Source of the DNA: Rugalucina vietnamica
Lineage: Eukaryota > Mollusca > Bivalvia > Lucinida > Lucinidae
Assembly: GCA_964017185.1 (NCBI GenBank)
Contig: OZ024877.1
Location: forward strand, 8,960,201 to 9,024,200
DNA length: 64,000 bases
Direction: 5' to 3'
Positions 1 through 64,000 of this stretch are shown in pieces. How positions within the stretch are numbered: position 1 is the stretch's first letter; every line of letters begins with the position of its first letter. Position numbers and translations under genes: made by a program. Below the pieces are notes generated by a model. The model made no database searches. It saw only the letters and a program-made list of their open reading frames with translations, and had not been told where the DNA came from.

Positions 1-121
1 AGTCCATTCAACTGTCACCAGCAAGTCTTAATAAGTGGGATATCCTATCTACATTTTGAACAGCCATACAAATAATTGTAGACCCCCCACAGTATTTCAG
101 CTTTTCGAGTGTGACAATTAA

Positions 122-293
122 GAAATAGATCAGCTCTAGCAGTGAATTGTTGAGTAGTAATTCACTGTTTGGAGGTCAGTTGTAAAGAAGATCAAATCAC
201 GAGCGCGTAGCGCGAGTGATTTATCTTCATACAACTGACCGACAAACAGTGAATTATTACTCAACAATTCACGCACCTGAGCTGATCTATTTC
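122..293. repeat. Foldback (long inverted repeat) element
   Basis: Two long arms fold onto each other around a short GC-rich centre (GCGCGTAGCGCG, about 200-211). The outer ends match exactly: GAAATAGATCAGCTC at 122-136 is the reverse complement of 279-293. The inner arms around 143-195 and 215-272 also pair (both contain the CAGTGAATT / AATTCAC segments), with a few mismatches. This is what a non-autonomous foldback element looks like. No open frame in it looks like a real protein. Confidence 0.8.
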
Positions 294-814
294 GATTCTA
301 AAAATGTTGCTGAAACCGTCGATATCGTTCAGCTTTCCGCCATGGCATTGCAGATATCCCGCCAAATATTTGACTGTAATGCTGGTATTTACACACACTT
401 ATTATGTTTGTTGTGCGCTGAAACGACGTTTCACCGTCTAACGCTGCTTTGTGGGATAGCTGACGTCACAAATACCGCGAAGTAACGTCAAGCTTATTCG
501 CCCAGTGAAATTGTTGCACAATATAACACGTTTTTTACTATTGGCTATATAGGCGAGGTGTGTTAGAATTACGGTTTTTGGATGATTTTTGCAAGTCATA
601 GGCTTTCTGTCTGATTCTCATTTATTCTCTTGAATATTGCGTGCTTTTTATCTGGTTGATTTCCAATACGTGTAAATATAATTAAACTTCAAACTAAAAC
701 AGTATTTTCAAAATGTTTATAGACTGAGAAACATATAGTTCCTTTTTTCTTTATGTGCTGCGTACCTTGCTTAACCCTATAACAGGACAACACTATTCTT
801 CTGAATTTTACGCG

Positions 815-815
<1 letters not shown>
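294..815. other. Intergenic stretch without recognised features
   Basis: AT-rich sequence. No tRNA box, splice-site-bounded open frame or clear repeat was seen. The open frame that covers its first part starts inside the foldback arm and resembles no protein I know. Confidence 0.4.
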
Positions 816-871
<56 letters not shown>

Positions 872-873
872 GC
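816..873. repeat. (CA)n/(CG)n microsatellite
   Basis: About 40 bp of alternating CA run directly into about 16 bp of alternating CG. Alternating purine-pyrimidine of this kind is a classic Z-DNA-prone sequence. The valine/cysteine-rich open frame on the minus strand here is just the repeat translated. Confidence 0.95.
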
Positions 874-989
874 CCGAGTTTCGTAGATGACTTCATGTCG
901 CAGTGGTTCAGTCCGTCGCTACTTAAATACGTAAAATCACATGGCGAGATTAAATACGTAGTTGATATAAGACAGATACAAAATGATTT

Positions 990-1165
990 TAGGGAGCGCG
1001 GTGGCGTAGTGATAGGGCGTCGGACTCCGAATCGAGAGGTTATGGGTTCGATCCCCACAGGCGCCAACGTGTTGTGTCCTTGAGCAAGACACATTAACAC
1101 CCTACAGTACTGGTTTAACTGGTTAAAAATATTGCTTAGAAAAAAATGAAAAAAGAATAAAAACT
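990..1165 (+). mobile_element. tRNA-derived SINE
   Basis: The head at about 995-1068 is tRNA-like. It has an A box (TGGCGTAGTGA) and a B box (GGTTCGATCCC) at normal spacing, and it ends in GGCGCC, matching the 5' GGGAGCGC region poorly. A unique body follows (GTGTCCTTGAGCAAGACAC), then an A-rich tail (TTAGAAAAAAATGAAAAAAG). Head, body and A-rich tail together are typical of a SINE and not of a working tRNA gene. The tRNA of origin cannot be fixed from the decayed anticodon arm. Confidence 0.8.
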
Positions 1166-1339
1166 CAAAACCTATATGCATTGGTAAAATACATGCAGCA
1201 ATTTAACATATAAATCGTAAACAATGTTATCATTTCCCGTTTAACTGTCTGATTCTAATGGAACAATGAACCAGAAGTGGCCTTTGACACGACATGTTTA
1301 CAAAATCGCATCATTATATCAACCGTCATGTTTGCCATT

Positions 1340-1435
1340 AGAGATAGCTCTATCTATCTTCTGATACTGAGTCGATCAATTTCTGATCATCACCTCAGGT
1401 GTGGGGTGGGTGGCTAAATTTAGAATTTAGTCAAG
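1340..1435. repeat. Dispersed repeat, copy 1 (pair with 54590-54675)
   Basis: The segment around CTGAGTCGATCAATTTCTG followed by a CACCTCAGGTGTGGGGTGG-like stretch recurs near 54605-54675 in the same orientation with a few differences. No coding potential. The family is not recognised. Confidence 0.7.
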
Positions 1436-1546
1436 GGAAAAGAAAACATTTGGGGTGGACCATTAAAACTATTTACAAGATATAGATGAGAGGCATACTA
1501 AAACGCATGACTCTGGGCTAATGATTTAAATAGAAGCCTTAAATTC

Positions 1547-3829
1547 CTAAATGGTCTTAGATAGGACCACTGAGGAAGGGAGGCTATTCCAAACCGGAAT
1601 AGTTATGGGGAAAAAGGAATTTTTCAGGGCATCACTATAGGCAAATGGTCTTGTGTATTGTGATTCATGTGATGCCCGATTATGCCTTAGATTGGGTGCC
1701 GGGGTCAGGTATTTGTCTTTATCAAGAGACACTGTACCGGAGTGTATCTTGTAGAAGAAGGTTAAGGAGGACCGCTCCCTGCGAGACTCCAGGGATGGCC
1801 ACTCAAGTTCGTCTAGCATTTCACCGACGCTACTGGTGTTCCTCCATCGCCTGCAGGTCCACCGGGCAGCAGTCCTCTGCACCTTCTCCACCTTCTCAAT
1901 CTGAGTTTCATGATAGGGATGCCAAATAGGAGCTGCATACTCAAGTTGAGGCCGAACCAATGTTTTGTATGCAACTTCCTTAGTATGCCTAGGTGCCAGT
2001 GCCAAATTGAGCCGAAGAAAACCCAAAGTCTTAGTTGCCTTGCATGTAATTTTAGAAATGTGTTGACTCCAATCAAGATCATCTGTGATAGTTAAACCGA
2101 GGTATTTAGCGGACTGAACCTGTTCTAATGTTTGCTGATGCAGTGTGTAATTGAAATCTATATGCCTGCTTGGATGTAGCCGCGTCACCCTCATTGAATG
2201 ACATTTGCTAACATTGAATTTCATTTGCCAATCTATTTCCCATTTGGCCAAGTTATTCAGGTCATCTTGTAAAATTTGACAATCCAATGGTGACTTGACA
2301 TTTCTGTATAAAACACAATCATCAGCAAATAGCCGAACAGATGACCTGCTGTTGTCAGGAAGATCATTAATGAAAATAAGAAATAGGACCGGTCCTAAGA
2401 CCGATCCTTGTGGGACACCAGAAAGAACCGGGACTGGGTCTGAGGCACGGCCATCTAATACCACTTTTTGAGAGCGCTCAGAGAGCCACGAGTCGATCCA
2501 CTTATGTGTAGATCCTCTAATCCCGTAGAAGTCAAGTTTGTATAATAACCTTTTATGTGGGACCTTGTCAAAGGCCTTAGCGAAATCCATGACAATCACA
2601 TCTGTCTGCCTGTGGCCACGACCCACTGCTCGGTCCAGATTACTAACCAAATCATGATAAAACTGAACTAACTGGGTTTCGCAAGACCTTTGACTTCGGA
2701 ACCCATGTTGACAGTCAGCAAGAATGTTTTCAAGAGCCAAGTGTTTGTTTATGTTGCTGACTATTATATGCTCTAGAGTTTTGCAACAGATACAAGTAAT
2801 CGACACCGGTCGATAATTAGCTGCATCGTATTTCTCACCTTTTTTAAATACCGGGGCTACATTTGCCTGTCGCCAATCGTCTGGTACAGCACCCTGAGCA
2901 AGCGACTCATTGAAGATATAGGTCAGTACAGGAGCAATTTCAGAACTACATTCCTTCAACACCCTAGCACTCAGGCCATCTGGCCCAGGCGCCTTATGTA
3001 TATTCAAATTATTCAACAGTTTAATGACCCCTTTGGGGTCAAGTGTAATTTCACCCATAGCGGTGAAAGGACTTGTGCCTTTGGAGGGGATTTCATCATC
3101 TGATTCGCGAGTGAAGGCTGACTGAAACTGCCTATTACAAATATTAGCCTTATCCAAAGTGTCAGTCTTCAAGATACCATTTTCTCTAAGAGTATTGATC
3201 CCAGACGCGTCTTTCTTAAGGGACTTGACAAATGACCAAAACTTTTTTGCCTTTTCATTTTTTCGGGGACAATCGGGATCAGGGTTATCATTTTCAAAGG
3301 AGAAGATATTGGTAATATGCTTCCAATATTCATCTCTAATGCTCTTTTGAACATGTGCTCTGAACCGTTTATAATGGTTCTTAATGTCAGGGCTGCTTGA
3401 CTTGGGAGCACGAAAGTAAAGTTTATCACGTTTCCTTATCAAGCGTTTTATCGAGCTATCGATCCATGGTAAGCTATATTTTGTCTTGATCATTTTTGAT
3501 GGAATAAACCTTTCAATAGCCGAGAGAACCTCCGACTTAAAACTGACCCACATGTCATTGACTGACACCTGACTATGGTCAGTTGAAAGGAACGAATCCC
3601 TATAGCGCGCTAGATGGTCATGGAGACCGTCCATATCCGCTCGTTTATATAGGAAAATCTTACGCGGGGCCTGCTGAATCCGTTTAGCCTTTATGTCGTA
3701 TTCAATATAGACAATGTCATGATCTGCTTTGCCGATCGGGGGCATCCCTTTAACACGGTTAATTGGGGATGCCGAGTTAGTGAAGAGTAAATCAAGGGTC
3801 TTGTCTTCTCGGGTGTGTATATTTACCAT
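1547..3829 (-). CDS. Non-LTR retrotransposon ORF2, endonuclease C-terminus plus reverse transcriptase
   Basis: An open frame of 760 codons encoding the RT of a jockey/CR1-like LINE, which copies element RNA into DNA at a nicked target. The first ~45 residues look like the end of an APE endonuclease (TLDLLFTN, then ADHDIV where the family has SDHxxV). The RT core follows: KAPGPDGL, NYRPVSI, QHGFRSQRSCETQL, VMDFAKAFDKVPH, SGVPQGSVLGP at about 468-478 and the catalytic FADD at about 500-503. The tail has the usual YAAPIWHP and WNSLP motifs. The N-terminal nine-tenths of the endonuclease is missing, so the copy cannot move by itself. The intact frame implies a young insertion. The ATG at 3829 is simply the first in frame; reading continues upstream to a TGA near 3862. 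Confidence 0.93.
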   Translation of the reverse strand: MVNIHTREDKTLDLLFTNSASPINRVKGMPPIGKADHDIVYIEYDIKAKRIQQAPRKIFLYKRADMDGLHDHLARYRDSFLSTDHSQVSVNDMWVSFKSEVLSAIERFIPSKMIKTKYSLPWIDSSIKRLIRKRDKLYFRAPKSSSPDIKNHYKRFRAHVQKSIRDEYWKHITNIFSFENDNPDPDCPRKNEKAKKFWSFVKSLKKDASGINTLRENGILKTDTLDKANICNRQFQSAFTRESDDEIPSKGTSPFTAMGEITLDPKGVIKLLNNLNIHKAPGPDGLSARVLKECSSEIAPVLTYIFNESLAQGAVPDDWRQANVAPVFKKGEKYDAANYRPVSITCICCKTLEHIIVSNINKHLALENILADCQHGFRSQRSCETQLVQFYHDLVSNLDRAVGRGHRQTDVIVMDFAKAFDKVPHKRLLYKLDFYGIRGSTHKWIDSWLSERSQKVVLDGRASDPVPVLSGVPQGSVLGPVLFLIFINDLPDNSRSSVRLFADDCVLYRNVKSPLDCQILQDDLNNLAKWEIDWQMKFNVSKCHSMRVTRLHPSRHIDFNYTLHQQTLEQVQSAKYLGLTITDDLDWSQHISKITCKATKTLGFLRLNLALAPRHTKEVAYKTLVRPQLEYAAPIWHPYHETQIEKVEKVQRTAARWTCRRWRNTSSVGEMLDELEWPSLESRRERSSLTFFYKIHSGTVSLDKDKYLTPAPNLRHNRASHESQYTRPFAYSDALKNSFFPITIPVWNSLPSSVVLSKTI

Positions 3830-3854
3830 TTGGGAGAGGCAGTGATCCTGTATT

Positions 3855-3972
3855 ATGTATCATACATAGTTGAAGTCATGCCTTGACAGTCTATATGGTA
3901 CCAGATGTTGCATGAGTCGCAACAAATCCCGCGGTCATCCCATCCAACACTGACATCACAAATCCCGGGTTA
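3855..3972 (-). pseudogene. PHD-like zinc finger fragment of the same non-LTR element
   Basis: On the minus strand, the frame running from about 3960 down encodes a cysteine/histidine pattern ending CCDSCNIWYHIDC, typical of the PHD-like finger that many invertebrate LINEs carry near the N-terminus of an ORF. It is in a different frame from the RT ORF and lies only ~35 bp before the endonuclease C-terminal region. I read this as one large internal deletion that removed most of the endonuclease. The first cysteine of the finger is not visible in this frame (a stop lies just upstream). Confidence 0.65.
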
Positions 3973-4189
3973 ATTGCGGATGGGGGATTACTCGTTCAAT
4001 GCGAGTAGGCCTTACAAATGCTTAGCGCGAATAAAATGCCACCATTTTAACTGCTTCCAATGCAGAATTTGATTTTTTGGATACTAGTGTGTTTAACTAA
4101 GGATCGCTAGTTCAATTCTGAGCTGCCCATGCCTTTATGGTGTCGCTATAAACCGTGGCCCCGTCTTCATATGATCATACGTAGTGTCA

Positions 4190-4610
4190 CCATAAGTTTG
4201 TATAAATCATGTCGCTTTGGATAACCTTGACCTATTTTACGGTAAGGTCAACTTAGGTCGCCCATGCATTTAAAGGGGGAATTAGTTAAATGTGATTAAA
4301 TGGGACCGGTGAAAACTTGCTATGAGTATATAAATGGACATAAGATTTATGTTTATAAGGACATTTAGTCCCCAGGGGGTTGTCTGCTCCTGCCCGGAGG
4401 ATATATACATGTATATGACTATAATATTTTAACATCTTCTCTGCAACCACGTGGCCGCTCAAAGCCAAACTTCACGGAAGGGGAACGAAAGTTTGTATAA
4501 ATGGTCAAGGTAACTTGGCCAAAATGGCCGCCATGGCTATACACTACAAAAACCTTTAAAAATGTAGGGTAAGGTCAACTTAGGTTGCCTATACATCTGA
4601 AAACATAAAG
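4190..4610. repeat. Repeat pair with AGGTCAACTTAGG motif
   Basis: The segment GGTAAGGTCAACTTAGG followed by TGCCTATACAT-like or CGCCCATGCAT-like sequence occurs at about 4241-4272 and again at about 4568-4600, each after a TATAAAT...AAGGT stretch. It looks like two divergent units of one tandem or dispersed repeat. No coding capacity. Confidence 0.55.
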
Positions 4611-4740
4611 TGTGGGTATTTGTTACATATCTTACGTGTATCCACAATCTATGTTTCGAACAAATAAGAAAATATCAAAACTGTGGAACTGAAATTTTTC
4701 ATTTTTTCAACCTTAAAAACACTGTTTATTGCTTGTTAAT
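4605..4740 (+). repeat. Divergent partial copy of the palindromic element family
   Basis: Carries the right half of the family described at 34448: a stretch reading CCACAATCTATGTTT followed by AACAAATAAGAAAATA. The GC-rich palindromic centre and the left arm are missing. It is much more diverged than the four full copies. Confidence 0.55.
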
Positions 4741-5002
4741 GTTTTGTAATGCTAGCGTCATTATACAGGGCACCGTGACGACAGAACTACAAAACTTGAT
4801 CATTCTTAACCCTTCTCATACGGGCCCATCTTTGCGTCCGGAAACCAGGCAAGCATATTAGCACATAAGCTTCTTACTCAATCTAAATTCACGTAAACAA
4901 TAGATTAAATCAGTTTGTTGATTCGAGCGTTAATCCAACAGCAAAGGGCATAAGGAAACGAGACCTCAGTTTATAGTTTCATCCGACAGACTCAAGAAGA
5001 CA

Positions 5003-5069
5003 AGGATCAAACCTGCGATCCCTGGTTTACAAGGCACGTGAAATAACCACTGCACCACAGAGGCTTGTT
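5003..5069 (-). repeat. tRNA-Thr(UGU)-like SINE head or tRNA pseudogene
   Basis: Read on the minus strand: an A box (TGGTGCAGTGGTTA), an anticodon loop CTTGTAA (UGU) flanked by GTGC/ACCAGG stem remains, and a B box near GGTTTGATCC. The acceptor stem does not pair well and no T-run terminator follows at once. A SINE head or pseudogene is therefore likelier than a working tRNA gene. Confidence 0.6.
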
Positions 5070-5559
5070 TAATAGATTTTGTAAAAACTTTATCATGATA
5101 GTAATCGTACTTTCAAATCTTAAAAAGGACGAAAGAACGCATGCCCTCAACACCAACTGCACTGCTCTCGGCTTGCCAAGCAGCAATGTGGTTTGAGAAC
5201 TGATCCGGCTTGATATGATCTTTGTTTTGTCAAGGGGCCGTAGGACAAAAATTCGACAGCCAAACACAAACACACTTATATTTCCCCTGTTATATATACA
5301 TGTAATACTATTAGAATCATGAATGTCGTTTCGTTAGTTTACATATAAAAGGCCGGTAAATGGAGCACGTGAAATGACTGCGTGATATACTGTACATGAA
5401 TATGCGTATTTAGGTATTGACTATCAGTGTCAGCGCCATCGTATATGCTTGCAATACAACCAAAGTCCTTACAACAAAGATTGATGCAACATCACACAAC
5501 ATGTGATAAAACGGATTGAAACAACCTTCAACGCAGCAATATCGCTTTGGCAACAACCA

Positions 5560-5735
5560 ACCCCAAGACAATAAACTCTTCTCCCTAGGTTGCTGCCCAA
5601 TTGATCAGTCTTACAATCACAAGTGACACAAACTAAGTTCTGCTTGTGGGTGTGCAAAGTCGTTTTCTCAGAGTTCTCCCCTTTTCCCCCTGTTACTGAT
5701 TTACCCGTCTCATATGAACTAAAATAATCATGAAC
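5560..5735 (+). repeat. SINE tail, related to 8430-8620
   Basis: The stretch AGTTCTGCTTGTGGGTGTG followed by TTTTCTCAGAGTTCTCCC is the same tail as at 8430-8620, where it lies on the other strand (AGTTCTGCTTGAAGGTGTG, TTTTTCTCGGGGTACTCCC). The tRNA-like head is not recognisable here. Confidence 0.6.
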
Positions 5736-6116
5736 GGGCCGAAAATTGTATAAAAAACGAATATGACCAGAAACTAGCACAATCAGACCCTTATCTGCAA
5801 TCAAGTAACAATAGAAGGACCAAGAATCTATACAATTAAATTAACCATCCCAAGACAGACACCAGGTGGGAGAGGCACGGCGGTGCAACACATCACAAAC
5901 AATTTAACAACACGCATAAAAACAAGATAACGAGCTCTTTCCCAACAAGACCAGCGTCCATTCTGTTAAAAAGTACAATACACGAAACAATAATCTAAAG
6001 AAAATACCTGTGTTAACGTCGAGACTAAATTTAGACTGTATATACCATTATTTGTGAAACAAATGAATAATTTGTGCAGTTTGATAGAATATGTAGTGTC
6101 CGAAATTGCTTCTTTT

Positions 6117-6555
6117 TTATGTCCCAATACTCAGCTTTAAAGAGCTCAGCAACACGCTTATCAGCAACTGTCAAGTTACTTCCTTGTTTGTTTCTGTTGT
6201 CATCCGTGTGACGTGCTGGGTAAATTTTGGGAACAGATATTAACATAAACATGATTTACAATGGGCTGACTACAATCTTTGAAAGTATTCTAATCAAAAG
6301 CCAATCTTCTGGAAGAAAACATGCTATTTACTATATCTGCTGTAACCAGGGTTCAGCAAATATGACAAAAAGGACAATTTCCCAAATCTGAGCAGCAAAA
6401 CTTTCAAAGATTGTAGTCAGGAAGTTGGGGATTATGTTTTTGGTAGTAACTTTTCCTAAACTTTATCCAGCATGCCAGACGGATGAAAACGGAATCAAAC
6501 CAGGAAGTAACAATTGCCGAGCCCTCTAAAGCTGAAAGTTTGGGCATAAAACCAT
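6117..6555. repeat. Foldback element with ~160-bp imperfect arms
   Basis: The left arm contains the CAGCTTTAAAGAGCTCAGC region and ends ACAATCTTTGAAAGT at about 6271-6285. The right arm starts ACTTTCAAAGATTGTAGT at about 6390 and ends with the GAGCCCTCTAAAGCTG region. The arms are reverse complements with scattered mismatches. A third copy of one arm lies at 31775-31905 inside the 29.5-kb foldback. Confidence 0.75.
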
Positions 6556-7620
6556 CTGTTTGTGATGTTTGAATGGACCAAAAAAGAATTTTTCAAGAAG
6601 AATCAGTTTTCTTGGTAAAATTGCCATCTTTCTTTATACAGGTAAAAAATTATTCAAGTATTAGATTTTGACAATGTATAAACCCTTAAATGTTACAAGG
6701 AAACAGCGGCTTGTCACCTTAGAGAACTAAGGTGGACGTTTTAAGAAAGCGCTGTTATTCTCGGCCCTGATTGCATTGTAACAGATAGCAAAACTTCTTC
6801 GGTGTTACTCGCGCGTTTCAGAAAAAATACATTTATATTCCATATCATGCATGCATAATCTATGTAAACCATATGACGAGGAATAATGGGAGTTTAACGT
6901 GCCAATAACAATTATTAACATACTGGGCCTTGGGTTTCGCCCAAAAGACGAAGTTACGCGTAAGATTGGACGCGCGACCCGTTTTACGAGGCGACTGACT
7001 GAATCACTATGCGTCCTCTAAGGAAACTCTTTAGAAACTCATGAAAATAATATTGTGTAAGTTTGATTTTAATTATATTTTTTTAATTCAATCAGGTAAA
7101 CAGTACGCATACTATCACACATAATAAATGAGGATCAGAACGAAAGCCAAATTAATTTCCTACATCGTAACCATCGCACTCGATATGGCTGAAATACTGT
7201 TAAAAGTCTACAATAAACAAAAACAGTTGTGTGGCAAGGCATATTGAAGCTTCATGTAGGGTATTGCCTCTATCGCACTTCGTATGGCAAACAGATGACT
7301 GTCGAATGGACTCAAAACGAAACATCGACAAAATAACAGCTTGACAATCTGTTTGAAATACAAACATGTCAGAATGAATTATGTTCGCTCACGAGACAGC
7401 ACTTGAAACTGTAGTTTAACATCTAATAAATACACATATATCTGTACATGTACACTATACTATTTGATTTAGTGTCTTGTGTATAGTCCGATTTTGACCC
7501 CTGAGCCATGACCTCCAGGGCGAGTCCACTGTAATCGGTAAAGTGCGTTGAAAGTTCGTTTTTACGAAAGTAGTTACCTACCTTTGTAACAGAATATCGC
7601 TAAAACACTAATCAATCTGT
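6556..7620. other. No recognised feature
   Basis: AT-rich sequence without a convincing open frame, tRNA motif or repeat that I can match inside this window. Confidence 0.4.
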
Positions 7621-7625
7621 CCTCA

Positions 7626-7705
7626 AATACATGCAGCCGTAGCGCAGTGGATGTGATACTGGATTGCAAAGACGAAGGTCCCGGGTTCGAATCCCATGAT
7701 ACCAA
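7626..7705 (+). repeat. tRNA-Cys(GCA)-like SINE head or tRNA pseudogene
   Basis: The A box TAGCGCAGTGG and B box GGTTCGAATCC are well spaced, and the anticodon loop TTGCAAA reads GCA (Cys). The anticodon and acceptor stems are badly mispaired. This is most likely the head of a SINE or a tRNA pseudogene. Confidence 0.65.
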
Positions 7706-8212
7706 GTTTCTTTTTCGGTCAAAGAAAACCATTCTTTGAAACACATTTTTGCTTTCGATGTTTTTTAATTATTATTTAGTTTAGGATTATATCATCATTG
7801 TTTTATTTATTTTATTTCTATATTTTATTCATTTTGCAATATTGTATTCATTTCATTTCGGCAGATACAAATCAGCGAAACTTAGTCGTCCTTTGCAGTG
7901 GCTGAATCGCTGGATTCGGCCTCGGGATCGGTCTGTCCTGGGTTGAGGTCCTGGGCAAAGGTCAACTGGCTCCTGAACTTGATCGACGGCGATGTCGATT
8001 TGCCAGTATTTCTGTTCAATACCAAGGACGTGACACGTGCAGTATTCCCATTCGGCTGCTGTTATAGACTGCGTGTCTTCGCTGATCAGATTTCTGAGGT
8101 TTTCAAATCTAAAGTGAAGGTTTCGCATGGCAATGAAATTATCGGGCCTTGTTATGAGTTGTATAATTTATTACTTAAAAATATAATTTGTAAAAAAAAA
8201 TAATTAAAAAAG

Positions 8213-8292
8213 TGTCGACGCTGGGATTCGATCCCCCAACATTCGGGTTTCTAGGCAGAAGCCTAACAACCACGGCCATAGAGACTTGTATT
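8213..8292 (-). repeat. tRNA-Ser(AGA)-like sequence with pol III terminator
   Basis: On the minus strand: an A box-like TGGCCGTGGTTGTTAGG, an anticodon loop CTAGAAA (AGA, Ser), a longer variable region as in class II tRNAs, and a B box GGATCGAATCCC. A T-run (ACTTTTTTA) follows directly, as expected for a pol III terminator. The acceptor strands pair poorly, so a pseudogene is likelier than a functional tRNA-Ser. Confidence 0.6.
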
Positions 8293-8429
8293 TAGGAGTG
8301 GTAAATATAATACATTATCAAGTAATTACCGTTAAGATGATTTACCTTAAACAAGGAATGGACTAACCCTTAAAAGTACATTTACGGCTCACTGCGTGAA
8401 ATCGGACTATAGTTGTTTGAATTCAGTTT

Positions 8430-8620
8430 TACGTCCCTTTCAAGATCATTTCAGCTAATATGGAAATACCCAAACAGTAGGTGGGACGAAAACGGGAGTA
8501 CCCCGAGAAAAACCACCTGGCACACCTTCAAGCAGAACTTGGCCTGTCTCACATGTGGCCATTGTAGGGATCGAACCCACACCAGACAAAGCGGTGAGAT
8601 GATTGAGTGATTCAAGAAAC
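8430..8620 (-). mobile_element. tRNA-derived SINE (partial)
   Basis: On the minus strand a B-box-like GGTTCGATCCCTAC lies at about 8564-8577. The tail shared with 5560-5735 follows (AGTTCTGCTTGAAGGTGTG, then TTTTTCTCGGGGTACTCCC). The 5' half of the tRNA-like head is degraded. Confidence 0.6.
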
Positions 8621-8944
8621 AGCGCAGAAACAGCCCCTCGGCCATGGGGGCGGTCAGCTTATCCTGTCCACATTCTCTGTACCAGCCAGTCAGGAAATAA
8701 ATGTTGACGTTAGGATGGGTCGCGGATCCGTTCTTCTGCCGAAAATTACGACCGAGTTCCCGGCTTCAATGGGTGCAAAATCTCACTAGACAGTTTAATC
8801 CATAAATTTACGATTTTAGTGTAAAATTTGTGATTCTTGCATTTGCCAACAGATATATTTTTTTTCTTTTTCCTTTCTTTCTTTTTAATTTTCTAAGCTA
8901 TTCAGGGTCACAGGGGCGAAAAAAAAAGAAATAAAGAAAAGAAA

Positions 8945-9282
8945 AAAAAATGTTTTTGTCCTACCCGGACACGAAGCCAGGACCTTTCGGTTCTATGTCT
9001 TACATGCTACCTAGTGAGCTATGTAGATCACAGGCGCTCGACGACTGGACTGGGTGAAGTACGAGTTTGAGATGCGGGGAATCCCATGACCCCAATTAAA
9101 CTAGGACACCGCGTTTCCGACCTTGTCTATATAGTAGCCCATAGACGAGGGTTGATTGAGGATTGATAGAAAAGGTTTTAAAGGTAAAATAATTGCATGA
9201 ACATGTCGTAAGGGTCTCCAAACGGGTGAAAATGCAAAAAAAAAAAAAAAAAAAAAATGAGTCCAGTCGTCGAGCGCCTGTG
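8945..9282 (-). repeat. tRNA-like minus-strand unit plus segment with 23-bp perfect inverted ends
   Basis: Positions 9029-9051 and 9260-9282 are perfect reverse complements (core GCGCTCGACGACTGGACT). They bound about 208 bp ending in an A-run (9235-9257). To the left, the minus strand of 8945-9028 looks like a decayed tRNA (GCTCACTAGG A box, GGCTTCGTGTCC B box). One inverted end overlaps the edge of the tRNA-like unit. Confidence 0.65.
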
Positions 9283-9479
9283 TGTAGATAGGTGTCGTGG
9301 CCTAATTGTTTTTGTCGTGTCTTATTTAATTCTCCGTTTGGCTATTGGTACATTGGACTAAGTAATTCTTTATATCGCCCCTCGCCTTCATCTCAAATAT
9401 GCCCTCACGAGTCGTCGCCCATCACTTACAAAGTCGTAAACGCAAGCGCCAGCAAAATTCACGTTCAAAAGTGAAAAAT

Positions 9480-10085
9480 GTCTATTAGCAAATTATTATC
9501 GCGAAGGCCTCAGATAATATTGCAACTCTCAAAGCGATGGGATAACGGCAACCTTAATGAACTATGCTTCGAGTTTCGCATATAGCGCCATAGATGCGCA
9601 TTGAGGGCGGAAATTACATTACGTGACTAAATCTCTGACATGCACTTGTGTTCGAAGTATATTTTGAATCTCATAGCATCCTTATGTTGGATGAATGTCC
9701 CATAGAATGGAGGCATATATTGTTCTTTGAACGCATTTCTTGAATTTAAATTCTCGTTGTTCGGTATCATTTAAGGTCGTCGAAATATCACGGGGTTCTA
9801 TATGTGCAACATGTACATTTGGCTTGATACAAAGGGGTCTTGGTATTCCAAGAAAAAGTCAAAGCCCGTGTACTGGTGAACTATCCAAGGCATACCCTGC
9901 AATAGACATAAAACCCTTATCCAAGACAATTCTGTTACGGTTCTAATTGTTTTTGTTTTGGTATTGATTTTTGTGTTGTTTGCACCTAACATGTATGTAC
10001 GTTGTCATAGTTTTAGTTAAGTTTGGGTAACTAAGTGGCCTCCTATTTGGAAACAGCTGCTCACTCAGCTTACTATTTTATTTCT
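9480..10085 (+). repeat. Old dispersed repeat ending in a Naiad-like terminal fragment, copy A
   Basis: Aligns with 33808-35020 over its whole length (shared blocks: CGCATATAGCGCCATAGA, GAGGGCGGAAATT, GTTGTTCGGTATCATTTAA, AAAGGGGTCTTGGT). Its 3' part (about 9930-10085) is a divergent Naiad terminal repeat (TTTTAGTTAAGTTTGGGTAAC, AGCTGCTCACTCAGCTTAC). It lacks the two insertions present in the 34-kb copy and so shows both empty sites. Confidence 0.8.
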
Positions 10086-10622
10086 CATAAATTGCTTTTG
10101 TCTGCTGGAAAATGTGCAACGGAATTAGCATTAATAAAACTTTATGTGATGCGATGCCCTAGAAACTCAAGTAATTCATTTAATAACCGTCTCACATTTA
10201 GATAGGAATTCATTATTCCGAAGATCACGGCTTTTGTATCAGGCAAGATAATTCTTATATTTATGTCTATAATCACTTTTGAAGCCGATTCAACCAACAT
10301 TCGTTCGTTCACAACTACAATTAATTTCAAACTGTAAATGCAATACGCTATGTAGATGTGCGAGAAGAAATTAAGACTAGTAACATTCAATGGAAATTCT
10401 GATAAATAAAAAAAGTCAATTACAATATCATGGTAATGTTGCAAACTGGATGTTAAATTTCGCTAAATTGCTATTCTTTTGTGTCGTTTCTAGGTGAATG
10501 TCAATGCTCGTAAACTAAGATTTTGCAATTTTGACAACTCCAGTCAGTTATCATTCTATTTTGAACAGATGGCAATATATTTATATGACAGCCCATTATC
10601 TTGTACTGTGCTCAGCAATCAT
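10086..10622. other. No recognised feature
   Basis: AT-rich sequence. Open frames are short and low in complexity. Confidence 0.35.
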
Positions 10623-10741
10623 CATGAGAGTGACGTCACAGGTATACCGATAGAAATTCGAATGAAATAAATACATTTGACCAATAGGAACAGACATACC
10701 ATTCAGATATCTAACGGTAATTCTCTGACGTCACTCTCATG
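10623..10741. mobile_element. Short inverted-repeat element (MITE-like) with CRE-like ends
   Basis: 16-bp perfect inverted ends, CATGAGAGTGACGTCA at 10623-10638 and its reverse complement at 10726-10741, enclose 87 bp of non-coding DNA. Each end contains the palindrome TGACGTCA, the consensus CREB/ATF site. A MITE is one reading; a cis-regulatory pair is another. Confidence 0.65.
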
Positions 10742-11665
10742 TTGTTGTCTGAGAATTTAAAGTACAGTTTATTTTTCTTCCTCAATTCGGCATATTCTTT
10801 TGTAATAGTATAGATAGACTGACGAAGATATAAGCCATGATCGGACACCTTGGAGACATGATTCGTCTGACCCGGCACAACCATGAAATGAACAAGATGC
10901 GCACGTTTCCCTACGGATATACTGGGCTCGATAAACAATCTATATTTTCTCTGATCTGATTTGTTCGAGTTACTCTTGCATCAACAAATATGTTAGCGGA
11001 CATGCTAAGAGTGAATCACATCGAGCATAGACATAACACTACAGCTCGTCTATGCAGCCGCGCTCTAAAAATTAGCGGTCTAAATCAGGTTTGACCTGAT
11101 CTAAAATCGACTACAGTTAAATGACATGTCATATCGCTGGGGCTTTTAAATATATGTATGGCTTCCGGAAAATTAGCGTTAATCTATTTTCTAGACAGCA
11201 TCTGTCATTTCCCGTTTCAAGCATTTAGTTTAAAGTAAATTTAACAGCATATATTGTTTTTGCGTTCGTCCACAACGGGGCTGAGCAGCAAGATCTGCAT
11301 TTTGGAAATGCATTATGTTACTAAATTATAGGAAGGATCATTTCGTCTAAAATCATACGGCTCATGATGTGTTCGCATGATTTTATTGGTTCAGCAGATA
11401 AGGCTGTTATAGTGCACGCCGATGTTCGCAGAAAAAGATATTACATGTAATAGTCGGTAATTTTGAAGTTGAATACATGCATTTATATTGCTAGCTGTAA
11501 TTTCTATTTCACGGTTGTGTTAATAATTGCTCTCCCAGTAGCATTCAATGTAATTAATCATATTACATGTAGTATTTCATTATTCCATGGTTCCTCGGTG
11601 TTATTTGGCGGATATAAAATTGCATGGAATCGTCAATTTTATTAAATAGATTAAAGCGCTTGAAA
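10742..11665. other. No recognised gene
   Basis: Apart from a short palindrome (TCAGGTTTGACCTGA near 11085-11100) nothing stands out. No coding exon is supported. Confidence 0.35.
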
Positions 11666-12165
11666 GCAGAAGTAAGCAACGATCAGGAAATGGCACAATC
11701 AGAAAGAAATTCACACTCCAAAAACCGAGCTGGGAAAAACTAAATTACAATCAGGATCTTATACTAAGAAAACATATTGTAAACCGAATGGGCAGCCATT
11801 TCTCCAATAGGTGGCCACTCAACCACCCAAACTTAACTAAAAATATAAAAACGCTCATAAGGTGTTAACAGCACAAACATTCAACACCAAGACATAAAAC
11901 AAAAAAGAACCACCACATAAGTATCGCCTTGGAACGATCAGTAATATAAAATACGGGGCGGGCTTCAATCGATTTTACATGGCCATACCCTCACCCTCAG
12001 CTTCTGCGGTGGTTTATAACATTTAGTTAGTTGTTCGGTCCTCGTGGTGAATCTCTAACTAGGCAATGAATCTTATTTTTACATTTATTGCAGTTGTCGC
12101 AAACATTGGTCACTATCTCTGAAGCAGGTATAATAAACCTTCTCAAGAAGGTACAAGTAGGCAAC
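11666..12165 (-). mobile_element. Naiad PLE terminal repeat, minus orientation (divergent)
   Basis: Matches the 3' region of the Naiad copy at 48113-48737 on the opposite strand: CCAAAAACCGAGCTGGGAAA, AATAGGTGGCCACTCA, ACACCAAGACATAAAACAAA, CCTCACCCTCAGCTTCTGC and GTCCTCGTGGTGAATCTCTA. The conserved closing helix is present with changes. The right edge runs straight into the non-LTR remnant that follows. Confidence 0.85.
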
Positions 12166-12169
12166 GATC

Positions 12170-13890
12170 GAACCTGAAACCTAAAAAGGCAGCAGGACCC
12201 TACATAATCAAACCTGTCGTTCTGCAAGAACTAAGAGTAGAACTCGCCACTATTCTTAAAGTTCGTTTTGAACGCTCACTTGAATCCGGTGCTGTGTCAC
12301 TTATATTGAACTCAGCCATTGTCTCTTCCATATTCAAAAATGTGAAAAAATCAGTCGCCCCACCTCTCTTACACTGATGATGTATCTTGTGTAAAGTAAT
12401 TGAACACACTCTTACATCAAATGTAGTTAAACACCTAGACACTAACTGGACTGATGTACGACCTACAACACGATTTCAGGGAGAGACGTTCCTGTGAGAC
12501 CCAGTTAATTTCAATCATTAAGAACCTTGCTCGCAAGACAAGCCAAAGAAAGCAAACAGATCTTATCCCGATTTTTTCTAAGGCTTCTGATAAGGTCAAC
12601 CACCCAAAGGTACTCTTGAAGCTGCAATCATGTGGAATAAGAAATGCCACTCTGCGCTGGATCAGAGCCTTCCTAAGTAATCGTCAGCAGAAGGTTGTTG
12701 TTGAGGGCGAGGAGTCTGACTCGGTCCCAGTCACACCTGGAGTCCCCCAGGGCTCAGTGCTGGGACCTATCCTTTTCCTGGCCTGCATCAATGACCTTCC
12801 CCAAGACATTGTCTCACAGGTGCGTTTTTTTTTTGCTGATGACACTGCCATCTACCTGATTTTAGACAGTAAAAGTGACAGTGACACTCTACAGAAGGAC
12901 CTTGACAGACTCCAGACACGGGAGGCAAGATGGGATATGGAATTTAACCCTTCCATGTGCCTGGTGATTAGAGTGACGGCCTGTAGGACACCATTCAGAT
13001 ACAGTACATACTGCATGGACAGGTCCTAGAGGCTATCAGCAGCGCCAGGTACTTAGTTTTTGATATCTCCAGAAACCTGAGTTGGAACACTCATGTGAAC
13101 AGGATCACTTCAAATGCTAACATGGTTCTCGGATGTATAAAACAAAACTAAGTCCCCTCAAATCCGAGAAGCAGCATACTAGTCCCTGGTCCGACCCAAG
13201 CTGGAATATGCTTCATGAGCATGGGACCCCAATACCAAAGAAAACAGAGGCAAGCTGGAAATGGTTCAAAGACGGGCAGCCCGGTGGACCCTAAATGACT
13301 ATGACAGTACAACTAGTGTCACATCAGTGATGGCTCAGTTGGGCTGGCAGACACTTGATCAGAGACGGTCTGTAGCCCGGCTCTGCCTGTTCTACAAAAT
13401 TGTCAATGGCCTTGTGGCTGTGCCACTCTCCGACTATGTGCAGCCCGCCGACCTGATTTCCAGATGTTGCCACTCCATGACATTTCGCCAAATCCACACT
13501 GGCAAAGATTACTGTAAATACTCCTTCTTTCCACTGGCAGTTGTCCAGTGGAATGCTCTCCCAGTCAGTGTTGCAGTTTCTCCAAGTCTTGAGGTTTTTA
13601 AGACAGCAGTTGGAGAGCTGCAGCACCCCGAACCCTAGAGACAGTACACTGCATGTTTTATACTGTTTTTAAACTTTAGAACCATTAATCTTTATCAATA
13701 CTGTCTAAAATGTGATTTGCCGATCAATCCTATCTGTCGTTCATCATCAATCTTGTTTTTAATCTATCATCTTGACACAGACTGACATTATACTTTAAGC
13801 TTTGTTCTTTTCATAACCCTGACGCGTAGTGCCTGCTAAAATGCTCGCGAGGGCGTAGGCAGCATTCGAAGATAGAAGATACACATGTAG
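12170..13890 (+). pseudogene. Decayed non-LTR retrotransposon RT
   Basis: RT of a second LINE type, different from that at 1547-3829. Recognisable blocks in order: KPKKAAGP near 12180, FRERRSCETQL near 12475, GVPQGSVLGPILFL near 12740-12780, FADDTAIYL near 12830-12850 (preceded by a T-run slip adding phenylalanines), QRRAARW near 13268 and VQWNALPVSV near 13540. Several frame changes and stops (around 12380, 13028, 13150) break the frame. It starts abruptly inside the RT and ends about 13890 after a GACGCGTAGTGCC 3' region. It is a dead, 5'-truncated copy. Confidence 0.88.
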
Positions 13891-14089
13891 ATAAGACAGC
13901 TTAAGAGATGATAAAACAACGAAAGCAGCATTGTGTTTCTTTAAGGTTGTAAAATCACTGCTATCAATTCTTTCTGGTTGTCAGTATTATCGTTATATCA
14001 TGATTTATTTTACATAAGATATATATGCAAATAGGGATGCCGTATATTGCAACAATAGTACTGCTGTATTGTCAAATAACATCAAAATA

Positions 14090-14245
14090 GAAAATATTTA
14101 TCTAGAAATTGTCCATAGACGTCCCTAGAGAAATTATGTTTGGTGTTCTCAATACGATTTACAATGATAAGGACATGCGTGTCGATGATCACACTGATTT
14201 TACCATTCAATAATGGCAGACGAAAGAAAAATATCGTAAAAGTGC
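14090..14245 (-). repeat. Dispersed repeat (pair with 35500-35645)
   Basis: Shared blocks with 35500-35645 include TTATGTTTG, CATTCTCAAT, ATTTACAATGATAAG and ACACGCGTGTCG-like sequence. Same orientation in both places. Function and family unknown. The orientation given is arbitrary. Confidence 0.5.
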
Positions 14246-14759
14246 AAATACTTTGACCGTGTCGTTTAACCTTAGACATAGATATTGCATTTGTTGATCG
14301 GACTGCTCAATAATGTGACTCTACGATGGTAAACAATATATGGCAACGTGCTTTACATTGAACTTGAAAATGTGTAAAGTAAAATAGGTGACCCTTTTTA
14401 GTGTTTACAAAACCTCATCACGTGAGGTCAACCGGTACGATCAAAGAATTTGCACTATATACCGCTAGATCGACACTATCGATACAAAATCACTACCAAT
14501 TCGTGTAACGTTAATAGTATTTCTTGTTCTATGCTATACTTTATGGACAAATTTAAGCAAGAAATAGATTTTTTTTTTATCTTTCATTTTGAAGGTAAAC
14601 ACTGACAAAACTAAACTATTGTTTTAAGGTTAAAAACGTAATCCTTCAAATTATTTGTCCAGAAGATAAAAACCTCATTTGCTGTACTTTTCAGTATAGC
14701 GCCATGATCACGTAAAACCTCCTTGTGAGACCTCAGATATCACGCAAAACCCTCTTTGA

Positions 14760-15055
14760 AAGCCGTTGAATAATACTATCCCTGCTGATTCAGCATTACA
14801 ATATAAAACACGAGTCATTGCATGCCTCAGACAAAGTAAATGCATCATTTCAAACGCAGACGCCGTTTCATCATCTTTTATTGCTTTTAGACCCAATTTT
14901 TCGAAATGAAAAACTTGACAAAATGTCTTGTTTCTAAAATTGTGCACAATTTCAAAACGGAGTGCTCAAATTATCACAGCGTGCATATTTTATGGTTTCG
15001 CAAATAGACTATGTTGTCTGGGAAAATTGGCGCGATTGCTTTCAAACCATATTAA
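14760..15055 (+). repeat. Dispersed ~300-bp repeat, copy 1
   Basis: Four copies lie in this window: here, 17085-17225 (partial), 17235-17550 and 36110-36425. Shared blocks are GATTCAGCA, CATCATTTCAAACRCAGACG, CATCATCTAAATTGCTTT, TATCACAGC(A/G)TGCAT and TTATGG(C/T)TT. All have the same orientation. No coding capacity or recognised family. Confidence 0.65.
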
Positions 15056-15409
15056 TATACGATTCGAAATACAATGTCAAAAGTTTTGCATTTACGCCAA
15101 ATGACGTTCCCTTGTTTTCAATGTAACCATTGTAAAGGATGAACGGTCGTTATTGATATGTGGAAACATATGGGTGTCTCTTGCGAGACACTTTGAATAT
15201 AAAGGTTTTGTCCACAATTTAGGACGCGAGTCTAAACGTCAAGTAAATATAACCAGTATAAACATACTCAAGTTTAGTCAAGACCCTTTCACAAGTCATG
15301 ACAAGAAGTACTGACTCGTCATGCTAAATGACCAATTACTTGGAAACGGAGCCCATAAAAGCAAAAACAAATGTTACACCCAGTTCATTAATTCAGATCC
15401 AGTTAGATT

Positions 15410-16990
15410 ACAAAAAGGTACAAGTAGGCAAAGATCGGGAAAGGGCGCAATCAGAAAAAGATTCCCACTCCAAAAACCGAGGTGGGAAAAAACCAAACTA
15501 ACAATCAGGTATTTATACCGAATGAGCAGCTATTTTCCCAATAGGTGGCCACTCAGTTACCTTAACTTAACTAAAATATGATAACATACATAAGACGCCA
15601 ACAGCTCAAAAAATTAAACACCAAGACATAAAACAATAAGAACCACAACAGAAGTATCGCCTTGGTACGATCAGTAATATAAAATTACTGGCGGGCTTAA
15701 ACCGGTTTTACAGGATCCTAACCTCACCCTCAGCTTCTGCAGTGGTTCATAACATTTAGTTAGTTGTTCGGTCCTCGTAGTGAATTTCTAACTAGTCAAT
15801 GAATCATTATGGGCAAACGAATAAATCATGATAAATTCCATGATGAATCAAAAACGAGGACTCACAGAATGAGTAAGCTGCCCGACGATGGAGACCCCGG
15901 GGCGCCCAATAACCTACTAACTCCGGAGAAAAAGAAAACCACCAGTTGAATCCCGGTAGGCCAAGCAACAGACAAGAAGCTCCGGCCCCAACCAACTAAA
16001 ATGAATAGCTTTATGTCGGGGCCATCATAGAGTCTGACGCCCGACCCACCGGCGTGCAATTAAAGAAGGCAGCATAGTTATCAACCATGATTGGGTTAAA
16101 AACTAAGCATGCAGGCTGTCGCATAACATTTAAGTTATATCCTATACGTCTGTAACGCGTAATGATTTTTTCTGAATTATGAAGTGGTGGGGGACATATT
16201 GTTTTTGGTGTGGATCCCGTCGGCGTCGGCGTCGGCGGCCTCGGCGTAGCTTTTTGTCTTCATGATATCTCCTGAACCACTGGATGGATTTAGACCAAAC
16301 TGGCACAGAAACTTCATTGGGACAGCCGAATGGAGTGATTAGATTTAGGTGACCTTGACCTAATTTTCAAGGTTACAAAGGTCAATTAACTGTTTGAAAA
16401 TCCAGGTGTCTCCATTCGTTTCCGCTGTCTAACTTGAGTAGTTTTTGACCGATTTTCTTCAAACTTTGCATATGAGTTGATACTGGCAAGGAGTGGTTTG
16501 GGATTGTAGATGGGTAAATTTCGTCAAACGACCTTAGAGTTATGGCCCTTGATTGATGTTAAAAATTGCATTTTTTCGTTTCCACTCTCTAACTTGAGTA
16601 GTTTTTTTTACCGATTTTCTTCAAACTTTGCATATTAGGATTGGTTTGGGATTGTAGATGGGTAAATTTCGAGAAACTTCAAACTTTATAAATATGGACA
16701 GCTGTAACATGTGATATTTTAAAATGTATGTTGGTATACATTGGTTTTAATTTAAAATGTCTGTTGGTATATATTTTTCAGGGTTATATGTAGAAATTTA
16801 CAAAATTAAAAGTGGGTTGGGACAGAGAGGGGGGACATATGTGTTTTCCTCTAGAAACTCCTTCTAGTTTAAAATAAAAATCATTCCTTCCAATAAGTTT
16901 CTTAAATTTGTAAACCAAGTCACCATAAAATTCTGGTTCCGAAAGGCCTTTACTTAAAAGGGTCTTTAGCCCAACATTAAATTTGGGACT
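15410..16990 (-). mobile_element. Naiad PLE, 3' part (minus), interrupted by another repeat
   Basis: The terminal repeat (15414-15815) is followed on the minus strand by the 3' UTR and the end of the RT frame (the C-terminal DSMMAPT-like end is degraded near 16025). Homology to the full copy breaks at about 16178, where ~690 bp of unrelated repeat is inserted, and resumes at about 16870-16987. It is 5'-truncated in the distal RT. The conserved terminal hairpin is present (CAGTAAT and ATTACTG arms near 15670-15690). Confidence 0.85.
16179..16870. mobile_element. Insertion inside the Naiad copy, GGGGGACATAT-ended repeat
   Basis: Bounded by GGGGGACATATTG at about 16190 and GGGGGGACATATGTG near 16835. 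The interior has a GTCGGC run (16217-16245) and a roughly 155-bp tandem duplication (TTGAGTAGTTTTT...CTTCAAACTTTGCATAT at about 16433 and 16590). Elements with such GGGGGACAT ends are common in mollusc genomes; the family name is not known to me. It must be younger than the Naiad copy it splits. Confidence 0.65.
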
Positions 16991-17084
16991 TCAACATATT
17001 TCTGTTGCATTTTAACCGTAGAAGATACCTACATGTATTTATCACACTACGTTAGAGTACAGGTGTCATTATTCGTGTTATTGC

Positions 17085-17550
17085 TGTCGGTGCTAATTCA
17101 GCACACAAGACCGTTGCATCCGTCTGGCAAGACAAACGCATAATTTCAAACATAGACGCCGTTACATCATCTAAATTGCTTTTGGACCCAATTTGTTGAA
17201 ATGAAATGACTTTAGATAAGATTTGTTTGGTATAACTATTAGGCTACATTAGAGTACTTTCGTACAATTTCATGGATTATGATGACCGTCGGTGTTGATT
17301 CAGCATATAAAACATTGCATGCATCTGACAAAGAAAAATATATTATTTCAAACACAGACGACGTTACATCATCTAAATTGCTTTCGGACCCAAATTGTCG
17401 AAATGAAATGCCTTTATAAAATGTCAGATTCCTAATATGGTGCACACATTCTAATTAGAGTGGTTAGATTATCACAGCATGCATGCTTTATGGCTTTGTA
17501 AGTGCATCATGTTGTCTGAGGGAAAAGGCAAGATGACTTTTTCTGTATTA
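17085..17550 (+). repeat. Dispersed ~300-bp repeat, copies 2 (partial) and 3
   Basis: Two head-to-tail copies of the 14760 family. The first covers only the 5' half (17085-17225); the second is nearly complete (17235-17550). The tandem arrangement suggests local duplication. Confidence 0.65.
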
Positions 17551-17697
17551 ATTGAATAAATCTATAAATCTTCATCACACTCATTTAAAATATCGAATGT
17601 TGACACATCGCTTATAAATGTCGTTATAATGCGGATGTGTAGAACAATAGGATGCTGTATAATTTGTGCATACTTATCGAAGGTCATGCTATTATTA

Positions 17698-17776
17698 TCA
17701 CTACTAGTAGTAGTATTTATAGTAGTAGTAGTAGTAGTAATAGTAGTAGTAGTTGTTGTTGTTGTGGTAGTAGTGG
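17698..17776. repeat. (GTA)n microsatellite
   Basis: Imperfect trinucleotide repeat of TAG/GTA units passing into GTT units. The Thr/Asn-rich minus-strand frame here is only the repeat translated. Confidence 0.9.
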
Positions 17777-17834
17777 TATATAAAGGGTTATAAATAAAAA
17801 AGTTAAAACTACATACACACTTTCGTCCTAGACG

Positions 17835-18760
17835 TTGAAGGGTGAACATCGACTCATCACTGACCGATCACCAACCAACAGCTTAGCGATGGAAAAAGAG
17901 ACAGATCAACTTGAACTGCCTTTGATCTTCGGCACTGCTCTAAAGGCACACAACTTCTCCTGGAAGCCAGTCTGGCGGATCGGGGAAGGTTTAGAGCACG
18001 TGAAGGTAGAGCTTACCGTAATATACACTACCTACCACTCACTCACAGAGTAGTGTAGAACAGAAAGAAAGCCTGAATGTCAATTCGAAAGAAACAACGC
18101 CTGTAATGTCCAAGAGAGGGAGGCCAGACGCAAGAGCAAGCTTGCACCTTCCAATCTGCCTTCCGAACAACCTGTCACCAGACAACAGCAAGACGCCTCA
18201 ACGACAGCTGCCGCCACCTCCAGCCTCGCAATCTCCAGAGAAACAACCTACAGCACCGCCGCCGAAACAACCGACACCACCACCGCCTCCTACGAAGAAA
18301 CAACCTACAACAACCAACGTACAGTCGTCGACTACAGCTGCTTCACAACCAAAATCCATCCTCAAGAAACCAACAGAACAACAGAAACTATACTATGGCC
18401 AACAGTCGCGCGCAAGGTGAAAGACATCAACCACTATCTCCTGAAGAGCTACAGGATCAAGAAAACAGCTTACGGCAAGCCAAAACGCCCCTCCGGCACC
18501 ATCATCTACGGTGAACTACTAAATCCTACCGACGTAGAACCTCACTACCTCTACTGGCACAAACGCCACGACATCAAACCAACGTTTTCTACATCTACAA
18601 GAACCCTGACAGCAAATTCTACATCCACGGCCAGTACACCAAGCTCAAGTCCCGCGTCGACTCACTACCAGCTGTGACCGGCGACGACCACAACACCATC
18701 TGCAACAGTATCTTCACATCGCAGCCTATACTCCGTGCCCAGCCCATGCCGAGACCGTAG
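17835..18760 (+). pseudogene. Decayed coding region of unknown family, C-rich codons
   Basis: One frame is open from 17835 to 18677 except for a single TAG at 18051-18053. Around 18575 the protein-like reading moves to another frame (FYIYKNPDSKFYIHGQYTKL and on) and stops near 18760. The middle is Thr/Ser/Pro/Gln-rich and the C-terminal part has a dense pattern (HYLLKSYRIKKTAYGKPKRP, then YGELLNP and HYLYWHKRHDIK). Codons end mostly in C, unlike the AT-rich surroundings. With one stop and one frame change it looks like a recently disabled gene or mobile-element ORF. I do not recognise the family and assign no function. Confidence 0.55.
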
Positions 18761-20200
18761 CCTACCAGAACCATGCCTCGACTCCCGATCCTCGTGACCT
18801 ACTTCTACCGCGCGTTACCAGTATATCTACAACTATTCACATGAATTACAGTGCTCATTTCTGTTTATTCGTGCCTGAGAGAGAGCATCAGATTGGATAC
18901 CGTTTGACCTACTTTTGCTCTCGAGCAAGATAGTGAAATCAACGATTTGCAGCCGAATTGGCCCTGATTTCACTTTCGTTTTAGGCTCACTTCTCGGACT
19001 TGGCGTTCAAAATTCTAAAAATGTATTGCTCCTTTCTTTAGCCTGACACCTGCATCCGTTGTCTGTCATTTATGGGCCAGACAAGCACGATTTGCAATTT
19101 TATCGCTTTATCTAGCCACGATTTGCAGCCCGGGAGCACTTTCTCTTTACGTCTCAGTGGAGGAGCTATAGATTAAGTCCGCTCGGCCCCGGCAGACGTA
19201 AAACAGCCTAAACTACTACTACTAAGTTTAAACTAAGCAATGGTCTGGATTAGATTCATGGAGCGCTATTTTAAACGTCAAGTACATGAGCACTGAAGTT
19301 GAATCATGATTCAAAATTCGTCACTTGAGGTATTGCATGCCATGCTGAACGACGCTTTAATTAAAAACGGAAGCCATAAAAAGTTTAAAATGATACACAC
19401 AATTTTGTTATCTTGTTAGATTTCTCGTTTTTGCCTGAGTCATGCGCATTAAAAGACTGGAGTCTTAGTATAAAAAACAGTTATATAGACAAATTATCAG
19501 TTTAATAACAAAGAAGTTAAAATCAGCAAAAGGTCTGTACTGTATCAACCTTTTTAGAGTCTACAGTTTATACACACATATCTTAATTAAGATATAAGTC
19601 GATGCCACCTCCTATGAATGAATACATACAAACACATATGGGATGAATGGAATGATACACCGGTACACTACCGCGATAACCAATCCTATATGATTTGCTC
19701 TCTTATCAAATCAAAAAGAGATTTAGTCTACCATAAAGTTACCTGCTAACTACACCATTAGAAAGAGAAGGCAGCCTGTAATACACAACAGAGTGTGCAA
19801 TTTCTGCAGTAATCTTAATAATGATAGCTTTCATAAATATCTTCGGATAATGCACTTTGTGATTGTTTAGATAAATTGAAGATGCTGAATATTACCCTTT
19901 TAGATGCAGACGATTCACAGTACAACGACGTTCACTTCGACATAAACCAAACTCGATTATAAACAAATTTACTATTGAATGGAAACTCAAATTTGTCATA
20001 TCTTTCTTTTGAAAGTAGTAAAAAGTTCGTTACATATATATCTTATTTTAATAAATAGTTTTATTCTTTGACAAGATATGCTCGCATTGTTTTAATATTG
20101 TTATTTCTTTTTAGGTAGAATGTCTTCCACATATATATTATGAGTCTGGACCATCGGGGCTGGGAGGCGGCCTGAATATTTACATGTATTTATTTTTACA
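18761..20200. other. No recognised feature
   Basis: 18840-19200 has GC-richer sequence with two CACGATTTGCA(A/G) motifs that could be the 3' region of the element above. The rest is AT-rich with no convincing exon. Confidence 0.35.
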
Positions 20201-20211
20201 TACAATTTTAA

Positions 20212-20518
20212 TGTAAGCCCGCCAGTAGTTTTATATTACTGATCGTTCCAAGGCGATATTTCTGTGGTGGTTCTTTTTGTTTTATGTCTTGGTGTTTAAA
20301 ATTTTGTGCTGTTGGCCCATCATGTATGTTTTCATATTTTAGTTAAGTTAAGGTAACTGAGTGGCCATCTATTGGGAAAATAGCTGCTCATTCGGCTTAC
20401 GATATGTTTTCATGGTATAAGTACCTGATTGTTAATTTAGTTTTTCCCATCTCGGTGTTTGGAGTGAGAATCTTTTTCTGATCGCACCTTTTCCTGATCT
20501 TTGTCTACTTGTACCTTT
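20212..20518 (+). mobile_element. Naiad PLE terminal repeat (solo, plus)
   Basis: Begins within the conserved hairpin region (GCCCGCCAGTAGTTTTATA) and runs through TTCTTTTTGTTTTATGTCTT, GGTAACTGAGTGGCCA and AATAGCTGCTCATTCGGCTT to the common 3' end near CTACTTGTACCTTTG. It is 5'-truncated and carries no RT sequence. Confidence 0.9.
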
Positions 20519-20539
20519 GTAAATGATAAATGCTATTTG

Positions 20540-20910
20540 GTTGGGTCGGCGGGTTTATATACCAGCAGGGCGGCATCTTTTCTTGTACATGTTAATAGAT
20601 ACCTGAACCATTTGCCTACGTATAATTCTTACAGTATATATCAATTTATGGACAATGTGACATAGACGGCAGGTCGGCAAACCATATGGTCTGTGAACAC
20701 GTGTATGATCGGCTTTATCTTACTATATGGGCATTTGATTTGGTTGGCAGGTCGGCACATCCATTGGTATATGTAGTTATACACATTAAATCACAGTATA
20801 CATGTACGTAGGTGACTGGTCTACCTGCCGACTTCTTGCTCTTGGTCTGTATACAAGCCTTATATCACTGTATGGCTATTTGGTTGGGACTGTGGGTCGG
20901 CAAGTTGGCC
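20540..20910. repeat. Degenerate tandem units with TTGG(T/C)TGG...GGTCGGC
   Basis: The motif TTTGGTTGG(G) followed by GGTCGGCA/GGGTCGGC appears near 20553, 20690 (partial), 20737 and 20880, with an inverted CTGCCGAC near 20825. Spacing is irregular (about 130-190 bp). Weak evidence for an old tandem array. Confidence 0.4.
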
Positions 20911-20914
20911 CATT

Positions 20915-21495
20915 ATCTACTGTCTGAACACCATCTTTAAGAAGCATTTTTCGAAATCTCACTTTTCTGAAACACCTATAGAAACATATGACGATGTCAT
21001 ATTGTTGCAACTTATGAGTCCTAAAAAGTGCCACAAAAAGTTTGAAAGTCGGTTCACTAATAAAATAATTATGCGCACAATCATTTTGAATAGGAATTGT
21101 GCATGAGCAAGGGAGGCAGTCCAAACACCTTAAAACTGAAAATCAAGTAAATCTGTGGAATGATTTTAAGAGTTTGGCACTCAGCTATGCATACAAAATA
21201 ATTTCGTTTTGGTTTGGTGCATTTTAGATGAAGAATAATCTATTTAGATGTTTTCCGGGAAAGTAGTTACTTCCCTTGTTGGCAATTTTACAATGAAAAA
21301 AGCCCTATTCAAAAATATTTTCTGGCATAAAAATTTTATTTGTTAACCGATTTTCATTTTTTTTTCTTGGCACTTTAAATTTTAAGACTTTTGGAATGCA
21401 AAATGGTGGCATGCTCATATTTTTCTTGAGGTCTTTCAGAAAAGTGAGATTGTGAAAAATGCAGTTTCTGGAAGATGATGTTTAGACAGTTGTTC
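20915..21495. repeat. Foldback element with ~60-bp arms
   Basis: The left arm has GCATTTTTCGAAATCTCAC and TTTTCTGAAA (20943-20972). The right arm has TTTCAGAAAAGTGAGATT and GAAAAATGC (21434-21463). These are reverse complements with small differences. The 450-bp interior has no coding frame. Confidence 0.7.
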
Positions 21496-21824
21496 ATAAA
21501 TATATATGGAAAGGGTTATTTCAATTATTGCTAAATTGGTTGATCAGCAGGTCTGAACATCTAGTTTTGTATATAAAGATGATGAGGATTTGCTTAAGCA
21601 TTTGATGTGTTTTTTAAGACTGTATACTATCAAAATGTTGTGAACCACTGCAGAAGATGAAGGTGAGGTTAGATGCCCGTATAACCGGTTTAATCCCCCC
21701 ACAGTAATTATATATTACTGTTCGTTCCAATGCGATAATTCTGTGTGGTTCTATTTGTTTTATGTTTAAGAGTCGAATTTTTGTGCTCTTTGAACCTTAT
21801 GTAAGTTTTCATATTTTAGTAAAA

Positions 21825-22780
21825 AGGTACAAGTAGGCAAAGATCAGGAAAAGGCGCAATCAGAAAAAGATTCCCACTCCAAAAACCGAGATGGGAAAAA
21901 ACCAAACTAACAATCAGGTACTTATACCATGAAACATATCGTAAGCCGAATGAGCAGCTATTTTCCCAATAGGTGGCCACTCAGTTACCTTAACTTAACT
22001 AAAAATATGAAAACATACATAAGGCGCCAACAGCACAAAAAATTTTAAACACCAAGACATAAAACAAAAAGAACCACTACAGAAGTATCGACTTGGAACG
22101 ATCAGTAACACAAAGTTACTGGCGGGCTTAAACCGGTTTTACAGGTACCTAACCTCACCCTCAGCTTCTGTAGTGGTTCAGTGATAAACAAGAAATAAGA
22201 AATCATATTAAGAAAATACTAAACATAGATACCAACGTTTAACATGAATAACGGAAAGCAGAGTGAGCAGCTATTGAAGGTATTAGGTGGTCACAGTGCT
22301 AGCTTGGACAAAACAAGTAAATGCAGAGGGCTAAGTGAACAGCCATTATATTCGGGTGGTCACAAAGCCATGCAACATGAAACTCGTAATTGGAATAACT
22401 TTGATAAGTGTGAACCAGAACAGCAGTACCGCCTTGGTACGGTCAGTTATAAAATAACTGGGGGGCTTAAACCGGTTTTACAGGTACCTAACCTCACCCT
22501 CAGCTTCTGCAGTGGTTCACAACATTTAGTTAGTTCTTCGGTCCTCGTGGTGAATCTCTAACTAGTCAATGAATCATCAAGAACAAACAAATAAATCATG
22601 ATAAACATCCTGATGAATCAAAAACCAGGACTCACAGATTGAGTAAGCTGCCCGACGATGGAGATCCCTGGGCGCCGAATAACCTACTAACTCCGGAGCA
22701 AAAGAAAAACACCAGTTGGACCCCGGTGGGCCAAGCAACAGACAAGAAGCTCCGGCCCCAACCAACTAAAATGAATAGCT
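21825..22780 (-). mobile_element. 3' UTR and tandem terminal units of the minus Naiad copy
   Basis: Reading the minus strand from the RT stop at 22781: the 3' UTR, a first structured unit with a short hairpin (CAGTTATTTTATAACTG, plus 22443-22459), a distinct spacer (about 22181-22430), then a second structured unit and the common 3' end at 21826. In the second unit the two 15-nt arms (22071-22085 and 22165-22179) are perfectly complementary without wobble. The spacer resembles 61010-61455 in the plus-strand tandem copy. Confidence 0.85.
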
Positions 22781-24130
22781 TTAAGTCGGGGCCATCATAG
22801 AGTCTGACGCCCGACCCACCGGCGTGCAATTAAAGAAGGCAGCATAGTTATCAACCATGATTGGGTTAAAAACTAAGCATGCAGACTGTCGCATAACATT
22901 CAAGTTATAACCTATACGTCTGTAACGTGATATGATTTTTCCGAACTGAAGAGAAAAATCATTTATTCCTTTAAGTTTCTTTAATTTGTAAACCAAGTCA
23001 CCATAAAATTCAGGTTCCGAAAGGCCCTCACTTAAAAGTGTCTTTAACCCAACATTATATTTGGAAATCAATTCATAGTGTCTACGATAAAATTTAGAAA
23101 AGGTTTTTCGAAGTTTATGATACCGATAGCCCTGTTGGAGAAGTTTTGCCGTTAAACATTTATTTCGAGCGTTGAAGTCTGTAACATGATTGCAGACTCT
23201 AGCAAACCTAATAAGTTGCGAAATGTATACACCATAAGAAGCACGACGAGGAACGTCACCATCCAAAAAAGGAAAATTTACTATATCAAAATCAAAGTCA
23301 TCGCGCTTATCATAAATTTTAGAAGAAACAAATCCATTTGCAACAGAAAGATGTAGATCTAAAAAGGGGGCTTCGGTATCTGAGATATTAGCTTTGTTCA
23401 ACTGAAGTTCAGGTGGATAAATTTGATTGACCATACCTTCAAAATAAGGGTTGTCAATGTTCAAAAGGTCATCGAGGTACCTAGATGTGGAATTAAAAGC
23501 CTCGATAACATCAGCTTGATTATCATGGTTAAGAGAATCCATGAAATCTCTTTCGTAGCAGTATGAAAATAAATCAGCTACGAGAGGTGCGCAATTTGTA
23601 CCCATCGGAATTCCAACAATTTGTCTGTATAACTTGGTCCCAAATCTAATATAAATATTATCAAGGAGATAGGATAAGGCGTCGCACACATTCTGACATG
23701 ACCAAAGGGTATACCGACTTTGGTCAGAGGAAGTGAAAAAAGCCTTTCTGTCATTACATGCCAAATAAAGTGAACCATAGTTTTTTAATGCCCTTTTGAA
23801 GGTCCACTCTATCAAATCCAGAAGTTTTTCTTTAATTAGATTATGTGGTAATGTTGTATACAGAGTAGAAAAATCATATGTGGACAAGCTTGTCGCACGG
23901 AACCCTCTACACTTCAATTTACTGAGCACCTCACCAGAATTTTTTATTGACCAAAACCAATTTTTATTTGAAGTTTCATACACTGTCTCACAGTATCTTA
24001 TAACATGAGATTTGATAGCAGTAAGACAAGAAGTTAATGATTTAGAAAGTTCAGTGGTAGTACAAGAGCTAGAATTTGCAATAAATCTAGCTTTGTATGG
24101 TCTTTTGTGAAGCTTAGGTAACCAATACAT
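22781..24130 (-). CDS. Naiad PLE reverse transcriptase, C-terminal 449 codons
   Basis: An open RT frame nearly identical to the last half of the copy at 46358-48112. It has YWLPKLHKRPYKARFIA, YDFSTLYTTLP (motif A aspartate), GIPMGTNCAPLVADLF (motif B), YLDDLL (motif C catalytic DD), FLDLHL (motif D region) and a common C-terminus ending MMAPT. The frame continues past the first methionine to the truncation point at about 24180, so the N-terminal GIY-YIG nuclease, the CxC linker and the start of the RT are absent. No stops in the retained part imply a recent insertion. The protein copies Naiad RNA by target-primed reverse transcription, but this copy is not autonomous. Confidence 0.9.
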   Translation of the reverse strand: MYWLPKLHKRPYKARFIANSSSCTTTELSKSLTSCLTAIKSHVIRYCETVYETSNKNWFWSIKNSGEVLSKLKCRGFRATSLSTYDFSTLYTTLPHNLIKEKLLDLIEWTFKRALKNYGSLYLACNDRKAFFTSSDQSRYTLWSCQNVCDALSYLLDNIYIRFGTKLYRQIVGIPMGTNCAPLVADLFSYCYERDFMDSLNHDNQADVIEAFNSTSRYLDDLLNIDNPYFEGMVNQIYPPELQLNKANISDTEAPFLDLHLSVANGFVSSKIYDKRDDFDFDIVNFPFLDGDVPRRASYGVYISQLIRFARVCNHVTDFNARNKCLTAKLLQQGYRYHKLRKTFSKFYRRHYELISKYNVGLKTLLSEGLSEPEFYGDLVYKLKKLKGINDFSLQFGKIISRYRRIGYNLNVMRQSACLVFNPIMVDNYAAFFNCTPVGRASDSMMAPT

Positions 24131-25009
24131 CGTAGGAAGTTTGTCTTGGCCTTCATTGACACAAACAGAAAACTTAACAGTTCAGGTAACTGAGTGGCCG
24201 CCTATGGGAAAATAGCTGCTCACTCGGCTTACGATATATTTTCTTAGTATAAGTACCTAAGTGTCAATTTTGTTTTTCCCACATCGCTTTTTGGAGTGGG
24301 AATTTCTTTCTGATTGCGGCTCTTTCTGATCATTGCCTTCTTTTACATTTTAAAATACGTTGCCTGTAGCATTAATATTGAACTTCGTGGTAAATTCGTT
24401 TGTACAGTTTGTTTTATGATACAATCTGATACAGCAGTGAATTGCAGAAACATAGGAAGTGACCTGAAACCGAACGGAAGGAGCGGCGCACACGCAAATT
24501 GTGACATCCGGTCCACTGAGCCAGTGAATGTCCTTTGGGAAAAGCATAACATTCAAATAATGAAAGCAAATACAGTTTTACGTCATTCTAAGTCCATCAA
24601 GTTGTTTTGTCGAGTGGTGTTTCACACTACGATATATGGAGAAAGGTGCACTTTTCTTTAGAATGTTTTGCTTTTAGAATATAAAATTAATATTATTCAG
24701 GCCTGCTGACCCTAAACCGTGGGTTATAGAATTCTTACTAATAGCAAATTACATGCCGAGGGAAATTGGCTTCAGTTATTATTGGATATTGAACAAGTAC
24801 AGAAAAATGTTTTCTTTAACGGTGCTTACATTCTGTATAATTCGATTTATTATGATTTCTAAAAACTCATTTCCTTGCTATTTACCAATGTCGTTTGCCA
24901 TTTAAAGGCTCCTCGGAACATCGTTAGTTAATAATGCATATATGTCTGTATGCAAAAGGGAACTGTTGATCCAGCGAGTATCCTTTTAGAATCAAAACAA
25001 CAACAACTA

Positions 25010-25582
25010 AGCTTCTTGTCTGTTGTTTGGCCCACCGGGGTCCAACTGGTTTTTCTTTTGCTCCGGAGTTAGTAGGTTATTCGGCGCCCAGGGATCTCCA
25101 TCGTCGGGCAGCTTCTGTGAGTCCTGGTGTTTTATTTATCAGGATGTTTATCATGATTTATTTGTTTGTTCTTGATGATTCATTGAGATTCACCACGAGG
25201 ACCGAAGAACTAACTAAATGTTATGTACCACTGCAGAAGCTGAGGGTGAGGTTAGGTACCTGTAAAACCGGTTTAAGCCCGCCAGTAACTTTGTGTTACT
25301 GATCATTCCAAGTCGATACTTCTGTGGTGGTTCTTTTTGTTTTATGTCTTGGTGTTTAATTTTTTTGTGCTGTTGGCGCCTTATGTATGTTTTCATATTT
25401 TTAGCTAAGTTAAGGTAACTGAGTGGCCACCTATTGGGAAAATAGCTGCTCATTCGGCTTACGATATGTTTCATGGTATAAGTACCTGATTATTAGTTTG
25501 TTTTTTTCCCACCTCGGTTTTTGGAGTGGGGATCTTTTTCTGATTGCGCCTTTTCCTGATCTTTGCCTACTTGTACCTTTTC
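25010..25582 (+). mobile_element. Naiad PLE 3' end (plus, truncated in the 3' UTR)
   Basis: Starts just after the position of the RT stop (GCTTCTTGTCTGTTG, CCACCGGGGTCCAACTGG) and runs through the structured unit (CAGTAACTTTGTGTTACTG at about 25282-25300) to the common end CTACTTGTACCTTTT. No RT codons are retained. Confidence 0.9.
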
Positions 25583-25599
25583 AAGTACGGACTAACGAG

Positions 25600-25730
25600 A
25601 AAGTTTTGTACAGCAACACAAATACCCTAGAATCCAGCCAGGGTAATTTTTGAAGGAGGTGACATCTTCTGCTATAGTTGGTTTGAATGCATTTTTGAAT
25701 AGTTTTAACCTTCACATAAATGGTTTAGGT
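25600..25730 (-). repeat. Dispersed repeat, copy 1, inverted relative to 29330 and 33080
   Basis: On the minus strand it reads ...AATGCATTCAAACCAACTAT, AGCAGAAGATGTCACCTCC, the same segment as at 29425-29455 and 33170-33210 on the plus strand. The 26.3-28.9 kb satellite thus lies between two inverted copies of one repeat, which could mark the ends of a larger unit. Confidence 0.7.
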
Positions 25731-26270
25731 GGGCTGCTCTGGAAATTTTTTTGGCAGATAGGTTTACTCACACTATGTTCTGAGGTACCATGGGAATATA
25801 CGCATTCCATACAAAGCAGATTTTTACATCATTTATGGGGTCATTGTGCTTTTTTGATAAATAAAACAATGCACATTTATGCAAATACTTTGAATAGGAA
25901 TAACTTCACACAATTCAAAATGTATTTAAAGATCATAAAGTGCTATAAATCCTTTATAATGTAGGGTTTTGACATGCCAAGTTACCCCACCCACTTTCAA
26001 GCAATGTGCGTGTTCGAAATTTATCTATAGCTTTGCGTTTTAGATACGTTTATTTGAAACATTATCATTGATCGAGATTAAACTCTGTCTTTGTGGCTAT
26101 CTGGGATTTTGTATATACAGCTGACCGTTTTCGGTCTGTTCAAAGTTATTGTACTTCAGCTTCTCACGGTAAAGTCTGGAAATGGTATCGAAAAAAATGC
26201 TGAAACAATGTAAAGTCGGTCACTGTCAGATATATAATCATGAGGCTTAAAGTGTCAAGAAAAAGTAATG

Positions 26271-26311
26271 AAACAAACAAACAAACAAACAAACAAACAA
26301 ACAAACAAACA
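26271..26311. repeat. (AAAC)n microsatellite
   Basis: About ten perfect AAAC units directly in front of the satellite array. Confidence 0.95.
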
Positions 26312-26782
26312 CTTACGCAAAATAATGGAAAAAATAAAGAGGTATACCTACAAGAGTTCTGGTATCTCTGCCTCTGACAGCTCTAAATAGCTGAAATGGT
26401 GTTTTATGATTACTTAGACTTGGTTCTATAGGCTGGTTTTCAGATAAATTTATCTTCTGGCTTAAAATATTAATATTTTTGATGAATGCATTGAAAATAG
26501 AGGAACAATGCGAACAAATAAAAGGTGTACATGTATACACGGAAAAGCTGAAAATAGTGAAAAATAATTGCTGAGATAATAATCTTTTGGTATGAAATCG
26601 TATTAATTAATCATTATGATTTAAAAGTTTAAATCTAATATTGAAATCATAGATAATTAAAGAAAAAAATGAGGAAAAATAAAAGGGGTATACTTATGAA
26701 TAGCTGAAAATGGGGTCAAATGATTGCTTTGATTTTGATATATAAGCTTGTATTCATATACATAAATCATGTGACTCTTTAG

Positions 26783-27087
26783 TGGTGGTTCTTTTTGTTT
26801 TATGTCTTGGTGTTTAAAAATTTAATACTTCTGTGGTGGTTCTTTTTGTTTTATGTCTTGGTGTTTAAAATTTTTTTGTGCTGTTGGCGCCTTATGTATG
26901 TTTTCATATTTTTAGTTAAGGTAACTGAGTGGCCACCTATTGGGAAAATAGCTGCCCATTCGGCTTACGATTGTTTCATGGTATAAGTGCCTGATTGTTA
27001 GTTTGGTTTTTTCCCACCTCGGTTTTTGGAGTGGGAATCTTTTTTTTGATTGCGCCTTTTCCTGATCTTTGCCTACTTGTACCTTTT
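26783..27087 (+). mobile_element. Naiad PLE terminal repeat inserted in the satellite
   Basis: Runs from GTGGTGGTTCTTTTTGTTTT to the common 3' end (TTGCCTACTTGTACCTTTT). Its first 45 bp are duplicated head-to-tail (GTTTTATGTCTTGGTGTTT at about 26798 and 26852). Confidence 0.88.
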
Positions 27088-27181
27088 TAGAGCCTCCGTT
27101 GTCAAAGTGTTTAACATTACCTCATATTGCCATTTACATGATGGATTGAGTGAAATAAAGTTTGAATTGAATTGAATTGAC
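27088..27181 (+). mobile_element. 3' tail of a non-LTR element with (GAATT)n end
   Basis: The segment ends GTGAAATAAAGTTTGAATTG followed by two more GAATT units, the kind of short tandem tail seen at LINE 3' ends. It abuts the Naiad fragment. Only about 90 bp is left and the family cannot be told. Confidence 0.45.
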
Positions 27182-29329
27182 TCAAAGTTGTAATATTTTT
27201 ATGAAGGCATGGAAGATATGGGGAAAATGTGGAAAAAGTACAGGGATATACGTACAAAAAAGCTTGTATCTTGGTCTCTTACGAGCCTGAATAGCTGAAA
27301 AAGGTAACAAATGATTGTTTTGACGTTGTTCTTTAAGCTTGTATTCATATAATATTATATAAATCAAATGACCCTAAGTGGTGATTATGTTTATGAAGGC
27401 ACAGAAGATGGATGAAAAATGTCAAAAAATAAAGGGGTATTCTTACAAAAGTTCCTGTTTCTAGTCAAACAATGATTATAAAGAGCAGAAAATAGCATCA
27501 AACAATTGTGTAGACAACTATTTATAGGTTTGAAATCAGATAAGTTAATCATATGATTTCAAGTTTCAAAAATATTATTGAAATCATAAATAGTTAAAGA
27601 AAAATTGAGGAAAAAATTAAGGGGTATACTTACTTAAGTTCTTGCATCTCGGCCTCTGGTGGCACAAAATGGCTGAAAATTGTGTTAAATGATTGCTTTG
27701 ACCAAGGGACGTTGGTTGGTATTCAGATATATAAACCATATGATTAAATGTATTAATGATTTTTATGAATACGTAAAAAATATAGAAGAAAAATGTGGAA
27801 ACGATGGCAGAGTATACATACAAAAAACCTTTTATCATGGCATCAGATGACCATAAAAAGCTGAAAATGGTGCTAAATAATTGCTATGACAATTATCTTT
27901 TGGTATGAAATCGGATGAATTAATAAAATGATTTCAAGTTAAAAAGTAAAATTGAAAACATAGATAATTAAAGAAAAAGTGAGGGAAATAAAATGGGGTA
28001 TACCTACAAAAAATCTTATATCTTGGCCTCTGATGGGCTGGAATAGCTGAAAGTGGTATCAAAATATTGCTTTAACTTTGTTCTATAAGTTTGTATTCAT
28101 ATATATATATATATAAATCAAAATGACTCTGAGTGCTAATAATTTTTGTGAAGGCATAGAAGATGGAGGAAAAATGCGGTAAAAATAAAGGAGTATACGT
28201 ACATAAGTTCTTGTTTCTAGTCAACCAATGATTATATAGAGCTGAAAATGGCATCACATGATTGTTTAGACAATTAGCTATTTGAGTGTAATAATATAAA
28301 TTATTCATATGGCTTCAAGTTTCAAAAAAATTTATTGAAAACATAAATACTTAAACAAAAATTGAGAAAGAAATGAAGGGGTATACTAACATAAGTTCTT
28401 GTATCTCGGCCTCTGGTGGCCCAAAATAGCTGAAAATGGTGTTGAATGATTGCTTTGACCAAGGCTCATTAGCTGGTTTTCAGATATATTAACCATACGA
28501 TTAAATGTTTTTATAATTTTATGCGTAAAACTTATTGGGAAAAAATGCGGAAACAATAATGGGGTGTACATACAAAAGTCCTTCTATCATGGCCTCAAAT
28601 GGCCATAAAGAGCTGAAAATGGTGCAAAATGATATCCAAGACAACTGTCTTTTCGTATATGTTCAAATAAATTAATTATGTGATTTCAATTTTCAAAAAT
28701 ATTTATGAAAACTTAAATAATTAGAGAAAAAATGAGGAAAAATTGAAGGGGTATACTAACAAAAGTTACTGCGTCTTGGCTTTTTATGGCCTTATAGAGA
28801 TGTAGATGGCATCATAAGATTGCTAAGACAATCCTCTATTGGTCCATATTCAGATATATAAATCATGTGACTTTATCTTTCAATATTTTAAAGAAATAAG
28901 AGCAAAATGCAGACCTATAAGACATTGACTCACAAAATTACCTGTAAATTGGCTGCTAATTGACCTGTAAGGCTTCAAATGGCATCCAATTACATGTATT
29001 GCTAAGGCACTGCACAGTTGCCTGTGATATATAATAACATAATATAATTTATAGTTTCATTTAAATGGAAGTAACACTTCGGAAATTTTTAGACAGAGTA
29101 TCAATAATATGCAGAGTTTTAAAGTTGGTGGGGTAATTCTGTGTGAAATAATGCCATACTTTCAAAAGATCATGAGGTTTTTAGTGTAAAATGAGACTGC
29201 ACTTTATACTTTTGCTTACAAACAATATACACTGCATTGGAAAGTAACTAATAAATAAGAAACAAGAACCAATTTATATAGTACATTTTAGCAGACTTTT
29301 CATATGATATATAGCTTTTTGTCATAGCG

Positions 29330-29520
29330 CTACCTCCATACATCAATGAATTCGAATAGTATGCCAAATAAAATTCAAGAGTAGCCCACTTGATCCTTCA
29401 TCGGGAAGGTGAGGACTACTTAAAAACATTCAAACCAACTATAGCAGATGTCACCTCAAACTCTAAATATGAGAGATACAGGTTTTTGTGTTCTAGGATA
29501 AGAGACAATATTTGATTTCA
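29330..29520 (+). repeat. Dispersed repeat, copy 2
   Basis: Shares TCAAACCAACTATAGCAG, GATGTCACCTC and GAGATACAGG(T/A)TTT with 33070-33250 in the same orientation, and with 25600-25730 inverted. The 29.5-kb foldback element begins right after it. Confidence 0.7.
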
Positions 29521-29526
29521 GTGTAT

Positions 29527-32299
29527 TGCCTAGGTCACACTAGCGCTTACGGATGCCGCGGATAGTTGCGAATACTATACGTAGCGATCCGCAGAATTTT
29601 GTGGGCGGGGCTAACGGTTCTTAATGAATTTATTACCTTTAAATACGAATAAATACGGGTAGTTCAGGAAAGATACTGATACGTTCGAAGATAGTTACGG
29701 ATAAATTCGAATACATACGGTTAAGATACTTGACTACATACCTTTCGATACCATCTGTTACTTTTAGATACAGACATACACCTTCAGATACGTAATGTTG
29801 CGTTTTCTTGCGTATATAACGGTGAAATTTGATGCAAGAAAACGCAGGTTTTAGTCAAACTACAGTCACACTAGCACATCCGGATGCTAAGGACGCTGCG
29901 GACTGACCTTTCGTATCTATCCGTCATATCCGTAACAAGTCGTATCTTTTCCGTATATGTTCGTATCTTAACGTATTGTATATGCAAGTCCGATTCCATC
30001 CGCGCCCAAATTTTGAAAAAAGTCAAAAATTGGGCACGGATGAAACATCCGTAATAGTACGTAATGACATGTAAATGAAGGCGTTGATTCGAATCTTTCC
30101 GTATCTAAACCGTAACACAAACGTATCTACATCGTAAATGAACGCATCAACCAACAATCATATGGGGTGCCGTTTTACTATTTATTCCCTATTTATGGAT
30201 ATCCATAATTCATTTTGGATATCCAAAATTCATTTCTGGATACTTAAAATCGATTTATGGATATCCTTAATTCGTCTGAATATTGGATATCCATAAATTG
30301 ATTTTAGGATATCCTAAAATCGAACTATGGATATCCTAAAATACAATCCTATTTTTGGATATCCATAATTCGATTTAAGGATATTATAAAATCGGGCTAA
30401 TATTGGATATCCATAATTCGATTTATGGATATCCATAAATGAGTTACAGATGTACTTCAATAGACCTGTATTTTAGGATATCCATAATTTAAGGATATCC
30501 TTAAATCACAAAAAATGATGTACGTGCCTATGGGTGCCATTTTACTATTTATTCCCTATTTTTGGATATCCATAATTCATTTAAGGATATCCGTAATTTA
30601 TTTATGGATATCCTTTATTCGTTTATGGATATCCTTAAATAATTAAGGATATCCATTAACATTTCTGGATATCCTAAAATGAATTATGGATATCCATAAA
30701 TAAATTATGGATATCCATAATAATTATGGATATCCTGAAATGAATTATGGATATCCTGAAATGAATTATGGATATCCTTATTTTTTTCGATATCCAAAAT
30801 TTATTTTTGGACATCCATAATTCGATTATAGGATATCCTTAAATCAATTTATGGATATCCAATATTCAGCCGAATTAAGGATATCCATAAATCGATTTTA
30901 GGATATCCAAAAAAGAATTATGGGTATCCAAAAATATATTATGGATATCCAAAAATGAATTTTGGACATCCAAAAATGAATTATGGATATCCATAAATAG
31001 GAAATAAATAGTAAAACGGCACCCCATACGTGCCTATGGGATATAATGATTTCTCCCTAGTCAGAGAATGGAGGAATCCGGTGTGGTTGAATTTACGTTG
31101 GCTTCCATTTCGTTCAGTTTAAGTTAGCGGATGCGTATTACACGAAAAAATCATTATGGAAAAGAAATATTTTTTAAAATGAATTATGGATATCCTAAAA
31201 TCGAATTATGGATATCCTTAAATCAGATCATTATGGATATCCAAAAAAAGAATCATGGATATCCAAAAATCGAATTATGGATATCCTAAATTCAAGCTTA
31301 TTTTTGGATATCCTAAAACACATTTAAGGATATCCTTAAATGAGCTGATTTAAGGATATCCATAATTCATCGTGATTTTTGGATATCCAAAAATCGAATT
31401 ATGGATATCCATAATTCATCGTGATATTTGGATATCCAAAAATGTATTTCAGGATATCCATAATTCAATTATGGATATCCATAATTCATTTAAGGATATC
31501 CATAATTCATTTATGGATATCCATAATTCATTTATGGATATCCATAATTCATTTTAGGATATCCAAAGATATTGATGGATATCTTTAATTATTTTAGGAT
31601 ATCCATAAATGAATTAAGGATATCCATAAATGAATTATGGATATCCATAAATGAATTATGGATATCCTTAAATAAATAAATTACCTGTATAATAGAAAAA
31701 TGACGGACATTTTTGTCAAGACTATAAATTTCAGAAACGTTCTTGTATGATTCATTCAAGCATTGGATACAGATTATGTTATGCCCAAACACTCAGCTCT
31801 AGAGGGCTCAGCCACATGCTTATTAGCATAGTTCAAGTTGCATCCTGGTTTGATTCCGTTTTCATACGTGTGGCATGCTGTGTAAACTTTAGGAAAACCG
31901 TAACATTACGTGTTCGTATCTGAACGTATTAAATTGTATCGAAAAGTGTGTATAAACGACAAAGACCGCAACCGAACGAACTAACACGTATGTAACAGTA
32001 TCGATCCGCAACAAATGCTTGATCGCGGAATGATACGTTTAGATGCGATTAGATACGGACAGATTCGAATAAATGCCTTCAGTTACGCACCATTGCCTAC
32101 CATTACCGATCGTCCATCCGCGCATGCATTTTTGACAGTTATGAAAATTTGCCCGCGGATCTACCGCGCCCTGAGGATACGATACGTACAGTTACGGACA
32201 TTACGGATGAGATACGAATCGTTACGGATAGGACGGACAGATACGGAACACCTATCCGCAGCGTCCGCAGCGTACGTAAGCCCTAGTGTGACCTAGGCA
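29527..32299. mobile_element. Large foldback element, copy 1 (3-bp TSD)
   Basis: The ends are inverted: TGCCTAGGTCACACTAG at 29527-29543 and its complement at 32283-32299. A 3-bp direct repeat TAT flanks the element (29524-29526 and 32300-32302). The arms (~650 bp left, ~400 bp right) are rich in short CGTATC/TACGGAT motifs and have an internal second end-like segment (GTCACACTAGCACATCCGG near 29867). No transposase frame is present. The interior holds the GGATATCC array and one arm of the 6.1-kb foldback (31775-31905). Copy 2 is at 58469-60200. A 3-bp TSD is compatible with a PIF/Harbinger-like mobiliser, but this is inference. Confidence 0.85.
30164..31680. repeat. GGATATCC palindrome array
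   Basis: Several dozen copies of the palindrome GGATATCC, spaced about 18-22 bp apart by short AT spacers such as ATAATTCATTT, fill this interval. A non-array break lies at about 31026-31165. The part 30164-31025 is bounded by inverted GGGGTGCCGTTTTACTA ends, so it may be a nested element. Because the unit is a palindrome, both strands give the same pseudo-peptide (repeats of MDIHNS); these open frames are not genes. Confidence 0.9.
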
Positions 32300-33069
32300 T
32301 ATAGTAAGGTAAGTATCAGAAATATTCCAAAATAATGCTTAAGCATCCATACAATTGGTATCTTGTGTTTGTACTGAGCTTGACCATTACCAAATATACC
32401 TAAATTGATTTAATATGCATCATTCAGCTCTAAGAAAATGCCACAAACTTCACTTTTAATTATAGTCTCGATTGTTTTAATGCATTACACCCTCGGTAAT
32501 TAGTTGTGGTCTTGTAGGGCTGTCAGTCGCGTAGCAGCCACCGCGCAAGATATCAGTTCTTAGTTCACATTTCTTTTGCCATTTACTTGAATCAGTCATT
32601 GAAAAGGAAGAATGTCTAATTTAGAAATATTTTCAAACCAAGACTTCATGAAAATATTCACTAGTACAAATGCGCATTTAGCTGATTTTACGCTGTTTGA
32701 TACCATTGATGCATTTAGGTATAACCTTAAGTATAGGTCCATACAGTTTAGTAAACAGTTTTTATTGCTTTTCAGGCTATTGTTTAAGCATGTTAAAGAG
32801 GATAGATTGTTAAAAACAAACTAACCATAAGAAGATTAACATTAAAATCGCATACATGCTTATCATTAAGATGGGTGGGGTAATTTTACATGTTAAATGG
32901 TAAAAATATTAGTACAGAAATATGTTTTAGCAATACAGGTGTTTCATAATTAAATCAATAGTTTCTAAAATTGTTTAAAATACAAAAGCAAGTCATACAG
33001 ACAGGGAAAATGGCTGGATGATGGAAAGGCATGTAGTTGTCTGTTTATTAGATTTAATGCTTATGCCAT

Positions 33070-33255
33070 AGCAGTACCATACAACATCGCCTGATTAGAC
33101 TATCGTGCCAAAAAATTCCAGAGCAGCCCACCCAATCCTTCTTAGGGAAGGTTAGGACTAGCCAAAAATGCATTCAAACCAACTATAGCAGGAGATGTCA
33201 CCTCCAACGCTAAATATGCGAGATACAGGATTTCGGGTTCTAGGGTAAAATGTCA
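33070..33255 (+). repeat. Dispersed repeat, copy 3
   Basis: See 29330-29520. Shared blocks include AGCCCACCCAATCCTTCTT-like sequence, TCAAACCAACTATAGCAG and GAGATACAGGATTTCGGG. Confidence 0.7.
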
Positions 33256-34086
33256 ATTCTACGTATACCCTGTACTGGTTAATCTGCCTAGTCAATGCTT
33301 ACCCATTAATAGTAATCTCGGTTTAAAAAATATCGGGAAAAAATGTAATGAATACCTCCTTACACCCCACTTTTACATGATAAAATTGGGGGTACACAGG
33401 GATATACATTTTTGAGGTTAAAATGAGCATTCTCTTGCTGTTCAGCATATAATACATTATTTGCCGTATCTCTCTAGTCTGTCGTAAGCTCTCATAAAAT
33501 AATAAAAATGGATAGAAAAAATAATAGATGTTTCTATTTTACCTTATGTTATCAAACAATCTCAAGTTACAATACATTTTTTTCTGACGAGAATACAGAT
33601 GGATTTGTCATCTTCAATGAAAATCCCATTAGCATTATAATGAAATCTGAAACACGCAGAAAAGAAACCTGTCGTCCATTTTAGCGTCCAGATTCATCTC
33701 AAAATGGTCGTGTTGCAGGTTCTTTGAATGTGTAAACTGAGGATGTTATACATTCAATTTACATACAACACCGATTAATTCAAACTGTGTAGATGAGTTA
33801 ACTGCTAAGGCGAAGGCTTCAAATAATATTGTAACTCTCAAAGCAATGGCAGTATGACAACCTTAATGCACTATGCTTCAAGTTTCGCATATAGCGCCAT
33901 AGAAGCGCCTTGAGGGCGGAAATTCCATTACGTGACGAAATCTCTGACAGACACGCACTTGTATTAGGAGTACATTTTAAATGCCATAGCATCCTAAGGT
34001 TGGATGAAAGTCTCATACAATGGAGGCATATATATTCTATGAACTCATTTCCTTGATTTGTATTCACGTTGTTCGGTATCATTTAA

Positions 34087-34320
34087 GCCGCGACGCGAGA
34101 AAACCGGTCTTCGGGGTTTCCGACCAGTCTGACACAAACCGGTCTGTGCAGTCACAGAAGATGGCTAGAAGCTTAAAATTTCAAGTACATGTATAAGTAG
34201 AGGAGGAATTGTACTATCCGTGAAGCAAAAACAAAGGCGAAGATCAGCTGTGCATTTACTGCACAGCTGATCGGCGCCTTTGTTTTTGCAAAGGCAAAAA
34301 TCCGGTTTTCTCATGACGCG
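34087..34320. mobile_element. Foldback transposon with 9-bp target-site duplication
   Basis: Flanked by ATCATTTAA at 34078-34086 and 34321-34329; the empty site is present once at 9.77 kb. The ends share GAGAAAACCGG within a 19-nt imperfect inverted repeat starting CGCG. The interior has a long, nearly perfect hairpin (GCAAAAACAAAGGCG arm, GATCAGCTGTGCA arm, loop TTTAC; about 34226-34290). It has no coding frame. A 9-bp duplication is typical of Mutator-like transposases. Confidence 0.85.
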
Positions 34321-34447
34321 ATCATTTAAGGTCGTCGAAATGTTAAATCAGAAACATCTACATTTGGCTGTATGCAAAGGGGTCTTGGTTGAACGATCAG
34401 GTATTCCAAAGAAAAAAACAAAGCCCCTGTACAGATGAACTATCAAA

Positions 34448-34726
34448 CATTACGAAAACTTGCCCATGCAAAAAACAGAGATTTTTTTAGCTTTAAAAAT
34501 TGAAAATTTTCAGCTGAAAAATTTTGATAGTTTTCTTATTTTTGCTTAAAACATAGGTTGTTGGTACACGTTAGAACCGCCTCGCCGAGGCGGTTCTAAC
34601 GAGTACCCACAATCTATGTTTTGGAGCAAAAATAAGAAAAATAGGTATACCCCTGCAAACCCCAGTTTTACTATATAAATGTGGGGTTCAAGGGGGTATA
34701 CATTGCACGGACATGTTTTCCTGATG
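34448..34726 (+). mobile_element. Palindromic element, copy 1
   Basis: A ~280-bp element starting CATTACGAAAACTTGCCCAT and ending ACATGTTTTCCTGATG. Its centre is a GC-rich palindrome with 15-bp arms (GTTAGAACCGCCTCG, one-base loop; 34570-34600), flanked by inverted TTGTGGGTAC/ACATAG/TTATTTTTGC blocks. It is flanked by AAA on both sides; comparison with 9.9 kb shows the empty site. The right half also has a GGGGTATAC...GTGGGG sub-hairpin (34650-34700). No coding frame. Confidence 0.85.
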
Positions 34727-35499
34727 AAAGCATACTCTGGAATAAAAATAAAACTCTTATCCAGGACGGCTCTGTTACGGCTCTAATTGTTTTATGTTTG
34801 GTGTTATTTTTTGTGTTGTTTGCACCTTATGTTCGTTTTCATATTTTTAGTTAAGTTTGGTCAACTGAGTGGTCGCCTATTGGAAAATAGCTGCTCACCC
34901 GGCTTACGATATGTTTATAAGTACCTCAGTGTTGATTTAGTTCTTTTTCCAGCTTTTTCGGTTTTATGCGTGGGAATTTATATCTGATCGCGCCATTTCT
35001 TGATCATTGCCTACTTTCAATTTTATCCACCGGCTTGCCAAATGATTGACGCAATGTGTCTCCACCGGACACATGTGATTGGGACGTCAATAGGCTGAGA
35101 CTTGCATAAGACAGATTTTAGTGACAGTAACTCCAGGAAAAAGTCAGTATTCCATTCGCTTCACATCGCTGCATATCACTTTGATTATTTCGAACTGCCA
35201 AGATTTTAAGAAAGTCTAGAATGATATTGATTTCATTAAATACACAAGTTAGCATTTAACTGTTGAGTATTCAAATATGTGAAGACTATATAATGCCTTT
35301 GCTGTAGAAATTTCTTTGCACTTCTTGTAATTGCGTTTGTATGGTTGGTTCCCTGTGCAATCTGACACAGTGACTGGCTAGAAAATAGGAAATTATCTGA
35401 AACCGAACCCAAAGAGCCGTGAAAACTGTGAATTTAGACATCTCAACACTTTAAGCGCAACAAGAATAATCGTGCATTGTCCAATGACATAAAAAAAGA

Positions 35500-35645
35500 A
35501 TACTTGTTGTAGGAAATGTCCGTAGACGTCCCAAGAGTATTTATGTTTGCCATTCTCAATTTGATTTGCAATGATAAGAACACCCGTGTCGTTGATCCCG
35601 GCGATAGAGCCATTCATTTACATCAGGCGAAATAAAAATGTATTG
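35500..35645 (-). repeat. Dispersed repeat (pair with 14090-14245)
   Basis: See 14090. A preceding stretch, 35350-35440, also resembles 24395-24540 (ACAATCTGATACAG / GCAATCTGACACAG and CTGAAACCGAAC), so these segments probably belong to one mosaic repeat. Confidence 0.5.
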
Positions 35646-36109
35646 TTACATCACCAGATCAACATTATTGAGACAAGCGTATACGTTATTGGTTTGTCGT
35701 GTTTGGTAAAGAACGCTTTAATATGCTTTATCTAGAAGTGGAAGTTACTTTTATTTACAACTTATATGGTGTCAAATCCAAACAATCGACGTCTTCTCTC
35801 ATATTCGTAATATGTCAAAATATTTGTACAGATGTTTAGCACTATTTGGTATTCTATCGGTCTGATGTCGAACAATTCATGTAAAATACTACGAGAATAT
35901 ATTTATGTTAGCTTGCCTGAGACGTAAGACTGAAGCGGTGAGCATATCCTAACATTCCCATGCTGTCCGCCGTCCGCCCATTATCACTCGAATGTCAGCA
36001 CTTTTGAAATGTTTCATCCGAGTTAGAAACTGACTGCTCTTTCTGGATATTTTCCAGTAGGACTTCGTCGCGTTTCTGTTTTATTTTAACCGTAGAATGA
36101 TCCCTTTCA

Positions 36110-36425
36110 GTTAGACTACATTAGAGTACATGTACAATGATTACTGTCGGTGCTGATTCAGCACACAATGCATGACATGCTCCTGCAAAAGAAAACGCAT
36201 CATTTCAAACACAGACACCTTTACATCATCTAAATTATTTTTGGACCCAAATTGTCGAAATTAAATGACTTTATAAAAAGTCTGGTTCCTAATATGATGC
36301 ACAAATTCAAATTGTAGTGCTAGGATTATCACAGCATGCATGTTTTATGGCTTTGTAAGATCATCAGGTTGTCTGAGGAAAATGATTAGATGGATTTTTT
36401 CTGTATATGTATTGCAAAACAGGAT
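36110..36425 (+). repeat. Dispersed ~300-bp repeat, copy 4
   Basis: Same family as 14760-15055 and 17235-17550 (blocks GATTCAGCACACAATGC, CATCATTTCAAACACAGAC, TTATCACAGCATGCATG, GGTTGTCTGAGG). Confidence 0.65.
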
Positions 36426-37353
36426 ATAGATTTCATACGAACAGCACAATGAACGCTTTGCTTAGTGTTACTCCTATAATTGTCGAATCTGCAAGACTGA
36501 GCCTGCTCAACATTCAACAGCAGGCATGTCCTTCAATACTTTTCAAATTAGACAGTAAATCATTTCAAACTTGCTCATTTTAAGGTCAAATTGACCACCT
36601 AGTTCGTAAATTGACCACACTGTTATTCTAGTGGTTTTTCTTCGAGTCAATGCGAGTTATGTATATAAATTCAATGCATCTTGCATGAGGTAGTATTTGT
36701 ATTGTTGGGGTTACCAAAAATTAGTAATAAATACATCAGATATTGCTAAACTATGTGACTGAATGGCTAATGGACAAACGAAATTGAATTATGAGGACAC
36801 CGACGGCATTGATTTGGATTTGGTTGTGTCTAGAATGTATTTCCATTAATGTTGCCGTGCCCCCTAACAGAAAGCGACATCAAGTTGCATTTTGCCGGCT
36901 TTCTCTCACGATGAAAATTTACATTGTAATCCCCATTGATCAATACGACCACCGCAACTTCAAGTTGACCGCCGGTACAAAATCTAAGTGTTGAAAGGAA
37001 ACTTGAAATATTTTAAAAATATGTCTGAAATGCTAATTTAGTGTTCATTTAACTAACTGCAACGACCATTGGTTACAAAAAGCTTGCAAAGACACGATCA
37101 GGACATTTTAACCTGTGTTTGACCATATTCTACTTTCGTTTTCACTACCGATCAAACGGGCCGGAAAGAATTGCAGTAAAACGGTTTATTGTTTTTTCAA
37201 CTACCACTTCGGCTAGACATTCAACTGCAAAAATCTGATAGCCTGACATTCTTTGATTTTTATAATACGTTTTTGATCAAAAAACATCTTACCTTCCACA
37301 TCCACCAAGCTCGCGAAAACTAATAACAGGAAACGCTCAAAACGACCACCGGA

Positions 37354-38370
37354 TGAAGGCTGTCCGGAAAGTTTTGAGACTGTGTCTATAACTCAGTAAC
37401 TGCTGAAAGGAATCTATTGAAATTTTACCCAGGAGCATGGCAATATATCATAAGTTATTGCTGAGAATTTCAGAAGAATAGCTTAACTGAAACCTATTCA
37501 TTTAATCATTTTAGTATCGGCATGTCACTACTCTCGGAGCACTTTGACGTCAACAACGTCACGTCCCTTACAATTTTCAAGATTTTTCCTTCCGATCTGA
37601 TGCCTTTTAGAGTGCCTTCAAGTCTATTCGCACTAACATTTGATTGCAATTATGTTATATTTGATTTTTCTGAGAACAACAGTTTATTCTATTTTAAAGA
37701 CCATACGCCAGGTCTGATGTAGCCAGCTTCCAATTACTTTGCACCGATTTTAAGTTTGTTACGTTTCCCCTCAGACATTAAACTGTCTATTGCCCGTCCC
37801 CAAATTATCTGCATCTTTTCTAAAATCTTGCCCATAGCGAACAAATAATGACAAAACATATGCTTAATTTGATTTAGCCAACAGCAACAAATTTTGAGTA
37901 TGTTGCGGGCTAATTTCGGCATGTATACAGTGCTTGGTAGTAAGGCGCTGCTCCGTGCATTGCTTTAACGTTGCGTTTTTATCCAGCATTTCGATTGACA
38001 TGAACACTTCCGTAAGCTGTAGCAAGAATGTTAGCGATTGGAACACCTTGAAGTTTCTCAAACTATTTCAACAGATGATGTAGTGACATATTGCAAGTTG
38101 CTTCTGCTTTGAAGAGCCAGATTTTCTATTCGTGCTCATTTGGTTTGTTCACTCAAGTATTTTGAAAACGTCAAATTCAAAGTGCTCCGAGAAGCACTAC
38201 ATTGGTTGCCTTGGAGACGTATATCTCCAACAATATTCATTTTTCGACTCTATTTTTTTCCACACTTCCTCACGAAACATTTATCTGTTCATCGGTATGT
38301 ATTTTATTGTAAAGCATGTAAATGACTTTGAGATACAGACACAGTCACAAAACTTTCCGGACAACCCTCG
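37354..38370. mobile_element. Element with mariner-like inverted ends
   Basis: TGTCCGGAAAGTTTT at 37361-37375 and its exact complement at 38349-38363, both extended by a GACTGTGTCT/AGACACAGTC stretch. Ends of this type (GGTTGTCCGGAAAGTTTTG) resemble mariner-family terminal repeats, and the length (~1.0 kb) is close to mariner. I see no DDD/E transposase motifs in the interior frames, so it is decayed or non-autonomous. Confidence 0.6.
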
Positions 38371-38429
38371 TATATCAACTTTTTTTACGTACACCGGCGG
38401 TGGTCAATTTGCACTTTACCGGGCGTGTT

Positions 38430-38605
38430 AATGCACTATGCTTCAAAGTTTGAATATGGCGCCATACATTAAGAAATGTGTTAGCGGAAGTTCCATTGGG
38501 TGATGACATAGAAGTACAATTTGTATATCATGTTGTACGGTACGGGTAAACGTGTAAACGTCCCATAGAATGGAAGCAATAACCCGGCATTACAATTATA
38601 GCTGT
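38430..38605 (+). repeat. Divergent copy of the 9.5/33.8-kb repeat
   Basis: Contains AATGCACTATGCTTCAAAG, TGGCGCCATA, GCGGAAGTTCCATT and GTCCCATAGAATGGA, in the same order as 9550-9710. Shorter and more diverged. Confidence 0.6.
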
Positions 38606-39231
38606 TGACTTAGACGTAAAATAAACAAACAAACAAACAAACAAAGGCACTTATAAAGCATGCATTAACAACCGTTTATACGGCGGTTCACTTTGTGTCG
38701 GTGCTATGATGGCAAACCATTTAAATTCACTTGGATTGCGTTTTAGTTTATATAAGTACTGATTTATTGCAAAATGAATTATAAGCACGTTCTTTTCGTT
38801 CACATTCTAGTTTTGAACAGCTAAACGTACGTACATGTAACAACAAGAAAACAAAACGGCTAACCAGTGACAAGCAATCTTTGCCACTTTTTTAAACCTA
38901 TTTTTGGGCGGCATAAAGTAAACCTAATTCAAGTTTTCAACCTTCATGATCATGTTGTATTTGTTCAGACAATTTTATGATTCTAGGGTTCTTGCTAACA
39001 GCGTTAAGCAAAATAAATATAAAGTTTAGGTTGTAATTATAGTTCCTAGGTTTGCATTTTAACAAAACAATTACAGTCTAGTCGCGGAAAAAGCATGTCT
39101 TCTTGATTTCTGGCCGGCCAGCCTTTGATTTCAGAGACTTAAAACGTGATTTGAAGCGTTACAGCATAATCCTATACGAAAAAAAGAACAACCCTATGGG
39201 CGGTTTGCTTTTATGGCGTCACATTACGAAA

Positions 39232-39497
39232 ACTTGCCCATGCAATAAACAGTCTGATTTTTGAGCTTTAAAAATTGAGAATTTTAAACTGAAAATTTTT
39301 GATATTTTTCTTATTTTTGCTCAAAATATAGATTGTGGGTACACGTTAGAACCGCCTCGGCGAGGCGGTTCTAACGAGTACCCACAATCTATGTTTTGAG
39401 CAAAACTAAGAAAAATAGAAACAATTTTCTACCGAAAAATTTCACTTTTTACAACTTCAAAAATCTCTATATATTACATGGGCAAGTTTCCGTAATG
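39232..39497 (+). mobile_element. Palindromic element, copy 2 (with matching outer ends)
   Basis: Starts CATTACGAAAACTTGCCC and ends GGGCAAGTTTCCGTAATG, so in this copy the two outer ends are true inverted repeats. The central palindrome is at 39345-39375. The right arm lacks the GGGGTATAC sub-hairpin and differs from copies 1, 3 and 4. Near-identical 30-bp flanks (CCTATGGGCGGTTTG...ATGRCGTCA) lie on both sides (about 39191-39231 and 39499-39532). Confidence 0.85.
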
Positions 39498-39579
39498 ACC
39501 CCTATGGGCGGTTTGTTTTTATGACGTCAAGGTGAACGTTTGTCACCGACAAGACAGATATATATATATATATATACCA

Positions 39580-39655
39580 GCCGGATATTGAACCCACAAC
39601 CTCTTGATTGCTAAGCGAATACGAAACCTAATACACTGTCGCGGTTGTATGATGA
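39580..39655 (-). repeat. tRNA-like fragment
   Basis: On the minus strand a B-box-like GTGGGTTCAATATCC follows a decayed anticodon arm. No A box at the right distance. A relic of a tRNA-derived SINE is the best guess. Confidence 0.4.
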
Positions 39656-40019
39656 TTTTATGGAACAATATGGGAGTAGGGACCTTTGCTTAAGGGAAAC
39701 TACTGCCTAATTACTTGTTAGTACAATCTTCCAAAACAAAGCCATTAAATAAGCGTTAAATTCCAGTTAACCACCTGAAACAATGGGAAAATGCCATTAT
39801 TGCTACATAATTGAACTTATTGTAAGTAAATGAACATGCCCTTGTAACATTGGTGAGATCACAGCCTTGAAAAGTATAAAAATGAGAGGTATAAATATGT
39901 ATATTGGCCCGATTCGGGAGCAGACCTACTCCTGGTTTCCATGTTTACCAGATCGCAAATTTTTAGTTTAATTTCCCATTTCTTGCATCAAATAACATTG
40001 TATCAGCTTTCTCCGATTC

Positions 40020-40365
40020 TAATGCATAGGCGACCTACATTAACCTTGCCGTAGAACAGTTCAAGATCATACAAAGGTCATGTGTATATTTACTTTGTTC
40101 CGTTTGCAACCATAATGCCACTTGCCAAGTTTCAAGATGATATGACTTTGAGTTCTGGAGAAGAACATTTTATAAGATTTGACCATATATGGGGTATGGT
40201 GGTCATGTGATCTGTACCATTAACATTAATTTTGTTCACCCTTCTCACTAAAGCTCAACATGGAATTTGGCTTCAATTTGTCGTATCAATCGGTTTCAGA
40301 GTAATCGAAACTTGAAAATGGTAGACGGACGGACGACGGGAACGAACGATGGACGGACGACCGGA
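40020..40365 (+). repeat. Repeat ending in GGACGGACGAC tandem
   Basis: Ends with imperfect GGACGGACGAC/GAACGAACGATGG units (40325-40370). Dispersed repeats ending in such GACGGACG runs are very common in mollusc and other invertebrate genomes. No coding capacity. Confidence 0.5.
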
Positions 40366-41419
40366 CAATTGGTTTACTTTTATCTCACCACAAATGTTTT
40401 ACATATCGAACAATATCGGATTGCGATTGAATCTGACGCGTTTTTTTTTCTCAGTTATATATACATGTACTTATTCGCAAAAGAAACGCGAAAATAAATA
40501 ATACAATTGTTTTGTGTTTCTATATCACCAATTTGTATTTAAGTGATATAAATATCGATAGTCCTGTTAAGTCTCTTTTATACAATCTGAAAATCATGAC
40601 GTTAAGACTTACGCTTGTCGCGTCGCCGCGAAAAAATAAGTTATCCCACCTTTCCATAGCCAGAGGGTTAAGTTACCTCTAATAAACTTGCAAAACGGTC
40701 CCGAACTGATACCAATATTCGAAAGTGACAGGTAAAAGAAAATCAAATCAGAAAACTTTATGCCTTTTTCGACGCTTTTTCTTGTACGTGACGTCGTTTT
40801 TACTTTTTTACGTAAATTGCCATTTTCTATCAAGTGAATAGACGTACTCGAAATCTTTCAGAGCCATAAGATAGCTGTTGTCACACTGAACAGACATCTA
40901 CAGAATCGCAATGCGAAATACCATAGTGTGTCTGTAGTAGACAATGACGATCTCAAACCAATATGCTTACGTCAAGAGAAAAACGCGACCCTTGGGAGCG
41001 TTGGCAAGCGGTGTTTTCCAAATCTTTTTGTACGATTTCTTTAGCTTAGACACTTGGCTTCTACTTAATGTCATCTGTTTTTAAATCGCATTAATCGTGA
41101 ATGTTTTAGATGCAATTTTGTAATGCACGTGCTCGTTCGCTAACGTCATTGCAACGTCCTAATGAAGCATGCTAAAAAGTCTAATTTTGGTTGATTATTG
41201 TTTACTGAAAGTACGCATAAGTTATATCACTGAAAAGTCCATCAGAATGATTCTTTTCAAGAAAATGGGGTTTTAATATTTTGGCGTTTCTTTTGCGGAT
41301 ACGTATACAATGCCAGAACGCCTCAGTGCATTGTAATGGAAGTATTATAATCTACAAAACACAGTCACGTTTTATTATCTGTGGTAGCCTTAGTAACTTG
41401 TTTAGCTCTGAATAAACGT

Positions 41420-42504
41420 TCACACCATGCGACAACAATTATTCTTCACAAAACGTTTCCTTTTGGAATTTCGATAATTTATACACATATCCACATCTTT
41501 GTCTACCAGCCTTATTTGAAGTTCACATTTGTTATCGTGATCGTCAGAACATTTCTCTGAATCGGCGTTATCCTTTGACACATTCTCTTCAATTATATTA
41601 GCATACATCGGGAAAAACTCATTCCGTTTCCGTCTCCCAGAAGGCGAACAAGGTGAAGAGGATTCTGGTGTTATTGTGCCAGCTGTGTTCCAATTCCTTT
41701 CTTTCGGTTTCGCGTCTTTGTCACCAGTTAGTGTGTGGCTTTGTCCTTGCTGGAGGGTGTTTGTATAACGGTATTTGTCCTTGACATGCCGCTGTTGGTG
41801 ACTGGACACTAGGGAGCCACTTCGTGCCTGGCCAGTCAACATGTATCTGAGAGCGTTCCTGAACTTTGAGGAAACGAAGTTATATATGATTGGGTTGATC
41901 GCATGATTGAGGTAAAACATTATGCGGCACGCATACAAGATGTCGAAATAAGTTTCGAATCCCAGCTTTTCAAGGTCCCTGCCAAAGGTTGTCCAGATAC
42001 CGAACACGCGATATGGCAAATGACATATGAAGAAAAGTAACACAATGCTAGTCAATATGTTAATTACCTGGCGCCTCAAGCGTTTCTTATCCCTGTATTG
42101 GTTGGTCTTTCCGAGACGCGTGGTCTCTTGTCGAGCTTTATGTAAGACGTAACACACAATACAATAGAGAAAAAGGAGGGCAGAGGAAGGCAGGACAAAG
42201 AACACAACCGTCAGCAGGACAATGTATGCTTTATGCCAAGGTTCAGATATATATGTCTTGCATGCCTTGAAGGGCGTGCCGTCCTTGTAGAAGGAATTCT
42301 TGTAAACTGGCAATGAAATCCAAGGCAAGCTGGCTACAGCCGAGATAATCCAAATTACAGCGACGACTTTCCACACCTTCTTGTAATTTTCGTTCACACC
42401 TTTTAGTGGGTGACACACCACTCGGTATCTCTCGATGCTGATCGCTAGGATGGTGAGGATTGAACCATGGGCCACTGTGTGCTCCAGATATGGGACTAGC
42501 TTAC
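41420..42504 (-). CDS. Neuropeptide-type class A GPCR, exon 2 (TM3 to C-terminus)
   Basis: Last coding exon of a rhodopsin-family receptor, acting at the plasma membrane through G proteins. The acceptor is ATCTTTTCAG just upstream of 42504, and phase matches exon 1 exactly: the split codon is TGT, the TM3 cysteine. Numbered in the joined 464-residue protein: TM3 with ERY at 128-130 and CHPLK; TM4 around 147-168; ECL2 cysteine 185, the likely disulphide partner; TM5 about 196-222; basic ICL3; TM6 with CHLPYR at 264-269; TM7 with NPIIY at 307-311. A long Ser-rich basic tail ends in KNNCCRMV, a possible palmitoylation site. It is closest in feel to growth-hormone-secretagogue/neuromedin-U-like receptors of lophotrochozoans. 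The ligand is unknown. Confidence 0.93.
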
Positions 42505-42589
42505 CTGAAAAGATAACGTACAGTTTACTACTTCATATACTAGTATTTAACCCAATAATGACAAATGGACTGTCCCATTCCTATCAATT

Positions 42590-42745
42590 GGATGAGTCCA
42601 TTTTCACTTAAGGACATCAGGAGTTTTTGTCGAAGTTCAATAATTTAAAATTTATTTCGATTAAATTCCTCTTAGAAAGCAGAATAGCCCCGGATGGAAC
42701 GCCACATTTTGCCTATGTCCAATAAAAAGGACACAATGCTTATAC
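42590..42745 (-). repeat. Dispersed repeat (pair with 60500-60690)
   Basis: On the minus strand it matches 60560-60690: CATAGGCAAA, GGGGCTATTCTG and CTCCTGATGTCC appear in the same order. A short further piece (ACCTATGTCCCAGAAAGAGG) lies at 54246-54265. Family unknown. Confidence 0.6.
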
Positions 42746-42959
42746 GACTTAAAATGCTATCTTAATACAAGAAAACACATCGTGTATGCCATTTACAAAT
42801 CCCTTAATGGGCATTCCTCATGAAAATTGTGACGCTATTCGTGTATCAAGTTCTAATAAGGTAATCATTTTCTACAGAAGGTTTTAGTTAATGGTCTTGG
42901 TTAATTAGTGTTCTATTAACATAATTACGAAGATGAAACTGTGCTTAAACAAATGTCAG

Positions 42960-43004
<45 letters not shown>
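42960..43004 (+). repeat. Poly-A tract, 45 bp
   Basis: An uninterrupted run of 45 A. No retroposon body is recognisable on its 5' side, so it could be a retroposon tail, an expanded mononucleotide repeat or a length error in assembly. Confidence 0.95.
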
Positions 43005-43005
<1 letters not shown>

Positions 43006-43342
43006 GATATAAAACTAAGAGTAAAAATCATCACTGATAAAACTAGAGACTTTTACATGTATATCATCCGTGTCAGCCCGGACTGACGTCATATTTGAAG
43101 AGGATTTCACTGCAAAATCAATCCGGTATCAATATTTTTTTAATTTTACGACACACCCTACAATACGTAATAACAGTATAACAAGGTTAATCTATTGATG
43201 CGCAGTTTTTTTCTGTCTTAACGGAATCATAGCAACTTCAAAATTACGTATGCGTTATTAAAAATTAGATACAAACAAGTAGAGCTATTCTATTGACACG
43301 AAACAATGCGTTTATGCATCAGAAGAAACACACCAAACAATC

Positions 43343-43625
43343 CATTACGAAAACATGCCCATATGATATACAGTAATTTTTTTCAGGTCAAAAATCAATA
43401 ATTTTCAGAGGAAAATTTTTGATATTTTTCTTATTTTTGCTCCAAAACATAGATTGCGGGTACTCGTGAGAACCGCATCGCCGAGGCGGTTCTTACGAGT
43501 ACACACAATCTATGTTTTGGAGCAAAAATAAGAAAAAAAATAGGTATACCCCTGCATACCCCAGTTTTACTTTATAAAAGTGGGGTTTAAGGGGGTATTC
43601 ATTGCATGGACATGTTTTTCTGATG
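43343..43625 (+). mobile_element. Palindromic element, copy 3
   Basis: Starts CATTACGAAAACATGCCC and ends ACATGTTTTTCTGATG. The centre at 43466-43496 has two substitutions in the left arm (GTGAGAACCGCATCG) and one in the right arm (TCTTAC), so GAG/CTT remain partly paired. It lies in the GPCR intron. Confidence 0.85.
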
Positions 43626-43939
43626 AAAAAAGGCAACCCGTCAATAGGGCGAATCGGAACATTCAGAACATTTGCTTTAGAGCAGGCATTTATAACAGCA
43701 TTGGAATCTACAATGCATGAGGAAAAAAGAGGTGGTAAAATCAGAATCGACCACGAAAAGAAATAAAATTTAAAGACAGACTGAGGCAAAGTACTTATAA
43801 TATCAGAACAAAACATCCCCTGTTAACAAATTGATAAAAGAGATGATAAAATAATATATTCAAATTATGTACTCTGCACATAAGTTTATTTAGCCATGCG
43901 TCTATATTTATTGAGAGCTACTAAATAGACGGCTTTTTC

Positions 43940-44220
43940 GACTGACTTTTTTTAACTTTATGTTACACGCCACGAAGAGTCCGTAATTCTAAGACAATTA
44001 CGTTTTGTTATAGGTTCATTGATCTTTTAATGTGTTTTGCTTTTTGAAGTTGTTCACAGCAACATTACCACCGCCACCTTCTCTCAGTAAAATTATTCAC
44101 AATTATGCAAATCTGGATGAGAACATTACTATACTTTGTCACAAACCAAACATGATACTGTGAGCAATACCGAAAAGCACTTTGAAAATTCTACTTGCAA
44201 ATGAGAGAATCATACTTTAG
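43940..44220 (+). repeat. Long repeat, copy 1 (pair with 49430-49690)
   Basis: Shares ACGCCACGAAGAGTCCGT-like, TTCATTGATCTTT, ACAGCAACATTA, TTATTCACAATTATGCAAAT and CACTTTGAAAATTC with 49430-49690 in the same order and orientation. The Naiad copy and a foldback lie between the two. Confidence 0.75.
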
Positions 44221-44404
44221 AAATAATTCATTTCTCCACTCATTGTTTCCGGATTTATAACTCTCCTTCAGTGTATAAAGTGTAACCTAGTACCTCTCCT
44301 TAATATCGACGGAACGTCACATGAAGCCAGTCGCCAGGCCAAGCACGAAAATAAAGCAAACCAATAAAAAGATGTCCATTTTCACAAGCATTTGTTATAG
44401 ATAA

Positions 44405-44575
44405 TCAAATGAATTTTGGTTGAAGTGCAGCGTTTTGAAATAATACCACACATTCAACTGAACTTTCATCATGACCTCACGTGCCGAAGGCGAGTGAAAA
44501 GGTCATGATGAAAGATCACTGAAAGTGTGGTTTTATTTACAAAACACTGCACTTCAACCAAAAATCAGCTGATTA
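44405..44575. repeat. Foldback element with ~65-bp arms
   Basis: The left arm has TTTTGGTTGAAGTGCAG, CACACATTCA and TTTCATCATGACCT. The right arm has AGGTCATGATGAAAG, AGTGTGG and CTGCACTTCAACCAAAA. The ends are exact complements over 17 nt; the middle is imperfect. Confidence 0.82.
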
Positions 44576-44634
44576 TCTGATTTATCTTTTGGTTGTATAA
44601 AATCCTAGTCAGCTTTCTGATACAAATGTGCAAA

Positions 44635-45011
44635 TACAAATAGTACTATTCATTATGGCAGGTTTTGTTGTGTCACAGCTTATTCCAAATTTAGATCACT
44701 GACTAAAGTACACATGCAGTAACCTTAAATCAACAGACACTGTCTAGACCAGCCTGGTACTCTATCACCATGTGCTTTGCAAGTGAGAAGACTGTAAGAT
44801 CCAGATCAGCTTGCTACAACTGTGTAATTGATCAGTGTTTTTGTCTTTCTGTAACTATATAAATAGTACTGTTCGTAAGACAAAGTTTGTTGTGACACAG
44901 CTCCAAACTTTGACTTTTGCAATGTTATTGGGTACAAGCCAGTGAAGCCACATCATGAAAAAAGGCGCCACTGTAAATGTTTGTGATCAGCAGTGCAAAA
45001 CCCTGCACTTG

Positions 45012-45056
<45 letters not shown>

Positions 45057-45180
45057 AGTTAATTATCTGTTTGGTCGATGGGCTGTAAGATCCATATCAG
45101 CTCATTGTATGGAAAGTACAGCCACTTAAGATAGACTTTGTTTTGTCATGGCCCTTATGAATAGTACTAGTGTACTGAAC
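44635..45180 (+). repeat. Degenerate tandem duplication with internal 44-bp poly-A
   Basis: AAATAGTACTATTC plus TTTTGTTGTGTCACAGCTT (about 44639-44682), AAATAGTACTGTTC plus GTTTGTTGTGACACAGCTC (44864-44905) and CTGTAAGATCCAGATCAGC/CTGTAAGATCCATATCAGC (44790, 45082) show two to three copies of a ~230-290-bp unit. The poly-A run is at 45012-45055. Confidence 0.6.
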
Positions 45181-45379
45181 TATTACTATAGACACGAAAA
45201 CAAATATGTTTAAATGAGATGCTAACTGACTGGTCTAAAAAGTGTGGATTAACCCAATGTAAACAAATAATTAACCAATATTGTTTAATTTTCGTTAGCT
45301 GATTTACCATAGTTTTGTCTCTGTAGGCTCTTTACTATGCCTTTTTTACCAAATCGTTTTGCAAAAACGATTTGGTTAG

Positions 45380-48112
45380 CACTGTCGTAGAATCAGAAAG
45401 CCCAAAAATAATGATACCTTTCTGTACCAGCATTTTAAGCACACTGGTCATTCTCCCAATAATGTTATAGTTCAACCAGTGGAAAAAATCTCATATGATG
45501 AAAATTCTTCTGTTAGATTCAAAAACATCAAACGATTTGAAACTGAACTTAAATGGATAAAATTATTGCAAACTCCCTTTCCACTGGGATTTAATGACAA
45601 CATTTACCATGAGGGAAATATTTCCAAAATGTCCGATTTTGATGTACTTACACTTTCAGAGTCTCGTAAACGTAAATCTAGATCTCATGGTATACGGGAA
45701 AAGGGTAATGACAAACGTAAACGGTGCGCTACAATGAAATTGAACACTTCCCTTAATGTTTTAGCTGTTAAACTAAGGATTCACGGTCGACATCCAATGC
45801 TGTCTTATCTTAGTTCTCTGCCTATTGCTGTATTACGTTCCTTGGACACAGAGGCTAATAGATTTTACGATAGAAATCATCAAATGTATGACGCTGCACT
45901 GTTAACAAGATGTTATACTCAGCATGATCTTCGTCCATTTATCGATTCCGAATCTAATCATATTAGAAGTTTTATTAAAATTCCTGTCATTAATAAAGGA
46001 ATTGACTTTATTGATTTACCAAGCATATTCCAGGATAAATCAGTGATACAGTCTATACCTACGTACTTCCAAAATTCAGAACCTCCTATTATTTGTTACA
46101 AATATAATAAACCAATAAGAAATACTATTTTTAATTTCAATAAACTTGTTTCTGATCTTGATATCCATGCTAATACTCCTATGTCTTGAGATTGTAAAGA
46201 TTCAAAATTTGTTTATCAACCAGCCGGACATATAGTTACTGGAAATTTAAAAATAATTTCGGATTCTAGAATTCGCAAAATTGTTTCTAAAGGTCCGAAA
46301 TATAGATTCCCATCATACATCAATTTCGATAAATGTAGAGAGGAGATTGCATCTGCATTGAATGATTTCGGTAATCGATGGTGTAAACGAGAGGGTGTTG
46401 AGGATAATGCTCTTAAAGAATGGAAAAGAAGTATCTTCACTATCGTGGATAAACGTATACAGTTTTATTCACAAAATACTAATCTTTTACCTCCTCAACC
46501 TAAATCGTCATTTAGGCATTTGAAGCAGGGTATCCAAGAATTTCGCAGAAAGTATGTCTTGGTTCCGGCAGACAAAGCCGCAAACAATGTTGTTGTTGTT
46601 TGTAGGCTTCACTACGTTAACACCTTAAAACAGGAGCTGGATGGTACCAGGGCTTATCTGGAGACAGATACTGATGAGGTGTCTGTAGTAAATGCCCACT
46701 TAAACGATTTACCTGTTAAGTTTTCTGTTTGTGTCAATGAAGGCCAAGACAAACTTCCTACGATGTATTGGTTACCTAAGCTTCACAAAAGACCATACAA
46801 AGCAAGATTTATTGCAAATTCTAGCTCTTGTACTACTACTGAACTTTCTAAATTATTAACTTCCTGTCTTACTGCTATCAAATCTCATGTTATAAGATAC
46901 TGTGAGACAGTGTATGAAACTTCAAATAAAAATTGGTTTTGGTCAATAAAAAATTCTGGTGAGGTGCTCAATAAATTGAAGTGTAGAGGGTTCCGTGCGA
47001 CGAGCTTGTCCACATATGATTTTTCTACTCTGTATACAACTTTACCACATAATCTAATTAAAGAAAAACTTCTGGATTTGATAGAGTGGACCTTCAAAAG
47101 GGCATTAAAAAACTATGGTTCACTTTATTTGGCATGTAATGACAGAAAGGCTTTTTTCACTTCCTCTGACCAAAGTCGGTATACACTTTGGTCATGTCAG
47201 AATGTGTGCGACGCCTTATCCTATCTCCTGGATAATATTTATATTAGATTTGGGACCAAGTTATACAGACAAATTGTTGGAATTCCGATGGGGACAAATT
47301 GCGCACCTCTCGTAGCTAATTTATTTTTATACTGCTATGAAAGAGATTTCATGGATTCTCTTAACCATGATAATCAAGCTGATGTTATCGAGGCTTTTAA
47401 TTCCACTTCTAGGTACCTCGATGACCTTTTGAACATTGACAACCCTTATTTTGAAGGTATGGTCAATCAAATTTATCCATCTGAACTACAGTTGAACAAA
47501 GCCAATATCTCGGATACCAAAGCCCCCTTTTTAGATCTACATCTTTCTGTTGCAAATGGATTTGTTTCTTCTAAAATTTATGATAAGCGCGATGATTTTG
47601 ATTTTGATATAGTAAATTTTCCGTTTTTGGATGGTGACGTTCCTCGTCGTGCTTCTTATGGTGTATACATTTCGCAACTTATTAGGTTTGCTAGAGTCTG
47701 CAATCATGTTACAGACTTCAACGCTCGAAATAAATCTTTAACGGCCAAACTTCTCCAACAGGGCTATCGGTATCATAAACTTCGAAAAACCTTTTCTAAA
47801 TTTTATCGTAGACACTATGAATTGATTTCCAAATATAATGTTGGGTTAAAGACGCTTTTAAGTGAGGGTCTTTCGGAACCAGAATTTTATGGTGACTTGG
47901 TTTACAAATTTAAGAAACTTATAGGAAGTAATGATTTTTCTTTTCAGTTTAGAAAAATCATAACACGTTACAGACGTATAGGTTATAACTTGAATGTTAT
48001 GCGACAGTCTGCATGCTTAGTTTTTAACCCACTCACGGTTGATAACTATGCTGCCTTCTTTAATTGCACGCCGGTGGGTCGGGCGTCAGACTCTATGATG
48101 GCCCCGACTTAA
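45380..48112 (+). CDS. Naiad Penelope-like element ORF: GIY-YIG remnant, CxC linker, RT; one in-frame UGA
   Basis: One frame open for ~910 codons from the truncation point to TAA at 48110-48112, with a single internal stop, TGA at 46187-46189. Order: residues ~1-70, distal part of a GIY-YIG nuclease (FLYQHF, GHSP, ETELKWIKLL); ~70-265, linker with basic segment; ~270-290, CxC domain (UGA-Asp-Cys, then YQPAGHIVTG); then the PLE-type RT with LPKLHK, YDFSTLYTTLP, GIPMGTNCAP, YLDDLL at about 679-684 and FLDLHL. N-terminal nuclease, CxC linker and C-terminal RT is the order that defines the Naiad clade. The first visible GTG codon in this frame (45479) is not a credible start; the true start was lost by 5' truncation. 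The UGA replaces the first Cys of CxC: either a point mutation (TGT or TGC to TGA) or a selenocysteine codon. Confidence 0.9.
46187..46189 (+). other. In-frame UGA at the first cysteine of the CxC motif
   Basis: Codon context is ATG TCT TGA GAT TGT AAA. The residue two downstream is Cys (TGT), followed by KDSKFVYQPAGH, so the UGA sits where CxC demands cysteine. All downstream codons to 48112 are open. Clam and spider Naiads have been reported as selenoproteins; I do not recall whether this position is one of those described. Confidence 0.85.
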
Positions 48113-48737
48113 AGCTATTCATTTTAGTTGGTTGGGACCGGAGCTTCTTGTCTGTTGCATGGCCCACCGGGGTCCAACTGATGTTTTTCTTTAGCTCCGG
48201 AGTTAGTAAGTTATTTGGCGCCCAGGGATCTCCATCGTCGGGCAGCTTACTGAATCTGTGAGTCCTGGTTTTTGATTCATCAGGATGGTTATCATGATTT
48301 ATTTGTTTGTTCTTGATGATTCATTTACTAGTTAGAGATTCACCACGAGGACCGAAGAACTAACTAAATGTTATGAACCACTGCAGAAGCTGAGGGTGAG
48401 GTTACGGCCGTGTAAAATCGATTTAAACCCGCCAGTAACTTTGTGTTACTGATCGTTCCAAGTCGATACTTCTGTGGTGGTTCTTTTTGTTTTATGTCTT
48501 GGTGTTTAAAATATTTTTGTGCTGTTGGCGCCTTATGTATGTTTGCATATTTTTAGTTAAGTTAAGGTAACTGAGTGGCCACCTATTGGGAAAATAGCTG
48601 CTCATTCGGCTTACGAAGTGTTTTCATGGTATAAGTGCCTGATTGTTAGTTTGGTTTTTTTCCCACCTTGGTTTTTGGAGTGGGAGTCTTTTTCTGATTG
48701 CGCCTTTTCCTGATCTTTGCCTACTTGTACTTTTTTA
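48113..48737 (+). mobile_element. Naiad 3' UTR and terminal repeat of the long copy
   Basis: From the stop codon to CTACTTGTACTTTTTT. It contains, in order, the CCACCGGGGTCCAACTG segment, GAGATTCACCACGAGGACCG, the closing-helix 5' strand (48375-48389), a central segment (GGTGAGGTTA), a 7-bp hairpin (48433-48451), the closing-helix 3' strand (48469-48483) and a terminal segment ending at the shared 3' boundary. The same block recurs about fifteen times in the window in both orientations. In PLEs such blocks are the pseudo-LTRs. Confidence 0.9.
48375..48483 (+). ncRNA. Candidate structured RNA domain in the Naiad terminal repeat
   Basis: GAACCACTGCAGAAG (48375-48389) can pair over 15 bp with CTTCTGTGGTGGTTC (48469-48483), using two G-U pairs. 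Inside lies a CAGTAAC/GTTACTG hairpin (48433-48451, 5-nt loop). Compensatory differences exist among copies. At 22071-22085 and 22165-22179 the wobble pairs become Watson-Crick. At 60.96 kb and 22.44 kb the hairpin becomes CAGTTA/TAACTG. Position and layout recall the hammerhead domains of other PLE pseudo-LTRs, but the CUGANGA...GAAA core is absent. Function is unproven. Confidence 0.6.
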
Positions 48738-49429
48738 GGATAATTCATGGTTACTCACAAATAAATTTTAATGAATACATATGTCAAGCGTATCGAGAAA
48801 CACATAAAACACCCACTGCTGATTATTTACATGTAGGCGTAAAAATATAGCTGTGTTTCTACTAAACCGACCGACTCTGTCTCGAGGGACCGACTTTTAT
48901 TTTTATGGTTTCAAGAGGCAAAATGCTATGGTATTTGACCTTTAATCTGATAGTGATTGAGATAATATCCAACCCCCACCCCGATTGGCTTTCTAGCCAG
49001 CGAAACTAAAATTTCACACAAAAATGCGTAAACAGCGGAATTAATATGTCTAGTAGGGCTGTACTTTTTATCAGCAAAGGCTGTCTTAAATGTTTTGAAG
49101 GAAAACCATGTGATAAAGATTAGAAGTTAAGGTGCTACTGTATCACACCATCTCCTTTTGTTAAGTTTCTACAAGAGGTAATGATATTTTTGTATTATAC
49201 ATTTATTGAATTTGTAGTATTACAAATTATATCGAAGTACTGTATAATATTACGAATTCTAACAAATTACAAAATATTACATCTGTAACAACGTACTAAA
49301 GTCGCGTTCTTAACGACAATCTAGCCATCATAGGTCCAAATTGACAGAAATAATTAGCGTTCAATGCCCTCTGTCATAAGAATAATTGACGTTTTACTGA
49401 GGGAGCTGTTAAATACACGTTTTTCTTCA

Positions 49430-49690
49430 CTGGCTTTTGAAGTTTATGTTTTACGTCACGAACAGCCCGTTATTGTGGCATAAATGAATAAGTTCATTGA
49501 TCTTTAAATGCGTTTCTCAAATTTGTTTACAGCAACATTAAGACCGCTTTCTTCTACAATAACCTTATTCACAATTATGCAAATGTGGCTCAGAAAATTG
49601 ATCTACTTTGTGACAAAATCAAACGTACAAATGTAAACAATACTGAAACGCACTTTGAAAATTCGAGTTGCAAATGAGACCATTGCTTAT
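49430..49690 (+). repeat. Long repeat, copy 2 (pair with 43940-44220)
   Basis: See 43940. About 5.4 kb downstream of copy 1. Confidence 0.75.
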
Positions 49691-50880
49691 TTGTTTTTTT
49701 GAGAAAATATTTTACTCGCAACGCTTTGTATTGACACCCACTGTCAAACGCCGTATTCTGTCGCTTTTGCTCGGTATACGCGAAAGGTTAACTTGTATAT
49801 AAAACAGTTTCTTACACGCAATAAGAATTACGACAAGGTATACAACGCACCATTTTAATGAAGCGAAGTAATTTAGAAACTCACTGATAATGTAAAGGGA
49901 TTAAATGAACCATACAAAGTAACGCCTACGAACGACAATCAAGATTAAAGCTGTCCTACAGATCAATGCAAATTTCATCTTTATAATGAAAGCAGTTTGC
50001 AAAAATTCAAAAGACATTTAAGTACGCGCTATATTATAATTCGTACAATCATGGTTAATTCAAGGAAAAAACTGTTGACTGATGGTCGGGTGCACATACG
50101 CAAGCTGGACCTGAGCCCATTAGTGTTCATATTAGAAGCATTGGAAAGGTTCACCTTGACACAATTTATCTACACAGATGCATCAGCAGGCCATCTCAAT
50201 ATGTTTATAAACTGTATCTGTCATCTCTCACTTCTTAAACTTCACTGCAACTTTGCTTTTCTTTGTTCCTCTAGATTTTGACCTGCCATCCCATTTGCCA
50301 AGAAATACAGGTAAAAATAAAACAAAAAAGATCTTTTAATGGCAATGGACATATTAACGATAGCGACTAGGTGCGGCTACTTTAGGCTCTTCAGTGACCA
50401 TATGGATTTGGCAGCATGGAACGAAAGAAAATTACTGTAATTTTGCAGTTCTCAACAACAGGGTAGTCGATACAAAAATAATAAAAATAGGACCAAATAT
50501 AATAAACATAGGTTTGAAAATTAAACCGATAATAATTTCCTATTTCTCAGAATATCATCGCTGATCTCAAAGGACCCAAAGGAAATATAATCTACACTAT
50601 TGATGATGTAAGGGGAGACTATTTAGGGCCGCCACTCGGCACAACACCAGCTACAGTAATAGCAAATAAAAATAAAACAGAAATCTTTTAAAAACAGTGA
50701 ACACAAAAATGAGATAGGGGATGGGCCATACCGCTAAAAACCAACTTGCCTATGTGCACTCGTCCATCAGTGGGAACAGTTTGTTCCTCGAAAGAACCAT
50801 ATAATACGAATTAAATGTATCGCATACTTAAAAACCTGGACTGAAGCAACTGTAAGGACATTTGTTGTAAATACATAAGA
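49691..50880. other. No recognised feature (intron)
   Basis: AT-rich intronic DNA. One plus-strand open frame (49997-50281) has no recognisable domain and no repeat support, and is left unannotated. Confidence 0.35.
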
Positions 50881-50881
50881 G

Positions 50882-52016
50882 AAGTAGGCAAAGATCAGGA
50901 AAAGTCGCAATCAGAAAAAGATTCCCACTCCAAAAACCGAGGTGGGAAAAAACCAAACTAACAATCAGGTACTTATACCATGAAACATATCGTAAGCCGA
51001 ATGAGCAGCTATTTTCCCAATAGGTGGCCACTCAGTTACCTTAACTTAACTAAAAATATGAAAACATACATAAGGCGCCAACAGCACAAAAAATTTTATT
51101 CACCAAGACATAAAACAAAAAGAACCACCACAGAAGTATCGACTTGGAACGATCAGTAACACAAAGTTACTGGCGGGCTTAAACCGGTTTTACAGGTACC
51201 TAGCCTCACCCTCAGCTTCTGCAGTGGTTCATATAGTTCTTCGGTCCTCGTGGTGAATCTCAATGACTCATCAAGAACAAACAAATAAATCATGATAAAC
51301 ATCCTGATGAATCAAAAACCAGGACACACAGATTGAGTAAGCTGCCCGACGATGGAGATCCCTGGGCACCGAATAACTTACTTACTCCGGAGCAAAAGAA
51401 AAACATCAGTTGGACCCCGGTGGGCCATGCAACAGACAATTAGCTCCGGCCCCAAACAACTAAAATGAATAGCTTTAAGTCGGGGCCATCATAGAGTCTG
51501 ACGCCCGACTCACCGGCGTGCAATTAAAGAAGGCAGCGTAGTTATCAACCGTGATTGGTTTAAAAACTAAGCATGCAGACTGTCGCATAAAATTCAAGTT
51601 ATAACCTATACGTTTGTAACGTGTTATGATTTTTCTAAACTGAAAAGAAAAATCATTACTTCCTTTCTTAAATTTGTAAACCAAGTCACCATAAAATTCT
51701 GGTTCCGAAAGGCCCTCACTTAAAAGCGTCTTTAACCCAACATTATATTTGGAAATCAATTCATAGTCTCTACGATAAAATTTAGAAAAAGGTTTTTCGA
51801 AGTTTATGATACCGATAGCCCTGTTGGAGAAGTTTGGCCGTTAAACATTTATTTCGAGCGTTGAAGTCTGTAACATGATTGCAGACTCTAGCAAACCTAA
51901 TATGTTGCGAAATGTATACACCATAAGAAGCACGACGAGGAACGTCACCATCCAAAAACGGAAAATTTACTATAACAAAATCAAAGTCATCGCGCTTATC
52001 ATACATTTTAGAAAAG
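50882..52016 (-). mobile_element. Naiad PLE 3' end with broken RT (minus)
   Basis: Terminal repeat 50882-51240, shortened 3' UTR (a ~30-bp gap versus other copies near 51233-51265), then the RT C-terminus on the minus strand (51475 up to about 52016). The RT frame is broken near 51770-51785 by a one-base slip and lacks a few codons near 51665. It starts within the KIYDKRDDFDF region, so it is strongly 5'-truncated. It sits in the same intron as the long copy, opposite in orientation. Confidence 0.88.
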
Positions 52017-52740
52017 CTGTTCTGAGCTGTCTCATCCAGGATGAAGGTTTAACGATATTCTATTCTTATAACATACATACAATCTACCTGTAGTTTGTAA
52101 AAACAGTAAATAACCGCCTTCATAGATCCTTAATACGATTTATGAGGGAAAAATCTGAAATACGTAGCAATTAATTTTAAATGATTGACATTTTTTTTAA
52201 CGTTTTGAGACAAAAATACGCATCGTTATTTGACGATAAGAACCATTAATAATTTACTGAATCTGGCGTTGTATGATATAAATGTATCACAAATGAGAAA
52301 GGATTTCTATGTATAAGATGGTTAATGTCCATAAAAGCCTAGAACCGAGGGGTCAATATTCAAGACACACAATTTAAGCCAACTTTTAAACTGTATTAAT
52401 AGGTATATACAGTATGTAAATTGTATAAAATGGATGCGGCAGAGGTCCTAATGCAAACAGGTGGAGATTACTCTCGGGCTTTGTACCAACCAAAGTTTTT
52501 TTTTTACATTTTCTCACACTGCTAATGTTCGTGGAGCAAAAACATAGTTTCATATGTAGTTTACTGAAATGTTTGCTATAAACTGAAGCAAAATGGATGT
52601 TGTCGACATTAATGCGAATAAACTGATTGTAACTTTTGGTTTGAGGGGCGGTGGCGAAACACACACTCTAGCTTGAAAGAATCAAATTCAAATTTTGAAT
52701 GAATTGTGAAGTTCTTCTGTGAAATCATTAACTAAAGTAA

Positions 52741-52840
52741 GTATAATAAATACATGTTGATGGGTTCATTCGTTTTTGATATTTTAACAATAATTTAGGT
52801 CGTGCAAGATGTTTGGCGTTCAGTATATATTTACATAATA
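52741..52840 (+). repeat. Dispersed repeat, inverted relative to 62307-62392
   Basis: ATGTTGATGGGTTCATTCG, AACAATAATTTAGGT, CAAGAT and TTTGGCGTTCAGTATATA recur as reverse complement at 62307-62392. 9.5 kb apart. Family unknown. Confidence 0.7.
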
Positions 52841-54589
52841 TATGTCAGTGAGAAGTGGGTCAAGGGGGAATAATGTACGTTAGACCATGGAGCATATTAA
52901 GTATTGAAGCGTGATTGGAAACAGGATGACATTAAAACATGTTACAATGATGCCCGTGCGCTATAAAAACAAACCAAACCTGGTTTATATCGTCAACATC
53001 AATTTTGCTTCTGTCTATTGCAAAACTTGCAGACATATACATAGGAAGTTTTTCTCCATGAACATGAGCTGTGTAAGAAATTGTAATTATTTGGATAAGG
53101 ATAAAATATCAAGAGTTATCTCTACCTGTTGGCATTTGGGAACGCTACAAAATCCATTTTGGACAATTTTCATTTAAACCCCATAATGCAGTTTAAAATA
53201 TTGCTTAAATTACGTGTTTTAAAAAAAATACCTTTAAAAGTAAATATGCTTTAAAGGACTTTTCTCATCTTGGCAGTAGACATCCTTCAGTAAATTTTGT
53301 TTGGTTAATTGTTGAATACATTATCGTTGAATTTTAGTTGGGAACGAAGCATTTTTGTTTACTAACATTGACATCCTCAGTTTTAAGTATCCACGACTTT
53401 AGGCAACCCCAAAATAAAAGAGTATATTACTTTAGAACCCCTACATTTTCAGATTCATTTTAATCAATAATAAAAACAAGAGCGGGTATGCTGGACATCC
53501 AATGGCTTGTCATTCACTGACTTGCCTTTATAGTAATGCGTTAGTTACATGTACATGTAAGTGTTCACGTAACAGATGATGTCACATTTTAAAAAACAAT
53601 ACCCACTACTACGATAATTATGCGTATCTTTTGTGTTTTCCGAATTTGATTGAAGAATGGAGTTTGACCTTATCTATGCTGATTCTTAGAAATTAGTTAA
53701 ATGATTTTGAACAAACGGAATTAGACGTGTAACCCTTACGCACTGCGTACAAGTAGAGCATCATACGGTAGGTCTTCAAACCGATTGGTGTTTTTACGTA
53801 GACATTAGCAAGTAAATTATGAAACTAACGAATCGTGCAAATTAGTGTCTGCTTCTCGAAAGATGACGGAACAACGCAATTTGGCCTCATGATAAGAAAA
53901 CCGCGGAATTTCGCACTATAAGCTGACGTAGGTCAACCTGTCATTTTTATGAAGTCGCGTTTCATTACTAGCAAATTTTAATTTACGGGTTGGAAGATTA
54001 GATGTTTCTGCTGTGGCTGCATAGTCCGGTGTGTGCCGTTCCACGGTGGAAACTTCGGAGACGGAAGTTCTGATTCATTGCGTAACCCATTTTTGACAAA
54101 TGGACTTCTCGGGTTTCTCAATAAGATGAGCCCACTTTCATTATCAGAAGCATCAGGTGCAATTGCTTTTTTATTTAGGCAAACATATAGTCTAAAAGGG
54201 AACGACGTATCCAAGGCCTCGACATCTAAACTGGAACTAAATGTTTACCTATGTCCCAGAAAGAGGACAGCAGGCACATGTGACTAAATTGAAAGCTGCG
54301 CTAGACTAATGATGGTTCTCGGTTCTATAGACGTGACTTACTGCAAGCAATTTCTTACTATGGTAGTTATGTATGTAAACAAGGTAAAACAATAATTCGT
54401 CAACAATCATGATCGCATTCAAAGAATCGACACTAAGTAATCATGCTATATCAATGTTTGTTAGTTGACATTAGAATTAATTCTAGTAATGTATTGTGTG
54501 ATTTCTTTGACCGTGCCGGCTAATCTATGACTTAGTGCACTGGTACAAATTAGCAGTGCACTGGTAAAATTTGGCTGTGAACTACCTAT

Positions 54590-54675
54590 CTTCATATCTT
54601 CATATACTGAGTCGATCAATTTCTGATCATCATCTCAGGTGTTGGGTGGGTGCTAAATTTTGAATTTTGCAAGAT
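54590..54675. repeat. Dispersed repeat, copy 2 (pair with 1340-1435)
   Basis: See 1340. Confidence 0.7.
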
Positions 54676-54742
54676 GTTGAGAACATTCGGGATGAATTGG
54701 TAAATAGTTATCATTATGATCTAATGACGAAACAATAAAAAA

Positions 54743-55060
54743 GGTCAAAGTAAGCAATGATCAGGAAATGGCGCAATATGAACCAAATTCCCATTCCAAA
54801 AACCGAAGTGGGAAAAACTAAATGGACAGTAAGGTAATTATAATATGGGGCATATCGTAAGCCGAGTGAGCAGCTATTCCCCAATAGGAGGTCACTCAGT
54901 TACCCGAATTTAACTAAATACATATGTATATGAAACCTCACATAGATGCTAACAGCACAAAAATCAACGCCAAAACACTAAACAATTAGAACCGCAACAG
55001 ACGTAACGCATTGGAACGATCAGAAATATTTAATTACTCGCTGTTTAAGGCTGTTTTGAG
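54743..55060 (-). mobile_element. Divergent Naiad terminal repeat (minus)
   Basis: Contains the CCAAAAACCGAAGTGGGAAA, CGTAAGCCGAGTGAGCAGCT and GGAACGATCAGAAAT segments, more diverged than most copies and closer to the old 9.9- and 34.8-kb versions. No RT sequence. Confidence 0.8.
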
Positions 55061-55613
55061 TATGTCAAATAATTAGAACAGTTATCAAATGCTAGCAAAG
55101 TGTAAGTTCATTCCGCAGCATTAACTGTATTTGTAGTAGACTCTGTGGTTGTCACTTTCATTTAGGACTATGTTTTCCAGTTTGCATGATTGTTTTGTTC
55201 TTAAATTCCAAGCGCAATATTTGTACGAAGGTCAAACGCAAAAATTAACAATACACTATATAGACAATTGTGACAGCTTGATGCAAATAAACTGTCTAGA
55301 AAACAGTTTAGGGAAGCTTAAATGTTCATCCCTAGTGAGACAAACGGAAACTGAATAATCCGATCAGAGACAAACTTATGAGTCCAATATATCATGATAT
55401 GTCACATTGTTGCGACATCATACCCAGACAATGGCAATATTGAAACTTGTTGCATAATAAACACCCTCCAAATTACAAAAGCGATAAATTTTCTTGACAT
55501 ATTTGCAGAAAAGAAAAATAAAAGTCTTTGTGGCATGCAACCTACGCGCGACAATGGTTCATTTAGAGGCACCGAGCGGTTATCACAAAATGTCAGCATA
55601 GTTTATAAAAAAA

Positions 55614-55895
55614 CATTACGAAAACTTTCCCATGCAACAAATATATGTTTTTTAGCTTTAAAAATTGAAAATTTTCAACTGAAAAAAAAAATGATATTTT
55701 TTCTTATTTTTGCTCAAAACATAGATTGTGGATACACGTTAGAACCGCCTCGCCGAGGCGGTTCTAACGAGTACCCACAATCTATGTTTTGGAGCAAAAA
55801 TAAGAAAAATAGGTATACCCTTGCATACCCCAGTTTTGCTATATTAAAGTGGGGTTCAAGGGGGGTATACATTACACGGACATGTTTTCCTGATG
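55614..55895 (+). mobile_element. Palindromic element, copy 4
   Basis: Starts CATTACGAAAACTTTCCC and ends ACATGTTTTCCTGATG. Perfect central palindrome at 55738-55768. The 168-residue open frame running through it (55394-55900) is an accident of the repeat. Confidence 0.85.
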
Positions 55896-56650
55896 CTTAA
55901 AGTCGTTGCTTGAATCTTGAGAATTGTTGTATGTCTGAGACTAGACCGGTCAGCACACCCTGAGATATTACGTTACTTGTATAATCACTTTCATGATAAG
56001 TTAGCAATATTCATGATCTGCCTGAATCAAACAATCGGAACCACTCTAGATCTAATAACCCAAGTGGGAAACAACCACATTCTCGAATAGGAACTTGAAA
56101 TACAGGCCTAGCAGCTTAAGAAGCTTGTGTATTTATTCTAGCAAGTCATCGTATCTTAAATATGAATATGATGGCACTTCAACATAATCTCATTAAAGAT
56201 ATTGATGCATAATATGAAACAATGCTTTGTTAGACACCTTGCTATCCAATTATAAGCTCCTACGTTATATCATTACTGGCTAACAAATTATTTACGGATT
56301 AGGTGTTTCTTTTATCTCGATATTTTATATTAACTCAGAACGTCAGTATGACATTTATGAAAGGAGTTGGAACCTAAGTACGGAACTGCTTAATACTCCT
56401 CGAGCTTCGATAAGTAAACATTGACCTAATTAATTTTGATGTTGTCATATTTAGGTCTGAATTCGTAGACATATGTTCATTGGGATTGATGTTATCGACA
56501 ATGATGAACCGATTGCTGATAAGTTACCTTTAAAGGTAAAACAAATAAATAATAAAATAAAACGCGTTATGTGCAATACGATTATGATGAATCACAATCA
56601 AAGTCCGACACCAACCCCCCTCCCCACCCCATCCACCCGCATAAAAAGTA

Positions 56651-56697
<47 letters not shown>

Positions 56698-56700
56698 TAA
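56651..56700. repeat. (TAA)n microsatellite
   Basis: About fifteen AAT units, near the donor side of the GPCR intron. Confidence 0.95.
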
Positions 56701-56850
56701 TAAAACAAATGGAAAAAATAATATAATAAATGATATAAAGAGAACATATGGAAAGCCTGGCTCTCAGGTGGCTACACAGTTAGCGGAACTGAACGGAATA
56801 AATGAATAAGATGCAAAAGTTCAAAATTCAAAAATATAACGTATGCTTAC

Positions 56851-57160
56851 ACATTACTCCGCCGAAATGCCAAGCCGTCTTTGTGTATATGTCCGCCAGG
56901 GTGGTCGGCATACATATTGTGAGTACAAGAATATCGGCCACACATAGGTTCAGTAGGTACATGTTGACCGACGACTTCATATTCTTGTTAAAGCACACAA
57001 CGGATATCACAAGCATGTTTCCCAGAACGCCGAGGAGAAATATCGCGGCGAAAAATACAGTGGCCGTTACTGTAAAACTGCGGCGAAACTCGGGCGTTGG
57101 CTGCGTCATGTTGGTGGTCATGTTTAAAGTCAAGTTACTGTTTGTTAGCAGTTCTGTCAT
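56851..57160 (-). CDS. Neuropeptide-type class A GPCR, exon 1 (start, TM1, TM2)
   Basis: ATG at 57160. The extracellular N-terminus has three N-glycosylation sequons (Asn 9, 13 and 17) and no signal peptide. TM1 (about 31-56) has the GN signature at 47-48. TM2 (about 66-91) has NLCVAD with Asp76, the sodium-site aspartate. ECL1 has Trp97. The exon ends after 103 codons plus one base at a good donor (T|GTAAGC), and the split codon gives the conserved TM3 cysteine when joined to 42504. This joint fixes both exons as one gene. The first in-frame ATG after upstream stops supports the start; a 5' non-coding exon cannot be excluded. Confidence 0.92.
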
Positions 57161-58080
57161 TGTGTTTGTTTATATGCTTCTAATTTTAATAAAGCTATCG
57201 CAAGTGTTGGACTGAGTTACGTTCTAAATCACCTCGATTCTTTAATATTTGTTTAATAATCATACACAATTTGAGTAGATTCAAGAACAAACATGATGTT
57301 TCCGTTTAATTCTAAAAATAAACTTTCATTCCGTTTCGTTTTTATAAAGCTCTGTTGACAAAATAATCAGTTTAACATGGAACACATTTTAATTATGTCT
57401 TTATACAATTTCGTTTGTAGTCGCTTCGACGTGGCGTATTTTTTGCATTAATTTCCAGTCATAATCCATTTGGAAAATTATTTTCTGTTTCTGATTACCA
57501 CATAATCTTAAACGAACAATAAATGCTTCCTTCCAGTCATGTTCCAATTTTCTATTAAATAACTATCTCTTTTCTTGCTGATATTACTTGCCGACAATAA
57601 AATGTGACAATAAGCGACAGGAGCTAAGGACTCGCAATTTTTCTACAGACCTGACAATTATCGGAATTATTTCAATTTCGTAAGCAGCATCAGTAGGACC
57701 CTCGACGACCGCTTTACACTTCGGTTATCGTCCTCAGGAAAGGAAGTGATGAATGGTAACAGCTTATCTGACAGATGACCATCTACAGAATAGGCAAGAA
57801 GGGTACTACATATAATGAGACATGACTTGTGTCTTATTTCATTTTATCAAGTGGCAGATTGTAGATATAAAGTATTTCGTAGAATAAGAGAATGATGAAC
57901 AGAACATTCAATGTAAAATAACTAGAAGACAACGACCGGATAACACCATACAAATAAAATACAAAACTTGCCAAACCCCAGCTTACTACAGCACCACTAG
58001 TTTCAGAAATACTCACACTGGCCAGAGAAGACATTGCAGATCCGAATGTGGACTAATTAGACCTCTGATTTTTAGACCAA
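57161..58080. other. GPCR upstream region, no recognised motif
   Basis: AT-rich. The 5' UTR and promoter should lie here or farther upstream. I see no convincing TATA/Inr pair and leave the promoter unplaced. Confidence 0.4.
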
Positions 58081-58344
58081 CATCAGGAAAACAGGTTCGT
58101 GAAATGTATACCCTCTTAAACCCACTTTTAAACAGAACAAAAAAGTGGGTCTGCAGGGGTATACCTTATTTTCTTACTTTTGACCCAAAACATACATTGT
58201 GGCTACTAGTAAGGGGGTTCTAACATGTACCCACAATCAATGTTTTGAGCAAAAGTATTAAAAATTTGAATTTTTTCTAATGAAATTTTCAATTGTTACA
58301 ACTGAAAAGAAAACTCTATATTCCACGGACAAGTTTCGGTAATG
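58081..58344 (-). mobile_element. Palindromic element, copy 5 (diverged, reverse orientation)
   Basis: Starts CATCAGGAAAACAGG, has the GGGTCTGCAGGGGTATACC block, then a damaged centre where the CGCC...GGCG palindrome is lost (AAGGGGGTTCTAACATG), and ends CAAGTTTCGGTAATG. The right arm is like copy 2 and the left like copies 1, 3 and 4, so it links the two subtypes. Confidence 0.75.
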
Positions 58345-58922
58345 ACTTGACACGTTCGATTGTCCAATAATCACATGCATTAAATTTCTTCTTATCTTTC
58401 GTGATTGCCTATTACAAATGTACCTATTTATTAAATTTAAACCGAACGAATAATCATGCGCTCGCTTATGCCTAGGTCACACTAGCACTTACGTACGCTG
58501 CTGATAGTTGCGGATACTATACATGTACGTAGCAATCCGCAGAAAGTGGGCGCGGCTAACTGTTCATACTGCAATTACGTATTTTGATTACCTAGTAATA
58601 CGAATACATATGGGATAGTTACGGATATATTCGATATATGCTTGTCTACATACCTTTCGATACCATCTGTTACGTTCGTTTAGATACGAACAAACACCTT
58701 CAGATACGCATTTGTTACGCTCTCTTGCGTATAAAACGGTGCATTTTGATGTAAGCAACCGCTGTTTATTGTCAAAGTACAGTCACACTAGCATATGCGG
58801 ATGCGACGGATGCTGCGGACAAGTCTTCCGTATCTATGCGTTCTATCCGTAACAATTTGTATTTTATCCGTATATGACCGTAGCTGTACGTGTTATATCC
58901 TAAGGGTCCGTAGAATCCGCGC

Positions 58923-58968
<46 letters not shown>

Positions 58969-59022
58969 GATACGGACAAAACATCCGTATCTGCACGTGA
59001 AGAAATTAAAGAATATAACATG

Positions 59023-59318
59023 CTTTGTGTTACTGATCGTTCCAAGGCGATACTTCTGTGGTGGTTCTTTTTGTTTTATGTATTGCTGTTTTAATTTTGT
59101 TTTTGTGCTGTTGGCGCCTTATGTATGTTTTCATATTTTTAATTAAGTTAAGGTAACTGAGTGGCCACCTATTGGGAAAATAGCTGCTCATTCGGCTTAC
59201 GATATGTTTCATGGTATAAGTGCCTGATTGTTAGTTTGGTTTTTTCCCACCTCGGTTTTTGGAGTGGGAATCTCTTTCTGATTGCGCCTTTTCCTGATCT
59301 TTGCCTACTTGTACCTTT
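59023..59318 (+). mobile_element. Naiad 3' end inserted next to a GATY microsatellite
   Basis: 5'-truncated inside the terminal hairpin (CTTTGTGTTACTGATCG). It runs to the common 3' end CTACTTGTACCTTTT, which is followed without a gap by TGATTGATTGATCGATC. Naiads are reported to prefer microsatellites, and this junction fits. Confidence 0.9.
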
Positions 59319-59585
59319 TGATTGATTGATCGATCAATCGGTCAATTTATTGCTCGATTGCGATCGATCTCTCTCGGGTGATTGATCGATGATCAAGAGA
59401 TTGATCAATTGATTGATCGAGTGATTAATTGATAGATCAGATGAATGATCGATCAAGGGAATGAATGATCGATCGGTAGATTGGTCTCTCGAGTGATTGA
59501 TAGATCGCCATCGATTGAGTGATTGATCGATCGATTGATCTCTTGACTGATCCAGCGAGTGATCGATCAATCGAGAGATAGTCGT
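59318..59585. repeat. (GATT/GATC)n imperfect microsatellite
   Basis: About 265 bp of GATC, GATT and AATC tetranucleotides, partly self-complementary. The RSIDRSRDQS-like peptide on the minus strand is only its translation. Confidence 0.9.
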
Positions 59586-60499
59586 AAAGCAATGGAAATC
59601 ACTCCTCACAATACTATATTAGTAACATGATTAGTAACATTTGTGTGTTTGTTTTTGTGTTTGTTTATTTGTTCTATTTTTCTTATGTATTTCATCCTAT
59701 TCAGCTAATAAAAGCAATGCAAAATCTCCTTCTTTTGAGCAATCCATACTGCATTGCATACCTACGAAATGAACGCATTGAAAGCACGTGCATATTTGTG
59801 AACATTGGACGCATGGGCGATTCATTGAGTAAGCGGTTACGGTGATTACGAAAGCTTCCATAACATAACTGTACGCATACAAAGACAGTAACCGAACGAA
59901 AGGACACAAATGAAACAGTATCGATCCGCAACAAATGCATGCGGAAAAATACGTTGTGTTACGGAACAAATACGGTTTGATACCGATTAGATACGGACAG
60001 ACTCGAATACTATTACCTTTCATTACGGATTTTTCGTCCGTGCCTGTTTCTTGACAATTATCAAAGCTTGGCTGCGGATCGTCCGGGCCCCGTGAATAAT
60101 ACACGTACAGGCACGGATAAAATACGAATCGTTACGGATAGGACGGATAAATACGGAAGCCCTATCCGCAGCGTACGTAAGTGCTAGTGTGACCTAGGCA
60201 TTAAATAGAGTTATGATGCAATAGGGAAAGCACAGATCTGTGAGAAGTTTAAAATAATCAATTACATGCAGATCACTACCCTTATCTTTGGTCTATTACA
60301 ATTTATAGACTATTTCAGAGTAAATGAAAAGTTTGCGGTCTGTACGTACAATAGTGAAAAGTCGAATGTAAGAGATATTTAACCAAGTTACAATTGTTGT
60401 AAAGACATATAGTACAACGTGTTGAATAGCCTTCTTATGAGCGTTGTTGTTGATTTATTGTCCCATGTATGTTATCACCATGTATTGTGGGCACTAATG

Positions 60500-60690
60500 A
60501 AGATTGGCTCTGCTCTTTGGCTCAGCCTCGTAATACATAGAATTTCACTCATTTAAGCCTGGCGTCCCTTTTATGGGACATAGGCAAACAGAGCGGTGTC
60601 CCATCTGGGGCTATTCTGTTTGCTAAGAGAAGTTTCATCGAATAATTGAACAAACTTTAAAAATTACTCCTGATGTCCCTCAAAATGAAA
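60500..60690 (+). repeat. Dispersed repeat (pair with 42590-42745)
   Basis: See 42590. It abuts the truncated 5' edge of the following Naiad 3' end. Confidence 0.6.
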
Positions 60691-61808
60691 GTAGACACCG
60701 GGGTCCAACTTGTGTTTTTCTTTTGCTCCGGAGTTAGTAGGTTATTCGGCGCCCAGGGATCTCCATCGTCGGGCAGCTTACTCAATCTGTGAGTCCTGGT
60801 TTTTGATTCATCAGGATGTTTATCATGATTTATTTGTTTGTTCTTGATGACTCATTGACTAGTTAGAGATTCACCACGAGGACCGAAGAACTAACTAAAT
60901 GTTATGAACCACTGCAGAAGCTGAAGGTGAGGTTATGGCCATGTAAAACCGGTTTAAGCCCCCCCAGTTATTTATAACTGACCGTTCCAAGGCGGGACTG
61001 CTGCTGTGGTTCACATTTATCGAAATTATTTCAATTATGTGTTTTATGTTGTTATGTCCCATCGCACCACTCATTCATTCGAGATAATCAATGATGCGTA
61101 GCTATTCGATATGTAGAATGTATCATATATATACAATCTCTGACATACTGCGTCAGGGAGTCGACTCTTTGGCTCAGTGGTAAGAGTATTTTTTTCAAGC
61201 TATGTATCATTTCTTAGTTACGGATTTTCATATTCGTAAGAATGTTGCATGACTTTGTGGCCACCTGAATATAATTTGGCTGTTCACTTAGCCCCCTGCA
61301 TTTTATTTGTTCTGTCCAAGCTAGGCACTGTGACCACCTCACTTCAATAGCTGCTCACTCTGCTTTCCGTTATACATGTTATACGCTGATCCCTATGTTT
61401 TATATTTCTTTACATATTTGTCCTTATTGCTTGTTTATATTTGTGTATATTAGAGCCACTGCAGAAGCTGAGGGTGAGGTTATGGCCATGTAAAACCGGT
61501 TTAAGCCCGCCAGTAACTTTGTGTTACTGATCGTTCCAAGGCAATACTTCTGTGGTGGTTCTTTTTGTTTTATGTCTTGGTGTTTAATTTTTGTACTGTT
61601 GGTGCCTTATGTATGTTTTCATATTTTTAGTTAAGTTAAGGTAACTGAGTGGCCACCTATTGGGAAAATAGCTGCTCATTCGGCTTACGATATGTTTCAT
61701 GGTATAAGTACCTGATTGTTAGTTTGTTTTTTTCCCACCTTGGTTTTTGGAGTGGGAATCTTTTTCTGATTGCTCCTTTTCCTGATCTTTGCCTACTTGT
61801 ACCTTTTT
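60691..61808 (+). mobile_element. Naiad 3' end with two tandem terminal units
   Basis: 5'-truncated in the 3' UTR (CACCGGGGTCCAACTTG). Unit 1 (60907-61017) has the variant hairpin CAGTTATTTATAACTG (60966-60981) and a 3' helix strand CTGCTGTGGTTC. A spacer (about 61010-61455) follows, like 22181-22430 read on the other strand. Unit 2 (61456-61808) has the standard hairpin and the common 3' end. A tRNA-like A box (TTGGCTCAGTGGTAAGAG) lies in the spacer at about 61170. Confidence 0.88.
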
Positions 61809-62306
61809 TCACCTAAATGATAATGATGGAAAAATCCATTCTTCAAATATGGGTTAATTACTCACAATAATTGTAGTACAATCATCAACAAAACTCATAC
61901 ATGATACAAGTATAAAAAGTTGATCGTTTGGAAGCTGTAAAAATATTCAAATGAAGATACAGCAATAATTTCGGGTAACGAACCCTCATCAATGACCACT
62001 TACGTACCGGCAACGAAAGCCTCAAAACGTGCTGCTAAAACTTTCACAATACAATGGAAGTCTCCATCAAGTTAAAATTCATCCACTTCGTAAACGAAAG
62101 TAAGCAGTGAGTGTGCGTTATTAAATACATAACAAACCTTGAAACACAGGAAAATCATTTTGGACATACATATACTGATGTGTGTCTTGCAATGATAAGC
62201 GCTATCCCAAATGTTAGAGTGCGTCTGTACTGATTACCTTAATATTTAGCGTCATTTATCTGCACGTTCGAAAAATGGTATAGCCTTATTACCATGCAGC
62301 TAAGAA
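61809..62306. other. No recognised feature
   Basis: AT-rich sequence without a supported exon or repeat. Confidence 0.35.
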
Positions 62307-62392
62307 TTATATACTGAACGCCAAAAATCTTGCACCACCTAAATTATTGTTAAAATATAAAACAAAAACGAATGAACCCATCAACATTTATT
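62307..62392 (-). repeat. Dispersed repeat, inverted copy of 52741-52840
   Basis: See 52741. Confidence 0.7.
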
Positions 62393-62544
62393 TCGTTTTT
62401 GATTTTTATTAACTTAGTCTTATGCTTGATTCTGGATTGACTACAAATGTTCTGTGAAGGGAACAATTCAAATGCATATATATAGAATAAGGAGGAAAAT
62501 ACAATCCACTTAAAAGCTCTTTTCAAAAAGATAAGAAAAGACTT

Positions 62545-62606
62545 GGGGTGGGAGTCTTTTTCTGATTGCGCCTTTTCCTAATCTTTGCCTACTTGTACTT
62601 TTTTAC
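62545..62606 (+). mobile_element. Last ~60 bp of a Naiad terminal repeat
   Basis: GGGTGGGAGTCTTTTTCTGA, then TTGCGCCTTTTCCTAATC to CTACTTGTACTTTTTT. The extreme 5' truncation keeps only the 3' end, consistent with reverse transcription starting at that end. Confidence 0.88.
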
Positions 62607-63380
62607 AATAGTAACAGCCGTTTTGGACCAAACATGAATAATTTCAAGGTCCTAAAAACACGTGTGACTGATCAATAATTATTGGTTGATCTTTCGGTCG
62701 ACTGGTTTGCATGATGGCCTGCTGTATCTTTCATGTCTTTCGGTGACAAAAACGTAAAATAGTAAATCTTATATACTAAGAATAGATTCAATATCAGATT
62801 TACAGGCATGATCTTTTGAAAGGATATCCGTCACCGCAGTTCGTTTCACTGATTAGTTTGAAATGGGAATTCAATCTGTTCTCTCTATGAACGTTTGTCA
62901 GCCGTTCTTATCCTTCCTGATGTCTGCCTTATTAGGTCTAATTGAGAAACACGATTCATCCCCAATTGTTCAGCTTCATCAACACAGACAGCTGAAGCTG
63001 TTGTTGACAGATGTTGATGCTGAAAGAAATTAACGACATTGCTGCCCTAGTAACCTGTTTTCTATCTTTCATTTCATTATTTATTTATTTATTCCACCCA
63101 CAACATCAGGAAATAGATCTAATTGAAACAACCTGCTCTTGCGAAACATAGCGGAATAAAATAAGAATATGTAAAACAGTTCATTATAGTGTATTCAGGT
63201 TCAATTTGTCAATTCTTGAAGGGTATGTATAATGTTGTGGAACGATAAGAGTTATGTACTGTAGCAAATAGAGGCTTTAGTCGTACATGTATATGCCATA
63301 TTATTCACCTGCCATTTTTAAACACGGTCACATTTACGAAGAATAGCAGGAGACGACTTTTAAGTTTTCGTTACCTGTTT
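62607..63380. other. No recognised feature
   Basis: AT-rich. Small imperfect inverted repeat around CAGCTTCATCAACACAGACAG / GCTGAAGCTGTTGTTGACAG (62968-63020). No coding exon supported. Confidence 0.4.
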
Positions 63381-63387
63381 AAAGCCC

Positions 63388-63893
63388 CTATCCTAGATGA
63401 CAAACTGAGGGTGGTAACTCGAATACACCCTTCGTAATAAACAATATCGCTGGGGCAAGAATCCTATTGTGAAAACAACGTAATTTACACTGCACTGCAT
63501 GAACAATTAAACTGTAATTGTCCCAAACCATTACCGGTTGATGGGGCCCGTTTTTATACTCGAGTGGTGCATTGGCAAGATCGTATTCATTGACATTAAT
63601 AACATAATTCTTAGTCAATACAACACATGTTCTAATTGTTGTGATGTTCAGTCTATATTTAGTTTTCGGAAGGACGACACGGGATGCATTCCCTGGGTCT
63701 TGGCTTGTTCCAAGTCTACCCCATATTTATCACTTGTTATATCTCTGATGTAGTTCCTGAAGTCCGGTTTCATCATATCGGCAATCATATCCTCTGAAAC
63801 AATGCAACATTGGTTCAACATACTAAACAAACTTGTATGCGCTGCAGCGGATAGTGGCCCCGTATTCCGGAGCACTTCTAGAGTGATGTACAT
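63388..63893 (-). pseudogene. Two adjacent open frames of unknown protein, frame change near 63660
   Basis: On the minus strand a frame from 63893 to 63648 (81 codons, AAAHTSLFSMLNQC, DMIADMMKPDFRNYI) is followed, after a shift of frame within about 20 bp, by a frame that is open from about 63665 to 63388 (KYRLNITTIRTC, INVNEYDLANAP, PVMVWDNY). The residue make-up is protein-like in both and the two would read as one continuous protein across one frame change. This suggests a disabled gene or element ORF, or two exons. I do not recognise the family. Confidence 0.45.
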
Positions 63894-64000
63894 GTATCAT
63901 ATAACGTTATTTATATGGTACATGTATATCTGCCTCTGTGATTTTCACTTTGTGTTTGGTTATGACCTGGTGCCATTCTGTTGGCTACATACTTTGGAAA

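What the first reader, a model, noticed from the sequence alone, without database searches (positions are those of the whole stretch)
46187..46189. UGA codon exactly at the first cysteine of the Naiad CxC motif: selenocysteine candidate
Seen: the long Naiad frame (45380-48112) is open for about 910 codons except one TGA, and that TGA takes the place of the first Cys in CxC (UGA-Asp-Cys). Known: the Naiad clade of Penelope-like elements has N-terminal GIY-YIG, a CxC linker and C-terminal RT, and Naiads of spiders and clams were reported to encode selenoproteins. Inferred: recoding is possible here. The alternative, a chance TGT/TGC to TGA mutation, needs only one base change. No other copy in the window covers this codon, and I found no convincing SECIS in the 3' UTR.
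Basis: partly seen in the sequence, partly recalled or inferred. Interest (0 to 1): 0.82.

Follow-up and report, generated by a model that had tools for sequence, protein, structure and literature searches.

The report
Retrotransposon that encodes three selenocysteines
The odd stop codon is a family-wide feature of a jumping gene that very probably reads three UGA codons as the rare amino acid selenocysteine, helped by an RNA hairpin that overlaps the gene's own true stop codon.

Summary
In detail: TGA 46187-46189 interrupts an otherwise open frame (269 + 640 codons) in UGA-Asp-Cys. It is not private to this copy. Its flanks occur at 1,445 genomic sites; of the 100 listed, 96 carry TGA, as do 55 of 57 fetched copies.

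The window copy is 5'-truncated. Longer copies carry two more fixed in-frame TGAs upstream, in the endonuclease-like part (20/21 and 22/22; 144 of 150 scored genomic places read "2 TGA"). No other codon of the 997 tabulated has a stop above 6%. Downstream of the TGA, variants shared between copies are strongly synonymous (4 N: 42 S against 382:173 for private ones), so source elements translate it.

It straddles the stop codon, whose UAA supplies two conserved As.

Best reading: a Naiad-type Penelope element encoding a three-Sec protein. Selenoprotein Naiads of clams and spiders are already published (recalled; paper not held), so this is a member of a known kind. Side lead: a twister-like, self-complementary RNA in the pseudo-LTR.

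The parts
45358..48736 (+). 5'-truncated Naiad-type Penelope-like element (98.3% alike to L020)
   Evidence: blastn footprint; homology to the longer copy L020 starts at 45358 and ends at 48735-48737
45380..48112 (+). frame open but for one TGA (269 + 640 codons); N-terminal part missing; private TAG at 45377-45379
   Evidence: GAG in 25 of 27, GAA in 1, TAG in 1 copy at this codon
46187..46189 (+). in-frame TGA, third Sec codon of the family (U437 counted from the first in-frame ATG of L020), first position of the U-D-C motif
46193..46195 (+). second Cys of the CxC motif, TGT in 54 of 54 copies
   Evidence: L020 2516
46190..48109 (+). reverse-transcriptase part (YLDD and GIPMGTNCAPL motifs read by eye)
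   Evidence: Pfam RVT_1 only at E 0.089; shared variants 4 N: 42 S
48087..48154 (+). SECIS element (SECIS_1): AUGA 48095-48098, AAA 48111-48113, GGAG 48140-48143
48110..48112 (+). true stop codon UAA; its two As are the first two of the SECIS AAA
48375..48736 (+). probable pseudo-LTR unit; solo fragments start at 48374/48375
   Evidence: 7 of 103 matches start there, 44 start at the edge of the query
48375..48489 (+). structured RNA with a twister-like core and two self-complementary stretches

Best explanation
The TGA is a selenocysteine codon. The window holds a 5'-truncated copy of a young, multi-copy Naiad-type Penelope-like retrotransposon. Its full protein has an N-terminal GIY-YIG-like endonuclease, a CxC linker and a C-terminal reverse transcriptase. 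It reads UGA as Sec at three places: two in the endonuclease (...SDLD-U-KSMDLVYVLT-U-NT...) and one at the first position of CxC (U-D-C). The signal is a SECIS hairpin that begins in the last eight codons and runs over the UAA stop into the 3' UTR. Shown: three fixed TGAs, an open and selected frame around them, a family-wide SECIS, and tRNA-Sec in the genome. Inferred: that the inserted residue is Sec, and that the UGA positions equal the conserved Cys of other Naiads (recalled, not aligned here).
For: TGA at the three codons in 20/21, 22/22 and 55/57 copies; no other stop above 6% in 997 codons. 96 of 100 listed of 1,445 sites TGA. 144 of 150 best-scored endonuclease places read through exactly two TGA. 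Shared against private variants N:S 4:42 vs 382:173 in the RT part (p = 4e-16) and 4:9 vs 158:69 between the first and third UGA (p = 0.006); 0 shared stops. SECIS_1 in 11 of 11 longer copies, 30.6-39 bits. In the whole window the only three gathering-level Rfam hits are SECIS_1 at the ends of three Naiad copies. 0 shared variants in the 68-nt SECIS against 49 in the next 580 nt. L020 SECIS fold z = -4.94. Two tRNA-Sec genes over the cut-off.
Against: No protein, ribosome or expression data. SepSecS (PF05889) was not found in an exon-by-exon search. selD-like exons score below the cut-off, and that model also rings in 13 of 14 control genomes. 3 of 11 SECIS copies score just under the cut-off, and a fourth SECIS-region copy in the window, near 51372-51570, is not listed at gathering level. 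The window copy's own SECIS folds only weakly better than shuffles (z = -1.78, 11 of 200 as good). The hairpin overlaps the stop codon, where ribosomes would melt it. None of the fetched copies has the whole frame undamaged. Domain identity rests on weak hits and motifs read by eye; the endonuclease model was useless (pLDDT 29.8).
Confidence: 0.92

Rival explanations
1. Ordinary stop-codon read-through: near-cognate tRNAs pass the UGAs without selenocysteine.
For: UGA is the leakiest stop (general knowledge); the frame downstream is selected.
Against: It needs three read-throughs in one protein and does not explain why a SECIS stands at the end of the frame in 11 of 11 longer copies scanned, or why the third UGA lies in UxC beside an invariant Cys.
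Confidence: 0.04
2. The UGAs are real stops that split the element into separate proteins, with the RT made by re-initiation or an internal start.
For: The 640-codon RT frame is complete downstream of the third UGA.
Against: The first two UGAs are only 11 codons apart inside the endonuclease motif, so a stop there would destroy it; UGA and never UAA/UAG is fixed; it does not explain the SECIS.
Confidence: 0.02
3. A chance mutation, or a dead or non-autonomous family moved in trans by a Cys-encoding element.
For: One base separates TGT/TGC from TGA; single TGT and TGC copies exist.
Against: TGA is fixed at three positions, also in older copies; shared variants downstream are 4 N: 42 S with no stop, which a family moved in trans would not keep.
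Confidence: 0.01
4. Code change or RNA editing (UGA to UGG).
For: None found here; not searched for directly.
Against: Trp is written TGG in the frame and TGA is fixed at only three of 997 codons.
Confidence: 0.01

Closest known systems
Naiad clade of Penelope-like elements with selenoproteins (Craig, Yushenova, Rodriguez and Arkhipova 2021, Mol Biol Evol; recalled, paper not held)
   Same: Recalled: N-terminal GIY-YIG, CxC linker, C-terminal RT; Naiads of spiders and clams encode selenoproteins with several Sec. Order of parts, UxC and three UGAs agree.
   Different: Could not compare: whether this species or family is in that paper, and whether a SECIS that straddles the stop codon was described there.
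Canonical Penelope-like elements (Poseidon of Anolis, PMC11167929; passages seen)
   Same: One frame with GIY-YIG endonuclease and RT, pseudo-LTRs, tandem arrays.
   Different: There the endonuclease is C-terminal and a hammerhead ribozyme is in the pLTR; here it is N-terminal, no hammerhead was reported in the stretches scanned, and the pLTR start is twister-like.
Eukaryotic SECIS elements, Rfam RF00031
   Same: AUGA / AAA / GA core and two helices, at or near the curated cut-off.
   Different: [quoted passage not shown] here the 5' 23 nt are coding and the stop codon is part of the conserved AAA.

Membership tests
Eukaryotic selenoprotein gene | In-frame UGA fixed where the frame continues under selection | tested here: met
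Eukaryotic selenoprotein gene | SECIS in the mRNA downstream of the UGA | tested here: met
   SECIS_1; about 1,900 nt downstream of the UGA; straddles the stop codon
Eukaryotic selenoprotein gene | Host makes Sec-tRNA | tested here: inconclusive
   two tRNA-Sec over the cut-off; selD-like exons, unspecific model; SepSecS not found
Eukaryotic selenoprotein gene | Sec in the protein | not testable with these tools
   needs mass spectrometry or a reporter
Eukaryotic selenoprotein gene | Cys homologue aligned at the UGA | tested here: inconclusive
   no relative found in viral contigs or genome contigs; other QYVGE-type places exist (72 matches) but their letters could not be fetched
Naiad (Penelope-like element) | N-terminal GIY-YIG endonuclease | tested here: inconclusive
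   phrog_314 homing endonuclease E 9.7e-5; no Pfam or PDB hit; motif VYVLT...QYVG...R by eye; model unusable
Naiad (Penelope-like element) | CxC linker between endonuclease and RT | tested here: met
   U-D-C at 46187-46195, as UxC; that CxC defines Naiads is recalled
Naiad (Penelope-like element) | C-terminal RT | tested here: inconclusive
   RVT_1 E 0.089, under the cut-off; YLDD and GIPMG motifs by eye
Naiad (Penelope-like element) | pseudo-LTRs and head-to-tail tandem copies | tested here: met
   places spaced 4227, 4228 and 4279 bases apart; solo fragments starting at 48374/5
Naiad (Penelope-like element) | position in the RT tree, IFD domain | not tested
   no reference set of Penelope-like proteins on hand
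Twister ribozyme (side lead) | Rfam match over the gathering score | tested here: not met
   twister-P1 23.3 bits against 67.2; Twister-P5 model gives no Naiad match; older copy no match
Twister ribozyme (side lead) | core letters and helices P2, P3, P4 in circularly permuted order | tested here: met
   own descriptor with up to 5 mismatches: 48 spots, 0 in 2.13 Mb of shuffled sequence; descriptor written after seeing the sequence

The most novel reading that the evidence does not exclude
One mobile element joins three unusual RNA devices: a three-Sec protein with Sec in place of putative metal-ligand Cys; a SECIS that shares its conserved AAA with the stop codon, so that termination and Sec decoding interfere and could limit output; and at the start of its pseudo-LTR a permuted twister-like ribozyme core that lacks a cis P1 and instead has two self-complementary stretches, so that it would fold and cut as an RNA dimer from tandem copies, as the hammerheads of canonical Penelope elements are reported to do (title in a reference list).
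Probability: 0.28. Interest if true: 0.78.

Novelty: new member of a known kind. Interest (0 to 1): 0.52.

Why it matters
Selenocysteine insertion is slow and depends on selenium, so a retrotransposon that fixed three such codons in more than a thousand copies is a natural test of what Sec can do that Cys cannot in an endonuclease or linker. The high copy number gives a mutational experiment: each dead copy shows the neutral spectrum, and shared variants show what selection allowed. The SECIS over the stop codon asks directly whether a eukaryotic SECIS may overlap the translated region. Because selenoprotein Naiads are, from memory, already published, the main point is confirmatory; the overlap with the stop codon and the pLTR RNA are the parts worth new work.

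Tried and rejected
Tried without gain. Relatives with Cys at the UGA sites: none in viral contigs or genome contigs. The pattern CARTAYGTNGGNGARACN found 72 places in the own genome (the reversed-pattern control found 4), probably other endonuclease families, but their sequence could not be fetched. Domain searches were weak: Pfam no hit for the endonuclease part and RVT_1 E 0.089 for the RT; PDB nothing for the endonuclease and one unrelated weak hit, ClbS, E 0.031, for the RT; PHROGs homing endonuclease E 9.7e-5. AlphaFold on the endonuclease part gave pLDDT 29.8, so no fold search was run. SepSecS not found.

Papers. Searches asked for Penelope or Naiad with selenoprotein or selenocysteine: 0, 0, 0 and one unrelated listing. 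The Naiad paper by DOI, a PubMed id and two hammerhead papers are not held. Passages only were seen of PMC10085705, PMC7761336, PMC11167929 and PMC10941475; of PMC8881744 only the abstract in a listing.

Considered and rejected: a chance mutation, a family moved in trans, code change, RNA editing, split proteins (see rivals). For the pLTR RNA: a hammerhead (no CUGAUGA/GAAA by eye and no Rfam hit). The second palindrome alone is not significant on distinct haplotypes (3,375 of 20,000 shuffles reach it).

Full report
What was checked. The codon 46187-46189 is TGA. Stop to stop the frame runs 45380-46189 (269 aa) and 46190-48112 (640 aa), the second part beginning Asp-Cys.

The copy in the window is incomplete. 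Its match to longer copies begins at 45358, and it alone among 27 aligned copies has TAG where 25 have GAG and one GAA (45377-45379, L020 position 1700).

The family. A search of the own genome (1.09 Gb, unnamed) with 45380-46180 gave 1,632 candidates, of which 40 were scored at 98-100% identity. The flanks of the codon, with up to 3 mismatches, occur at 1,445 sites. Only 100 places are listed, all with zero mismatches and so biased to young copies: 96 TGA, 2 TGG, 1 TGT, 1 TGC. I fetched 40 of the first 41 of these, plus 16 loci (two of the 16 are the window copy itself; one was dropped). In these the codon is TGA in 55 of 57 aligned copies. Older decayed copies, 85-92% alike, with stops and frameshifts of several kinds elsewhere, also have TGA here (L010, L013, L015).

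Two more UGAs. In longer copies the frame continues upstream...VVNDSDLD-UGA-KSMDLVYVLT-UGA-NTYNCRMQYVGQTCRTLQKRFGEHYRRIRK.... These codons are TGA in 20 of 21 and 22 of 22 copies; with the finding's codon they are the only three of the 997 codons tabulated at which any stop exceeds 6% (about the last 105 codons were not tabulated). A protein search of the own genome with a Cys version of this stretch scored 150 of 1,440 candidate places: 144 read through exactly two TGA, five through one TGA, one through a TGA and a TAA, none through zero. Counted from the first in-frame ATG of L020 (position 1202) the three are residues 133, 144 and 437. The first two would be the two Cys of the CCHH motif that I recall as typical of Penelope endonucleases, and the third the first Cys of CxC; both identifications are recalled and motif-based.

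The frame beyond the UGAs is used. Private variants (one copy) stand for neutral decay; variants shared by four or more copies descend from source elements. In the RT part private variants are 382 non-synonymous to 173 synonymous with 32 stops, shared ones 4 to 42 with none (p = 4e-16); between the first and third UGA 158:69 against 4:9 (p = 0.006) (matches of 93% identity or more; relatedness among copies not corrected). At ordinary Cys codons TGA arises in 3 of 1,013 cells. None of the fetched copies keeps the whole frame undamaged; the longest run, in L030, is 1,051 codons with only the three TGAs before the frame is lost near the C-terminus.

The SECIS. Rfam finds SECIS_1 at 48087-48154 with 35.8 bits, over its curated cut-off of 35 (E = 2.6e-5 for 851 bases). 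Eleven of twelve longer copies listed were scanned (L056 left out for size): all 11 match at the same place, seven with 39 bits, one with 35, three just below (34.2, 31.7, 30.6). In a scan of the whole 64-kb window the only three hits over any family's cut-off are SECIS_1, each at the end of a Naiad copy (48087-48154 +, 22739-22806 -, 15969-16036 -); a fourth copy of that region, near 51372-51570, is not among them. The 68 nt carry no shared variant, against 49 in the next 580 nt. The L020 SECIS folds far better than shuffles (z = -4.94), the window's mutated one only weakly (z = -1.78). Its position is peculiar: the AUGA lies in the last codons (48095-48098) and the conserved AAA is 48111-48113, that is, the two As of the UAA stop and the next base. 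[quoted passage not shown] I have not found out whether an overlap like this has been described.

Host machinery. Two tRNA-Sec genes exceed the cut-off (79 and 71.2 bits; five of 14 control genomes exceed it). Four colinear exon-like matches to selD lie on C7:33773303-33776104, best E 1.4e-9, all below the whole-protein cut-off; the model also rings in 13 of 14 controls, so this is weak. SepSecS was not found; the search goes exon by exon and found no candidates, so this is weak evidence of absence.

Mechanism. I conclude that SECIS-directed decoding inserts Sec at all three UGAs. What is shown is the sequence pattern; insertion is inferred. How the system tolerates a SECIS that a terminating ribosome must cover is open: it may simply refold between ribosomes, or it may keep output low.

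Known or new. From memory, Craig and co-workers (2021) described Naiads and reported that those of spiders and clams encode selenoproteins with several Sec. That paper is not held, and searches for Penelope or Naiad with selenoprotein or selenocysteine gave nothing of use. The host here is unnamed. I therefore rate this a new member of a known kind, not a discovery of the kind.

A second RNA in the same 3' region. The stretch 48375-48489 opens the probable pseudo-LTR and folds well (z = -4.08). Rfam gives only a weak twister-P1 match (23.3 bits against 67.2; E 0.022, 0.0033 in the shorter stretch; only one of 11 copies is listed, at E 0.95). Read in circularly permuted order it has P2 GGGU/ACCC, GAGGU, UAA, GC, a P3 hairpin, and P4 AUC/GAU around GUUCCAAGUC (Rfam consensus GUCCCAAGCC). 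A descriptor written after seeing this finds 48 spots in the held sequence and none in 2.13 Mb of mononucleotide shuffles; all 61 occurrences of the loops involved lie in pLTR matches. An older copy at 22428-22443 (-) keeps P4 as ACC/GGU and both pseudoknot pairings with other letters. Against it: the Twister-P5 model gives no Naiad hit, the older copy has no twister hit, the commonest form has a U-U mismatch in one pseudoknot, and there is no P1 in cis. In place of P1 stand two self-complementary stretches. In 52 of 62 copies where both were located, the first is ACGGCCGT, ATGGCCAT, AGGTACCT, AGGATCCT, AGGCGCCT or AGGGCCCT in 50 and an imperfect form in two; its innermost, adjacent pair appears as G-C, T-A, A-T and C-G, which only pairing between two molecules or two copies can explain (2 of 20,000 shuffles of the eight haplotypes pair as well). 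The second varies between ATCGAT and ACCGGT but is not significant alone. A dimer is predicted 10.9 kcal/mol more stable than two monomers. Canonical Penelope elements carry hammerheads reported to cut as dimers (title in a reference list). A dimeric twister-like ribozyme is my boldest reading; I would not put it above one in three.

Noticed in passing
48375-48489 (+): Structured RNA at the start of the probable pseudo-LTR with a twister-like core in permuted order and two self-complementary stretches that covary as palindromes between copies; Rfam support is weak or absent.
   Followed up: partly
22739-22806 (-), 15969-16036 (-): Two further SECIS_1 matches over the cut-off, each at the end of another Naiad copy.
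   Followed up: yes
window, 19 blastn matches from 9930 to 62603: The window holds many Naiad fragments besides the finding, most of them pieces of the 3' end or pseudo-LTR.
   Followed up: partly
G000:C3:25245882, 25250161, 25254440; C3:25763775-25772372; C1:28935475-28944074: Endonuclease matches at regular 4227-4279-base spacing, that is head-to-tail arrays of whole elements.
   Followed up: no
about 45342-45377: ACCAAATCG...CGATTTGGT inverted repeat at the truncated 5' junction of the copy (by eye).
   Followed up: no
G000, 72 places of CARTAYGTNGGNGARACN: Other QYVGE-type endonuclease candidates in the same genome, possibly further Penelope families; sequence could not be fetched.
   Followed up: no
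44900-45060: A run of about 40 A at 45011-45055 follows an A-rich end, possibly the tail of another retroposed sequence (by eye).
   Followed up: no
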